From positions 1-48,821 of the forward strand of contig JAFXXD010000001.1 in assembly GCA_017542475.1 (NCBI GenBank): 48,821 bases of DNA. The letters are read 5' to 3'. Shown one piece after another: positions 1 to 48,821 of the stretch. Origin of the DNA: Ruminococcus sp. (GTDB lineage Bacteria; Bacillota; Clostridia; Oscillospirales; Ruminococcaceae). How positions within the stretch are numbered: position 1 is the first letter of the stretch; every line of letters starts with the position of its first letter. The notes under the pieces were generated by a model that searched no databases, was not told where the DNA came from, and worked only from the letters and a program-made list of their open reading frames with translations. A program made the translations under genes and the position numbers.

Positions 1-36
1 AGATTATATTTGAAAGCATATTTTTCGCCTCCATAG

Positions 37-231
37 GAGACGACCAAGGGCTTTGCCCTTGGAACCCATCAAGGACGCTGTCCTTGAAACCTGCGGGGCG
101 CCGCCCCTCGACCCTGCAAGCCTTTGAAAAGGCTTGAGCGAAACTTTTGGTTTCGCGACACAGTCGCCTCAAAACGGAAGCAATCGCCGCGATTTAAAGC
201 AATGTAGGGGACGGCGTCCCCGACGTCCCAC
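37..231. repeat. Hairpin-repeat cluster A
   Basis: This gene-free stretch downstream of mreD is a chain of short perfect hairpins. They include CCAAGGG/CCCTTGG (44-62), CAAGGAC/GTCCTTG (70-86), CAAGCCTTT/AAAGGCTTG (117-136) and GCGAAAC/GTTTCGC (138-156). A copy of the GTAGGGGACG-type palindrome follows (about 204-231). Related units recur near 19.1, 36.0 and 38.6 kb. Some could stop mreBCD transcripts, but none has a clean T-tract on that strand. Confidence 0.7.
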
Positions 232-237
232 ACCGAT

Positions 238-795
238 TCAAGCCGTCTTGATGACCTCTTCGATAGTCAGGTGCTCCTTCGGCATAAGGAAGCGGTTTAT
301 CAGCCTGTACAGCGCGTACACAACCACCGACGCGATGACCGTGTAAACCCACACCTTCATGCTGACGTGGTAGAATATGCGGCTGACGTTCTCGTAGTCC
401 CATATCTGGTAGTAGAACTTATAGTCGAGCCAGCACTGCAAAAACGACGCTATCGCCGTTATCCACAGGTAATTCGCGAACTTGTTGCGCAGATAGAGCT
501 CGAATATCAGCGACGCCGCTACGCAGAACACCGTCAGCAGAACTGCATTATAGCCGAACAGCCTGCCGCACGCCATATCCGTGAGGAATCCGCATACAGC
601 TCCCGTAACAGCCGCCGCCATAACGTCGTTGCCGATAGCAATGCATATAGCCGCAGGCACGAGGAGCATCGGCTTCGTGTACGTGCCCGAGGTCATTATC
701 GTGAAAAATACGATTATCAGAAGGTAGTAGAGTATCCACCTTACCATGGTCTTGGTGTAGAGGATACGCTTCTCACGGGGTGTCTTTAGCCGCAT
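238..795 (-). CDS. mreD: Rod shape-determining protein MreD
   Basis: This is a 185-residue, very hydrophobic protein with about five predicted membrane segments, the size and character of MreD. MreD is the membrane partner of MreB and MreC in the elongasome, which directs lateral peptidoglycan synthesis. It is the last gene of mreBCD and its start overlaps the end of mreC by 23 bases, so the two are translationally coupled. The start at 795 is preferred because GGAGG lies just upstream, while the later Met at residue 17 lacks a ribosome binding site. MreD is poorly conserved in sequence, so the assignment rests mainly on gene order and topology. Confidence 0.9.
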   Translation of the reverse strand: MRLKTPREKRILYTKTMVRWILYYLLIIVFFTIMTSGTYTKPMLLVPAAICIAIGNDVMAAAVTGAVCGFLTDMACGRLFGYNAVLLTVFCVAASLIFELYLRNKFANYLWITAIASFLQCWLDYKFYYQIWDYENVSRIFYHVSMKVWVYTVIASVVVYALYRLINRFLMPKEHLTIEEVIKTA

Positions 796-1648
796 CTGCG
801 TCCTCCTTCTTGCCTGTGAAGTCGAGGATAACGAATACCGAGCCGAGGCGCGTGATATCAGCGCAGGGCTCTATCTCGGCACAGGCGGAGAGTCCGTTCG
901 CCTCAAAGCCCGTATTTCTCACGGTGCCTATCGCCATATCCTTCGGGAACAGACCGCTGTTGCCCGAGGTGATGATAAGGTCGCCCGTTTTGAGGCTGTG
1001 GTCGGGGCTGAGGTGGGTGAGCTTTGTCGTGCCCTTTTCCGCGGTGAGCACCGTACCCTCGACAATGCCGAAGTCGGTGTTCGTGGACGAGCATACCGCC
1101 GCTATTGAAAGGTCGGGAGAGAGTATCGTGCGGACGGTAGAGGTCGTAGCGGACACCTCAATGGTGATGCCGACAACGCCCTCGGGAGTGATGACAGGGC
1201 AGTACGGCTTTATGCCGTCAATTGAGCCCTTGTCTATCGTGAAGCCCTTGAACGGGTCGTTCGTGATATATCCGAGCACCTCCGCGGGCTGAGAGAAGAC
1301 CTCATCGGGGTGCTGTTCCTTAATGACAACGAGCTTTCGGAGCTCCTCGACCTCTTCCTTGAGGTCGTCGTAGTCGGTGAGCTGCTTGTTCAGCTCGCCG
1401 ATCTGCTTTTTTAGCTGTTGGTTCTCCTCGTAGTAGGCGTCGGCGTGGGATATTCTGTCCGTTATGCGCTCGAACCTCATTGTTATGCCGTTGCTCACGT
1501 AGCGGAAGGGCTTGGTGGCGGTCTGGACGAACGAAGCTCCCGACAGCGAATAGCCGCCCTTTGTTACGGCGTAAATCATAATGCCCACGAGGAATGCGAG
1601 GAAGCCAAGCAGTACCTTGAATCTGGTGCTCTTCAGAAATTCACGCAT
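773..1648 (-). CDS. mreC: Rod shape-determining protein MreC
   Basis: A 291-residue protein with one N-terminal membrane segment (about residues 10-30), then a coiled coil (about 65-110, rich in Glu, Lys and Leu) and an extracytoplasmic beta-rich domain containing the family pattern around VITPEGVVG and SGLFPKDMAIGTV. MreC scaffolds the elongation complex between MreB and the periplasmic synthases. It starts 11 bases after mreB behind AGGAGG. The C-terminal tail is charged (KKEDADAAKD) and overlaps the start of mreD. Confidence 0.95.
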   Translation of the reverse strand: MREFLKSTRFKVLLGFLAFLVGIMIYAVTKGGYSLSGASFVQTATKPFRYVSNGITMRFERITDRISHADAYYEENQQLKKQIGELNKQLTDYDDLKEEVEELRKLVVIKEQHPDEVFSQPAEVLGYITNDPFKGFTIDKGSIDGIKPYCPVITPEGVVGITIEVSATTSTVRTILSPDLSIAAVCSSTNTDFGIVEGTVLTAEKGTTKLTHLSPDHSLKTGDLIITSGNSGLFPKDMAIGTVRNTGFEANGLSACAEIEPCADITRLGSVFVILDFTGKKEDADAAKDTP

Positions 1649-1659
1649 TGAGAGCCTCC

Positions 1660-2676
1660 TTAGTAATACTTGACATTATCCGTGAGCGCGTCCTGATAGT
1701 CGCTGATGTTCTCGAGTATCTTGCCCGTACCCTCTGCCACGCAGTCGAGCGGGTACTCGGCGATATAGACGGGCATACTGGTCTCGCGGTTGATGAGCTT
1801 GTCAAGACCGCGCAGGAGTGCTCCGCCGCCCGCGAGAGTGATACCGTGGTCGATTATATCCGCGGAGAGCTCGGGGGGTGTCTCCTCGAGGGTAGCCTTT
1901 ATGGCGTCGATTACCTTCGCGAGCGGCTCAACGAGGGCGTCGCGTATCTCTGCGGAATTGACGGTCACGTTCTCGGGCAGACCGTTCAGGAGGTTCCTGC
2001 CCTTTATCTCCATAGTATCCTCCTTGTCGCTCGGGAAGGCTGAGCCTATCTCTATCTTGATATTCTCGGCAGTCCTCTCGCCGATGAGGAGGTTGTACTT
2101 CTTCTTGATGTAATTGATTATAGCGGTGTCGAACTCGTCGCCCGCACAGCGTATCGAGCGCGAAGCCACGATACCTCCGAGGGCTATTACAGCGACCTCG
2201 CTCGTGCCTCCGCCGATATCGACTATCATGCTTCCCGAGGGAGCGTTCGTGGGCAGACCCGCACCTATAGCCGCCGCCATAGGCTCCTCTATGATGAGGA
2301 CATTGTTCGCGCCCGCCTTCTTGCAGGACTCCCTTACGGCGCGGCGCTCAACAGCGGTAACGCCCGAGGGTATGCAGATAATGACGTTAGCCTTTGTCAG
2401 TATCGTACCCTTCAGCGCCTTCTTGATGAACTCCTGAAGCATAGTTGTCGCGATGTCGAAGTCAGCGATAACGCCGTCCTTGAGAGGGCGCACGGCTACG
2501 ATAGAGCCGGGGGTGCGTCCGATGACCTCCTTCGCCTCCATACCGACATAGCGGGTCTTATCCGTTCTTGTATTTACGGCGACCACGGACGGCTCTCTTA
2601 TTATTATGCCCTTACCGCGCAGATATACGAGCGTATTTGCGGTACCGAGGTCTATACCGATATCCTTTGTAAACAT
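1660..2676 (-). CDS. mreB: Rod shape-determining protein MreB (actin homologue)
   Basis: A 338-residue actin-fold ATPase of normal MreB length. The phosphate-1 motif is at the N-terminus ([12 protein letters not shown]), phosphate-2 is near the middle ([13 protein letters not shown]), and the adenosine motif is [13 protein letters not shown]. MreB forms membrane-associated filaments that position cell-wall synthesis along the rod. The ATG has AAAGGAG upstream, and a separate sigma-A type promoter lies at 2711-2739. Having mreB at the head of mreBCD next to a DUF4321 gene is common in Clostridia. Confidence 0.98.
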
Positions 2677-2710
2677 TTTCTGGCTCCTTTGACTTTACTC
2701 TAACTCTACT

Positions 2711-2739
2711 ATTATAACACTAAAGCGAAGAATAGACAA
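2711..2739 (-). promoter_or_regulatory. Promoter of mreBCD
   Basis: On the minus strand TTGTCT and a perfect TATAAT are separated by 17 bases, about 35 bases upstream of the mreB ATG. This is a good sigma-A match that would give the shape operon its own start, independent of the dut and DUF4321 genes upstream. Confidence 0.75.
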
Positions 2740-2824
2740 TATTTTTCGCTGAGAAATTTATCCTTGTCGGAAATTTGCAGAGATTCCGAAAAAATTCAAT
2801 ACTGACAGCATCAAAAACTGTGGA

Positions 2825-3094
2825 TCATTTCTTGGGAGTAAAAAGCTTGGGAGCGGTGTTGTAGTACACGATGATAGCAATGATTATGAGCAGTATCTGC
2901 GAGATGTTGATGCTGAGGCTTATGCCGAATGTAAGGCTGAATATGCCGAGGTCTATCGTGCCGGGCTCGAAGGCGAAGGTCTTGGAGTAGGCGAGGAAGC
3001 TGAGTCCTGCCGCACCGTCAACGAGTCCGCCGAAGAAGCCGCCGAGTACTATGGCGCTTATTGCGAGGAATGACATATAGATTACCTTGTTCAT
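2825..3094 (-). CDS. DUF4321 family small membrane protein
   Basis: An 89-residue protein with two hydrophobic segments separated by a short loop containing SLTFGISLSINISQ, the pattern of the Firmicutes DUF4321 family, whose function is unknown. The start at 3094 is chosen over an in-frame ATG 22 codons upstream because AAAAGGAG sits at the right distance from it. It lies between dut and mreBCD, a neighbourhood in which this family often occurs, so a cell-envelope role is possible but not shown. Confidence 0.85.
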   Translation of the reverse strand: MNKVIYMSFLAISAIVLGGFFGGLVDGAAGLSFLAYSKTFAFEPGTIDLGIFSLTFGISLSINISQILLIIIAIIVYYNTAPKLFTPKK

Positions 3095-3296
3095 AACTGA
3101 ATCTCCTTTTCTTTTGTTGTAGTATTGATTTATCTCAGAGCTTTTCTTTATAGGCGGCATTTCAGGATTTTCGAGCAGATATTGTCGGTGGCAAGGAAGG
3201 AAAGCGAAGCAATACTTTGTGTATTACGAGCTTTTCTGACGACGTCAGCGGCGATATATGCCGAAAAGCCGCTATGCTGTCCTGTAAAGGAAAGCT

Positions 3297-3734
3297 CTAT
3301 ATCCCCGATGAGCCGAAGCCGCCGCTCCCTCTCTCTGTCTCGGTGAGGGAGTCGCTGACCTCCACCTCGGGAAATATGACCTTTGTTGGTATGAGCTGGG
3401 CTATCCGCATACCGTGCTCGACGGTGAATTCCCTGCTTCCGTGATTTATCAGCGGTATGAACCACTCTCCGCGGTAGTCGCTGTCCACCACGCCTACGCA
3501 GTTCGCGAGCGACACGCCGTGCTTCGTTGACAGCCCCGAGCGCGGATATATCAGCATTGCGACGTCATTGCAGTCGCTCTCGGCAGTGAGTCCCGTCGGT
3601 ATCATCTTTATCTCGTTCGGAGCGAGAGTGACGGGCTCGTCAAGGCACGCGCAGATGTCCATTCCCGCGCTGCCCGCCGTTGCCCTCGACGGTATGACAG
3701 CCTTTTCGCTGAGCTTTTTGAATGTCAGTTTCAT
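3297..3734 (-). CDS. dut: Deoxyuridine 5'-triphosphate nucleotidohydrolase (dUTPase)
   Basis: A 145-residue trimeric-type dUTPase that hydrolyses dUTP to dUMP and pyrophosphate, keeping uracil out of DNA and feeding dTMP synthesis. The five family motifs are visible in order: AGMDICA, PRSGLSTKHG, the catalytic-Asp motif GVVDSDYRGEW, the segment around HGMRIAQLI, and the C-terminal Gly-rich lid RGSGGFGSSG. Its ATG overlaps the stop of the U32 peptidase gene by one base, so it belongs to the murC-lexA-zapA transcription run. Confidence 0.97.
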   Translation of the reverse strand: MKLTFKKLSEKAVIPSRATAGSAGMDICACLDEPVTLAPNEIKMIPTGLTAESDCNDVAMLIYPRSGLSTKHGVSLANCVGVVDSDYRGEWFIPLINHGSREFTVEHGMRIAQLIPTKVIFPEVEVSDSLTETERGSGGFGSSGI

Positions 3735-5770
3735 TATTCTATACCTCTGTAGTAAAGTCCGCGGGTGATGCTGCCGTCGGGCTTTCTGCCCGAGAGAGCC
3801 GCCGCGGTCTGCACTGAGTCCTCGTCATGGAGGAGCACCAGCCCGAAGTCCGCCCTTGTCAGCTCCGCGAGCCTGTCGCCCATATACAGCACATCGGAGT
3901 TGAGCACCTCGACGTACTCCTTCGAGCACGCGACAGGCAGCTTTCGTCCCGTGCGGTCGGTGAGGTGACCCGTGCACCTCGCACAGCCGACCTCGTTTTT
4001 TATCGGACAGTTCCGCGTGAGCATAAGCGGGAGCCTGCCGTATATGACGGCTCCGAGCGTGAGAGCGGTGCGCATTTTCGCGAACTGCTCCGCTGTCGCC
4101 TCAATCGAGACAACGCAGTCCTCAAGCCCGAGCGAGCGGAGAAATTCCGCGCTGTAGGAGTTGTACACATTGAGCGTGAAGCTGCCGTGGAGCTTCATTC
4201 CGAGTGCCCGCCCTATCGCGACGGAGTCGGGCGTGTGGCAGAAGAGCCTGTCCGCGCCGAGCTCCTTCAGCTCCGCGAGGCGGGCTGTGAGCGCGTCCTC
4301 GTCGGTGATGAACCGCGGCGGGGAGACTATGAGCTTTTCGGGCGTTATGCGGCTTATCAGAGCCTCGTCCGCGATAGCCTCGGGGACTATCACGTATTCC
4401 GACAGCTCCGCGGCGGCGATAGCCTGTTCTGCGGTGCGGCAGAGCGTCCTCAGCGGGAGCTCTCCCCCGCGGGGCTTGCGCTTTATCATAGGCAGCTCGG
4501 GGAGCGTTCCCTCCGCGTGATATCGCGGCGTATTGCGCTCGATGACCGCTTCTGTCAGCTTGTCCGCGAGCTGCCTGCGGAGCTCGTTGAGCTTGCCTGC
4601 GGGCACGAAGAGCCCGTCGCCGATGTCGGCGGTGAGGCTTCCGAGCCTGAACACGGTATCTCCGAGCTTCGAGAGCTGCTTCTCAACGGCGGCGAGGTCG
4701 GTCGGGCGGTTCTGAGCTGTATCGGGCGCGTCACCCGTGACAGTTGCCGATATATCGCCGCAAACTGCCGTTACCGTGACGGGCTCGCCCGCCCTTATCA
4801 CGGCGTGCATATCGGCTGTATGTACCTGCCTCGGCGAGCGGTAGAGCTCGTGTATCTGCGGGATAAGCGAGCGGGCGGCGGTGACGTCGTCCTTCTCGCG
4901 TACGCCGAACATATCCTGCCTTTTGCCCGTGAAATAGCCGTCCGTGAAGCCGCTGCGCGAGAATATCCCCCGCAGGAGCTGCATATCGGGCGCGTCGCCG
5001 TCAAGAGCCTTTTTCAGCTCGTTCACCGACGAAGCCACATACTCGGGGCGCTTCATCCTGCCCTCTATTTTCAGCGAATCTACGCCGATCTCGCGGAGCT
5101 CGTCCGTGCGTGTGAGCAGTGACAGGTCCTTCAGCGAGAGAGCCGCGGCGTTCCTGTCACCGACAGCCGAGAAAGGCAGACGGCAGGCTTGTCCGCAGCA
5201 GCCGCGGTTCGCCGAGCGTGAGCCTATCATCGCCGACATATAGCACTGTCCCGACACCGACATACACAGCGCACCGTGCACGAAGACCTCGACCTCGACG
5301 TCCTCGCGGCATATCCGTCCGAGCACGTCCTTTCCGAGCTCGCGCGCGGGCACTACCCTCACATAGCCGAGCTCCCGCAGCAGCCGCGCTCCCGCAGCCG
5401 TATGCACCGACATCTGCGTGGAGGCGTGTATCACCGCGTCGGGGACGATAGAGCGCATTATCTGCGCGGCGCCCCAGTCCTGCACGATGTAGCCGTCAAC
5501 TCCGAGCGCGGAGGTCGAGCGGATATACTCGGCAAAGTCCTCAGCCTCACCGTCGGAAATTATCGTATTCACCGCGAGATAGAGCCTCGCGCCGCTGCTG
5601 TGGCAAAGCCGCAGAGCCTCCGCGAGCTCCTCGTCCGAGAAGTTGGCGGCGCTGCTGCGCGCGGAAAAGCGCTTTCCGCCGACGTAAACGGCGTCAGCTC
5701 CCGCCCTTATCGCAGCCGTCAGAGCCTCGGGACTGCCCGCAGGTGCGAGTATCTCGGGCTTTTTGCTCAT
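3734..5770 (-). CDS. U32 family peptidase / RlhA-like protein with DUF3656
   Basis: A 678-residue protein beginning EILAPAGSPEALTAAIRAGA, the U32 signature, with the central Cys-rich pattern around SRSANRGCCGQACRLPF and the SLKIEGRMKRPEYV motif. The later part matches the DUF3656/collagenase-like extension seen in long members. Some relatives (RlhA, and the TrhP/TrhO-type tRNA enzymes) are RNA hydroxylation factors that use an Fe-S cluster, so modification of RNA is as likely as proteolysis. It overlaps zapA by four bases (ATGA) and dut by one, a tightly coupled cluster that is common in Firmicutes. Confidence 0.92.
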   Translation of the reverse strand: MSKKPEILAPAGSPEALTAAIRAGADAVYVGGKRFSARSSAANFSDEELAEALRLCHSSGARLYLAVNTIISDGEAEDFAEYIRSTSALGVDGYIVQDWGAAQIMRSIVPDAVIHASTQMSVHTAAGARLLRELGYVRVVPARELGKDVLGRICREDVEVEVFVHGALCMSVSGQCYMSAMIGSRSANRGCCGQACRLPFSAVGDRNAAALSLKDLSLLTRTDELREIGVDSLKIEGRMKRPEYVASSVNELKKALDGDAPDMQLLRGIFSRSGFTDGYFTGKRQDMFGVREKDDVTAARSLIPQIHELYRSPRQVHTADMHAVIRAGEPVTVTAVCGDISATVTGDAPDTAQNRPTDLAAVEKQLSKLGDTVFRLGSLTADIGDGLFVPAGKLNELRRQLADKLTEAVIERNTPRYHAEGTLPELPMIKRKPRGGELPLRTLCRTAEQAIAAAELSEYVIVPEAIADEALISRITPEKLIVSPPRFITDEDALTARLAELKELGADRLFCHTPDSVAIGRALGMKLHGSFTLNVYNSYSAEFLRSLGLEDCVVSIEATAEQFAKMRTALTLGAVIYGRLPLMLTRNCPIKNEVGCARCTGHLTDRTGRKLPVACSKEYVEVLNSDVLYMGDRLAELTRADFGLVLLHDEDSVQTAAALSGRKPDGSITRGLYYRGIE

Positions 5771-6132
5771 ATGCTGTCCTTGAGCTGCTTGAGCTTGACC
5801 ATATTTTCAAGCTGTACTATCTTAGCCTTGAGAGCCTCTATCTCCTTGACAGCGGCGTCGCGCTCGATGCGGGTCTTGCCCGCCTCGTCCACGTACTCCT
5901 TGGTCTGTGTGCGGATATTCTCAAGGCGCTGATTCGACTTGTTGAGATCGTCGAGGAGCGCGAGAGCTACCATAATTGAAGCCGTATACGGCGAAGAGCC
6001 GCTTCCCGCGTTGACTATCTCGTCTATCTTGGATTCGAGCACTCTTGCGAGCGAATACACGTAGTTCGGTGACTCGGAAGTCCTGAGCTTGTACTCCTTT
6101 CCGCATATCATCACTTTTACTTCGTTGAGCAT
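5767..6132 (-). CDS. zapA: Cell division protein ZapA
   Basis: A 121-residue protein with the ZapA N-terminal domain (V-MICGKEYKLRT, then Y-LARVLESKIDEI) and a C-terminal coiled coil of about 60 residues ending in LENMVKLKQLKDS. ZapA binds FtsZ and bundles its protofilaments at the septum. The coiled coil is somewhat longer than in the short Bacillus protein. The stop overlaps the start of the U32 peptidase gene by four bases. It starts 42 bases after the solute-binding lipoprotein gene. Confidence 0.93.
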   Translation of the reverse strand: MLNEVKVMICGKEYKLRTSESPNYVYSLARVLESKIDEIVNAGSGSSPYTASIMVALALLDDLNKSNQRLENIRTQTKEYVDEAGKTRIERDAAVKEIEALKAKIVQLENMVKLKQLKDSI

Positions 6133-6174
6133 TTTTGTATCTTCCTTTCTGCGGCACTCGCCGCGCTGTTTATC

Positions 6175-7653
6175 TTAGTCCAGTTCGGGATAGGAGGCTG
6201 CTATACTGTCCTGCATATACGCGACGGTGTCCTCCCAGCTCTCGCCCTGCTTCAGGTATTTCTCTTCAATGGCGCTGTACATTATAGCGCTGATATCGGC
6301 GTCGTACGGAGTTATCTTCCCGCTCAGGTCAACGCCCTTTGCGTTCCTGTCGAGTATGCTGAGATAATCCTCTCCGTTGGTGTAATTCTTGGTTATCAGG
6401 TCGTTGGGTATGAAGCCCTCATCAATGAGGAACTCCGTGACGAGCTCGCTGTTGGGCAGATATGACGACTGCTCAGCCAGCTCCATAAGTCCTCCGACAT
6501 CGACAGCCGAGGCGTAAAGGAAGTCGCAAGCCTCATCGCCGTTATCGGTGGCTGGATTGACTGCGAGCAGTGTGCCGCCCCACCAGTAAGCCTGCGGACC
6601 CTCGCAGAGCGCCCATTTACCGAGCGTATCGCCGCTCGTTGACTCAATTCCGAAGCCGCCGCTCTCGAAGCCCCACGCAGGTACGAAGTAGCCCATGGTG
6701 CTTCCCTTCTGACCTGCCATATACCAGTCGTCCGTCCACTGTCCGTTAGCGGAAACGCCGCCGCAGTCCCAGAGCTTCTTCGCCATGTCCGCGAATTCTC
6801 TGACCTCGTCGCCGATGATGGGTTTGTTTCCGATGACAAGCGGCGAAGTGAAGCCGCTTTTGTAAGCCTGCCACATACCGCCGAGTGAATCGGCGAGGGA
6901 TACCTTTCCCTTGGACTTATCAGCGACGTTTTCAGCCGCCTCGGTGAATCTGTCCCAGTCGCTGACAAGCGACTGCATCTCCTCGGGAGTCTCGGCTCCA
7001 AGGTATTCCTTCGCGAGCTCCGCGTTATACGCAAAGCAGCCGGGGGAAGCGTCATAAGCAAGAGCCTTCAGCACGCCGCTGCTGTTCCTGCACTGCTCGA
7101 GGGTGTAGGGGTACATATCGTATATCTCAGCCTCGGAAATGCCGAGCTCCTCGATAGGATACGAGCGGGAATCGTCGTTCAGGAGCTTCAGAGCCCAGTC
7201 GGGCTCGCAGAGGTAGACGTCGATATCGTCGCCTCTGTTGAACAGTCTGTCATAGTTGTCATAGGCGTCATAGCCCGAGATATCGAGGGATATGAAGTTA
7301 ACGCCCACACCGTCGGGAGTTTCGAGGTCTTCGCCGTTTTTTACGTCCCTGAGGTCCGCGCCGAGCCAGTTCGCGATAAGCAGCGGGGCGTCATAAGGAT
7401 TCCAGCCGAGCACGGTGAAGGTATCTCCGCCCGTGCCGAGGCCGTTTTTATTCGGTTCGGTGGCGGGCTCGGTTGTTACCTCCTCGGTAGTCTCCTCCTC
7501 GGTATATTCCTCGGTGGTGTGCTCCCATATGGTGACGGGCTCGGGCTTTTCTATCTCGTCATCCATAAGCGGGTCGTGTCCGCACGCGGTGAGTGTAACT
7601 GCTGCGATGAATGAAAGTGCTGTAATAGTTGCTGTAGTCTTTTTTATGTTCAT
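6175..7653 (-). CDS. Extracellular solute-binding lipoprotein (family 1-like)
   Basis: A 492-residue exported lipoprotein. The signal peptide ends in the lipobox LTAC with Cys24, followed by an acidic Thr/Glu-rich linker (about 41-66) and a periplasmic-binding-protein-like domain. It resembles family 1 carbohydrate-binding proteins of ABC importers, but no permease or ATPase is nearby. It is clearly a paralogue of the next gene upstream: both share GGDTFT, MYPYTLE, a GGMWQAY block and WWGGT or YWGGT followed by NP-TDNG. The two start with nearly the same signal sequence (MNIKK or MNIKR). It lies 36 bases after its paralogue. The ligand is unknown. Confidence 0.85.
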   Translation of the reverse strand: MNIKKTTATITALSFIAAVTLTACGHDPLMDDEIEKPEPVTIWEHTTEEYTEEETTEEVTTEPATEPNKNGLGTGGDTFTVLGWNPYDAPLLIANWLGADLRDVKNGEDLETPDGVGVNFISLDISGYDAYDNYDRLFNRGDDIDVYLCEPDWALKLLNDDSRSYPIEELGISEAEIYDMYPYTLEQCRNSSGVLKALAYDASPGCFAYNAELAKEYLGAETPEEMQSLVSDWDRFTEAAENVADKSKGKVSLADSLGGMWQAYKSGFTSPLVIGNKPIIGDEVREFADMAKKLWDCGGVSANGQWTDDWYMAGQKGSTMGYFVPAWGFESGGFGIESTSGDTLGKWALCEGPQAYWWGGTLLAVNPATDNGDEACDFLYASAVDVGGLMELAEQSSYLPNSELVTEFLIDEGFIPNDLITKNYTNGEDYLSILDRNAKGVDLSGKITPYDADISAIMYSAIEEKYLKQGESWEDTVAYMQDSIAASYPELD

Positions 7654-7689
7654 TTCATGATCCTCATTTTAGCCTGATCGAGGTCGCCC

Positions 7690-9228
7690 TCAATCAAGAT
7701 ACGGGCAATATTCGTATATACCGTTTCTGATGTTTGTTTGTGTCTTTTCCCAGCTGTATCCGGATTTAATGTAATCATCAACAATATGATTAATGATCTG
7801 AGTCCGTATTGTTTCGTCATACGGGGTTATGAGTCCCTTGTTGTTTATTGCCTTTGCGTTTTTGTTGAGCTCAGATAAATAATTCTGACCTCCGAGATTT
7901 TGGGAAATTGTATTATTGAATACTGTTCCTTCGGCTATCAGTTTGTCCATCACAGCCATATTGTTGACAAATTCCGGACGGCAGACGGCATATGATCTCA
8001 TCTGGTCATTGTTAATGCAGGCGGATAGAATGAAATCTCTTGCTTCTTCTCCGTTGTCTGTGGAAGGATTTACGAGAGCCATTGTGCCGCCCCAGTAATA
8101 TGGCTGCGGTCCCTGACATACAGCCCACTTGCCGTATGTAGCGCCGTTTTTGCCTCCGGCAGCATCAAGGAAGAAGCCGCCAAAGCCCCATGTAGGAACG
8201 AAGTAGCCCATACAATTGCCTGATTCTCCGGCAGCAGTCCATTCCTCGTACCACTGACCGTTCTTTGTGACACCTCCGCAGTTCCAGAGAGTTTTGGCTA
8301 TATCTGCAAACTCCTTGACATCGGAGCCTAAGTTGATTTTGTTGTTGACGACATATGGCTGTGTCCGACCGAAACTGTAAGCTTGCCACATACCACCGAC
8401 GGAATCAGCGAGTGCAACTCTTCCGCCTGTTTTTGACGCGACAGTCTTAGCAGCAGATGCGAAGCTGTCCCAATCGCCTATTGCAGCCTGCATCTCTTCG
8501 GGAGAAGAAACGCCGAGGTACTGCTTTGCAAGGTCGGTCCTGTATCCGAATCCGCCCGGAGACGGATCCCATGAGAGCCCCTTCAGAACTCCGGTGCTGT
8601 CTTTGCCGTACTCTAATGTATACGGGTACATATTGGCAGTATCAGCATCGGTTATACCAATAGCAGAAAGCGGAGCAGTGCGGGAATCATCATTGATATA
8701 TTTCAAACCCCAGTATGGCTCACAGAAATATACATCAAGGTCACGTCCGCTGTTGAAATACTGGTCATATTTTTCCGGTGCTGATCCTCCTCCGACACCG
8801 AAATATACGAAACGCAGACCGTCGAATTTATCGTCAAGCAGATCGTCGAAGGTAGATTCATAGTCAAGCCCCTTCCACTGAGCGATGAGGTAAGGAACTT
8901 CACTGGCGTTCCATGCAGCGATCGTGAATGTGTCGCCTCCCGTTTCAAGGCTCACATTGCCCGAACCACCATGAGACGGATCATAGTCAGGACCGTAGGC
9001 CATAAAGTCGGAGAGCGACATAGTGCTGCCTGACTGGGTAGATAGATAGGAATAATAGCTTAGTATTACCGAGGCGTCCTTGGCGTCGATCTTGCCGTCG
9101 CCGTTGATGTCGCCGAATTTCGAGGCGGCATTTGTGAACTTCGGAGAAGCGCCGAGACCTGTCGTGAATGAGACTGCGCTCACGAGACAGAGCGCCGCTA
9201 TTCCTGCTGCTGTACGTTTAATATTCAT
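7690..9228 (-). CDS. Secreted solute-binding-like protein with N-terminal dockerin repeat
   Basis: A 512-residue protein with an Ala-rich signal peptide (about 1-30, no lipobox Cys) followed at residues 39-63 by a single dockerin-type EF-hand. The calcium ligands fit D40, N42, D44, D48 and D51 in GDINGDGKIDAKDASVIL. A Gly/Ser linker (about 80-95) leads to a full solute-binding-protein domain paralogous to the lipoprotein downstream. It therefore replaces a membrane lipid anchor with a half-dockerin. It sits 12 bases after lexA behind AAGGAGG. Whether one repeat is enough to bind a cohesin cannot be told from sequence. Confidence 0.85.
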   Translation of the reverse strand: MNIKRTAAGIAALCLVSAVSFTTGLGASPKFTNAASKFGDINGDGKIDAKDASVILSYYSYLSTQSGSTMSLSDFMAYGPDYDPSHGGSGNVSLETGGDTFTIAAWNASEVPYLIAQWKGLDYESTFDDLLDDKFDGLRFVYFGVGGGSAPEKYDQYFNSGRDLDVYFCEPYWGLKYINDDSRTAPLSAIGITDADTANMYPYTLEYGKDSTGVLKGLSWDPSPGGFGYRTDLAKQYLGVSSPEEMQAAIGDWDSFASAAKTVASKTGGRVALADSVGGMWQAYSFGRTQPYVVNNKINLGSDVKEFADIAKTLWNCGGVTKNGQWYEEWTAAGESGNCMGYFVPTWGFGGFFLDAAGGKNGATYGKWAVCQGPQPYYWGGTMALVNPSTDNGEEARDFILSACINNDQMRSYAVCRPEFVNNMAVMDKLIAEGTVFNNTISQNLGGQNYLSELNKNAKAINNKGLITPYDETIRTQIINHIVDDYIKSGYSWEKTQTNIRNGIYEYCPYLD

Positions 9229-9240
9229 AATGCAACCTCC

Positions 9241-9822
9241 TTAATAGTATCTCTTGAGTCCTATTACCTTGCCGAGCACCTCGCATTCGTCGAGGATTAT
9301 CGGCTCCATTGTATCATTTTCGGGCTGTAGACGGTAGCAGCCCTTCTCCTTGTAGAAGCGCTTGACCGTAGCCTCCTCGCCGTCCACGAATGCTACGACG
9401 ATGTCACCGTTCTCGGCGTACTCTGTGCGCTGCACTATGACGATGTCGCCGTCGAGGATACCCGCGTTTATCATACTCTCGCCGCGCACTCTCAGCGCGA
9501 AGAGGTCGTTCGGGTCGCAGCCGGGAGCCTCAAAGCCGAGGTAGCCCGTGATGTCCTGCACGGCGGTTATCGGCTGACCTGCCGTAACCGTGCCCATTAT
9601 CGGCACGGAAGCCGATGAGCAGTTCGGCAGTCGGAGCGAGCGGTTGAGGCTGTCCGACTTCTCGATAAGTCCCTCGTCAACGAGGGCGTTGATGTAGCGG
9701 TGAGCCGTGGACGTCGATTTGAAGCCCGCCGCGTCCATTATCTCGCGGACTGACGGCGACATTCCCTCGCTGAGACGGCTCTTGATGAAGTTGAAAACCT
9801 CCAGTTCCTTTTCCCTTGACAT
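9241..9822 (-). CDS. lexA: LexA repressor
   Basis: A 193-residue SOS repressor. The N-terminal winged helix carries SPSVREIMDAAGFKSTSTAHRY. The self-cleavage site is Ala-Gly in GTVTAGQPI, and the S24 catalytic dyad is Ser in RVRGESM and Lys in EATVKRF. RecA-stimulated self-cleavage releases repression of DNA-damage genes. The ATG overlaps the murC stop by one base, so lexA is transcribed with murC here, and no convincing palindromic SOS box was seen upstream of murC. It is unusual that the genes directly after it are orphan binding proteins. Confidence 0.97.
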   Translation of the reverse strand: MSREKELEVFNFIKSRLSEGMSPSVREIMDAAGFKSTSTAHRYINALVDEGLIEKSDSLNRSLRLPNCSSASVPIMGTVTAGQPITAVQDITGYLGFEAPGCDPNDLFALRVRGESMINAGILDGDIVIVQRTEYAENGDIVVAFVDGEEATVKRFYKEKGCYRLQPENDTMEPIILDECEVLGKVIGLKRYY

Positions 9823-11252
9823 CAGCTTTCCTCCTCTGACAGTTTTTTCAGTATCATTTTGGCTATCTTGTAGGCGTCTCCGCAGCCGAGCGTGATAACG
9901 AGGTCACCCTCCTGTGCGTGCTCGCATACGTAGTCGCATATCTGCTGGAAATTGGCGTATTTGCGCTCATCCGTCCACTCTGCCGCCTCGTCCTGCGGGA
10001 ACCATATGCAGTCCGGTATCTTCTCGGCGAGGTGGCGGGTGAATATGCCGTAGGTGTTCTTCTCGCGGCTGCCCATTATATCGGTGAGGACGGCGTGGTC
10101 GGGTATCTGCAATACCCTCGCGAAGTCGTCGAGCAGGAGCTTCGTGCGGCTGAACGTGAACGGCTGGAACACCGCCCATACGTGCCCGAAGTTCATCTCC
10201 ATAGCTGCATTCAGCGTAGCCTCGAGCTCTGTCGGGTGGTGGGCGTAGTCGTCAACGACGGTTATGCCCTTCTCGAAGCCGAGCTTCTCGAAGCGGCGCT
10301 TTGCTCCGCGGAATTCTTCAAGTCCCTGCTGTATCGCGGCGAAGTCCGCGCCGACATATCTTGCGGCGGCGACTGCGGCGAGCGAGTTGAGGACATTGTG
10401 TATGCCCGCGACGTGAAGCGTTATTGTGCCGAGCTTTTCGCCGCGGTACATAGCGTCATAGGTCGTGAGCAGACCGTTCTCGTGCCTGACGTTTTCGGGG
10501 TAGTAGTCGCAGGAGCTGTCCCTGCCGAAGGTGATTATCTCCTTGCCCGTGATGCCCTCCAGCGACTTCATCGAGTTGGCGTCCGAGCCGTTGATGATTA
10601 TGCACCTCGAGGTGTTCTCGTTGAATTTACGGAACGACTTTATGATGTTATCGAGCGTGCCGAAGTAGTCGAGGTGGTCGGCGTCGATGTTGAGGATAAC
10701 CGATATATCGGGGTAGAATTTGAGGAAGTGGTCCTCGAATTCGCAGGACTCGCACACGAGGATATCGCTCGTGCCCGACTTGCCGCTTCCGCCTATGCAC
10801 GGGAGTTTTCCGCCGATGTATGCGGAGATGTCTATTCCCGCGGTGACGAGTATCTGCGTTATCATCGAGGTGGTCGAGGTCTTGCCGTGCGTGCCCGAGA
10901 CGCATATCGCGTTCTCGTACCGGCTCGTCACTATGCCGAGGAGGTCGGCTCTCTCCAGCACGGGGACTCCGCTCGCCTTAGCCGCCATAAGCTCGGGGTT
11001 GTCAGCCATAATGGCTGCGGTGTGCACGATGAGGTCGGCGCCCTCGATGTTCTCGGCGCGCTGACCGATGAATACGGGTATGCCCATACTGCGGACGGCG
11101 TCGAGGGTCTCGGTCTCGTTGTTGTCCGAGCCCGTGAGGTAGTAGCCCTGTCCGTGGAGTATCTGCGCGAGCGGGTACATACCCGAGCCGCCGATACCGA
11201 TGAAGTGTATATGCTTCTTGCCTTCAAGAATGCTGAGGATAGTCTTATCCAA
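9822..11252 (-). CDS. murC: UDP-N-acetylmuramate--L-alanine ligase MurC
   Basis: A 476-residue cytoplasmic Mur ligase that adds L-Ala to UDP-MurNAc, the first peptide step of peptidoglycan precursor synthesis. Visible motifs are the N-terminal Rossmann loop GIGGSGM, the ATP P-loop GTHGKTSTTS, the central ESCEFEDHFL region, HNVLNSLAA and the DDYAHHPTE motif. Translation starts at TTG (11250-11252), preceded by AAAAGGTGAT; no ATG is better placed. It heads a leftward run of seven closely spaced genes and has a clear promoter at 11315-11343. Confidence 0.97.
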   Translation of the reverse strand: MDKTILSILEGKKHIHFIGIGGSGMYPLAQILHGQGYYLTGSDNNETETLDAVRSMGIPVFIGQRAENIEGADLIVHTAAIMADNPELMAAKASGVPVLERADLLGIVTSRYENAICVSGTHGKTSTTSMITQILVTAGIDISAYIGGKLPCIGGSGKSGTSDILVCESCEFEDHFLKFYPDISVILNIDADHLDYFGTLDNIIKSFRKFNENTSRCIIINGSDANSMKSLEGITGKEIITFGRDSSCDYYPENVRHENGLLTTYDAMYRGEKLGTITLHVAGIHNVLNSLAAVAAARYVGADFAAIQQGLEEFRGAKRRFEKLGFEKGITVVDDYAHHPTELEATLNAAMEMNFGHVWAVFQPFTFSRTKLLLDDFARVLQIPDHAVLTDIMGSREKNTYGIFTRHLAEKIPDCIWFPQDEAAEWTDERKYANFQQICDYVCEHAQEGDLVITLGCGDAYKIAKMILKKLSEEES

Positions 11253-11314
11253 GAATTATCACCTTTTCCGATAAGTGTTCAACCGACGGGTTGACATAAT
11301 ATACCTATTTTATT

Positions 11315-11343
11315 ATTATACTATATTCCGCTGAATATTTCAA
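11315..11343 (-). promoter_or_regulatory. Promoter of murC-lexA run
   Basis: On the minus strand TTGAAA and a perfect TATAAT are 17 bases apart, about 63 bases before the TTG start of murC. The gap 11253-11573 otherwise holds only this and the divergent spoVG promoter. Confidence 0.7.
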
Positions 11344-11445
11344 TAGCAAATTTGAATAAATGTTCTGTTTTTTGATGAATGTCACCGCTTTACCGCTGTG
11401 AAGGTTTACATTGATGAATATATTTTTAATTATTTCAAATTAGTA

Positions 11446-11474
11446 TTGTGCTTTTTAGATTAATGTGTTATAAT
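11446..11474 (+). promoter_or_regulatory. Promoter of spoVG
   Basis: TTGTGC and TATAAT with a 17-base spacer, roughly 100 bases upstream of the spoVG ATG. In Bacillus spoVG is read by sigma-H; this site instead looks like a sigma-A promoter with a moderate -35. Confidence 0.55.
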
Positions 11475-11573
11475 ATTCCTGATGCATAAGGTTGATATGT
11501 AAACATACATTTTTCTCGTTTAGCAGATATTCAACAAAAAGAGACAGAAAATGCCGGAAAGGAGGTCGGAAAT

Positions 11574-11885
11574 ATGGAAATTACAGATGTAAAAATAAGA
11601 AAAATGCTGTCGGAGGGCAGACTGCGCGCGGTCGTTTCCGTTACTATCGACGAAGCGCTCGCCGTCCACGACATCAAGGTCGTACAGGGAGATGAAAGGC
11701 TGTTCGTGGCGATGCCGAGCAGAAAGGACGAGAACGGAGTTTTCCGCGATATTATCCACCCTATCACTCCTTCGGCAAGAAAGCTGTTCGAGGAGACTAT
11801 CCTTGACGCCTACGACAGGCAGATGGCTGTCATCGCCGCTGAGGAAGCCGAGAACAGGCTCGACAGCTCCGCGGAGGAGAACTGA
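11574..11885 (+). CDS. spoVG: Septation protein SpoVG
   Basis: A 103-residue protein matching SpoVG throughout: the N-terminal ITDVKIRKM, the central VTIDEALAVHDIKVVQG, and the signature FVAMPSRKDENGVFRDI followed by HPIT. SpoVG is a small nucleic-acid-binding regulator that affects septation and sporulation in Bacillus and virulence genes in other Firmicutes. The ATG has GGAAAGGAGG upstream. The gene stands alone and is followed by a strong hairpin terminator. Confidence 0.97.
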   Translation: MEITDVKIRKMLSEGRLRAVVSVTIDEALAVHDIKVVQGDERLFVAMPSRKDENGVFRDIIHPITPSARKLFEETILDAYDRQMAVIAAEEAENRLDSSAEEN

Positions 11886-11895
11886 ATAACGCCAA

Positions 11896-11930
11896 AAAAG
11901 GCAGTACCTCTGATGAAGGTACTGCCTTTT
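11896..11930. terminator. Bidirectional terminator between spoVG and the acyl-CoA ligase gene
   Basis: A 14-bp perfect stem (AAAAGGCAGTACCT with its complement) around a 7-base loop, with a T-run on one side and an A-run on the other. It would stop both the rightward spoVG transcript and the leftward ligase transcript. Confidence 0.85.
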
Positions 11931-12007
11931 CTCGTATTATCATCCGTAACGCCGTCAGGCAGGCGGGTATCGCCGCAGCCGAAAAGACAAGCGAGTGAAA
12001 AATGGCC

Positions 12008-14341
12008 TTACTTTGAATACTTCGCCTTGTCCATCTCGCGGATAGCCGCGCGGCGTATCTTGCCGCTTCCGACGGTCTTGGGCAGCTCGGACACGAACTC
12101 GACGACGCGCGGGTACTTGTAGGGAGCGGTGCGGTTCTTGACGTACTCCTTTATCTCCTTGACGAGCTCCTCCGTGCCCTCGGTGTCCTTAGTCAGGACG
12201 ATAGTCGCCTTGACCACCTGACCGCGTATCTCGTCGGGGACGCCTGTTACCGCGCACTCAAGCACGTAGGGGAGCTCCATAAGGACACTCTCTATCTCGA
12301 ACGGTCCGATACGGTAGCCCGATGACTTGATGACGTCATCGACGCGTCCGACATACCAGAAGTAGCCGTCCTCGTCAACCCACGCGGTATCGCCCGTGTG
12401 GTAGTAGCCCTCGCGCCATGTCTCGGCTGTGTTTTCCTCGTCGCCGTAGTAGCAGAGCGCGAGTCCGGGCACGCCCTCCTCCTTGAGCTTTATGCATATC
12501 TCGCCCGTCTCGCCGACGCCTGCGGGAGTACCGTCGGGCAGGAGCACCTGCACGTCATACTGCGGATTGGGCTTGCCCATACTGCCGGGCTTGGGCTCCA
12601 TACCGACAACGTTTGCGATAGAGAGGGTAGTCTCGGTCTGACCGAAGCCCTCCATAAGCTTGATACCCGTTGCCTTGAGGAACTGGTAGAAGACCTCGGG
12701 GTTGAGAGCCTCGCCCGCGATGCAGGCATATTTCAGCGACGAGAGGTCGTATTTCGCGAGGTCCTCCTTGATGAAGAAGCGGTACATAGTGGGCGGAGCG
12801 CAGAACGATGTGACGTTGTACTTCTTGAACATCGGGAGGATATCGTCTGCGTGGAAGCGGTCGAAGTCGTAGACGAAGACTGCCGCCTCGCACATCCACT
12901 GACCGTAGAGCTTGCCCCAGAGAGCCTTGCCCCAGCCCGTATCCGAGATAGTGAAGTGCAGACCGTTCGGGTCGGCGTTCTGCCAGTAGCGGGCAGTCAC
13001 GTAGTGACCGAGCGGGTACTGGTAGCTGTGGAGCACGAGCTTGGGATTGCCCGAGGTACCCGAGCTGAAGAAGATGAGCATCGGGTCGGTGCCGCAGGGA
13101 GTCTCAGCCGTGCGCTCGAAGTGGGTGCTGTACGCGGAGAGCTCGGCGTTGAAGTCGTGCCAGCCCTCGCGCTGACCGTTTACGAGTATCTTTGTCTTCA
13201 TCGACGGAGATACGGCGCAAGCCTTATCGACCTCGTCGGCTACCTCGCCGTCAGCCGTGCAGACGATAGCAGACACCTCAGCGGAGTTGAAGCGGTATTC
13301 GAGGTCGTGCTCCTTGAGCATATTCGACGCGGGTATAACGAGAGCTCCGATTCGGTGGAGCGCGATTATCGAGAACCAGAACTGGTAGTGGCGCTTTAAG
13401 ATAAGCATAACGCGGTCGCCCTTTTTGATACCGAGCGACTTGAAATAATTCGCGGTCTGGCAGGAATATTTCTTGATGTCCCTGAAGGTGAAGCGACGCT
13501 CGTTGTGGTCAGCATCGACGTATATCATCGCGGTCTTGTCGGGACATTTCTCCGCCATAGCATCAACGATATCGTAGGCGAAGTTGAACTTGTCCTGATT
13601 CTCGAAGCTGACGGCGCTGAGCACGCCCTCCTCGTTTGTCTCGCACTTGACGAACTTCTCGGCAACAGGGTGGAGCAGTCCCGCCTTGTCAACGTTCGTG
13701 AGGTGGTGCTCTGCGACGTGCTCGCGGTACTCAGCCATACCCGACGTGCCGTGCGGAGCCATAACAAAGGCGTATATCTCGCAGTCCTCGCCGCCGAGCG
13801 CGACCTCGTCATGCGGCATCGAGCTGTCATAGTAGATAGAGTCGCCCTCGTGGAGTATCTCGGTATGCGAGCCGACCGTCATTCTCAGCGTGCCCTTGAG
13901 GACGATGTCCATTTCCTGACCCGCGTGGCTCGCCATATGGAGCGGCTCGGAGAGAGCCTCCTCGGAGTAGGGGATAACGACGTGGAAGGGCTCGACGGTC
14001 TTGTTCTTGAACTTCGAGGCAAGGCGGTTGTAGGCGAAGCCCTTTCTGCGCACGATAGGTACGCCCTCGCCCTTTCTTGTCACGGTATAGCCGCTGAGCT
14101 CGGGGCTTGCGCCCTCCATAAGGTCGGTTATCTCGACGTTGAATTTATTCGCGCATTTATAGATAAACGTGAAGCTGAAATCGAGCTCGCCCGATTCGAG
14201 CTTCTTGTAGTCGTCAACTGTGTTGTCTGTTATTTCTGCCATTTCCTCCACGGAAATGCCGAGGTCTTCACGCAGGCGGGCAATTCGCTCGGCGACCTCC
14301 CTGATCCTTACTTCCGCATTCTGCAATGTGACTTCGCTCAT
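12008..14341 (-). CDS. HTH-cupin-acyl-CoA ligase fusion protein (AMP-forming)
   Basis: A 777-residue three-part protein. Residues about 8-65 form an XRE-type helix-turn-helix (LREDLGISVEEMAEITDN). Residues about 105-190 form a cupin with HASHAGQEMDIVLKG-like sequence and a DSIYYDSSMPH motif. The remainder is an AMP-forming acyl-CoA synthetase with the P-loop FFSSGTSGNPK, EGFGQTE, HTGDTAW, GRVDDVIKSSGYRIGP and the catalytic Lys in GSGKIRR. The ligase part is closest in style to acetyl- and medium-chain acyl-CoA synthetases (DTGWGKALWGKLYGQW). It would activate a short carboxylic acid to its CoA ester. The start at 14341 has AAAAAGGAG; longer frames run into the T-box leader and are rejected. 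The substrate is not known from sequence. Confidence 0.9.
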   Translation of the reverse strand: MSEVTLQNAEVRIREVAERIARLREDLGISVEEMAEITDNTVDDYKKLESGELDFSFTFIYKCANKFNVEITDLMEGASPELSGYTVTRKGEGVPIVRRKGFAYNRLASKFKNKTVEPFHVVIPYSEEALSEPLHMASHAGQEMDIVLKGTLRMTVGSHTEILHEGDSIYYDSSMPHDEVALGGEDCEIYAFVMAPHGTSGMAEYREHVAEHHLTNVDKAGLLHPVAEKFVKCETNEEGVLSAVSFENQDKFNFAYDIVDAMAEKCPDKTAMIYVDADHNERRFTFRDIKKYSCQTANYFKSLGIKKGDRVMLILKRHYQFWFSIIALHRIGALVIPASNMLKEHDLEYRFNSAEVSAIVCTADGEVADEVDKACAVSPSMKTKILVNGQREGWHDFNAELSAYSTHFERTAETPCGTDPMLIFFSSGTSGNPKLVLHSYQYPLGHYVTARYWQNADPNGLHFTISDTGWGKALWGKLYGQWMCEAAVFVYDFDRFHADDILPMFKKYNVTSFCAPPTMYRFFIKEDLAKYDLSSLKYACIAGEALNPEVFYQFLKATGIKLMEGFGQTETTLSIANVVGMEPKPGSMGKPNPQYDVQVLLPDGTPAGVGETGEICIKLKEEGVPGLALCYYGDEENTAETWREGYYHTGDTAWVDEDGYFWYVGRVDDVIKSSGYRIGPFEIESVLMELPYVLECAVTGVPDEIRGQVVKATIVLTKDTEGTEELVKEIKEYVKNRTAPYKYPRVVEFVSELPKTVGSGKIRRAAIREMDKAKYSK

Positions 14342-14360
14342 AACTATCTCTCCTTTTTGA

Positions 14361-14633
14361 TAAAATAAAAAAGCCCGTCTCAAAGTAAAAACTTTGAGAC
14401 GAGCATCATTAACGATAACCCGCGGTACCACTCAAATTGTGCCGCTATTGCGTAACACCACTTCAGACTCCGACAAGCCCTATTCATTAACGCAGACTCA
14501 CGGAAGCGCTTACTGAAACTTTCGGCACTTCGGCTCAGAAGGGATACATTGCATTGCTTATCACCGACTCACACCGACCGTCGGCTCTCTGTTGACATTG
14601 GCAACACTCTGCTTGTCTTCCTCACAGCTTATG
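14361..14633 (-). promoter_or_regulatory. T-box riboswitch leader of the acyl-CoA ligase gene
   Basis: The minus-strand leader has all the parts of a T-box. Stem I carries the distal AGAGAG / GGUCGGUG bulge pair (about 14565-14590) and a lower stem closed by GUGUUGC/GCAAUGC. The kink-turn-like CUGAG lies at 14533-14537. The conserved T-box UGGUACCGCG is at 14421-14430, and a terminator follows. The specifier lies in the loop AAUGUAUCCC (14541-14550). Its register is uncertain: anchoring on the lower stem gives AUC (Ile) and anchoring on the upper stem gives GUA (Val), while UAU is in between. Uncharged tRNA would stabilise the antiterminator and switch the ligase on. Confidence 0.9.
14366..14404 (-). 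terminator. T-box regulatory terminator
   Basis: A 14-bp stem (GCTCGTCTCAAAGT paired with its complement, one G-T pair) with a four-T loop and then a run of six T on the minus strand. It lies between the T-box sequence and the ribosome binding site, as expected for the termination state of the riboswitch. Confidence 0.9.
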
Positions 14634-14638
14634 TTTGG

Positions 14639-14667
14639 ATTATATCACGCGGAAATGATTTTGTCAA
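14639..14667 (-). promoter_or_regulatory. Consensus promoter driving the T-box leader
   Basis: TTGACA and TATAAT, both perfect, with a 17-base spacer on the minus strand. The leader would start near 14632, giving about 290 bases before the ATG. The strength of the promoter suggests that control is exerted by the riboswitch. Confidence 0.92.
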
Positions 14668-14691
14668 GCACTTTTCAAAAAATTTTTTTAA

Positions 14692-16653
14692 TTACTTTTT
14701 TCTGCGCCTGCTGACGAGCAGCAGCACAGCAGGGAGAACTATCAGCCACGTGCCCGTATCGTCGCCCGTCCGGGGATTCTCGGTCTTGGCGGAGGTGACT
14801 GCCGCCGTAGTCGTCGCCGCGGAGGTCGTCACGGCAGAGGTCGCCGCCGCAGTCTCCGCGGGGACATATCTCGCCGCGATATCGGTGTGGCGTGTGCGGC
14901 TGTCGTAGGTACGGATAAGGTCATACGCGAAGCCGCCGCCGTCTCTGTAAATAAAGCTGAAGCTCGAATCTGCGCTGCCTATCACGGTCGAGAGGTAGCC
15001 CGAATGAGCATACGTAAAGCGGAGCGGCTGTCTGCCCGTGGTCATATCGGCGTAGCTCTCGGTGCTGATGAGCTCGTCGCCGTCCGTCATTATGAGCTCC
15101 GACTCCGCGCGCGAGTGGTCGTGCCCGAAGAGGTACATAATGTCCATACCGTACTGCTCGGCGTAGCGGTTTATCAGTGCGGCGAGCTCATACGACCTGT
15201 CGATGTTGTAGGCATTCTCGCCTATCCAGTCAGTCAGCCGGGCGCCGTTCTTGTTCACGGAATCGGGCTGTACACCGAGGGTATGCAGTCCCGTATGCGC
15301 GGAGATGATAACGAGCTCGCCGTGGTAATCGGCGGCAGTTTTACTGAGGAAGCTCTCGATATCGCCGAGCACATTTTCGTAGGTGTAGGCGGCCGAGCCG
15401 TCCTTATCGACCATCGCCGCCTCCTGATTGAGCCCGTACACGATAACGCCCTTTGCAAAGCGGCTGTTAGTGCCGTTTTCCGCAGACTTTCCGCTGAATA
15501 TGAGTCCGCCCGCAGGAGGATTCTCCCCTGCTCCGAGGTCAGCGGCGGCGGACATCGCGGAAGCCGCCTCGCCCGAGTCGTGATTGCCCGATACGAACAC
15601 CGCATCGAGCCCGCCGAGCTCCGCGACGATGCGCGGATAGTATCTGCCGAGCATGGCGTCCGCGTCCGCCTTCGGACCGTTCACGAAGTCGCCCGTACAT
15701 ATCACAAGCGACGGTATATAGCCGCCCGTACGCTCGATAACGCAGGCTATCGCGTCGCCGATACGGGTGTACTCCTCGTGCACATCCGAGAACGTGATGA
15801 CCGAATCGGGAACGACGCCCTTCGCAATGACGAACACCGCGTCCTCGGACCTCTCACGGTATCGGATACCGCTGCCGTCGTGCGCCTCGACGAGACAGCT
15901 CACGCGGTGAACGCCCGCACTCCTGCCCGTGAGCGTCTCAGCCGTGAAGCTGAGCGAATCGCAGTCCTGCTCCTCGCCGTCCACGTACCAGCTGATGCTG
16001 TCAACATCGACGTCCGCGAGCCCGACCGTGAACACAGGCGCGGGATAGCCGCTCCCCTCGATGACGCAGCTCTCGGCGTGCGGCTGGCTGACGATACAGC
16101 GCTCGAGCTGCTCGCCGTTCGTGTAGATATTCACCTCTGCCGCCTCGGAGAGCTCCGCCGTCACGGAAAGCGGCTCGTCGCTGCCCGCGTCGTATCTGAG
16201 ATACGAGTACGTACCAGCCTCATTGTACCGCAGAGCCGAGCCGACGTGCTCCCACACGAGGTCGCCGCTGACAGCGCGCGTATAGGCTGTGCGGAGCTTG
16301 TCGCCGCTGAACACGAGGTAGTAGCTCCCCGACTTGAGCGAGGTGAAGCGAGGCGTTGTGCTCGCGACCATAGTCTGCCTGTAGTAGTGCCATATGCAGC
16401 TGCTTTGCTCATCGTCGGCGACAGTCAGCGCCTTCTCGCCGCCGTCCTTCACGGTGATGATGTAGTCCTTGTCGTCGTCGAAGCTTGCCGCCCTGAACCA
16501 CTTCTGTCCGCCGACGGTTATCGAGCCGTCCGCGCCTGCCGCGACATCGGTCAGCGTGAAATGTGCTCCCGAAGCGGCAACAGTCCCGAGCGGCACGCAC
16601 ATCAGCATAACTATCAGAGCCGCCACAGCGACAATAATTCGTGAAATCCTCAT
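14692..16653 (-). CDS. Cell-surface calcineurin-like metallophosphoesterase
   Basis: A 653-residue exported protein with a signal peptide (about 1-28). About 260 residues of beta-rich extracellular sequence follow, then a metallophosphoesterase domain whose metal ligands are all visible in order: SDVH, TGDFVNG, GNHDSG, SAHTG and FGHDH. The C-terminus has a Thr/Ala-rich stalk, the motif NPRTGD, a hydrophobic stretch (WLIVLPAVLLLV) and SRRRKK, a sortase-type sorting signal. It is probably a phosphatase or phosphodiesterase fixed to the wall. The start at 16653 has GGAGGTGGAG upstream. It lies just before the T-box promoter, and no sortase is in the window. Confidence 0.88.
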   Translation of the reverse strand: MRISRIIVAVAALIVMLMCVPLGTVAASGAHFTLTDVAAGADGSITVGGQKWFRAASFDDDKDYIITVKDGGEKALTVADDEQSSCIWHYYRQTMVASTTPRFTSLKSGSYYLVFSGDKLRTAYTRAVSGDLVWEHVGSALRYNEAGTYSYLRYDAGSDEPLSVTAELSEAAEVNIYTNGEQLERCIVSQPHAESCVIEGSGYPAPVFTVGLADVDVDSISWYVDGEEQDCDSLSFTAETLTGRSAGVHRVSCLVEAHDGSGIRYRERSEDAVFVIAKGVVPDSVITFSDVHEEYTRIGDAIACVIERTGGYIPSLVICTGDFVNGPKADADAMLGRYYPRIVAELGGLDAVFVSGNHDSGEAASAMSAAADLGAGENPPAGGLIFSGKSAENGTNSRFAKGVIVYGLNQEAAMVDKDGSAAYTYENVLGDIESFLSKTAADYHGELVIISAHTGLHTLGVQPDSVNKNGARLTDWIGENAYNIDRSYELAALINRYAEQYGMDIMYLFGHDHSRAESELIMTDGDELISTESYADMTTGRQPLRFTYAHSGYLSTVIGSADSSFSFIYRDGGGFAYDLIRTYDSRTRHTDIAARYVPAETAAATSAVTTSAATTTAAVTSAKTENPRTGDDTGTWLIVLPAVLLLVSRRRKK

Positions 16654-16681
16654 ACTCCACCTCCGAAAATACTGTACCTCT

Positions 16682-16710
16682 ATAATAACACATAACCCGA
16701 CAAAAGGCAA
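16682..16710 (-). promoter_or_regulatory. Promoter of the metallophosphoesterase gene
   Basis: TTGCCT and TATTAT with a 17-base spacer on the minus strand, about 30 bases before the ATG at 16653. Confidence 0.6.
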
Positions 16711-16713
16711 GCA

Positions 16714-16742
16714 AAAAGACCTGTCACAGTGACAGGTCTTTT
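16714..16742 (-). terminator. Terminator after the response regulator-kinase operon
   Basis: A near-perfect palindrome with AAAAGACCTGTCAC arms and T-runs, placed about 40 bases after the histidine kinase stop. A small GGGACGAACAGCGTTCGCCC palindrome of the intergenic repeat family lies between. Confidence 0.8.
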
Positions 16743-16780
16743 AGGGACGAACAGCGTTCGCCCGCAAATATATAACGTGT

Positions 16781-18310
16781 TTACGCCATATTCAGCACAA
16801 TGCGGAAGGTACTTCCCCTGCCCGCCTCGGATTCGGCGGAGCACTCGCCCTTATGTAGCGTCACCGTCTGCTTGACGATGGCAAGTCCGAGCCCCGAGAC
16901 GCCCTTTCCCTCGCGCTGACGCTTGGTATAGTATTTGTCCCATATCCTCTCAAGCTCCTCGGGAGCGATACCCTCTCCGTGGTCGGAGACCTCGATAACA
17001 GCCCTGCCGCCCTCGGTACGGAGCTTCACGCCTATCCACTTGTCGTCGCCCGCGTGACGGACAGCGTTGTCCATAAGGTTGTACACAGCCCGCCCGAGCC
17101 TTGACGCATTGCCGTGGATATGCACATTCTCGGTGATATCACGCTCGAAGGTGAAGCCGTCCTTGGAGTAGAGGTTGCTGAAATTATCGACTACCGTCCC
17201 GACCGTCTCGGCGAGGTCAACGTCGCTCATAACGGGCTCGGCGTCGGTCATACGGAGCTCGGAGTATTCAAGTATCTCATTGACGAGAGCGGTGAGCCTG
17301 TCCGCCTCATCGACGATAACAGCCACGTCCTCGGCGCACTGCTTCTCATCCTCGCGGGAGATATCGCGTATCATCTCAGCGTAGCCCTTTATCATCGTGA
17401 GCGGCGTGCGCAGGTCGTGCGACACATTCGCAAGGAGCTCATTCTGGAATTCCCGCGAGCGCCTGAGCTTGTCCGAGGTCGCGTCGAGCGTTTCGCTGAG
17501 CTCGTCGAGCTCCGAGCAGAAGCCCTCGCGGTAGCTGACGTCGCCGCTGTTTTCGCCGAGCTTATGCGCCTTTTCGGTGAGCTGTGATATCGGGCGCGAG
17601 AAGCTCCGCGCCATAAACCACGCGAGCACGAACGCTATCACGACCGAGAGGAGCGTCACCCACAGCAGCTGCACCCGCAGGATACGCACAGTCGAGCCGA
17701 CCGCATTCAGCGTAGTTCCGAGGCAGAGCACAGCCTGCTCATCGCTGCCGTAGTAGTCGATATATCTTCCGCAGATGTACATATCATCTGTGCGGAGCTC
17801 CGCCTGTCCGTTCTCCGAGCTCTCGAGCTTCTTCACGAGCCCGCGGAAATTCAGCGGTAGCTCGCGATAATTCTCCTGCCAGCTGCCGTCGTTCATTCTC
17901 TGTCCGCGCCTATCGTCGGGCGGAGGCTGATCGGGCATATCGGGCATATCATCGGGCTTTTCGTCAAGCTTCTCATCGGGCTTCATATCAGGCTTTTCGC
18001 CGTCATCACGCAGGCGGTGCATCTTCTTGTACTCGTCGGAGCTGTACAGCACGTTTCCGTCCTTGTCGGTGACGAAAACGAGAATGGAGTTCTCGCACGA
18101 GAGCTCGTCGATGTAGTCGCCGATGTCGCTGTCGGAGCTGTGAGAGACTATCTTCTCGGCAGTCGAAACAGTGCTCCGAATCAGCATACCGTTGTAGAAG
18201 CTCTGAAGGAACACGGTCTGCAACAGCCACAGCACTGTGAATATCACAGCGGTGAAGAAGACGAAGTATACGAGGAGCTTTCTGCGAAAGGAGCCTGTTT
18301 TACGCTTCAA
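16781..18310 (-). CDS. Two-component sensor histidine kinase
   Basis: A 509-residue membrane kinase. It has a first membrane segment (about 12-33) and an extracytoplasmic sensor region (about 34-215). A second segment (about 216-240) leads to a HAMP linker, a HisKA domain with the phospho-accepting His in NVSHDLRTPLT and a HATPase_c domain (NLMDNAVRHA, DHGEGIA, GLGLAIVK). The sensor region contains an odd, charged Pro-rich insert of repeated KPDEKPD and PDMPDQPPPDD units (about 105-135) that is probably disordered and may act as a wall-spanning spacer. The start overlaps the response regulator by 11 bases. The signal is unknown. Confidence 0.95.
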   Translation of the reverse strand: MKRKTGSFRRKLLVYFVFFTAVIFTVLWLLQTVFLQSFYNGMLIRSTVSTAEKIVSHSSDSDIGDYIDELSCENSILVFVTDKDGNVLYSSDEYKKMHRLRDDGEKPDMKPDEKLDEKPDDMPDMPDQPPPDDRRGQRMNDGSWQENYRELPLNFRGLVKKLESSENGQAELRTDDMYICGRYIDYYGSDEQAVLCLGTTLNAVGSTVRILRVQLLWVTLLSVVIAFVLAWFMARSFSRPISQLTEKAHKLGENSGDVSYREGFCSELDELSETLDATSDKLRRSREFQNELLANVSHDLRTPLTMIKGYAEMIRDISREDEKQCAEDVAVIVDEADRLTALVNEILEYSELRMTDAEPVMSDVDLAETVGTVVDNFSNLYSKDGFTFERDITENVHIHGNASRLGRAVYNLMDNAVRHAGDDKWIGVKLRTEGGRAVIEVSDHGEGIAPEELERIWDKYYTKRQREGKGVSGLGLAIVKQTVTLHKGECSAESEAGRGSTFRIVLNMA

Positions 18311-18974
18311 ACTTGTATCCCACCCCTCGAATGGTCTTTATGCTGTCGCGGTAAGCCCCGAGCTTGCCGCGCAGGAGCTTTATCTGCCAGTCAACAGTCC
18401 TGTCCACGCCGAAGCTGTCGTAGCCCCACACTTCGTTGAGTATCCGATCGCGCGAGAGCACCACTCCCCTGTTCTTCACGAGCAGTACGAGCAGAGCGTA
18501 CTCCTTGGCGGTGAGGTCAGCCCTCTCGCCGTCGATAGTGACGGTCAGACCGAGGGTATCTATCTCGATGCCGCCAGCAGTGATACGGGCGCTGTCAGGC
18601 GACTTCTCGGCGGGTCTGCCGTGGCTGAGAATGACCTTTATACGCGCCATGAGCTCCATAGGCGAGAATGGCTTAGTGACGTAGTCGTCCACGCCGACCT
18701 CGAAGCCGAAGAGCTTGTCGTACTCGGTGCCGCGTGCGGAGAGCATTATCACGGGTATGTCCTTGAATTCCTTTATTTTCTTGCAGGCAGTGAAGCCGTC
18801 GGTATCGGGCATCATGACGTCCATAACGATGAGGTCGAAGTCGGCGGCTTTGCAGGCTTCGACAGCCTGTCTGCCGTCGGAGACGACGGTCGCCTCGTAG
18901 CCCTCACGCTGAACGTAGCGGCTTATCATAGCGGTGATATTGGGTTCGTCGTCGGCTATAAGTATCCTTGCCAT
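18300..18974 (-). CDS. OmpR/PhoB-type response regulator
   Basis: A 224-residue regulator with a receiver domain (ADDEPN acidic pocket, phospho-acceptor Asp in VMDVMMPD, Lys in VTKPFSP) and a winged-helix output domain (LTAKEYALLVLL, RTVDWQIKLLRGKL, IRGVGYKFE). The start at 18974 is chosen because CGGAGGTG precedes it. An upstream in-frame extension to 19214 runs through repeat sequence and is rejected. It forms an operon with the kinase. Targets are unknown. Confidence 0.96.
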   Translation of the reverse strand: MARILIADDEPNITAMISRYVQREGYEATVVSDGRQAVEACKAADFDLIVMDVMMPDTDGFTACKKIKEFKDIPVIMLSARGTEYDKLFGFEVGVDDYVTKPFSPMELMARIKVILSHGRPAEKSPDSARITAGGIEIDTLGLTVTIDGERADLTAKEYALLVLLVKNRGVVLSRDRILNEVWGYDSFGVDRTVDWQIKLLRGKLGAYRDSIKTIRGVGYKFEA

Positions 18975-19001
18975 AGCGCACCTCCGAGAGATTTTTTTAT
19001 A

Positions 19002-19030
19002 ATTATACACTAAAACCGCCCATTTGTAAA
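19002..19030 (-). promoter_or_regulatory. Promoter of the response regulator-kinase operon
   Basis: TTTACA and a perfect TATAAT with a 17-base spacer on the minus strand, about 30 bases before the ATG at 18974. Confidence 0.7.
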
Positions 19031-19045
19031 CAGGTAAAACAATAT

Positions 19046-19680
19046 TGGGTTCCAAGGGACTATGTCCCTTGGCGGATTCCAAAGGCAGAGCCTTTGGCAG
19101 GGCGTGGGACAGCGTCCCACATCCGAAGGGCGCTCCGCAAGGGGATGAATTCAAAAACAGCCCTGTGGGCTGTTTTTGAAGAGGGGACGCCCTGCAAGTT
19201 AAGCTGCGTACCAAATCTTTGATTTGGATTTCGCAGCTATATGCAGCTATGCTGTTGAGAGCCTCCCCTGCTGCCGTTCCGTATTTACTTGTCCGCGGAA
19301 TTATTCCGCGCGGTGTTACAATGCCGTTTGTTGGCGGGCGGATATCATCCGCCTGCCATTATTCCGACACATCACCTGAAACCGATTGTAGGGGACGGCG
19401 TCCTCGACGTCCCACCCAAAACCGATACACCACCTGAAATCAATTGTAGGGAACAGCGCCCCGTCAATTACGTAACCGCCGCCGTATTCGGATTCTGCGG
19501 ACGCGCAATGCGCGTCCCTACAATTCGTTACGGCAACCGATTGACAAGACACGGGCGGCGAAACGCCGCCCCTACAGCGGGTCGATGTGAGCATCGCCCC
19601 CTACGTCTTGCTTCTTGTAGACGGGCGCACGGAATGCGCCCCTACAATAATTCCGAATTCCGAATTATAATTACACATTA
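19046..19680. repeat. Hairpin-repeat cluster B
   Basis: No gene is seen here. The stretch is a mosaic of palindromes: CCAAGGGAC/GTCCCTTGG, CCAAAGGC/GCCTTTGG, GTGGGAC/GTCCCAC and AAAACAGCCC/GGGCTGTTTT. A roughly 55-base unit with AAATCTTTGATTTGG follows (19202-19255). Several copies of the GTAGGGAC-type palindromes come next (for example GGACGCGCAATGCGCGTCC near 19500). It ends in a run of ATTACGCATTACGCATTACG direct repeats just downstream of the DUF4353 gene. Confidence 0.75.
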
Positions 19681-19707
19681 CGCATTACGCATTACGAATT
19701 AAGCATT

Positions 19708-21033
19708 TTAAAACATCTGACCGCCGCCGAAGCCTCCGCGGCCTCCGCCGCCGCTAAAGCCGCCGAAGCCGCCCATTCCGCCGCCGCCCATCATAGATGC
19801 CTGAGGGATAGAGTCTACCTGCGAGCCGTTGATGATGATAGTGCCGCCGTTGTAGGTAGCCGTGCCGTCGTAGTCGAAGGACTCTGACGAACCCTGCTGC
19901 GGGTAGGAGATATCTATCGTGCCGCCCGAAACGGTGACATTTCCGTTTACGTCTATCGCGTCGACGTCGCTGCCGCTCATAGTGATGGTCACATTGCCGC
20001 CGTTTATCTCGACCGCGGGAGTACCGACCGCCGCGCTCTTATACGAGCCGTTTATGCCGTCGTCGCTCGCGGAGATATTGACATCGCCGCCGTTGATGAG
20101 AACGTAAGTCGCCTCTATGCCCTCGGAAGCGGTGATATCGAAGGTCCCGCCGTCGATTTGCAGCAGAGCGCACGCCTGTATACCGTCGCTTCTGCCGTTA
20201 ATGGTGAACGTGCCGCCTGAGATAGTGATAGTGCCCTCGGAGTCGTCGTTCTCGCAGTGGAAGCCGTCCTTGTTGGTGTTGACAGTGAACTCGCCGTCAC
20301 TGATGGAAATGGAATCATTCGCCTCGAAGGCGTCGAGAGCGCTGTTCACGTTATAGGTACCGCCCGTCACCTTCAGATCGTCCTTGCAGGTGATACCGTT
20401 GCCGTAATTGGAGGTCACATTCAGCGTACCCACGCCGTTGAGCACGAGGTCGTCCTTCGAGAAGATGACCGAGTCTGTGTTGGTGTCGCCGTCGGCAGAG
20501 AACTCACCGCTCACCGTGAGAGTGTTCTCGCTGTCGGTGGTGGTGACGAAGACCTTATCCGCGGAAACAACATATATCGCGGGGAAGTCGCTGTTGCTTA
20601 TCTCCACGCCGTCGAGCACGAGCTGCACCTTCGCGTTTTCGTCAGCCTCGACCCTTATGGTGCAGTCCTCAGCCGAGCCGCTTATCACGTAAACGCCCTC
20701 CTCGGTGATGCTGATGGTCTCGCCTTCGGAGACTGTAACAGCCGTGGCGTCGCTTGTATCAGCGAACTGTGCGAGGTCGCGCTTGGTATAAGTCTCATCG
20801 GAGGAGGTATCGGAAAGCTGCTCTATGGAAGCCGTCTCGGAGCTTGCCGAGTTGGTGTCCTCCTTCGCAGATTCGGTCTTGCTCGTCTTTGCAGAAGCCG
20901 AGGTTGAAACGCTCGCGGAGGTCGATGTCTCGGAAGCGGGAGAGCTGTCGGTTATCGCAGTAGTACCGCAGCTTGTCATAGCCGCCGCGACAGCCGCTGT
21001 AAGTGCAAATGCTAATAAATATGTGTTTTTCAT
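19708..21033 (-). CDS. DUF4353 carbohydrate-binding beta-helix lipoprotein
   Basis: A 441-residue lipoprotein. The lipobox is MTSC (Cys21-22 region), followed by a Ser/Thr/Lys-rich linker to about residue 85. A domain built of repeated short strands then appears (GGTFTI, GGTFDI, GGDVNI, GGNVTI, GGTIDI), typical of a right-handed parallel beta-helix. The arrangement matches DUF4353, whose studied Clostridium thermocellum member (Cthe_2159) binds cellulose and pectic sugars. The last 30 residues are almost pure Gly, Phe and Met (MMGGGGMGGFGG). It is probably a surface polysaccharide-binding protein. It has a good AAAAGGAG site and no operon partner. Confidence 0.85.
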   Translation of the reverse strand: MKNTYLLAFALTAAVAAAMTSCGTTAITDSSPASETSTSASVSTSASAKTSKTESAKEDTNSASSETASIEQLSDTSSDETYTKRDLAQFADTSDATAVTVSEGETISITEEGVYVISGSAEDCTIRVEADENAKVQLVLDGVEISNSDFPAIYVVSADKVFVTTTDSENTLTVSGEFSADGDTNTDSVIFSKDDLVLNGVGTLNVTSNYGNGITCKDDLKVTGGTYNVNSALDAFEANDSISISDGEFTVNTNKDGFHCENDDSEGTITISGGTFTINGRSDGIQACALLQIDGGTFDITASEGIEATYVLINGGDVNISASDDGINGSYKSAAVGTPAVEINGGNVTITMSGSDVDAIDVNGNVTVSGGTIDISYPQQGSSESFDYDGTATYNGGTIIINGSQVDSIPQASMMGGGGMGGFGGFSGGGGRGGFGGGQMF

Positions 21034-21085
21034 ATATAACGCTCCTTTTAGAAACTGAGTTGAGTTGTTTTGTTTCTATGTCTGT

Positions 21086-21091
21086 ATTATA
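21086..21091 (-). promoter_or_regulatory. Probable -10 element of the DUF4353 gene
   Basis: A perfect TATAAT on the minus strand about 55 bases before the ATG at 21033. No convincing -35 is present at 16-18 bases, so the promoter may need an activator, for example one of the two nearby response regulators. Confidence 0.4.
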
Positions 21092-21180
21092 GCGCGGCTT
21101 TTTGAGAGGAAAATGGAGCATAGGTGGAAAAAGCCGTCCCGAATGTGGAATTTCCCGTCATTTTTGTGGCGGAAATGTGA

Positions 21181-21214
21181 AAAAGCAGGCAGATACCTCG
21201 TATCCGCCTGCTTT
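21181..21214 (-). terminator. Terminator after the 176-residue membrane protein gene
   Basis: A long stem of AAAAGCAGGC and GCCTGCTTTT arms with inner GATAC/GTATC pairing, 10 bases past the stop of the upstream minus-strand gene and ending in a T-run. Confidence 0.8.
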
Positions 21215-21224
21215 TATATACGTA

Positions 21225-21755
21225 TCACAGCTCCTCCATACCGCTGATGCTGGCGTTTCTCTTTTCTATCTCTTCCTTTTTGACAGCATAGGGGTCTTTT
21301 ATCTGACGCTGCTGCTTGTCGAGGTCGTACATCGCCTGCTTTACCTCGAAATTCGGGAAGCCGTACTGCTGCTCGAGCCGGTGATAGCTATTGTTGTTGA
21401 CCATGGTCAGGTAAATGACCAAAATGACGAAGGCGTATCCGACTCCCGTAAATACGAGCTGCGTGATGAAATCATTCATAAGGGCGGATATCAGGAACTG
21501 CACCACGGTAATAACAACAGCAGCGACGCCAAACCAATTGTTCTTTGTCAGGACGCAGAAAATGCCCGCTGCTGCCGTACCGACGATACAGAAGCCCGAT
21601 ATCAGCAGCTCTGTGTCCGCTGTCATAGCTGCGCTAAAGAAGGTGAGAAGTGCGACCAGCAGATACAGCGCATACATAACGAGAAATACCGTCCCCGACT
21701 TCTTTGTTCTTTTCAGCTTGACCCTGTTTTTTGAAAATTCTTCTTCGAGTTCCAT
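21225..21755 (-). CDS. Four-segment membrane protein of unknown function
   Basis: A 176-residue protein that I do not recognise. A basic N-terminus (KNRVKLKRTKKSG) is followed by four hydrophobic segments (about 22-42, 47-65, 72-92 and 97-118). A soluble C-terminal tail follows with charged helices (VKQAMYDLDKQQRQIKD). The AAAGGAACTGACT leader gives a fair ribosome binding site. It stands alone between a terminator and the kinase of the second two-component system. Composition is like that of the surrounding chromosome. Confidence 0.75.
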   Translation of the reverse strand: MELEEEFSKNRVKLKRTKKSGTVFLVMYALYLLVALLTFFSAAMTADTELLISGFCIVGTAAAGIFCVLTKNNWFGVAAVVITVVQFLISALMNDFITQLVFTGVGYAFVILVIYLTMVNNNSYHRLEQQYGFPNFEVKQAMYDLDKQQRQIKDPYAVKKEEIEKRNASISGMEEL

Positions 21756-21864
21756 AGTCAGTTCCTTTCTGTTGATGATTCACAATTTGGTGATATGTTT
21801 TTTGTGCATACATACAAAGCTTGAAAAAACTTTTTCGATAATCAATGGTTTTCCATTGAAAAAG

Positions 21865-21893
21865 TGCCTTTTTCCGCCCCCTTATGAAAGGCA
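21865..21893 (-). terminator. Terminator after the second histidine kinase gene
   Basis: TGCCTTT and AAAGGCA arms just past the kinase stop, followed on the minus strand by CTTTTTC. The loop is long (about 15 bases) and G-rich. Confidence 0.6.
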
Positions 21894-21895
21894 TT

Positions 21896-22888
21896 TCACA
21901 CAGGCGTCTTGTATATCCTCATATCGAAGCACGCGCCGCCGTCGGGAGCATTATACGCCTGAAGGCTGCCGCTCTGCGAGGTGACTATCCTCCTTGCGAA
22001 GGCAAGCCCTATGCCGTAGCCGCTGCCCGACGACGTACCCGAGCGGTAGAAGCGCTCGAAGATGTGGTCGAGGTCATCGCCGCTGAAGCCGCTGCCGCTG
22101 TCGGTTACGGTAATACCGGTGTATATAGGGCTCTCGGCGGCTGAAATAGCTATATTCCCGCCCTCGGGAGTATGCTCCATACAGTTTTTGAGTATATTCA
22201 GCAGAGCCTCGGTGAAGTACTGCATATCGCCTATGAAAGCGGGCTCGCCCGCTATGCTGACATCGACTGATATGTCCTTGAGTTCAAGCGATATCGAGAT
22301 AGGTTCAAGCGCACTGCTTATGAGGTCGCGGCAGCTTATCTCCTGTTCGCGGAACGTCACTGCTCCCGCATCAATTCGCGAGAGCCCGAGCATGGTATCT
22401 ATCAGCCAGTTCATACGCGAGAGCAGCGAATACAGCTCCTGCACGTGAGCAGCTCTCTGCTGCGGGGCAAGCTTCGGGTCGCGCAGCATCTCCACAAGCA
22501 GTATCATCGAGGTCAGCGGCGTGCGCAGCTGATGAGCGATGTCCTCCATCGACTCCTTCATAAACTGCTTGTCGGCAAGGAGAGCTGAATTCTGCTCGCG
22601 CAGCATTATCGTCATCTTGTGTATCTCGGCGGTCAGTATGCTCAGCGAGCCCTCGTTGTAGTCGGCAAAGCTGACGGAATCGCTGCCCTTGAGTATGCTG
22701 TCGATGTCGTTGCAGAGCGCGAGGAGCTTCTTCCTGCGCTGATACTGCAATATCTCGTCCACGATGAATATCGCCGCCGACACACAGACGAGCACTATCG
22801 CCGCAGGTATGCTGAAAAGCGCACATACTGCCGCTCCGACAGCTGTCAGCGCGATATGCAGCACACGGCGGAGCTTCTCGGGAGTCAT
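21896..22888 (-). CDS. Two-component sensor histidine kinase (intramembrane-sensing type)
   Basis: A 330-residue kinase with two closely spaced membrane segments at the N-terminus (about 8-45) and almost no external loop. A short linker leads to a HisKA domain (phospho-His in DIAHQLRTPLTSM) and HATPase_c (NILKNCMEHT, DSGSGFSGDD, YGIGLAFARRIV). The lack of an external sensor resembles intramembrane-sensing kinases that work with ABC exporters in antibiotic response, but no such exporter is in the window. It overlaps its response regulator by four bases (ATGA). Confidence 0.94.
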   Translation of the reverse strand: MTPEKLRRVLHIALTAVGAAVCALFSIPAAIVLVCVSAAIFIVDEILQYQRRKKLLALCNDIDSILKGSDSVSFADYNEGSLSILTAEIHKMTIMLREQNSALLADKQFMKESMEDIAHQLRTPLTSMILLVEMLRDPKLAPQQRAAHVQELYSLLSRMNWLIDTMLGLSRIDAGAVTFREQEISCRDLISSALEPISISLELKDISVDVSIAGEPAFIGDMQYFTEALLNILKNCMEHTPEGGNIAISAAESPIYTGITVTDSGSGFSGDDLDHIFERFYRSGTSSGSGYGIGLAFARRIVTSQSGSLQAYNAPDGGACFDMRIYKTPV

Positions 22889-23559
22889 TTCTCCACCGCC
22901 TTATAGCCCATTCCGCGCACGGTAACTATTATGGAGGGGCTCTGCGGATCGTCCTCTATCTTTTCGCGCAGACGCTTCATATAGACGTTCAGCGTGTTGT
23001 CCGATACATACTCCCCCGACACCGACCACAGCTCCTCCGCGAGACGGTCGCGGGTGAGGAGCTTGTCCTTGTTGCTGAAAAAGACGAGCAGCAGGCGATA
23101 TTCGAGCGCCGAGAGGTAGACCTCCTCGCCGTTCTTCGTGACTATGCCGCGTGCGGGGTCTATGGTGACGTTGCCGCAGGTGAGAGCGGCAGATGTGCGG
23201 CTGTTCTTGCGCATCGCATTCTTCATACGCGCAACGAGCTCACGCGGGCGGAAGGGCTTGCTGATGTAGTCGTCAGCGCCTATCTCAAAGCCCGCAACGG
23301 TGCAGGCTTCGTCGGCGGAGGCGGTAAGGAATATCACAGGCACGTCGGAGCCCGCCTTTATCGCGGCACAGACCGTGAAGCCGCTGCCGTCGCCGAGCGA
23401 GAGGTCGAGCAGCACGCAGTCGAAGGAGCCGTTCTCAAAGGCTTCTATGCCCGAAGCCTGACCTGTTGCGTGCACGACGCTGTAGCCCTCGGACGTGAGA
23501 AACAGCGAGAGATTCTTCGCGAGCTGCATATCGTCCTCGACGAGAAGTATCTTTTGCAT
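22885..23559 (-). CDS. OmpR/PhoB-type response regulator
   Basis: A 224-residue regulator. The receiver domain shows LLVEDD, the phospho-acceptor Asp in CVLLDLSLGDGSG and Lys in SKPFRPRELV. The winged helix shows LSALEYRLLLVF, DNTLNVYMKRLREKIEDD and VRGMGYK. It is the first gene of the operon with the kinase and is preceded by AGAGGTGATACT. Its position makes it a candidate regulator of the DUF4353 or adjacent membrane protein genes, which is only a guess. Confidence 0.96.
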   Translation of the reverse strand: MQKILLVEDDMQLAKNLSLFLTSEGYSVVHATGQASGIEAFENGSFDCVLLDLSLGDGSGFTVCAAIKAGSDVPVIFLTASADEACTVAGFEIGADDYISKPFRPRELVARMKNAMRKNSRTSAALTCGNVTIDPARGIVTKNGEEVYLSALEYRLLLVFFSNKDKLLTRDRLAEELWSVSGEYVSDNTLNVYMKRLREKIEDDPQSPSIIVTVRGMGYKAVEK

Positions 23560-23581
23560 AGTATCACCTCTTTATTTCAAT

Positions 23582-23610
23582 AGTATAACATATTATCCGT
23601 CAAATAGCAA
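23582..23610 (-). promoter_or_regulatory. Promoter of the second two-component operon
   Basis: TTGCTA and TATACT with a 17-base spacer on the minus strand, about 20 bases upstream of the ATG at 23559. Confidence 0.55.
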
Positions 23611-23621
23611 GCTTGCCGCCA

Positions 23622-23662
23622 GAAAAAACGCGGCTCGGAAGGGCTTGCCTTCCGAGCTGCGC
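23622..23662 (-). terminator. Terminator upstream of the second two-component operon
   Basis: A strong GC-rich stem (GCAGCTCGGAAGG with its near-complement) followed on the minus strand by a six-T run. It insulates the two-component operon from the membrane protein gene to its right. Confidence 0.8.
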
Positions 23663-23727
23663 TCTGCGATGTATTTTATATTTGCGCAGTAAGCCGCACC
23701 TTCATTATTCACTATTCGTTATTCACT

Positions 23728-23762
23728 GAAAAACCGCAAAGAAGTATTGGCTCCCTTGCGGT
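23728..23762 (-). terminator. Terminator after the 258-residue membrane protein gene
   Basis: ACCGCAA and TTGCGGT arms around a 16-base loop, followed by five T on the minus strand, 25 bases after the stop at 23787. Confidence 0.6.
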
Positions 23763-23786
23763 CTTTATGTTATCGGTCGAGGTCGA

Positions 23787-24563
23787 TCAATAAAACACGA
23801 ACCTCACAAACACCGTGCATAACGCTCCGACTGTGAGTGCTGTTATCCCCATTGCTGTCAGTACGAGCAGAGCTTTCTTTTTCCTTTTTTCAGGGGCTGC
23901 CTTATTTCCGAAGGGCAGCAGGATCGCTCCCACTAAAGCCGCGGCAAGCAATGCAGCAACCGCTATGCCTGACACGAAAGCCGCAAAGGAAGTATACACC
24001 GTGATAGCCTTTTCTCCCCTGCATTTCGCCTTTGCTCCGTCAGCACAGACCTCATAAACGCTGTGGCTTCCCCTCACCTTCACAGGGTCGGTGACAAGGA
24101 GGACATTGCCGTCCCTATCGCAGTAGGCGACCTTGAATTCACCGTAGTATTCAAAGATATCACTATTGAAGTAAGCCGACGGCATATCCCAGTTTAGTTC
24201 ACACCCCTCGGTAAATACCCTGTTTTCGACCGCAATATGCCTTCTCATCATACAGCTTGTGAAGCCGTCGTCATATTCGGCAAGCCCGCAGTGCTCGTCA
24301 AGCTCAATGTCTCCCGAATCTATGCGGACTGTGTGGCATACAGCTGTTTTCCCATTGTCGGAAGGTTCCGCAGCGGGAGCGTACTTGTCGTCCTCGACCT
24401 TCTTGAAGAGGATATCCGCAAAGACTGTTCCCTCGGGAGCGTTGGTAATATAGATACTGATTCCACACTCGTAAAATCCCATTGCGCTGGCGTACATTGC
24501 TCCGCAGAGCATGGTAAGAATGGTGATGATCCCGACAGTGAATGACACGATAAAACGTTTCAT
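23787..24563 (-). CDS. Membrane-anchored extracytoplasmic protein of unknown function
   Basis: A 258-residue protein that I do not recognise. A signal or anchor segment (about 5-30, FIVSFTVGIITILTML) is followed by an extracytoplasmic region with several Cys residues (CGISIYITNAPEGTVFADIL, SCMMRRH, YEVCADGAKAKC). Two C-terminal membrane segments (about 190-213 and 230-252) flank a basic loop KAAPEKRKKK. The start at 24563 is chosen for GGGAGGTG and for its fit to the promoter at 24592-24620; the open frame upstream runs through that promoter. It is monocistronic. Confidence 0.78.
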   Translation of the reverse strand: MKRFIVSFTVGIITILTMLCGAMYASAMGFYECGISIYITNAPEGTVFADILFKKVEDDKYAPAAEPSDNGKTAVCHTVRIDSGDIELDEHCGLAEYDDGFTSCMMRRHIAVENRVFTEGCELNWDMPSAYFNSDIFEYYGEFKVAYCDRDGNVLLVTDPVKVRGSHSVYEVCADGAKAKCRGEKAITVYTSFAAFVSGIAVAALLAAALVGAILLPFGNKAAPEKRKKKALLVLTAMGITALTVGALCTVFVRFVFY

Positions 24564-24591
24564 AGGCACACCTCCCGAACGGCTTTTTTCC

Positions 24592-24620
24592 ATCATAGCA
24601 CGCCGCAGGAACGGTGTCAA
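24592..24620 (-). promoter_or_regulatory. Promoter of the 258-residue membrane protein gene
   Basis: A perfect TTGACA and TATGAT with a 17-base spacer on the minus strand, about 30 bases before the ATG at 24563. Confidence 0.8.
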
Positions 24621-24660
24621 CCAGCTGAACGAAGTCTTAATTTTATTATAACTCGATTGT

Positions 24661-24693
24661 AAAAAAGGACACGACTTCATAAGAAGTCGTGTC
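24661..24693 (-). terminator. Terminator after the GNAT gene
   Basis: An 11-bp perfect stem GACACGACTTC with loop ATAA and a six-T run on the minus strand, just beyond the acetyltransferase stop. It closes the rpoBC transcription unit. Confidence 0.9.
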
Positions 24694-24699
24694 ATCTTT

Positions 24700-25134
24700 T
24701 TATAGCCACTGTGTGAAGGCTGTCTTATCTGTTCGGTTGTAGCCCGCACGCTCGTAGAACCTGAGCGTGCTCTCCTCCTTCGAGCCCGTCGCGAGCAGCA
24801 GCTTATAGCAGCCCTCGCGCTCGGCGATGTCCTTCGCGTAGTCGAGGCACGCGGTCGCGAGCCCTCTTTTGCGGTAGGAGCTGTCTGTGACAACGTTTTC
24901 GATGAAGGCGTGCGGACGCAGTCCCCGTGTGAGGTTGGGGATTATCACGCACACGCAGGAGGAGACTATCTTCCCGTCCTCCTCAGCGACGATGATGTGG
25001 TGGTTCGGGTCGGCAAGGATAGTCCGCCATATGCCGAGCACCTTCTCGTCTATCTCGGGGACCTCCTTCTCGTGGAGGTGGGTGTACAGCTCAAGCAGCC
25101 CCCTGAGGTCGTCGTCGTTTATCTCGCGTATCAT
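24700..25134 (-). CDS. GNAT family N-acetyltransferase
   Basis: A 144-residue acetyltransferase with the GNAT fold. The acetyl-CoA loop is RKRGLATACL, preceded by IENVVTDSSYR, and the C-terminal STLRFYERAGYNRT matches motif B. The substrate cannot be inferred. The start at 25134 follows the stop of the TSCPD gene by four bases with AAGG upstream; an in-frame extension into that gene is rejected. It is the last gene of the rpoB-rpoC-TSCPD-GNAT series. Confidence 0.92.
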   Translation of the reverse strand: MIREINDDDLRGLLELYTHLHEKEVPEIDEKVLGIWRTILADPNHHIIVAEEDGKIVSSCVCVIIPNLTRGLRPHAFIENVVTDSSYRKRGLATACLDYAKDIAEREGCYKLLLATGSKEESTLRFYERAGYNRTDKTAFTQWL

Positions 25135-25138
25135 AGCC

Positions 25139-25396
25139 TTATGCCTTCGATTTCTCGTAAGCCTCGCGGACAGCAAGGCAAAGCTGGTCGGCACAGGAGG
25201 TCGGGCGCGCTCCGCAGGTGTTGCCCTTGAGCTTTGCCTCTATCTCCTCGACGGTCATACCGTCAACGAGCTTGGACACGGCTTTGAGGTTGCCGTTGCA
25301 GCCTCCGAGGAAGGAGACGTCGGTGATGACGTTGCCGTCGATGTTGAAGCTTATCTGCTGTGCACAGACCATTCTCGGCTTGTATGTATATTTCAT
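25139..25396 (-). CDS. TSCPD domain protein (TIGR03905 type)
   Basis: An 85-residue protein that is nearly all TSCPD domain: F-GGCNGNLKAVSKLVDGM, then CGARPTSCADQLCLAV. The domain also occurs at the C-terminus of some ribonucleotide reductases and is thought to bind metal or nucleic acid through its conserved Cys residues (Cys in GGCNGN, NTCGARPTSCADQLC). Stand-alone members are common in Clostridia and uncharacterised. It lies 54 bases after rpoC, behind a hairpin. Confidence 0.9.
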   Translation of the reverse strand: MKYTYKPRMVCAQQISFNIDGNVITDVSFLGGCNGNLKAVSKLVDGMTVEEIEAKLKGNTCGARPTSCADQLCLAVREAYEKSKA

Positions 25397-25416
25397 ATTT
25401 ACGCTCCTTTACAGCT

Positions 25417-25443
25417 ATCCCCGACGCTTTGAACGTCGGGGAT
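25417..25443 (-). other. Intercistronic hairpin between rpoC and the TSCPD gene
   Basis: A perfect 10-bp stem ATCCCCGACG/CGTCGGGGAT with a 7-base loop in a 54-base gap. It lacks a T-run on the minus strand, so it is more likely an RNA processing or stability element or weak attenuator. A hairpin with the same CCCCGACG foot lies in the rpoB leader. Confidence 0.55.
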
Positions 25444-25450
25444 ATTGCTT

Positions 25451-28400
25451 TTATACTATGGGATTGCTGTTTATTGCGGGATTGTGCTCGCCGTATGCCT
25501 CGTTCTTTACGACCTTGACATGGCTGTAGCAGTCCATACCTGTACCCGCGGGTATGAGCTTACCGATGATAACGTTCTCCTTGAGTCCGAGGAGCTTGTC
25601 GCTCTTGCCTCTGATAGCGGCGTCTGTAAGAGCCTTTGTGGTCTCCTGGAAGGAAGCCGCCGACATAAAGCTGTCGGAGTTCGAGGAAGCCTTCGTGATA
25701 CCCTGAAGCACGGGAGTTACCTGTACGAGCTGTACATCGTACTCGCCTGCGTCGATACGAGCCTGAAGCTCCTCGTTGATAGCGTCTATCTCCTTGCGGT
25801 CTACAAGGTTGCCGGGGAGGAGGTAGCTGCTGCCCGAATCCTCTACCTTTACCTTGCGGAGCATCTGGCGGACGATTACCTCGATGTGCTTGTCGTTGAT
25901 ATCAACACCCTGTAAGCGGTAAACCTTCTGTACCTCGTTGATGATGTAGTTCTGTACATCGTGGATACCGAGGATATTGAGGATATCCGCGGGGTAGATG
26001 TTACCCTCTGTGAGGCGCGTGCCCTTGGTTATCTGCTCGCCCTCCTGAACGCGTATCTTGAGGTTGTACGGTATCATATAGCTCTCGCTCTCGCCAGTCT
26101 CGTCATTGGTGACGATGATGTTGCGGGTAGTCTTTACCTCTTCGATGGTTATCCTGCCCGCGATCTTGGAGAGGATAGCCGCGCCCTTGGGACGTCTGCT
26201 CTCGAAGAGCTCCTCAACACGGGGAAGACCCTGTGTGATATCCTCAGCGTCGGCAGAAGCAACACCGCCGGTGTGGAAGGTTCTCATGGTGAGCTGTGTA
26301 CCGGGCTCGCCGATGGACTGCGCCGCGATTACGCCGACAGCCTCGCCGACTGATACAACATTGTTGAACGCGAGGTTAGCGCCGTAGCACTTCGCGCACA
26401 CGCCGTTCCTTGCCTTGCAGTTGAGGACGGAGCGGATAGTGATCCTCTCGACGCCTGCCTCGATTATCTTCTTGGCGTCTGCGTCGTTGATGAGCTTGTT
26501 CTTGGAGACGATGAGCTCGCCTGCCTCGTCGCGGAGGTCCTCGGAGAGGAATCTGCCGACAAGACGCTCAGCAAACGGCTCGACTATCTCGTTGCCGTTT
26601 CTTATCTCGTATACCTCGATACCGTCGGTAGTACCGCAGTCCTCCTCGCGGATGATAACGTCCTGAGAAACGTCAACAAGACGACGTGTCAGGTAACCCG
26701 AGTCAGCGGTACGGAGAGCCGTATCGGCAAGTCCCTTACGGGCACCACGGGAAGCGATGAAGTATTCGAGGATATTAAGACCTTCACGGTAGTTAGCACG
26801 GATAGGGATCTCGATTACGGCACCCGAGGTGTTGGCGATAAGTCCGCGCATACCTGCGAGCTGACGTATCTGCGAGATTGAACCACGGGCACCCGAGTCC
26901 GCCATCATCCAGATAGGATTGTAGCGGTCGAAGTTTGCCTTCAGTGCTGCTGTAACCTCGTCGTTGGTATTCGTCCAAAGCTCGATCACCTGCTTGGACT
27001 TCTCCTCTGCGGAGATGTAGCCGTACTCGTAATCCTCGGTGATGCGTGCAACCTCTTCGTCTGCCTTTGCGAGTATCTCCTTCTTCTGAGGAGGAATGGA
27101 GGCGTCGCATACGGCAACGGTGAGAGCCGCTCTTGTCGAATACTTGTAGCCGAGAGCCTTGATACGGTCAAGTACCTCGGAGGTAGTTGTCGTGCCGTGT
27201 ATCTTGATGCAGCGCTCGATGATGTCGGAGAGCTGCTTCTTGCCTACGAGGAATGCTACCTCGAGGTCGAACTGCTTGTCGGAGTTCGTTCTGTCAACGT
27301 AGCCGAGGTTCTGCGGGATATTCTCGTTGAAGATGAGACGTCCGACTGTAGCGTCTATTATCTTGGACACCTTCTTGTCGCCGATGTCCTTGGTTATCTT
27401 TACCTTGATATTTGCGTGGAGCGAAACGTCGTGCTCGTAGTAAGCCATAAGAGCCTCGTTCACGTCGCGGAACACCTTGCCCTCGCCGGGCTCGCCGGGC
27501 TTATCCATAGTAAGGTAGTACGAACCGAGTACCATATCCTGCGAAGGTACGGCAACAGGCTTACCGTCTGACGGCTTGAGCAGGTTGTTGGCGGCAAGCA
27601 TAAGGAAGCGTGCCTCTGCCTGAGCCTCTGCCGAAAGAGGAAGATGTACAGCCATCTGGTCGCCGTCGAAGTCAGCGTTGAACGCCGAGCATACGAGCGG
27701 GTGGAGCTTGATAGCTCTGCCCTCTACGAGTATCGGCTCGAACGCCTGAATACCGAGACGGTGGAGCGTAGGAGCACGGTTGAGCATTACAGGGTGGTCC
27801 TTGATGACGTCCTCAAGAGCGTCCCATACCTTGTTGTCGGCACGGTCGATGAGCTTTCTTGCGGACTTGATGTTGGCGATAGCCTTCTTGTCAACGAGTC
27901 TCTTCAGTACGAAGGGCTTGAAGAGCTCCAGTGCCATTTCCTTCGGAAGACCGCACTGGTACATCTTCAGCTCAGGACCTACGACGATAACCGAACGTCC
28001 CGAGTAGTCAACACGCTTACCGAGAAGGTTCTGACGGAAGCGTCCCTGCTTACCCTTGAGCATATCGGACAGCGACTTGAGAGCACGGTTGCTCGGACCT
28101 GTTACGGCTCTGCCGTGTCTGCCGTTGTCGATGAGAGCGTCAACTGCTTCCTGGAGCATACGCTTCTCGTTTCTTACGATGATGTCGGGAGCGTCGAGCT
28201 CAAGCATTCTCTTCAGACGGTTATTTCTGTTGATAACACGTCTGTAGAGGTCGTTGAGGTCAGATGTAGCGTAGCGTCCGCCGTCGAGCATTATCATAGG
28301 ACGGAGATCGGGCGGGATAACGGGTACCACGTCGAGCACCATCCACTCGGGCTTATTTCCCGAGAGGCGGAATGCCTCGATTATCTGGAGTCTCTTTAGA

Positions 28401-29173
28401 AGCTTTACCTTCTTCTGACCAGAGGGAAGTCCCACGAGCTCGTTTTTGAGGTCGTCGGAAACTATCTCGATGTTGTTCTTCCACTCGATGTCTGTGAGCT
28501 CCGCGAACTTGCGGCACTCCTCACACTCGCACTCGAGCGGGTTGTTATAGCACTCAACGCGGCTGTAGCCGAGGCTTATCTTGCCTGTCTCGATGAGTCT
28601 GTTCTTCTGTGTGTCGTATCTTGCGGGGTCGTACTCGTTGAGGAGCTTCTTGATAGCCTCAGCGCCCATTTCAGCCTTGAAATCGTCGCCGTACTTCTCT
28701 ACGAAGGAGAGGTACTCCTTCTCGGAGAGGAGCTGCTTCTTCACGAGCTCGGTATTGCCCGGGTCTGTTACGATGTACTTCGTGAAGTAGAGTACCTCCT
28801 CAAGGCGCTTCTGCGATACCTCGAGCACCTGTCCGATACGGGAAGGTGTGCCCTTGAAGTACCATATATGCGACACGGGAGCTGCGAGCTCGATGTGACC
28901 CATTCTCTCACGGCGCACTCTTGCCCTTGTTACCTCAACTCCGCAGCGGTCGCAGACCTTGCCCTTGAAGCGTATCTTCTTGAACTTGCCGCAGTGACAC
29001 TCCCAGTCCTTTGTAGGTCCGAATATCCTTTCGCAGAAAAGGCCGTCCCTCTCGGGCTTCTGTGTTCTGTAATTTATAGTCTCGGGTCTTTCAACAATGC
29101 CGTATGACCAGCTTCTGATCTGTTCGGGCGATGCAAGACCGATCTTTATTGATTCAAAAGTCGTATTTTCCAA
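25451..29173 (-). CDS. rpoC: DNA-directed RNA polymerase subunit beta'
   Basis: A 1240-residue beta' subunit. The N-terminal zinc site is [20 protein letters not shown], the catalytic Mg-binding motif is [12 protein letters not shown], and the second Cys cluster is [13 protein letters not shown]. It also has the bridge helix ([20 protein letters not shown]) and the conserved C-terminal GTGM block. Translation starts at TTG (29171-29173) behind GGAGGTAGCAG. It lies 53 bases downstream of rpoB. Length is normal for Clostridia. Confidence 0.99.
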
Positions 29174-29226
29174 ACTGCTACCTCCTGCAATTTATTGCCG
29201 ATTCATTTCGTATACCGACTGTTTTA

Positions 29227-32200
29227 TCAGCCCTCGTCGCCTTCCTCATCGAGGTCGAAGCTGTCGAAAACATCGTCGCCCTCTTCCTCGTCGTTGAAGT
29301 CGAGGTCGTCCTCGGACTCGTCGTCGTCGAAGCTGAACTCGTCGTCCTTGTCAACGCCGTCGAAGTCGTCGCCGTCCTCGAAGCCGAAGCCTGCCTCGCC
29401 GAGCTCGTCGTCGGAGTAGCTTGTTCCGTCGGCAGTATCCTCGTCAGCGTAGGAATCTCTTGCAGGTATCGGATCGTCGTCGAAGTTCTGCTTGAGGTCG
29501 ATCTCCTCCTGATTGCTGTCGAGCACCTTGACGTCGAGACACAGTGACTGCATCTCCTTGATGAGTACCTTGAAGGACTCGGGTATACCCGGTGTGGGAA
29601 CGTTCTGTCCCTTTACGATAGCCTCGTAGGTGTTTACACGTCCGATGGTATCGTCCGACTTGACGGTGAGTATCTCCTGAAGGGTATAAGCTGCACCGTA
29701 AGCCTCGAGAGCCCAGACTTCCATCTCACCGAAACGCTGTCCGCCGAACTGAGCCTTACCGCCCAGAGGCTGCTGTGTTACGAGAGCGTAGGGACCTACC
29801 GAACGCGCGTGGATCTTATCGTCTACGAGGTGGTGGAGCTTGAGGTAGTACATATAGCCCACCGTTACGCGGTTGTCGAACTTCTCGCCCGTGCGTCCGT
29901 CGTAGAGTGTGAACTTACAGTCGTCTGTGAATTCGAGAGCCTTGGGGTTGATGACCTTATCCATAGCCTTGAGCTCGAACATATCGTCCTTGTGCTCCTG
30001 AGCGTAGTCGTTTGCCATCTTGAAGCACTCACGGATATCGTCCTCGTGTGCGCCGTCGAATACAGGTGTCATAATGTGCCAGCCGAGAGCCTTGCAAGCC
30101 ATACCGAGGTGGACCTCAAGCACCTGTCCGATGTTCATTCGCGAAGGAACGCCGAGGGGGTTGAGCACGATATCGAGCGGTGTGCCGTCGGGGAGGAAAG
30201 GCATATCCTCCTCGGGGAGTATGCGCGATACGACGCCCTTGTTACCGTGACGGCCAGCCATCTTATCGCCGACCGTGATCTTACGCTTCTGAGCAATGTA
30301 GCAGATAACGCGCTTGTTTACGCCTGCGCTGAGCTCGTCGCAGTTCTCGCGGGTGAATACCTTGACGTCAACGATGACGCCTGCCTCACCGTGCGGTACC
30401 TTGAGGGAGTTGTCGCGCACCTCTCTTGCCTTCTCGCCGAAGATAGCGCGGAGAAGTCTCTCCTCAGCGGTGAGCTCGGTCTCGCCCTTGGGCGTTACCT
30501 TGCCGACGAGGATATCGCCCGATGTTACCTCCGAACCGATGCGGATGATACCGTTCTCGTCGAGGTTTGCAAGTGCGTCGTCGCCGACGTTGGGGATATC
30601 GCGGGTTATCTCTTCGGGTCCGAGCTTGGTGTCGCGGCACTCTATCTCGTACTCTTCTATATGAACTGATGTGAATACGTCTTCTCTTACGAGGCGCTCG
30701 TTAAGGAGAACGGCGTCCTCGTAGTTGTAGCCCTCCCAAGTCATAAAGCCGATGAGAGCGTTCTTACCGAGGGATATCTCGCCGTCTGCGGTAGCGGGAC
30801 CGTCAGCGAGCACCTGTCCCCTCTTGACCTCCTCGCCTGCTGTGACGATAGGTCTCTGGTTTACACACGTGCCCTGATTCGAGCGCTTGAACTTGATGAG
30901 CTCGTACTTGTGCTCGATGCCCTCGGAGTCTATCATATGGATCTTGTCGGCGTCAACGTAGGTTATCTTGCCGTCGTAGTCGGAAACTACGCATACGCCC
31001 GAGTCAACAGCCGCCTTGTACTCCATACCTGTGCCGACGAACGGACGCTCGGTCTTGAGGAGCGGTACTGCCTGCCTCTGCATATTAGAGCCCATGAGAG
31101 CACGGTTAGCGTCGTCGTTCTCAAGGAAGGGGATCATAGATGTAGCGACAGATACGACCATCTTAGGCGATACGTCCATATAATCGACCTTCTCGTGGTC
31201 GATCTCGAGTATCTGCTCGCGGAATCTTGCGTTTACACGGGGTCTTGCAAACTTGCCGTCCTCTGTGAGGGGCTCGTTAGCCTGAGCAACTACAAAGTTG
31301 TCCTCGGTGTCGGCAGTCATATAAACTACCTCGTTCGTAACAACGCCCGTAGCCTTGTCTACCTTGCGGTAGGGAGCCTCTACGAAGCCGTACTCGTTTA
31401 TCCTTGCAAATGTTGCGAGGTAGGAGATAAGTCCGATGTTAGGTCCTTCAGGAGTCTCGATAGGACACATTCTTCCGTAGTGGCTGTAGTGAACGTCACG
31501 TACCTCAAATCCCGCACGGTCTCTTGAAAGACCTCCGGGTCCGAGGGCGGAGAGACGTCTCTTGTGTGTGAGCTCGGCGAGCGGGTTGTTCTGATCCATA
31601 AACTGGGACAGAGGCGAGGAGCAGAAGAACTCCTTCATAGCCGAGGATATGGGTCTGATATTGATAAGAGTCTGGGGCGTGAGGGTGTTCACGTCCTGAG
31701 TCTGGATGTTCATTCTCTCGCGGATACCGCGCTCCATACGTGCATAGCCGATACGGAACTGGTTCTGAAGGAGCTCGCCTACCGAGCGGATACGTCTGTT
31801 GCCGAGGTGGTCGATATCGTCAACTGTGCCGACGCCCTCACAGAGGTTAATGAAGTAGCTGATGGTAGCGAAGATATCGTCGAGGATAATGTGCTTCGGA
31901 ACGAGCTCGTCTGCACGCTTCTTGATGTTCTCCTCGAGCTCCTCTGCGTCTGCGGAGTTCTCCATAATGTCGCGGAGCACCTTGAAGGATACCTTCTCGT
32001 TGATGCCGTACTTCTCGGTATCGAAGTCAACGTAGCCCTTGATGTCTACCATGCCGTTGCCGATTATCTTGACGGTCTTCTCAACGGGACGTATCTGTGT
32101 CTCGCCGCGGTCGTTGGTGTAGTACTCCTTGGACTCGACAGTGACGAATGCGCTGTATACGCCTGCCTGCTCTATCTCGCAAGCCTTGTCGTAGGTGATC

Positions 32201-33132
32201 GTTTCGCCTGCGTCAGCCATTATCTCGCCTGTCATCGGGTTGATAACGGGCTCTGCGAGCACGTGACCCGAAAGGCGGGTAGCTATGCCGAGCTTCTTGT
32301 TGTACTTGTATCTTCCGAAGCGGCAGAGGTCGTACCTCTTGGCGTCGAAGAAGAGGTTGTTGAGGTGAGTTACCGCGCTCTCTACCGTCGGGGGCTCGCC
32401 CGGACGGAGCTTCTTGTATACGTCGATAAGAGCGTCGGAGTTGTTCTTGGTCTGGTCCTTCTGGAGGATAGTCTGCTTGAGTCTCTCGTCCTCGCCGAAG
32501 AACTCGAATATCTCCTCGTCGGAGCCTATACCGAGTGCACGGATAAAGGTGGTTATCGGTATCTTTCTGTTCTTGTCGATACGGACGTAAACGATGTCGT
32601 TGGAGTCCATCTCGTACTCGAGCCATGCGCCGCGGTTCGGGATAACGGTGGTATTGAAGAGGTCCTTACCTGTCTTATCCTTCTCGAACGCATAGTATAC
32701 ACCCGGCGAACGCACGAGCTGTGATACGATGACACGCTCCGCACCGTTGATAACGAAGGTTCCGCTGTCTGTCATGAGCGGGAAGTCGCCCATGTATATC
32801 TCGCTCTCGCTGACTGCTCCCGTCTCCTTGTTGCAGAGAGTAGCAGTAGCCCTCATCGCTACCTGATATGTGGCGCCTCTGGACTTGCACTCTGCAAGGC
32901 TGTACTTGGGAGTATCATCGAAGCGGTAGTCCTTGAAGTTGAGGACGAGGTTGCCGTTGTAGTCGGTTATCGCGGTCATATCGCGGAATACCTCTCTCAG
33001 TCCCTCTTCCCTGAACCACTTATACGAGTTCTTCTGTACCTCGATAAGGTTCGGCATCTCAAGAGGCTCGGTGATCTTACCGAAACTCATCCTGACGTTT
33101 TTTCCCAGCTGCTTAGGTGTTACATTCACCAT
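29227..33132 (-). CDS. rpoB: DNA-directed RNA polymerase subunit beta
   Basis: A 1301-residue beta subunit with all conserved blocks, including the rifampicin-pocket stretch ([20 protein letters not shown]), [18 protein letters not shown], the Lys-rich [13 protein letters not shown] motif and the [20 protein letters not shown] segment. Two things stand out. The sequence just before LSQF reads FFCSSP, where many bacteria have FFGSSQ. The C-terminus ends in an Asp/Glu-rich tail of about 70 residues (for example [20 protein letters not shown]). No ribosomal protein genes lie upstream; rpoB has its own promoter at 33306-33334 and a strong AAGGAGG site. Confidence 0.99.
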
Positions 33133-33157
33133 AGGCGGAACCTCCTTATTATTTCTA

Positions 33158-33184
33158 CCCCGCAGACGCTTCTGCGCGTCGGGG
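33158..33184 (-). other. Hairpin in the rpoB 5' leader
   Basis: CCCC/GGGG plus GACGC/GCGTC pairing with a 6-base loop and a small bulge, 25 bases before the rpoB ATG. It could affect rpoB mRNA stability or translation. No T-run follows. Confidence 0.5.
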
Positions 33185-33231
33185 CTGTTATCACCTTGCG
33201 TACCCTTTTGGAAAAATTTTTGAAAAAGCTA

Positions 33232-33261
33232 TTGACAAGTACTGCACAGATGTGCTATAAT
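33232..33261 (+). promoter_or_regulatory. Strong plus-strand promoter inside the rpoB leader region
   Basis: A perfect TTGACA and perfect TATAAT with an 18-base spacer and an extended -10 TG (TGC before TATAAT). It points rightward, opposite to rpoB, and no protein gene follows it before a terminator at 33362-33394. Confidence 0.8.
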
Positions 33262-33305
33262 ATCTTGCAAAGTAGCGGCACTTTTCCATATTGATACATT
33301 ATATT

Positions 33306-33334
33306 AGTATATCACTCTTTTGCAGCAGTGTCAA
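33306..33334 (-). promoter_or_regulatory. Promoter of rpoBC
   Basis: A perfect TTGACA and TATACT with a 17-base spacer on the minus strand, giving an rpoB leader of about 165 bases. It lies within the antisense transcript described at 33268-33394. Confidence 0.85.
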
Positions 33335-33361
33335 GCGCTTTTGGTAAATATCAGCATTCTT

Positions 33362-33394
33362 GCCGAAGTTTCATGTGAAGCCTCGGCTTTTTTT
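33362..33394 (+). terminator. Terminator of the candidate small RNA
   Basis: A 12-position stem with one mismatch (GCCGAAGTTTCA against TGAAGCCTCGGC) followed by seven T on the plus strand. Confidence 0.8.
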
Positions 33395-33425
33395 GTAGCT
33401 TAATGCAATTGGGCTGAAAATGCAA

Positions 33426-33454
33426 AAATCCCGAGGCGTTCCTCGGGATTTTTT
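33426..33454. terminator. Bidirectional terminator after the zinc-ribbon protein gene
   Basis: An 11-bp perfect stem AAATCCCGAGG with loop CGTT, T-rich on the plus strand and A-rich on the other side, 14 bases beyond the minus-strand stop at 33468. Confidence 0.85.
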
Positions 33455-33467
33455 GTTGGGGCGGATA

Positions 33468-33998
33468 TTAGCCGACCGATATTTCAGCATAATTTTCAAT
33501 TACGACCTCAATTGCCGTTTCTGCGTTAATTTGTGACGACGATTTACCAGAATCGGAATCAGATGAACAGCTTTTCATACAAGCAACGAAGCCGAAAATT
33601 ATCAAACCAAAGATGATAACAACGCCAGCAATCGCTCCTATGCCCAAAACCAGCAAAACTTTCTTTAATCCTTCCGTTAATTTCTCAAAGAAAGTAAGCG
33701 TGTTTTCAATGCCATCACAAACACCGATTACACCGTCAAGCGCCTTATCAGCAGTTCCAAAGGCAGTTTTAAAGCGTTCGTGCTTTTGCTGTTTCTTTTG
33801 CATTTCTGATTCGTGCTTCATTTTTTCGACAGCTTGTTTTTCTTCGTGCTCCATTCTTTGTATTTCTATTTTTGCTTTTTCACTAAGTTCATTAAGGATT
33901 ATTTTTTTGTTGCAGTATGGACAAAGAAAAATATTTGTATCTGCGTTTTGTTGTAGGTTTGCTCCGCAATTCGGACATTCAAGTTTGAATACCTCCAT
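33468..33998 (-). CDS. Zinc-ribbon membrane protein of unknown function
   Basis: A 176-residue protein with a four-Cys zinc ribbon at the N-terminus (LECPNCGANL then FLCPYCNKK). A long charged helix follows (about 40-80, EEKQAVEKMKHESEMQKKQQKHE), then a membrane segment (about 113-138, VLLVLGIGAIAGVVIIFGLI) and a short Ser/Asp-rich tail. Zinc-ribbon membrane proteins of this shape are common and mostly uncharacterised. It is likely controlled by the divergent XRE regulator, because its promoter (34071-34099) is flanked by two operator-like palindromes. The base composition is lower in G+C than in neighbouring genes. Confidence 0.8.
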   Translation of the reverse strand: MEVFKLECPNCGANLQQNADTNIFLCPYCNKKIILNELSEKAKIEIQRMEHEEKQAVEKMKHESEMQKKQQKHERFKTAFGTADKALDGVIGVCDGIENTLTFFEKLTEGLKKVLLVLGIGAIAGVVIIFGLIIFGFVACMKSCSSDSDSGKSSSQINAETAIEVVIENYAEISVG

Positions 33999-34048
33999 AT
34001 TTTTCCCTCCTTGTTACGTTTGGTAGTAAAATGTGCAGAATAGACAAA

Positions 34049-34066
34049 TTAACGGTATACCGTTAA
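34049..34066. promoter_or_regulatory. Operator-like palindrome 1
   Basis: A perfect 18-base palindrome TTAACGGTATACCGTTAA, placed just downstream of the -10 of the leftward zinc-ribbon promoter, where a bound repressor would block initiation. Confidence 0.75.
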
Positions 34067-34070
34067 TATT

Positions 34071-34099
34071 ATTTTAGCACACCCAGTTCCAAAAGTCAA
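34071..34099 (-). promoter_or_regulatory. Promoter of the zinc-ribbon membrane protein gene
   Basis: TTGACT and TAAAAT with a 17-base spacer on the minus strand. The -35 overlaps operator 2 and the transcription start lies at operator 1. Confidence 0.75.
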
Positions 34100-34112
34100 C
34101 GGTTTACCGACA
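34096..34112. promoter_or_regulatory. Operator-like palindrome 2
   Basis: AACGGTTTACCG within TCAACGGTTTACCGACA is a close copy of the core of operator 1 (AACGGTATACCG), centred 46 bases away, and it overlaps the -35 of the leftward promoter. Confidence 0.65.
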
Positions 34113-34174
34113 ATAATATTTAACAAAAAATGCTATCATTATTTATGTACTATTACATGAAAGGATAGCGGGAT

Positions 34175-34417
34175 ATGAACATTTCGGAAGCAGTCGCGGC
34201 ACGGATACTCGACCTGTGCAAGCAGAAAAATATAACTGTCAACAAGCTCTCGACGCTTTCGGGTGTTACGCAGTCCACCGTCAACGACATCGTGAACCGC
34301 AAAGCCAAGAATATCGGCATTGTCACGATAAAAAAGCTGTGCGACGGCTTCGAGATGACCATTTCCGATTTTTTCAATACCGACGATTTCAAAAAGCTTG
34401 AACAAGAGCTATACTAA
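34175..34417 (+). CDS. XRE family helix-turn-helix transcriptional regulator
   Basis: An 80-residue protein consisting of a single XRE helix-turn-helix (VNKLSTLSGVTQSTVNDIVN, then IVTIKKLCDGFEMTISDFF). It has no sensory or dimerisation domain beyond a short C-terminal helix. GAAAGGATAGCGGGAT provides the ribosome binding site. An extended -10 element (TGCTATCAT, about 34131-34139) is a possible promoter. The two AACGG-TACCG palindromes between it and the zinc-ribbon gene are its likely binding sites, which would make it a local repressor. Confidence 0.92.
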   Translation: MNISEAVAARILDLCKQKNITVNKLSTLSGVTQSTVNDIVNRKAKNIGIVTIKKLCDGFEMTISDFFNTDDFKKLEQELY

Positions 34418-34421
34418 AAAA

Positions 34422-34451
34422 ATCCCGAGGTCAGTCCTCGGGATCTTTTTT
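34422..34451. terminator. Bidirectional terminator between convergent genes
   Basis: A 9-bp perfect stem ATCCCGAGG with loop TCAGT and T-runs on both strands. The minus-strand gene's stop codon (34431-34433) sits inside the loop, so the terminator overlaps the end of that gene. Confidence 0.88.
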
Positions 34452-34712
34452 TGTCAGTTTTATTATGAGTGCGGTCACGAGCAGTGCCGCTCCGATGACT
34501 ATGGACAGCACCAGCGGCAGAAGCACCGCCGCGAACGGTACTCCCAGCCTGCCTGTGAGGAATATCGCTGTCGGAGCGTCCGCCCCGCCTATTATCCCCA
34601 CGTGCCCGTACTCCCGTCTCAGCGTGTACACGAACCACGTGATAAGCCCGACCATGCCAAGTCCGCCGCTGCCCATAAGCGCGGCTCCCGCGATGAGCAA
34701 GCCCTTTTTCAT
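34431..34712 (-). CDS. Small membrane protein with an OadB-like GGADAPTAIFLT motif
   Basis: A 93-residue protein with two hydrophobic segments (about 4-28 and 56-82). Between them lies GIIGGADAPTAIFLTGRLG, which closely matches the conserved substrate/Na+ region of sodium-pumping decarboxylase beta subunits (about 370-430 residues in full). It is far too short to be such a subunit, and no alpha or gamma subunit is nearby. It starts four bases after rodA behind GAGGAGTGA, so it is probably co-transcribed with it. Short proteins of this kind are usually annotated as decarboxylase fragments; a distinct role is likely. Confidence 0.75.
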   Translation of the reverse strand: MKKGLLIAGAALMGSGGLGMVGLITWFVYTLRREYGHVGIIGGADAPTAIFLTGRLGVPFAAVLLPLVLSIVIGAALLVTALIIKLTKKDPED

Positions 34713-34716
34713 AGCG

Positions 34717-35877
34717 TCACTCCTCGTCCTCGTCATAGAATACGTTGTAGGCTACCGCGCGGTGGCTGTAGGTGCTTATCACAAGTCCGATGACGGCGTA
34801 CATACTCAGCATAGCCGTACCGCCGCCGCTCAGGAACGGCAGAGGTATGCCGATAACGGGCGCGACCTTCAGCACCATGCCGATGTTCATAAGACAGTGA
34901 GTGAAGAAGAGTCCGAACGCGCCCATGCAGATGAAGCGCCCGAGGCGGTCGCGGGTGATGCGGCTGTCGGCGAATATTTTCAGTATGATGTACGCGAGCA
35001 CGATGATTATGCCTATCGAGCCGACAAAACCGAAGACCTGTCCCACGTGCGCGAAGATGAAGTCGTTGTGCAGCTCGGGGACGTAGATGTAGTCCTTCTT
35101 GCCGTCGAATATGCCCTTGCCGAAGATACCGCCCGATTTTATGGCGGCAAGTCCGAGGTCCTGCTGATACTCGATGTTCTCGGGGTCTGAGCCCGGGTGG
35201 AAGAGTATCAGTATACGCTGCTTGTGGAAGGAGCTCAGGAAGTTGAACCACATCACGGCTACAACTCCCGCTACCGCGAAGGGCGCGGCGACGAGGTACT
35301 TCCACGATATCTTCGCGGACACGAGCATAAAGCCGAATATCGCCGCGAATATGATAGCTGTGCCATAGTCGCCCTGCAATGCGACTATGCCTATGGGGAC
35401 TGCTCCGTGAATGAGCAGCAGCAGCATATGCAGCGGCTTGTTCATATCCTCCTCATCGCGCGAGAGGTGGTAGCCGAACGTGAGTATGAACGCTATCTTC
35501 ATTATCTCCGACGGCTGCATACTCACACCGAATATACGTATCCAGCCCTGATCGTCCGCGCCCTCGCGCTGGTAGCCCAGCGGCGTGAACGGCAGTGCCA
35601 CGAGCACCAGCGTCATCGGCACGAATATCCACCACACCTTCACGAGCTTGCGGTAGTCGATACAGGAGATGATGTACGCGGCGGCTATGCCCAGTCCCAT
35701 TGATATGAGCTGGGTCTGCCAGTAGCTGTTTCCCACGCCCTCGTTTTCGCTTATCCCGCTCTTGACTATCGACCATATCAGTATCGTACTGATACACGAG
35801 CAGAGCGTCACCGCAAACAGCAGTCCGAGGTCGATATTATGCTTGCTTGCGGGCAATTTCTTGAATACTGATCCCAT
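34717..35877 (-). CDS. rodA: Rod shape-determining SEDS glycosyltransferase RodA
   Basis: A 386-residue polytopic SEDS protein with about ten membrane segments. It shows the family motifs WIRIFGVSMQPSEIMKIAFI, LQGDYGTAIIF (with the catalytic-type Asp region) and GIPLPFLSGGGTAML near the C-terminus. The length and the SMQPSE motif fit RodA, the peptidoglycan polymerase of the elongasome, better than the longer FtsW or SpoVE. It works with MreBCD encoded at the other end of the window. The acidic C-terminus ends FYDEDEE. The upstream region holds hairpin repeats and a weak AAAGGAA site. Confidence 0.93.
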   Translation of the reverse strand: MGSVFKKLPASKHNIDLGLLFAVTLCSCISTILIWSIVKSGISENEGVGNSYWQTQLISMGLGIAAAYIISCIDYRKLVKVWWIFVPMTLVLVALPFTPLGYQREGADDQGWIRIFGVSMQPSEIMKIAFILTFGYHLSRDEEDMNKPLHMLLLLIHGAVPIGIVALQGDYGTAIIFAAIFGFMLVSAKISWKYLVAAPFAVAGVVAVMWFNFLSSFHKQRILILFHPGSDPENIEYQQDLGLAAIKSGGIFGKGIFDGKKDYIYVPELHNDFIFAHVGQVFGFVGSIGIIIVLAYIILKIFADSRITRDRLGRFICMGAFGLFFTHCLMNIGMVLKVAPVIGIPLPFLSGGGTAMLSMYAVIGLVISTYSHRAVAYNVFYDEDEE

Positions 35878-35924
35878 ATTTATTGTTTCCTTTGTATTTG
35901 TTTATTGTATCTCCGACAATTTAT

Positions 35925-36150
35925 GCGCGGAATAATTCCGCAGGCTGACAACTTCAAATCGTCAGCAGGGAACGCCCTCTCTTGCAGGGCGTTCCCTCTC
36001 AAAAACAGTCCACTGGACTGTTTTTTGATTCACCCTTTGCGGAGCGCTTTTTCTATGTGGGGCGCTGCCCCACACCCTGCCAGAGACGCTGTCTCTGGGC
36101 TCTGCCAAAGGGACGCAGTCCCTTTGGAATCCCAATGTTTGTGTCCGTTA
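35925..36150. repeat. Hairpin-repeat cluster C
   Basis: The gap between rodA and comM contains CGCGGAATAATTCCGC, GGAACGCCCT/AGGGCGTTCC, AAAACAGTCCACTGGACTGTTTT (terminator-like, usable by comM) and GGGGCGCTGCCCC. It also holds CAGAGAC/GTCTCTG and CCAAAGGGAC/GTCCCTTTGG. These are the same unit types as in clusters A, B and D. Confidence 0.75.
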
Positions 36151-36160
36151 ACGAAACAAA

Positions 36161-37693
36161 TCAAACGCCGTCCTGCCAGTATTTGCGGTCGAGGCTGCGG
36201 TACTGTGCCGCGGCGGCGACGTGTCTGCGGGTGATGACCTCGCTGCCGCCGAGGTCGGCTATGGTGCGCGCGACCTTCAGTATCCTGTCGTATGCTCTCG
36301 CGCTGAGCCCGAGACTGTCGAACACGCTCTTCATCATCGCCTCCGCGCCGTCGTCCATCGGGCACATCTCGCGGAGCTTGTCGGGCGTGATGAGCGCGTT
36401 GCAGGTGATGTCCGTCCCGCGGAAACGCTCCGCCTGTATCTCCCGCGCCGCCATTACGCGCTTTCTTATCTCCGCCGAGCTCTCCTCGCTCGTCTTTGCC
36501 GAGAGGTCGTCGTACTCCACGGGAGCTACGTCTATATGCAGGTCGAAGCGGTCAAGTAGCGGTCCCGATATCTTCGAGAGGTATGCCGAGACCTTCTTCT
36601 GCGAGCATATGCACTTGCGCTTCGGGTGTCCGTAATAGCCGCACGGACACGGGTTCATCGCGCCTATCAGCATTATCGTGCACGGGTAGGTTATCGTACC
36701 CGAGGCACGCGCTATCGTGACCTTTCTGTCCTCTAACGGCTGACGCATTATCTCAAGCGTGCGGCGGTCGAACTCCGCAAGCTCGTCGAGGAAGAGCAGT
36801 CCGTTGTGCGCAAGCGATATCTCGCCCGGCTGTGGTATGCTGCCGCCGCCTGCAAGTCCCGCCGAGGATATCGTGTGGTGCGGTGAGCGGAACGGGCGCT
36901 TCGTGATTATCGGAGTGTCGGCGTTGAGCAGACCCGATATCGAGTGTATCTTCGTGGTTTCAAGGGCTTCCTCGAAGGTGAGCGGCGGGAGTATCGACGG
37001 CATTCGCTTCGCAAGCATACTCTTGCCGCTTCCCGGAGCTCCTATGAGCAGGGCGTTGTGACCTCCCGCGGCGGCTATTTCAAGCGCCTTCTTCGCCGAC
37101 TGCTGTCCGCGCACGTCCGCGAAGTCGAGGGTCTCGTTGTACGCGGCTTCGGGAGGTATGTAGTGCTCGCTCGGAGCCATAGGCTCCTCGCCGCGGAAGT
37201 GCAGTATAAGCTGCTCCGCGCTGTGCACGGCGTAAACGTCTATCCCCGCTATGACCGATGCCTCGCGGGCGTTCGCGGCAGGCACGAACACGCTCTTCAT
37301 CCCCTTTTCACGGGCAAGCATCACCATCGGGAGCACTCCGTTCACGCGGCGGACATCGCCGTTCAGCGAGAGCTCGCCTATGAACGCGGCGTCCTCGGGG
37401 ACGTCGTCTATCATTCTCATAGCGCGGAGTATAGCCATAAATATGGCAAGGTCGTGCACCGAGCCGCTCTTCTTCATATCCGCGGGCGCGAGGTTGACCA
37501 TCACCGATGCCACGGGAAAGTTTATCCCGCACGACCTCATCGCCGCACGTATCCTGTCGCGGCTCTCCTTTATTACGGTGTCGGTAAGACCGTCTATCTC
37601 GAAATACGGCTGTCCGCGGCTGATGTCTATCTCAACATCGACGGGAAAGGCGTTCAGCCCGAAAAGTCCAAGGCTTGATACTTTAGCAAACAA
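36161..37693 (-). CDS. comM: ComM/YifB-type AAA+ ATPase (Mg-chelatase-like)
   Basis: A 510-residue protein of standard ComM length. The N-terminal LonC-like domain (about 1-170) is followed by an AAA+ module with Walker A GAPGSGKSMLAKR, Walker B LLFLDELAEF and the signature RPFRSPHHTIS. The Cys-rich insert NPCPCGYYGHPKRKC and the C-terminal helical domain (RAYDRILKVARTIADL) are also present. ComM is a helicase that promotes branch migration during natural transformation in Gram-negatives. It starts at TTG (37691-37693) behind AGGAGGTAA, 17 bases after the preceding membrane protein gene. Confidence 0.95.
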   Translation of the reverse strand: MFAKVSSLGLFGLNAFPVDVEIDISRGQPYFEIDGLTDTVIKESRDRIRAAMRSCGINFPVASVMVNLAPADMKKSGSVHDLAIFMAILRAMRMIDDVPEDAAFIGELSLNGDVRRVNGVLPMVMLAREKGMKSVFVPAANAREASVIAGIDVYAVHSAEQLILHFRGEEPMAPSEHYIPPEAAYNETLDFADVRGQQSAKKALEIAAAGGHNALLIGAPGSGKSMLAKRMPSILPPLTFEEALETTKIHSISGLLNADTPIITKRPFRSPHHTISSAGLAGGGSIPQPGEISLAHNGLLFLDELAEFDRRTLEIMRQPLEDRKVTIARASGTITYPCTIMLIGAMNPCPCGYYGHPKRKCICSQKKVSAYLSKISGPLLDRFDLHIDVAPVEYDDLSAKTSEESSAEIRKRVMAAREIQAERFRGTDITCNALITPDKLREMCPMDDGAEAMMKSVFDSLGLSARAYDRILKVARTIADLGGSEVITRRHVAAAAQYRSLDRKYWQDGV

Positions 37694-37710
37694 GGTATTA
37701 CCTCCTGTCG

Positions 37711-38472
37711 TTACTGGATGTCGAAGGGCTCGTCCGAGAAGCCCGCGTCGGGCTCGAACATCTCGCCGTCGGGGAGCTCGGGTGCCGCCATAGTCACGGG
37801 GACGGGGGCGGCAGAGGCGTCGAGCGCGATGTCCTCCATTACGGGCTCGGGTACCTCAATGCCCGTCATTTCGGGCAGAACAGGTGCCGAGCGTAGCACG
37901 TCCTCACTCCCGGGAGCTATCCTCTTGTCCTCGGGAGCTGTGCGGTACTCCGATATATAGCGCGAGGTGTAGGTCGGGTGCTCTATAGCCTCGGCGTAGT
38001 GCAGGCTGAAATGCGGCCAGCCCTCGGTCTTTATGAGCTGGTTGTAGTCGGCGTATACCCTGAAGCACGAATGTGTCAGCACTGCGCCTACAATGCCGAT
38101 GATGAAGGTTATCATATCTATCGCCGAGTGGTCGAAGAAGGTCGCCAGAACGAGCAGTACGTACCAGATGAACATCACGATATGAAAGACCTTCCACCTG
38201 AAAAACGCGAAGAAGGAAACGGCAGTCACGAGTATCAGCTCCGCCGACTGCGCGAAGAGGTAGGGTATGCAGGTCGAGCAGCCGAAAAGCGACGGTATCC
38301 ACGATATCAGCGGCATAGGTACGCCGCAGTAGGTTATGATGAGCAGTATGAACGAAACGCCCGCCGTGTAAACGAACACATTTCGCGAGAATTCGTATAT
38401 CTCATTCATACGTCCCGCGCACACCGCGTAGTGACCGTGGTCGGGCTTTTCCTCGTATTTCGGGTTTGCCAC
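37711..38472 (-). CDS. Membrane protein of unknown function upstream of comM
   Basis: A 253-residue protein that I do not recognise. Four or five hydrophobic segments lie between about residues 32 and 150. A Cys-rich loop (LFGCSTCIPYLF) occurs early, and a soluble Pro/Glu-rich C-terminal tail of about 90 residues (VLPEMTGIEVPEPVMED) follows. The start is GTG (38470-38472) after GGAGGGAGC. It has its own consensus-like promoter and is the first gene of a two-gene operon with comM. Composition is like the surrounding chromosome. Confidence 0.8.
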   Translation of the reverse strand: MANPKYEEKPDHGHYAVCAGRMNEIYEFSRNVFVYTAGVSFILLIITYCGVPMPLISWIPSLFGCSTCIPYLFAQSAELILVTAVSFFAFFRWKVFHIVMFIWYVLLVLATFFDHSAIDMITFIIGIVGAVLTHSCFRVYADYNQLIKTEGWPHFSLHYAEAIEHPTYTSRYISEYRTAPEDKRIAPGSEDVLRSAPVLPEMTGIEVPEPVMEDIALDASAAPVPVTMAAPELPDGEMFEPDAGFSDEPFDIQ

Positions 38473-38507
38473 GCTGCTCCCTCCCCTCGTTTTTGTGTAT
38501 TGGTTAT

Positions 38508-38536
38508 ATTATACCACTATTTCAGGGAAATGTAAA
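38508..38536 (-). promoter_or_regulatory. Promoter of the comM operon
   Basis: TTTACA and a perfect TATAAT with a 17-base spacer on the minus strand, about 35 bases before the GTG start at 38472. Confidence 0.75.
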
Positions 38537-38564
38537 CATCAAAGATATTTTTTTAAGAGCTATG

Positions 38565-39270
38565 CCCTCGACCCGCCAAAGGCTCTGCCTTTGGAATCCG
38601 CCAGAAGCTCTGCCTCTGGACTCTGGTCAAGGCTCTGCCTTGACAATCCGCTGGGACGCCGTCCCAGACCCTGCCAAGGGACATAGTCCCTTGGAACCCA
38701 GCTTCGTTGCCGCTCGCAAGCTCGCTCAGTCTGTACAAACGGCACAGTCTGCTTTCGGCGGGTAACAATCGCAGGAAAAGACCACCGCAACGAACAGCTA
38801 CCGCGCGAATCCGAAAGTTTCCCTCAAGCCTTTTCAAAGGCTTGCAGGGTCGAGGGACAGCGTCCCTCGTCGCCGTTCACAGTTTTTAGAGAACGGCGAA
38901 ACTAATCGAAGGCGCCTCGCAAGGGGTGAATCAAAAAACAGCCCTGTGGGCTGTTTTTTGAGATAAGCTGCGTACCAAATCTTTGATTTGGCTTTCGCAG
39001 CTATATGCAGCTCTGCTGCTGGGGACGCCTTGTAAGATAAGCAGCACACCAAATCTTTGATTTGGATTGTGATGCTATATGCAACTCTGTTGTAGTGCGC
39101 CCGCCAATATTCGTTCAAACCTGCGGCAATGCCCTGTAGGGACGACCATTGGTCGTCCGTGTGTGTGCAGAGAATTTGCGGACGCGCAATGCGCGTCCCT
39201 ACGCGAATAATTTTAGGGGCGGATATTATCCGCCCCTACAGCGGGACGCCGAGGACGCCGTCCCCCTACA
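38565..39270. repeat. Hairpin-repeat cluster D
   Basis: The largest of the four clusters; no gene is seen in it. Units include CCAAAGGC/GCCTTTGG, CAGAGGC/GCCTCTG (imperfect), CAAGGC/GCCTTG, GGGAC/GTCCC, CCAAGGGAC/GTCCCTTGG and CAAGCCTTT/AAAGGCTTG (38824-38845). A terminator-like AAAACAGCCC/GGGCTGTTTT follows (38935-38960). Two copies of the AAATCTTTGATTTGG unit come next (38963-39021 and 39033-39093). The GTAGGGAC-type palindromes are GGGACGACCATTGGTCGTCC, GGACGCGCAATGCGCGTCC and GGGGCGGATATTATCCGCCC. It ends where the mobile element begins. Confidence 0.8.
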
Positions 39271-39290
39271 GAAAAAGGACGGCATCAGCG

Positions 39291-39309
39291 TTATCCCCTT
39301 ATCGGAACT
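39291..39309 (+). repeat. Left imperfect inverted repeat
   Basis: TTATCCCCTTATCGGAACT matches, in inverse orientation, the sequence at 48796-48815 with only two or three differences. It lies between hairpin cluster D and the recombinase gene. Confidence 0.6.
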
Positions 39310-39327
39310 ATATAAAATCGTATGTGA

Positions 39328-39360
39328 ACCGAGTGGTTATGAGCCACTCGGTTTTCTTTT
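39328..39360 (+). terminator. Terminator converging on the recombinase gene
   Basis: A 9-bp perfect stem ACCGAGTGG with a 7-base loop and a T-rich tract on the plus strand. It would stop rightward read-through into the antisense strand of the recombinase gene. Confidence 0.75.
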
Positions 39361-39369
39361 GGCTTGTAA

Positions 39370-40965
39370 TCACAAGCATTCTGGCTGAAATGTGTAACGA
39401 ATACTTATCGGACAGCCGCTTTTCCTTGACTCCCTCTCACTGACCTCAATTCGTTTTACGAACAGATCAAGCAGTTTTGGAGTAACCTCGCTCATTTCAA
39501 TATTTGCTTTGGCTTTGTCCATGAATTCCTTTATGCAGGTCTCCTGTAAATTCATGTTATCAACTTTCTTGGAGAGCTCTGCAAGCTCGGATTCAAGCTC
39601 CCGCTGCTCTGTCTCGTAGCCTGCCGCAAGCTTATCATATCGCTCGGGAGTCATTCTGCCTGCGGCTCTTTCCTCAAACAGACACTGTATAATGTTGTCA
39701 AGTTCACTGATACGCATTTCAACTTTGTCTCGCCTCTGTTCGGATTCTTTCTTGACTTTCAGAGCTTCTTCTCTGCCGTCCTGTACAGCTATGTCATAGA
39801 ACTCCTGCGGATTCTCGCTTGCAAGCTCGGTCGTACCCTTTATCGCGTCCAATACCAATCTGTCAAGCTGACTCGCTTTAACGTGGTGGATAGTGCAGTA
39901 TCTGCCCCCCTTAGTCTGATAGCCGCCGCATTGATAGTAGTTATTCTCAGGCTTGATGTTCTTTCCACGGTGAAGGTATAATTTAGCTCCGCAGTCCTTA
40001 CAGTAGAGATAACCAGCATACTTGTCAGTATCTCCCTGACGGTCGGGACGCTTTCTTCCTTCATAATGCTTCTGAGCAAGTCCGAACAGCTCTCGGCTGA
40101 CTATCGCTTCGTGAGAATTCTCAAATATAAGTATATTCTCAGGATCATTTTTCAGTCTTTTCTTCAGCTTATTTGACTTGCTGTAAGTGCTGAAGTTGAC
40201 TGTATCACCGCAATATATCCTGTTGGACAGCATATCACGCACTGTGCTCTGATCCCACATATACGGAGTAGCAAGTGTTGGATGTTTGCTTTTATCACCC
40301 TTGATCCTGTAATGATAAACGCCCGGAGTCTCAATCTTGTGTTCCTCTAAGTACCTGCAAATCGCTCTTGTACCCTTGCCCTCGGCGCACAGCTCGAATA
40401 TTTTATGAACTATTGGCGCTGTTACAGGATCAGGTATAAGTTTTTTTGTCTCTTTGTCCTTCAGGTATCCGTATGGAGTTACTGTCCCTACACGCTCGCC
40501 GCGTTCGCCCTTTGCCTTGAACACTGCACGTATCTTCTTGGAGCAGTCACGGGCGTAAAAGTCATTAAAATAATTCTTTATACCAGACATTTCATTCAAT
40601 CCGTTCGCGCTGTCCACTCCGTCAGTAACTGCAATAAAGCGTACATCATAAGCTGGGAATACCAACTCCATGAGCTTATCAGTCTCTAAGTGGTCGCGTC
40701 CAAGTCTCGACTGGTCTTTCACTATGACCGTTCCCACAAGTCCGTTCTCAACATCTTTCAGCATATGAACGTACTCGGGACGCTTGTTGTTAACTCCGCT
40801 GTAGCCGTCATCGACATAGTACTGACAGTTGCGAAATCCGTTCTTGTCAGCGTACTCTTTGAGCATCAGCTTCTGATTCTCTATGGACAGTGATTCGCCT
40901 TCGCGCATATCCTCTTGTGAAAGGCGGCAATACAAAGCTGTTATTAAGTTCTGGTCTGGTTTCAT
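39370..40965 (-). CDS. Large serine recombinase
   Basis: A 531-residue large serine recombinase. The resolvase domain has the nucleophile Ser16 in YCRLSQED and the Arg motif DQSRLGRDH. A recombinase domain follows (KGTRAICRYLEEH, then STVRDMLSNRIYCG). A zinc ribbon (YCKDCGAKLY, then CGGYQTKGGRYC), a long coiled coil (about 385-480) and a DUF4368-like end complete it. Such enzymes (TndX and TnpX types) excise and insert mobile elements through site-specific recombination without duplicating the target. The start has AAGGAGGATATATTT upstream. A nested dyad lies upstream at 40983-41063. Confidence 0.95.
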   Translation of the reverse strand: MKPDQNLITALYCRLSQEDMREGESLSIENQKLMLKEYADKNGFRNCQYYVDDGYSGVNNKRPEYVHMLKDVENGLVGTVIVKDQSRLGRDHLETDKLMELVFPAYDVRFIAVTDGVDSANGLNEMSGIKNYFNDFYARDCSKKIRAVFKAKGERGERVGTVTPYGYLKDKETKKLIPDPVTAPIVHKIFELCAEGKGTRAICRYLEEHKIETPGVYHYRIKGDKSKHPTLATPYMWDQSTVRDMLSNRIYCGDTVNFSTYSKSNKLKKRLKNDPENILIFENSHEAIVSRELFGLAQKHYEGRKRPDRQGDTDKYAGYLYCKDCGAKLYLHRGKNIKPENNYYQCGGYQTKGGRYCTIHHVKASQLDRLVLDAIKGTTELASENPQEFYDIAVQDGREEALKVKKESEQRRDKVEMRISELDNIIQCLFEERAAGRMTPERYDKLAAGYETEQRELESELAELSKKVDNMNLQETCIKEFMDKAKANIEMSEVTPKLLDLFVKRIEVSERESRKSGCPISIRYTFQPECL

Positions 40966-40982
40966 AAATATATCCTCCTTCT

Positions 40983-41063
40983 CTGGAAACCAAACCGAAT
41001 AGTTACTGTTGGCGCACCTTTCGGCACACCAACAGTATACTCCAACTCGGTCGGTTTGTCCAG
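40983..41063. promoter_or_regulatory. Nested dyad upstream of the recombinase gene
   Basis: Outer arms CTGGAAACCAAACCGA and TCGGTCGGTTTGTCCAG enclose perfect inner arms ACTGTTGG (41005-41012) and CCAACAGT (41029-41036). The left arm includes AAACCAAACCGAATAG, which recurs inverted at 48777-48792. The structure suits a recombinase or regulator binding site. Confidence 0.6.
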
Positions 41064-41074
41064 TAAAATTTTCG

Positions 41075-41251
41075 TTAATATGCTTTCACAAGTGCGCGGA
41101 GCTTATCTTTCGCAGTTGATTTTGAATCTATTGGGAACTCGTTGATGACAGTAAATATCTTACCGTCTATCTCGACTTCCCTGATCTTAGTATATATCCT
41201 GCGCTGTTCTGCGTACTTGCTTGTTGAAGTTTTATTATCTTTTTCTGCCAT
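41075..41251 (-). CDS. TnpW-like small protein of the mobile element
   Basis: A 58-residue protein starting MAEKDNKTSTSKYAEQ and ending in KSTAKDKLRALVKAY. The C-terminal half (FTVINEFPIDSKSTAKDKLR) resembles TnpW proteins, which lie next to TnpX-type serine recombinases in Tn4451-like elements and whose function is unknown. AAAAGGAGCG precedes the ATG. It lies between the relaxase and recombinase genes on the same strand. A 48-residue frame overlapping its start (about 41168-41313) has a good ribosome binding site and could be a further small gene. Confidence 0.7.
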   Translation of the reverse strand: MAEKDNKTSTSKYAEQRRIYTKIREVEIDGKIFTVINEFPIDSKSTAKDKLRALVKAY

Positions 41252-41349
41252 TCAATTACCACGCTCCTTTTCTTTTTCTCGGTCATGTTTCTTGTGATTC
41301 TTTCATTGTTCATGATTCATCTCTCCTTTTTAATATTTGATTTTAGGGA

Positions 41350-42684
41350 TCAGCCCATGTGTATTCCGTGAGCTTCCTTCCACTCTCGCTCCTCGGCGAG
41401 AGCTTTGCTGTCAATGTGTTCTCGAGCGTACTCGGTATCGTCAGCAGGCTCGTCCTCGATTATCGAAGCCACAGCTGTAACGCCGCTGACAATGCTATCA
41501 AGACTGACTGCGATATCACTATCCACTTGGCAACTTTCAAGCTGAGCCTGTGCTTGTATTCGTCGAGCTCTTTCAGCTTCAAGCCATACTTCTCGTTCAG
41601 TTTCCCAGCCTGTGAGACGAGGTCTGCTGTTGATTTCTTCAACAGAGTCGCTGTCGTTTCCGACATTTCTGCTGCCTGATTCAGCAACCCCCGACAGGTT
41701 TCTATTGTTGCGCTCTGCTCTGAGCGTATTGTTTTCAGCACCTGTTCTGTCTCGGCTTTCGTTGACAGAACCGATAGCGTTTGCAGTATCTCTAACTGCT
41801 CCTGCGACATCAGCTTGTTCAACTTTATCAGCGCTCTCCAATTGGCATCGAGTACCAACACTGCTGGCTGAGTTCCCTCCGCTGCTGATAATTCCTTGTC
41901 GTACATCTGATTCAGTTCGTCTAATCTCGAATTCACGCTCTAACATCTCCTTTCTGTATTTGTTGCCGTGCAGTTTATTGTCACGGCACTTTTTGCCATT
42001 GGGACAGGTATATGTGATGTATTTACGGCTGTCCTCCCACCGCACACTGTAGCCCTGCCGCTTCATCATGTAGCAGAACTGCTTTTGGGTTTTGGCTTGT
42101 TTCATGACTTGATTGATGACATTCATCAGCTCCCACTTGAAGCTCTCACCACGCTTTGCTGACCTGTACTCGCTGTCGGAGAGAAAGTCCTTATTCATTT
42201 TCTTCTTAGGCGTGTCAAGGACATGGACACCGTGGTGCTGACAAATATCATCACTGAGCTTCATCAGTTCCTCAACGCTTTCCTTGTTGGAATGATACTT
42301 CTTCCCGTCCTCAAAGCTGACAGAGTTCAGCACCAAGTGACTGTGAATATGCTCACGGTCGATATGAGTTGCAACCACAACTTCATAATTGTTGAACGCT
42401 TTCTCCGCAAGCTCCACAGCTATCTTGTGAGCGAGCTCAGGCTCGATCTCATATCCGCTTGGGAAACTCTGCACCAGATGATAGTACAGACGACCGTCGG
42501 GCTTGTGGTACAAGTTCTTGGTCGCGGTCATTTCATCGAGCGCAGTCTCGGGCGAGCAGTTGACTCCCGTCACGAAGCGCTTGTCCTCTGATACTGTTTT
42601 CTCCTTTCTGCTGACGTAGTTGAGGACGTTCTTCATACCGCCAGCGGATTGAGTTTTGTTGTTGATGAAATGAATAATAGGCAC
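41350..42684 (-). CDS. MOBP-family relaxase (mobilization nuclease)
   Basis: A 444-residue relaxase. The N-terminal nuclease domain contains the probable catalytic Tyr in NVLNYVSRKE and the metal-binding His motif HIDREHIHSHLVLNS (about 108-122). A basic DNA-binding stretch (about 225-245) follows. The C-terminal third is low-complexity, hydrophilic and Glu/Arg-rich, and it also encodes another protein in a different frame (41460-41936). It starts at GTG (42682-42684), overlapping the mobC stop. It would nick oriT and lead the strand into a recipient with help from another element's type IV secretion system. Confidence 0.93.
   Translation of the reverse strand: MPIIHFINNKTQSAGGMKNVLNYVSRKEKTVSEDKRFVTGVNCSPETALDEMTATKNLYHKPDGRLYYHLVQSFPSGYEIEPELAHKIAVELAEKAFNNYEVVVATHIDREHIHSHLVLNSVSFEDGKKYHSNKESVEELMKLSDDICQHHGVHVLDTPKKKMNKDFLSDSEYRSAKRGESFKWELMNVINQVMKQAKTQKQFCYMMKRQGYSVRWEDSRKYITYTCPNGKKCRDNKLHGNKYRKEMLEREFEIRRTESDVRQGIISSGGNSASSVGTRCQLESADKVEQADVAGAVRDTANAIGSVNESRDRTGAENNTLRAERNNRNLSGVAESGSRNVGNDSDSVEEINSRPRLTGWETEREVWLEAERARRIQAQAQLESCQVDSDIAVSLDSIVSGVTAVASIIEDEPADDTEYAREHIDSKALAEEREWKEAHGIHMG
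41460..41936 (-). CDS. Coiled-coil membrane protein nested in the relaxase gene
   Basis: A 158-residue frame wholly inside the relaxase gene, on the same strand but in another frame. It has a GTG start (41934-41936) with a strong AAAGGAGATG ribosome binding site, a long heptad-like helix (about 35-125) and a C-terminal membrane segment (AKWIVISQSVLIALSAALQL). Nested genes for small helical partners are known in ColE1-type mobilisation regions (mbeB and mbeD inside mbeA). The same logic probably applies here: a relaxosome partner that tethers the relaxase to the membrane. The relaxase C-terminus looks degenerate where this frame runs, which supports selection on the nested frame. Confidence 0.75.
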   Translation of the reverse strand: MNSRLDELNQMYDKELSAAEGTQPAVLVLDANWRALIKLNKLMSQEQLEILQTLSVLSTKAETEQVLKTIRSEQSATIETCRGLLNQAAEMSETTATLLKKSTADLVSQAGKLNEKYGLKLKELDEYKHRLSLKVAKWIVISQSVLIALSAALQLWLR

Positions 42685-42995
42685 TATCTCACCGCCTTTG
42701 CTATCTCACAAACGGCTGCCGTTACTGACCTGTGCTGCTCCAACAGCTCGTCCAGTCGGACTGAGTGGAGCCGTCCTTCGTGAGCAAGCATTGCTATCTG
42801 ATTGAGGTTTCGTCCGATTGCTTTCTGCTGCTTAGCGACCTCGCCCAGCCCGTCAACTACTACTATTTTCTTATCGAGTGCCGATCTGAGAACGAAGTCG
42901 CTGAGGGACAGCTTGTGCCGCTGAGCCTTGCTGTGTATCCGATTGTACTCGTCATCGGTACAGCGGATAGTGATAGTTCTGTTTCTCTTTCGCAT
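42684..42995 (-). CDS. mobC: MobC-type relaxosome accessory protein
   Basis: A 103-residue protein with a ribbon-helix-helix-like N-terminus (RTITIRCTDDEYNRIHSKAQ, then LSLSDFVLRSAL) and the MobC region GRNLNQIAMLAHEG. Such proteins bind oriT and open the duplex for the relaxase. Its stop overlaps the GTG of the relaxase gene (TAGTG). AAAGGAGGTTGAAAT precedes the ATG. Three hairpins that may form oriT lie directly upstream. Confidence 0.9.
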   Translation of the reverse strand: MRKRNRTITIRCTDDEYNRIHSKAQRHKLSLSDFVLRSALDKKIVVVDGLGEVAKQQKAIGRNLNQIAMLAHEGRLHSVRLDELLEQHRSVTAAVCEIAKAVR

Positions 42996-43077
42996 ATTTC
43001 AACCTCCTTTGCTTCCGTTTCATTTTTGTAGGGACGCGCCGACATTGAGACTTTCTGTCCGTTTTGACTATGTGGAG

Positions 43078-43127
43078 GCGCCATTGGGCGCGGCACCTCG
43101 CCGCAGGGGGTTCGGGGTTCGCCCCGA
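43078..43127. other. Candidate origin of transfer (oriT)
   Basis: Three consecutive perfect hairpins upstream of mobC: GCGCC/GGCGC (43078-43091), GCGGC/GCCGC (43090-43104) and TCGGGG/CCCCGA (43112-43127). Position and structure suit an oriT for the adjacent relaxase. The nick site cannot be located by eye. The rest of 42996-43327 shows no convincing gene. Confidence 0.5.
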
Positions 43128-43327
43128 CCAGCAAGCGTTCGGCGGACTGCCGAATGCGATGCTGGCATTTCATACTTCCGCCGCCTGTACTGCTCCGTCA
43201 GCGGTAGTTTTCTCCCTACGCCAATGCTGCCCACACTCGCTCGACGTTGCGCCACAATCGCTTTCACTGCCGTAGGTGGGATATAAACCCGATTTCTGTG
43301 TTGGCTGCAAAAATGGGCGGTTTTGTG

Positions 43328-43470
43328 CGTGACAGTAACTTTGCCGTGACGGTAAAACTACCGACACGAAAACCTACTGACACGCTCCGCAGATGAAGCT
43401 ATATAGACGTTTGTGAGCTGTTTGGAAGTGCCTGCGTGACGGTAACATTTCTACCGTCACTACCGACACG
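43328..43470. repeat. Iteron-like cluster of seven 10-base repeats
   Basis: Seven copies of CGTGACGGTA or close variants lie within 143 bases. Three are direct (43328-43337, 43345-43354 and 43435-43444) and four inverted (43359-43368, 43375-43384, 43452-43461 and 43461-43470). Arrays like this serve as replication-initiator or regulator binding sites. No replication protein gene is seen in the element. The rest of the gap to 43668 is gene-free. Confidence 0.75.
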
Positions 43471-43630
43471 CTATCATTAGCAGAGAGAAAAAATGCCTCC
43501 ATATATATAGCGATGGGAATCGACAAAAACGAACATTTCAATTATAGCGCTCTAAATCTTTGTAGAACTTTACAACTCAGGAACATCCATTAGCATTCAG
43601 TTTGGTAACATTTGCCAATTAATAGGATAG

Positions 43631-43662
43631 AAAAATCCCCACAGCAAACTAATGCTGTGGGG
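43631..43662 (-). terminator. Terminator after the sigma-region-4 gene
   Basis: A 10-bp perfect stem CCCCACAGCA with a 6-base loop and ATTTTTC on the minus strand, immediately past the stop at 43669. Confidence 0.85.
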
Positions 43663-43668
43663 TTAGGT

Positions 43669-44289
43669 TTACGCCGCGGGATCGTTTTTTGTAAGTATTA
43701 TCTCATACTGTTCAAAGTAACGGAGAATACGCTTGTAGTTATGCTCAACGCATTTCTGGTAGCCGCACGCTTTGGCTTCTTCAAAAAGTGAAACATATTC
43801 TTCGCGCAGTTTTATCAAAGCTCGTTGGAGCAGCTTTTGTACTGCTCGGACGGTAGTACTCATCAGTTCAGCAATCTCGCTTGTATTCAGCTCACTTTTG
43901 AATGTACAGTACAATGCGCTGTACTGCTTCTTGGTGAGCGACTGCATTGCTTCTTGAAGGATCGGATCGTCGAAAATATCATCGAAACCGTTGGTGAGTT
44001 TCGTTTCAGTGCGAAAGACAAAGGACGGGGGATCATTCAACCGACGTTTTCTTTTCTCCGCGCTTTCCCACTCATCATATTCTTCAAGACTCATGTCCGC
44101 TTTGTGAGCGTAATACCGTCTGTCAGAATTGAGCTGCTCTTTCTCGAACCTCTCCCATTCCTCAGACTGATAAAACTGCTTTGCCTGTTCGTATGCTTCC
44201 TGACCGTATATCTCCTTGTAAATCTCAAGCGGCGTGTCCAATTCAAGAACACTCGTGTTATCATGTTTGTGATAATTTTTCACTCTCAT
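43669..44289 (-). CDS. Sigma-70 region 4-like regulator of the mobile element
   Basis: A 206-residue protein. The C-terminal half has a sigma-70 region 4 helix-turn-helix (LTKKQYSALYCTFKSELNTS, then EIAELMSTTVRAVQKLLQRA), without a recognisable region 2. The N-terminal half is charged and aromatic (EAYEQAKQFYQSEEWERFEK). The start at 44289 has GGAAGGATG and is preferred over longer in-frame options. Proteins like this are found in many Firmicutes integrative elements and are thought to regulate excision or transfer genes. It stands next to the iteron cluster and transcribes toward it. Confidence 0.8.
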   Translation of the reverse strand: MRVKNYHKHDNTSVLELDTPLEIYKEIYGQEAYEQAKQFYQSEEWERFEKEQLNSDRRYYAHKADMSLEEYDEWESAEKRKRRLNDPPSFVFRTETKLTNGFDDIFDDPILQEAMQSLTKKQYSALYCTFKSELNTSEIAELMSTTVRAVQKLLQRALIKLREEYVSLFEEAKACGYQKCVEHNYKRILRYFEQYEIILTKNDPAA

Positions 44290-44439
44290 AATATACATCC
44301 TTCCATTAAATAAGGTTTTTGATTGCATATGAGAATGAATGTTCTTGTTTAGATAACTATATTTTAGCATACTTTGTTTCATGTGTCAATACTAAATCGA
44401 ATTTTTGTTCTGCGGCAGTAATGTCGAAAAGTATTTTTG

Positions 44440-44468
44440 TTGACATTTATGCTTTGTTTGTATATAAT
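44440..44468 (+). promoter_or_regulatory. Promoter of the sigma factor-dockerin protease cluster
   Basis: A perfect TTGACA and perfect TATAAT with a 17-base spacer, about 95 bases before the sigma factor ATG. It is a vegetative-type promoter, so the cargo operon could be expressed without its own sigma factor. Confidence 0.85.
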
Positions 44469-44562
44469 AATGTTAAATAATAAATATATATATTTTTGCT
44501 GCGAGATTATGAAAACTGAATTGTATAAATAATGAAAAGCAAAAAACTCAAAAGGAGTTACT

Positions 44563-45114
44563 ATGGATAACGGTGCAAGTAGCTACCTCCGTTTCCTAAA
44601 TGGTGACAATGATGCTTTTGTTGAGATTATAAGAACATATAAAGATGGTCTTGTTCTTTTTATCGACACCTTTACAAAAGATATTCACATATCTGAAGAA
44701 ATTGCTGATGAAGCTTTTTTAAATCTATATGTCAAAAGGCCAAAATACAAGGAAAAGTATTCTTTCAAGACGTGGCTTTATACTATTGGAAAGAATTTAG
44801 CCTTCAACTATTTAAAAAAGCGCCAACGCTTCAGTAATGCTCCGATTGAAGATTATTATTATATTTCCGATGAAACCGATATCGAATCAGAATACATAAA
44901 AGGTGAGCAGAACATCATTCTTCATCAAGCTATCCAATCTTTGAACAAGGAATATGCACAGGTACTCTACCTCGTTTTTTTTGAGGAACTTACCAATGCA
45001 GAAACTGCACGTATCATGAAGAAATCTCAGAGACAAATCTCTGATTTGATATATCGTGCAAAGAATTCCCTGCGTTCAGAGCTTGAAAGGAGGGGGTATA
45101 ATGGACAGATATGA
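44563..45114 (+). CDS. ECF-type RNA polymerase sigma factor
   Basis: A 183-residue sigma factor. Region 2 spans about 8-90 (DNDAFVEIIRTYKDGLVLFI, then YSFKTWLYTIGKNLAFNYLK). A short linker leads to region 4, about 125-178 (LNKEYAQVLYLVFFEELTNA, then ISDLIYRAKNSLRSELE). It is translationally coupled to the membrane protein that follows, whose ATG lies inside its last codons. This order (sigma factor, then membrane protein) is the usual layout of a sigma factor with its membrane regulator. Base composition is strongly A+T-rich. AAAAGGAGTTACT precedes the ATG. Confidence 0.92.
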   Translation: MDNGASSYLRFLNGDNDAFVEIIRTYKDGLVLFIDTFTKDIHISEEIADEAFLNLYVKRPKYKEKYSFKTWLYTIGKNLAFNYLKKRQRFSNAPIEDYYYISDETDIESEYIKGEQNIILHQAIQSLNKEYAQVLYLVFFEELTNAETARIMKKSQRQISDLIYRAKNSLRSELERRGYNGQI

Positions 45115-46156
45115 AAAAAGCGCAGAATTTATCATGAAGCGCGGCGATAGAATAATCGTTGAGAAGAAACATCGCAAAGCTATTATCATGCGTTCAACAG
45201 CGCTCGGTCTCGGAGCGGCAGCTATAGTCGGCGTGGGCATATGTGCGAATGCTCTCAAGCCGCCGAAGAAACCAACTGCTGAAAATTCAAATATAATTTT
45301 TTCGACGACTGAGACAACTATTACTTCAGATATGAATTCTTTGCAAACAACTAATTATTCTGCGAAAACAGCTCAACAATTAACGGTAACAACTTCTATC
45401 AAAACTTATAATTTTGGCGAAAGAGAAAAAAAAACTACCAACAGCTCAGAACCACAGCTTACATGCAGAACGTCAGTTGTCATTGATGAACGAATAGAGA
45501 CTAAATCAACGAATAGCACAAGTATAGTAACAGAAGATATTAATACTTCAATGGATGTAACGACATCAAACATAGCTATTGAAACAACTGTTACGACAGG
45601 AATCTCAGGTATAAGTCTTGGAGAGGACGATTATTATTTTAAATACCTCGATAATGAATATCGTATTCTTGATACTCCAGTCAATGAAGGCTGTGTAAAC
45701 TTAAGTACGTTAGCAAACGTATCTGTTTATACTAAAAATGATGATAATACATTTGATGCTAATATTTTTAGTCTGAATGATATTTCGTCTGATTTTGCAA
45801 TTGCTATTGTAACTGACGACAAATCATATCAGATTTGCCGCAATTATTGGTATACTCCTAATAGCCTTTACAATTTAATAGATGATATCGGATTAAAAAA
45901 GTATTGGAAAACTGACAGCAAATATGCCAATAGCTTAACTGCTGTGTTTTCACTTGAGAATGCTGATGTTGATTTGTATGCATCACCTGGAAAAGCTGTA
46001 TCAAGTTTTCCAGTATACAACATTGATTTTGGAATGAACTACGCAACAATTGAATTGACAGAAAAAGGATACTTAACTTTTAATTTAAGCGGATATACAT
46101 ATGTGTTTAATATTGGACACGAGCAATTGAATAATTATATGAGTTCAATAAAGTGA
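45101..46156 (+). CDS. Single-pass membrane protein, putative regulator of the ECF sigma factor
   Basis: A 351-residue protein. The cytoplasmic N-terminus has only about 28 residues (EKSAEFIMKRGDRIIVEKKH), and one membrane segment follows (about 32-50, TALGLGAAAIVGVGICANAL). A Thr/Ser-rich linker of about 130 residues leads to an extracellular domain (about 185-351) that I cannot assign. No zinc-type or RsgI-type anti-sigma domain is visible, so if it controls the sigma factor it must do so through the short basic tail. AAAGGAGGGGG precedes the ATG inside the sigma factor gene. The longer frame upstream is rejected. Confidence 0.78.
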   Translation: MDRYEKSAEFIMKRGDRIIVEKKHRKAIIMRSTALGLGAAAIVGVGICANALKPPKKPTAENSNIIFSTTETTITSDMNSLQTTNYSAKTAQQLTVTTSIKTYNFGEREKKTTNSSEPQLTCRTSVVIDERIETKSTNSTSIVTEDINTSMDVTTSNIAIETTVTTGISGISLGEDDYYFKYLDNEYRILDTPVNEGCVNLSTLANVSVYTKNDDNTFDANIFSLNDISSDFAIAIVTDDKSYQICRNYWYTPNSLYNLIDDIGLKKYWKTDSKYANSLTAVFSLENADVDLYASPGKAVSSFPVYNIDFGMNYATIELTEKGYLTFNLSGYTYVFNIGHEQLNNYMSSIK

Positions 46157-46228
46157 GGAGGAGATTGAGATGTTTATATAGCTTGTATTATAAGCCGTTT
46201 ATCGAATAGTGAATAGGAGGATATAATT

Positions 46229-47860
46229 ATGACTGTTAAAAGAATAATTTCTTCGGTTTTCGTAATTGGAATGTTGCTTGCTCCTTTAAGTACATATACA
46301 TCGTATGCAATTGAAGGAAATGATTTAACGGATACATCATCAACGATTTTTGAAAACACTGGTGTGTTTTACGATGGTGATGCATATAAAGAACTCAACT
46401 TTTTTGAAGGAGAAATAATGAGTGACGATTTGGACTTAAGGGCAATAACATCTCTCCCTAGTTCTGTCGATCTTAGTACAGATCCGTGTTTTCCACCATT
46501 AGGAAATCAGCAAGCCCTTTCATCTTGTATTGCGTTCGCATCAACATATTACCAGTTTTCATATGAAGTTAATAAAATGAACGGCGTAACAACTTCTTCG
46601 GATAGAGTAATTTACTCGCCGAAATGGACATATAACGCTATAAATGAAGGAACTAATGCTGGAACATACATGACAGATGCTTTAACAATACTGAAAAACT
46701 ATGGTGCATTAAAACTATCGGATTTGCCTTATGATAGCAATTACACTTGGTTACCAGGAAATACTAACATAAGTTCTAATGAAATGATTACAGAAAGAAT
46801 GGAGGCTCTTGAAACAAGACTAAGTTCTTTCGGATCATGTACTTTGCCTAATAGTGGTACATTTATATATGGCCCAAATGATTCTGATTTATATGCTATA
46901 AAAGCGCTTCTTAACAGTGGAAAAGTGCTTTCAATAACAACGTCACCTTACTTTGACTATAAGGCTGGCACTGATCATAACGGAGCAACAATTAAAATCA
47001 ATTATCGTTGCACAAGTGGCGGTGGTCATGCTATGGTTGTAGTTGGATATGATGATGATGCGTGGTGTGATGTTAATGGAAATGGTATAGCTGAGAACTG
47101 TGAAAAAGGGGCTTTTAAATTAGCCGATTCTTACGGTGTATCTGGCTCATATTTTGACACGAATGGATATGCATGGATATCATATGATGCATTAAATGCA
47201 GTTAGTGCGAATACGGTAAATTCATGGGAGCAAAACTTGTTAGGCACGAGAATTCAAGCGATGCGTCGAGAAACAAATGAACCAACATTCTGGTATATGA
47301 ATGTTACTCATAAAGATGTATACTATGTTGGTGAGATTTATATTGATACCGGTTCTAATAATTTATCGAACTGTCAGTATTATATTGGAAAATCCTCAAG
47401 TACTACAACATCTCCAACATATTCAAGTTCAAGTATGCTACCTGTTCAAAAAGGTGCTGGAGCATACAAAGGGAAAATACTATTCGATTATGACTATTTG
47501 TGTAACCCCATTTCATCGAATTATTCGGGATATGACTGGTATGTTAATTTTACTGACTTGTATGGATCATATTCCTTCAAAGTAGTTGATAATTTAGAAA
47601 ACACAGTAAGCGATAATCAAGTAAACAATTATTTAATTAATAACAAAAGAAAAGCTGTCAGGATTAATACAAAACTCGGCGATCTTGACTATGATGGAGT
47701 TGTTGAACAGGAAGATGCATTTAAAATCTTGCAGTTTGATGCTGGAGTAATCAATCTTTCAACACTCCAGCATAAGATAGGCGATTTTAATCAAAGTGGA
47801 TCAGTAACAGTTGCCGATTACACTGCAATACTACAGTATTTAGCGAATGGAGGGTCGTAA
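46229..47860 (+). CDS. Secreted C1 (papain-like) cysteine peptidase with C-terminal dockerin
   Basis: A 543-residue exported protein: signal peptide (about 1-28), short pro-region and a C1 peptidase domain (about 75-330). The probable nucleophile is Cys100 in GNQQALSSCIAFAS, with Gln94 as oxyanion residue and the general base His267 in GGGHAMVVVGYDD. The position normally held by Asn reads Asp300 (FKLADSYG). A calcium-loop-like insert (CDVNGNGIAENCE) precedes it. The C-terminal 60 residues form a two-repeat dockerin (GDLDYDGVVEQEDAFKILQF and GDFNQSGSVTVADYTAILQY). AGGAGGATATAATT precedes the ATG. Confidence 0.9.
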   Translation: MTVKRIISSVFVIGMLLAPLSTYTSYAIEGNDLTDTSSTIFENTGVFYDGDAYKELNFFEGEIMSDDLDLRAITSLPSSVDLSTDPCFPPLGNQQALSSCIAFASTYYQFSYEVNKMNGVTTSSDRVIYSPKWTYNAINEGTNAGTYMTDALTILKNYGALKLSDLPYDSNYTWLPGNTNISSNEMITERMEALETRLSSFGSCTLPNSGTFIYGPNDSDLYAIKALLNSGKVLSITTSPYFDYKAGTDHNGATIKINYRCTSGGGHAMVVVGYDDDAWCDVNGNGIAENCEKGAFKLADSYGVSGSYFDTNGYAWISYDALNAVSANTVNSWEQNLLGTRIQAMRRETNEPTFWYMNVTHKDVYYVGEIYIDTGSNNLSNCQYYIGKSSSTTTSPTYSSSSMLPVQKGAGAYKGKILFDYDYLCNPISSNYSGYDWYVNFTDLYGSYSFKVVDNLENTVSDNQVNNYLINNKRKAVRINTKLGDLDYDGVVEQEDAFKILQFDAGVINLSTLQHKIGDFNQSGSVTVADYTAILQYLANGGS

Positions 47861-47861
47861 T

Positions 47862-48710
47862 ATGAAAAATAAACATATTAAAAGCTTGCTTTTAGCTAGT
47901 TTCGTTGCAACATTGTCTCCTTTGAATGTAAATGCTATAGAACCGGATATTTCGTCCGAAATTACATTCAACAAGTATTTATCCATGACCGATGCAGAGG
48001 TTTTATCAAACTACAATATTAATGAATTAGCTGAATGTGGTTTCGGTGATGAAGCCATTGAAGACTCAGTAAAATTCGAGAAGTATCTGAATACTCCTCC
48101 CGCTTTTTACACAGGCAATAATTATTGTTCGCCTGATTATGGCGCTTATAAGAAATTCATCAAAGGTGAAGCAAAACCCTATCTCACATTCTATGTAAAT
48201 ATGAATACAGCGCTATCAGAAGAAATTTCACCTGATGAATTTGGGTATCCGTCTGAATGGAAAATTGAACCTGTTAACGGCAAATGGGTAGTTGAAATGG
48301 CTGACGGTACAAAAATCATCAATCCAATACATGAATACCGTTTATACGTTCCTGTAGAAATTATCTCCGACTTTGAGACATATGTAAGACTCGAAGCTTC
48401 CAACAAGCATTTTACAGATATCGAACAAAATAACAATTATGGTATTTATATTTGTGAAGATATAGTCGGACAGTTTAAAAGCTATGGTGCAGGAGAAGCA
48501 GTGATTGATGGGACACTCGCGGGCGACGCAAACCTTGACGGCAAAACTACGGTTGGAGATGCGGTTGCAATTCTACAGTATGTTGGCAATCGTGACAAAT
48601 ATCAGCTTACTGATCAGGGCAAGCTGAACGCAGATGTAGACGGCGTAGACGGCATTACAGCTAATGATGCACTTACAATACAGCGGTGGGATTCACAAGG
48701 TAAACTCTAA
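47862..48710 (+). CDS. Secreted dockerin-containing protein of unknown function
   Basis: A 282-residue exported protein: signal peptide (about 1-25, ending VNA), then a domain of about 190 residues that I do not recognise. It ends in a two-repeat dockerin (GDANLDGKTTVGDAVAILQY, then ADVDGVDGITANDALTIQRW). The start at 47862 is chosen for GGAGGG placed inside the end of the peptidase gene, one base after its stop; the two are probably translated together. A plausible role is inhibitor, chaperone or partner of the peptidase, but nothing in the sequence proves it. Confidence 0.85.
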   Translation: MKNKHIKSLLLASFVATLSPLNVNAIEPDISSEITFNKYLSMTDAEVLSNYNINELAECGFGDEAIEDSVKFEKYLNTPPAFYTGNNYCSPDYGAYKKFIKGEAKPYLTFYVNMNTALSEEISPDEFGYPSEWKIEPVNGKWVVEMADGTKIINPIHEYRLYVPVEIISDFETYVRLEASNKHFTDIEQNNNYGIYICEDIVGQFKSYGAGEAVIDGTLAGDANLDGKTTVGDAVAILQYVGNRDKYQLTDQGKLNADVDGVDGITANDALTIQRWDSQGKL

Positions 48711-48746
48711 AGCTTTCATATCATTTGAATAATTCTCCATATAAGG

Positions 48747-48774
48747 CAAACGGCACTCGATCGAGTGCCGTTTG
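48747..48774 (+). terminator. Terminator of the dockerin-protease operon
   Basis: A 28-base perfect palindrome with arms CAAACGGCACTCGA and complement, followed by TTCTATT. It is 36 bases past the last stop codon. Confidence 0.75.
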
Positions 48775-48776
48775 TT

Positions 48777-48792
48777 CTATTCGGTTTGGTTT
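48777..48792 (-). repeat. Inverted copy of the recombinase-upstream sequence
   Basis: CTATTCGGTTTGGTTT is the exact reverse complement of 40987-41002, the left arm of the dyad upstream of the recombinase gene. Confidence 0.6.
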
Positions 48793-48795
48793 ACT

Positions 48796-48815
48796 AACTT
48801 CCGCTAAGGGGATAA
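48796..48815 (-). repeat. Right imperfect inverted repeat
   Basis: Read on the minus strand this is TTATCCCCTTAGCGGAAGTT, which matches the left repeat at 39291-39309 with a few changes. It is only six bases from the end of the window. Confidence 0.55.
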
Positions 48816-48821
48816 GGCTTC

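Follow-up and report, generated by a model that had tools for sequence, protein, structure and literature searches.

The window analysed here, a 48,821-nucleotide stretch of a draft Ruminococcus sp. genome, carries on its minus strand a gene for a fusion of an HTH (XRE) domain, a cupin and an AMP-forming acyl-CoA ligase, preceded by a promoter and a riboswitch leader. In the direction of transcription, the features are:

14639..14667, minus strand: sigma-70-type promoter, TTGACA-17-TATAAT, with 12/12 consensus matches
14392..14634, minus strand: T-box leader RNA with Stem I, Stem III and antiterminator (RF00230, 111.6 bits, model positions 1-219 of 219)
14543..14545, minus strand: specifier codon AUC (isoleucine), as read by a fixed-offset rule, orthologue conservation and own-genome controls
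14421..14430, minus strand: T-box sequence UGGUACCGCG with the bulge predicted to pair with the tRNA acceptor end (RF00230 alignment)
14373..14404, minus strand: intrinsic terminator with 14 pairs, a loop of 4 and a U run (hairpin and RF00230 alignment)
12008..14341, minus strand: gene for the HTH(XRE)-cupin-AMP-forming acyl-CoA ligase fusion, a predicted 2-methylbutyryl-CoA ligase (Pfam; closest solved chain 3ETC, MacsMa)

The start codon at 14341 is preceded by AAAAAGGAGAG. On one side the neighbours are spoVG (opposite strand), murC and lexA, on the other a metallophosphoesterase and a histidine kinase; a local operon was rejected, the ligase gene being solitary among housekeeping genes. 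The window's minus strand also encodes, at 7690-9228 next to lexA, a 512-aa protein whose dockerin match is weak (21.2 bits, under cut-off) and, at 3734-5770 beside a zapA-like gene, a U32 peptidase/collagenase-type protein for which TrhP is the best NCBIfam model (under cut-off).

The leader, at 14634-14392, is the sole Rfam match within the window at or above the gathering score, reaching 111.6 bits against a gathering score of 93 (E 5.9e-24) in a covariance-model search. The antiterminator bulge at 14430-14427 reads UGGU, in line with the UGGN motif of the T-box class. The 3' strand of the antiterminator, which runs to 14392, is also the 5' strand of the terminator; since the two structures have the stretch 14404-14392 in common, they are mutually exclusive, as the T-box mechanism requires. 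A looser promoter scan, set at 9/12 matches, gave a mean of 0.6 matches per shuffle. The consensus promoter, full T-box leader, 14-bp terminator and ligase fusion gene named in the original prediction were all found again (12/12 bases, RF00230 at 111.6 bits, 14 pairs and the Pfam domains, respectively).

The specifier was read as the codon ending 6 nt before the closing GAG of Stem I, an anchor preferred since the UAGC inside the GUAGC of Val leaders is misleading. Eleven T-boxes were found in the genome, the window leader included, and 8/8 with a recognised target read the fitting codon: AAC before asnS, GUA before valS, UGC before cysS (read only with a relaxed filter), CUC before leuA, GCU before alaS, UGG before both trpE and a trpB-like gene, and UUC before pheS. 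The valS and leuA controls (L004 and L007) each contain another anchor motif, from which GUU and GGU would be read; the first anchor was used. The remaining two leaders, reading UAC (L002) and ACC (L006), have no recognised target, and the window leader is the sole Ile-reading T-box among the 11. GUA (Val) and UAU (Tyr) both overlap AUC in the window sequence UGUAUCCC, so that another register of the same loop could be imagined. Neither of these triplets is conserved, however: at the specifier place L046 reads CUGAUC and L023 UUAUC, AUC is the sole constant triplet among orthologous leaders while the surrounding bases vary, and in Val ligase leaders GUA sits at the very position of AUC. Both alternative registers were rejected on these grounds and retain next to no credibility. 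Because the own-genome controls fit at the same offset and only AUC is constant among orthologues, the register can be regarded as settled at the level of sequence: the codon is AUC, neither GUA nor UAU, and by the eight controls and its conservation it fits the regulated function, as is expected of a T-box. An isoleucine or valine specifier had been predicted, with tyrosine not excluded; isoleucine stands, valine is dropped for the window leader (it is used by paralogous ligases), and tyrosine is dropped altogether, with UAU in 0/36 ligase T-boxes.

Those 36 T-boxes belong to a family set of 74 loci, a part of the homologue matches, and comprise 31 AUC, 3 GUA and 2 GUC readings and nothing else. 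The comparison of orthologue specifiers that had been suggested at the outset thus gave a constant AUC in orthologues and, across the family set, Ile or Val codons with no unrelated amino acid. The count derives from 37 rows, L041 at 1163 having been left out as a motif inside coding sequence. At 40 family-set loci the motif search found no T-box; among them are L037, whose T-box was read separately and counted, and L036, from the ilvC-containing genome G115, where a degenerate T-box (4022-4191, 50.3 bits) precedes a cupin and a ligase that are split into two genes. A named-genome set, made of the best 80 loci among the matches listed, yielded 62 ligase-associated T-box matches, 57 of them AUC; the other five are L165, in which the specifier arm is deleted, three leaders that run off their contigs, and L224, where a second copy of the ligase stands behind GUA. 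No T-box was found within 500 nt at 17 of these best 80 listed loci despite available sequence, two others being too short, and 16 of the 17 share Thr486 with a T-box-free paralogue encoded on contig C44 of the window's genome. Rows without a specifier reading are L164, L210, L239 and L293 (truncated) and L165. The last, a Ruminococcus leader (2550-3000), has a promoter, apical Stem I, T-box and terminator and lacks the Stem I specifier arm, through either a natural deletion or an assembly fault. On the ligase tree the specifier label is clustered: it needs a minimum of 3 changes, 2 of which well-supported branches make unavoidable, whereas shuffled labels need 4.8 on average. The Val specifier may have arisen more than once, but the three changes could also stand for one gain and two losses.

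The fusion protein has 777 residues and the Pfam domains HTH_19, Cupin_2, AMP-binding and AMP-binding_C; PF00501 (210.8 bits) and PF13193 (77.3 bits) both exceed their cut-offs, as expected of an AMP-forming acyl-CoA synthetase. The nearest named records among the matches listed are assigned to Ruminococcus flavefaciens or Ruminococcus sp., at 89-93% identity, and many have a ruminant stomach as their source. Many relatives encode the HTH-cupin part in a separate upstream gene (seen as split matches), which hints that the fusion unites an enzyme with its regulator. Among solved structures the chain 3ETC (MacsMa) comes closest, at 675.7 bits over residues 249-773, the next reaching 366.9 bits. 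MacsMa is described as preferring 2-methylbutyrate, with Trp259 as a pocket residue (PMC10455477). In the 3ETC alignment, with numbering anchored on the YHTGD motif at 431-435, Trp259 corresponds to W475 of the window protein, which is kept in 77/77 rows compared, window included. The best NCBIfam model is MbcS (NF047394), at 459.9 bits against a cut-off of 850 and so below equivalog level. An acetate model is second in rank (355 bits) and a benzoate model matches too, both under cut-off; as the acids accepted across this superfamily of AMP-forming ligases are diverse, an acetate or aromatic-acid ligase with an incidental T-box might be considered. The conserved MacsMa-type tryptophan and the vor/ilvE context of relatives argue against such a ligase and make it very improbable.

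Two further ligases of the genome deserve mention. The C44 paralogue (L042, G000:C44:35784-38078) is likewise an HTH-cupin-ligase, 63% identical to the window protein and with a counterpart, L219, in R. flavefaciens SAb67; no T-box was found at either locus, by Rfam search in the case of C44. The C44 protein has Gly471, and because it shares the pocket residue of the window ligase, it may overlap that enzyme in function. A third ligase (L043, G000:C19:2300-3880) has Ala471 and groups with the GUA-T-box ligase L061; no T-box was found before it, and it is a candidate for the isobutyrate ligase of the genome.

In the family genomes G105 and G037 two ligases stand in tandem, the first behind an AUC leader and the second behind a GUA leader, followed downstream by a CbiA/ParA-like protein, a VorB-type oxidoreductase subunit (above cut-off in G105) and beta and gamma subunits, the latter two under their cut-offs. 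The G037 locus also has ilvE, and the G105 locus a further T-box, reading CUC, before a leuA-like gene; in G079 the tandem pair and vor are present, with no T-box by Rfam. Searching with the Val-type ligase gave a match at E < 1e-100 in 194/295 genomes of the order, and the specifier is GUA or GUC in 29 of the best 30 of those loci, 26 of them read by the rule and 3 by eye, while the remaining one is truncated. A tandem set of 20 chosen loci, drawn from six other families, has AUC before the first ligase in 20/20 and GUA before the second in 20/20 (18 by rule, 2 by eye), the second copies mostly repeating the 30 best Val-type loci, so that the two sets are not independent. The specifiers read by eye as GUA, which the rule misread, are those of L285, L289, L291, L313 and L315. 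In this tandem set vorB follows in 19/20 loci, the exception ending at its contig, ilvE is present in 15/20, and a CUC (Leu) leader in 9/20, with a leuA-like match adjoining in 7. AUC, GUA and CUC leaders occur there together with vorB and ilvE, so that a single locus can combine Ile, Val and Leu T-boxes with an isoacid-to-amino-acid pathway. The small CbiA/ParA-like P-loop protein, which has weak Pfam scores, adjoins the vor genes at L053:7439-8089, L054:7032-7751, L055:10127-10906 and L147:5447-6139 and is also present in 20/20 tandem loci (L308-L327), in L315 up to the contig end; it might help to assemble or mature the oxidoreductase.

In the window's genome ilvC was not found, the only trace being a 21.6-bit fragment against a cut-off of 226, an absence that alone is weak in an assembly 94% complete; the profile matched in all 14 control genomes. 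Its vorB lies on contig C36 (541 bits against a cut-off of 399) next to beta and gamma subunits under their cut-offs. Across 119 family genomes, ilvC is present in 8/32 with a T-box ligase and in 62/87 others (Fisher 7e-6), and vorB in 29/32 and 35/87, respectively (Fisher 7e-7), with descent ignored in both tests and the T-box check covering only part of the ligases of the 87 'other' genomes. Pieces under cut-off were accepted as showing presence for ilvC in G011 and for vorB in G084, and the three T-box-ligase genomes of the 32 in which vorB above cut-off is missing are G048, G100 and G109. Among genomes at least 90% complete the figures are 8/26 against 46/64 for ilvC and 23/26 against 26/64 for vorB. 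Within the genus, grouped by orthologue (at least 73% identity) and not by T-box, ilvC occurs in 8/26 genomes with an orthologue and 29/34 without (3e-5, descent ignored). T-box control of the ligase therefore goes with the absence of ilvC, as a correlation.

These patterns bear on the fate of the acyl-CoA product. MbcS, the best NCBIfam model at 460 bits (under the cut-off of 850), lets Staphylococcus aureus build lipids from salvaged 2-methylbutyrate and isobutyrate (PMC10026030), and the window ligase might by analogy feed 2-methylbutyryl-CoA into branched-chain (anteiso) fatty acids, the Ile T-box merely signalling a shortage of branched-chain carbon. Against this reading, the tandem loci of relatives place vor, ilvE and leuA-like genes next to T-box ligases and also contain Val- and CUC-reading T-boxes, and ligase control correlates with ilvC loss; a role in lipid synthesis is accordingly improbable. 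The original prediction gave the ligase a branched-chain (or aromatic) acid to activate for amino-acid synthesis. As far as the branched-chain acid is concerned, it gains from the vor/ilvE loci, from MacsMa as nearest structure and from the link between T-box control and ilvC absence; the aromatic option finds no support, UAU occurring in 0/36 family-set ligase leaders.

A residue four positions before W475 may be linked to substrate size. In the family set, position 471 is Gly in 28/31 AUC ligases and Ala in 5/5 Val ligases (Fisher 1.5e-4; counted by lines, 6.7e-4 with four Val lines or 3.3e-3 with three, the lower number being an alternative because L061 and L077 share a supported branch). 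The exceptions among the 31 AUC ligases are L067 (Met), L069 and L081 (both Ala). In the tandem and order sets every AUC copy with a reading has Gly471 and every Val copy Ala471 (20 and 20 in the former; 29/29 in the latter). Column 471 was picked after a scan in which 10 columns separate tandem Ile from tandem Val copies (at one of these every Ile copy has a gap), and it is the sole separating column that is both Ala in three other Val ligases and seldom Ala in AUC ligases; column 486 is also Ala in those three, but equally in 14/28 other AUC ligases.

Whether the specifier names the substrate is a separate matter. The ligase could have a broad C4-C5 isoacid specificity and serve valine and leucine as much as isoleucine, the specifier denoting the limiting amino acid: MbcS takes both acids with KM below 10 uM (PMC10026030), and the sole Val-reading T-box of the window's genome precedes valS and no ligase. 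The presence in 20/20 chosen tandem loci of one ligase for Ile and another for Val, each with a T-box of its own, and the variation of residue 471 with the specifier weigh against broad specificity, which we consider unlikely though well short of far-fetched. Strict C5 specificity is not assured either, because MbcS uses 2-methylbutyrate and isobutyrate alike (PMC10026030).

From the leader, specifier, terminator and gene, their conservation, the locus context in relatives and a genome with vorB and without detected ilvC, all obtained by computation, we propose that uncharged tRNA-Ile very probably switches on the activation of 2-methylbutyrate for reductive carboxylation to isoleucine. The transcription-antitermination T-box would monitor whether tRNA-Ile(GAU) is charged. 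Under isoleucine shortage the uncharged tRNA would, we infer, base-pair at two sites, the AUC of Stem I and the UGGU of the antiterminator bulge; the antiterminator would thereby be stabilised, the terminator would not form and the ligase gene would be transcribed. The ligase would then convert exogenous 2-methylbutyrate, supplied by the community, with ATP and CoA to 2-methylbutyryl-CoA, which VOR (2-oxoacid:ferredoxin oxidoreductase, encoded elsewhere in the genome), presumably running in the direction of reductive carboxylation, would turn into 3-methyl-2-oxovalerate, and a putative branched-chain aminotransferase of this genome would yield isoleucine. As vor carries no T-box among the 11 found in the window's genome, the switch would control the first step only. 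No tRNA-Ile was found in this draft genome among the 30/39 tRNA matches readable by ARAGORN, nor by an anticodon-arm pattern that is itself insensitive, having missed it in 3 nearly complete relatives among 7 genomes tried. In rumen fermentation, 2-methylbutyrate is described as a precursor of isoleucine and isobutyrate as one of valine (PMC7356843, citing Robinson and Allison 1969).

It is tempting to extend this proposal to an order-wide, tRNA-sensing regulon for isoacid assimilation in several families, an extension towards which we lean with some reserve. One locus would carry a T-box each for Ile, Val and Leu, and these would control the 2-methylbutyrate ligase, isobutyrate ligase, VOR, aminotransferase and leuA; the regulon would replace the IlvC route, so that branched-chain amino acids are drawn from the acids of other community members. 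The specifier would predict the ligase substrate, and a Gly-to-Ala change at 471 would trim the pocket by one methyl group, distinguishing Ile from Val ligases.

Cellulolytic ruminococci need branched-chain volatile acids, and we know of no enzyme named for the activation of these acids, nor of its control. The proposed switch gives this requirement a testable genetic basis. A codon in the RNA names an amino acid and thereby the likely substrate of a vaguely annotated ligase, which opens a route to assigning substrates across a large enzyme family from sequence. The combination of T-box ligase and vor present with ilvC absent may further serve as a cross-feeding signature for rumen and gut genomes, and related gut bacteria have the same kind of arrangement with valine and leucine switches.

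Among known systems, the leader agrees with the transcriptional T-box riboswitch (RF00230) in its full model match, specifier loop, UGGU bulge and antiterminator/terminator exclusion, and differs in its target, an AMP-forming acyl-CoA ligase of a proposed isoacid pathway. The main texts of the T-box target surveys PMC2494555 and PMC11477304 (C. difficile) hold no word beginning with CoA, and that of the TBDB paper (PMC7778990) none beginning with acyl or CoA; the word T-box is likewise absent from the main text of the MbcS paper (PMC10026030). A T-box joined with isoacids or with such a ligase was not found in the open-licence literature, as judged mostly from listings together with PMC2494555, PMC11477304 and PMC2700814. 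The RNA class is thus known, and the ligase target and the three-tRNA isoacid locus seem new as far as the open-licence literature searched extends. The Geobacter leuA T-box resembles the CUC-reading leaders of relatives as a Leu T-box before leuA, although the passage describing it has neither an isoacid ligase nor vor (PMC2700814). MacsMa of Methanosarcina acetivorans (3ETC) shares the ligase domain (249-773, 675.7 bits) and Trp259 as W475, whereas the window protein adds an N-terminal HTH-cupin part of about 240 residues and T-box control. MbcS of Staphylococcus aureus (NF047394), a salvage enzyme for 2-methylbutyrate and isobutyrate, is the best NCBIfam model, but the window protein reaches 460 bits against a cut-off of 850, and MbcS feeds lipids. 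With the formation of isoleucine from 2-methylbutyrate in rumen bacteria (Robinson and Allison 1969, via PMC7356843), finally, the window locus would share precursor, product and ecological group, whereas the gene and its regulation are proposals of this analysis.
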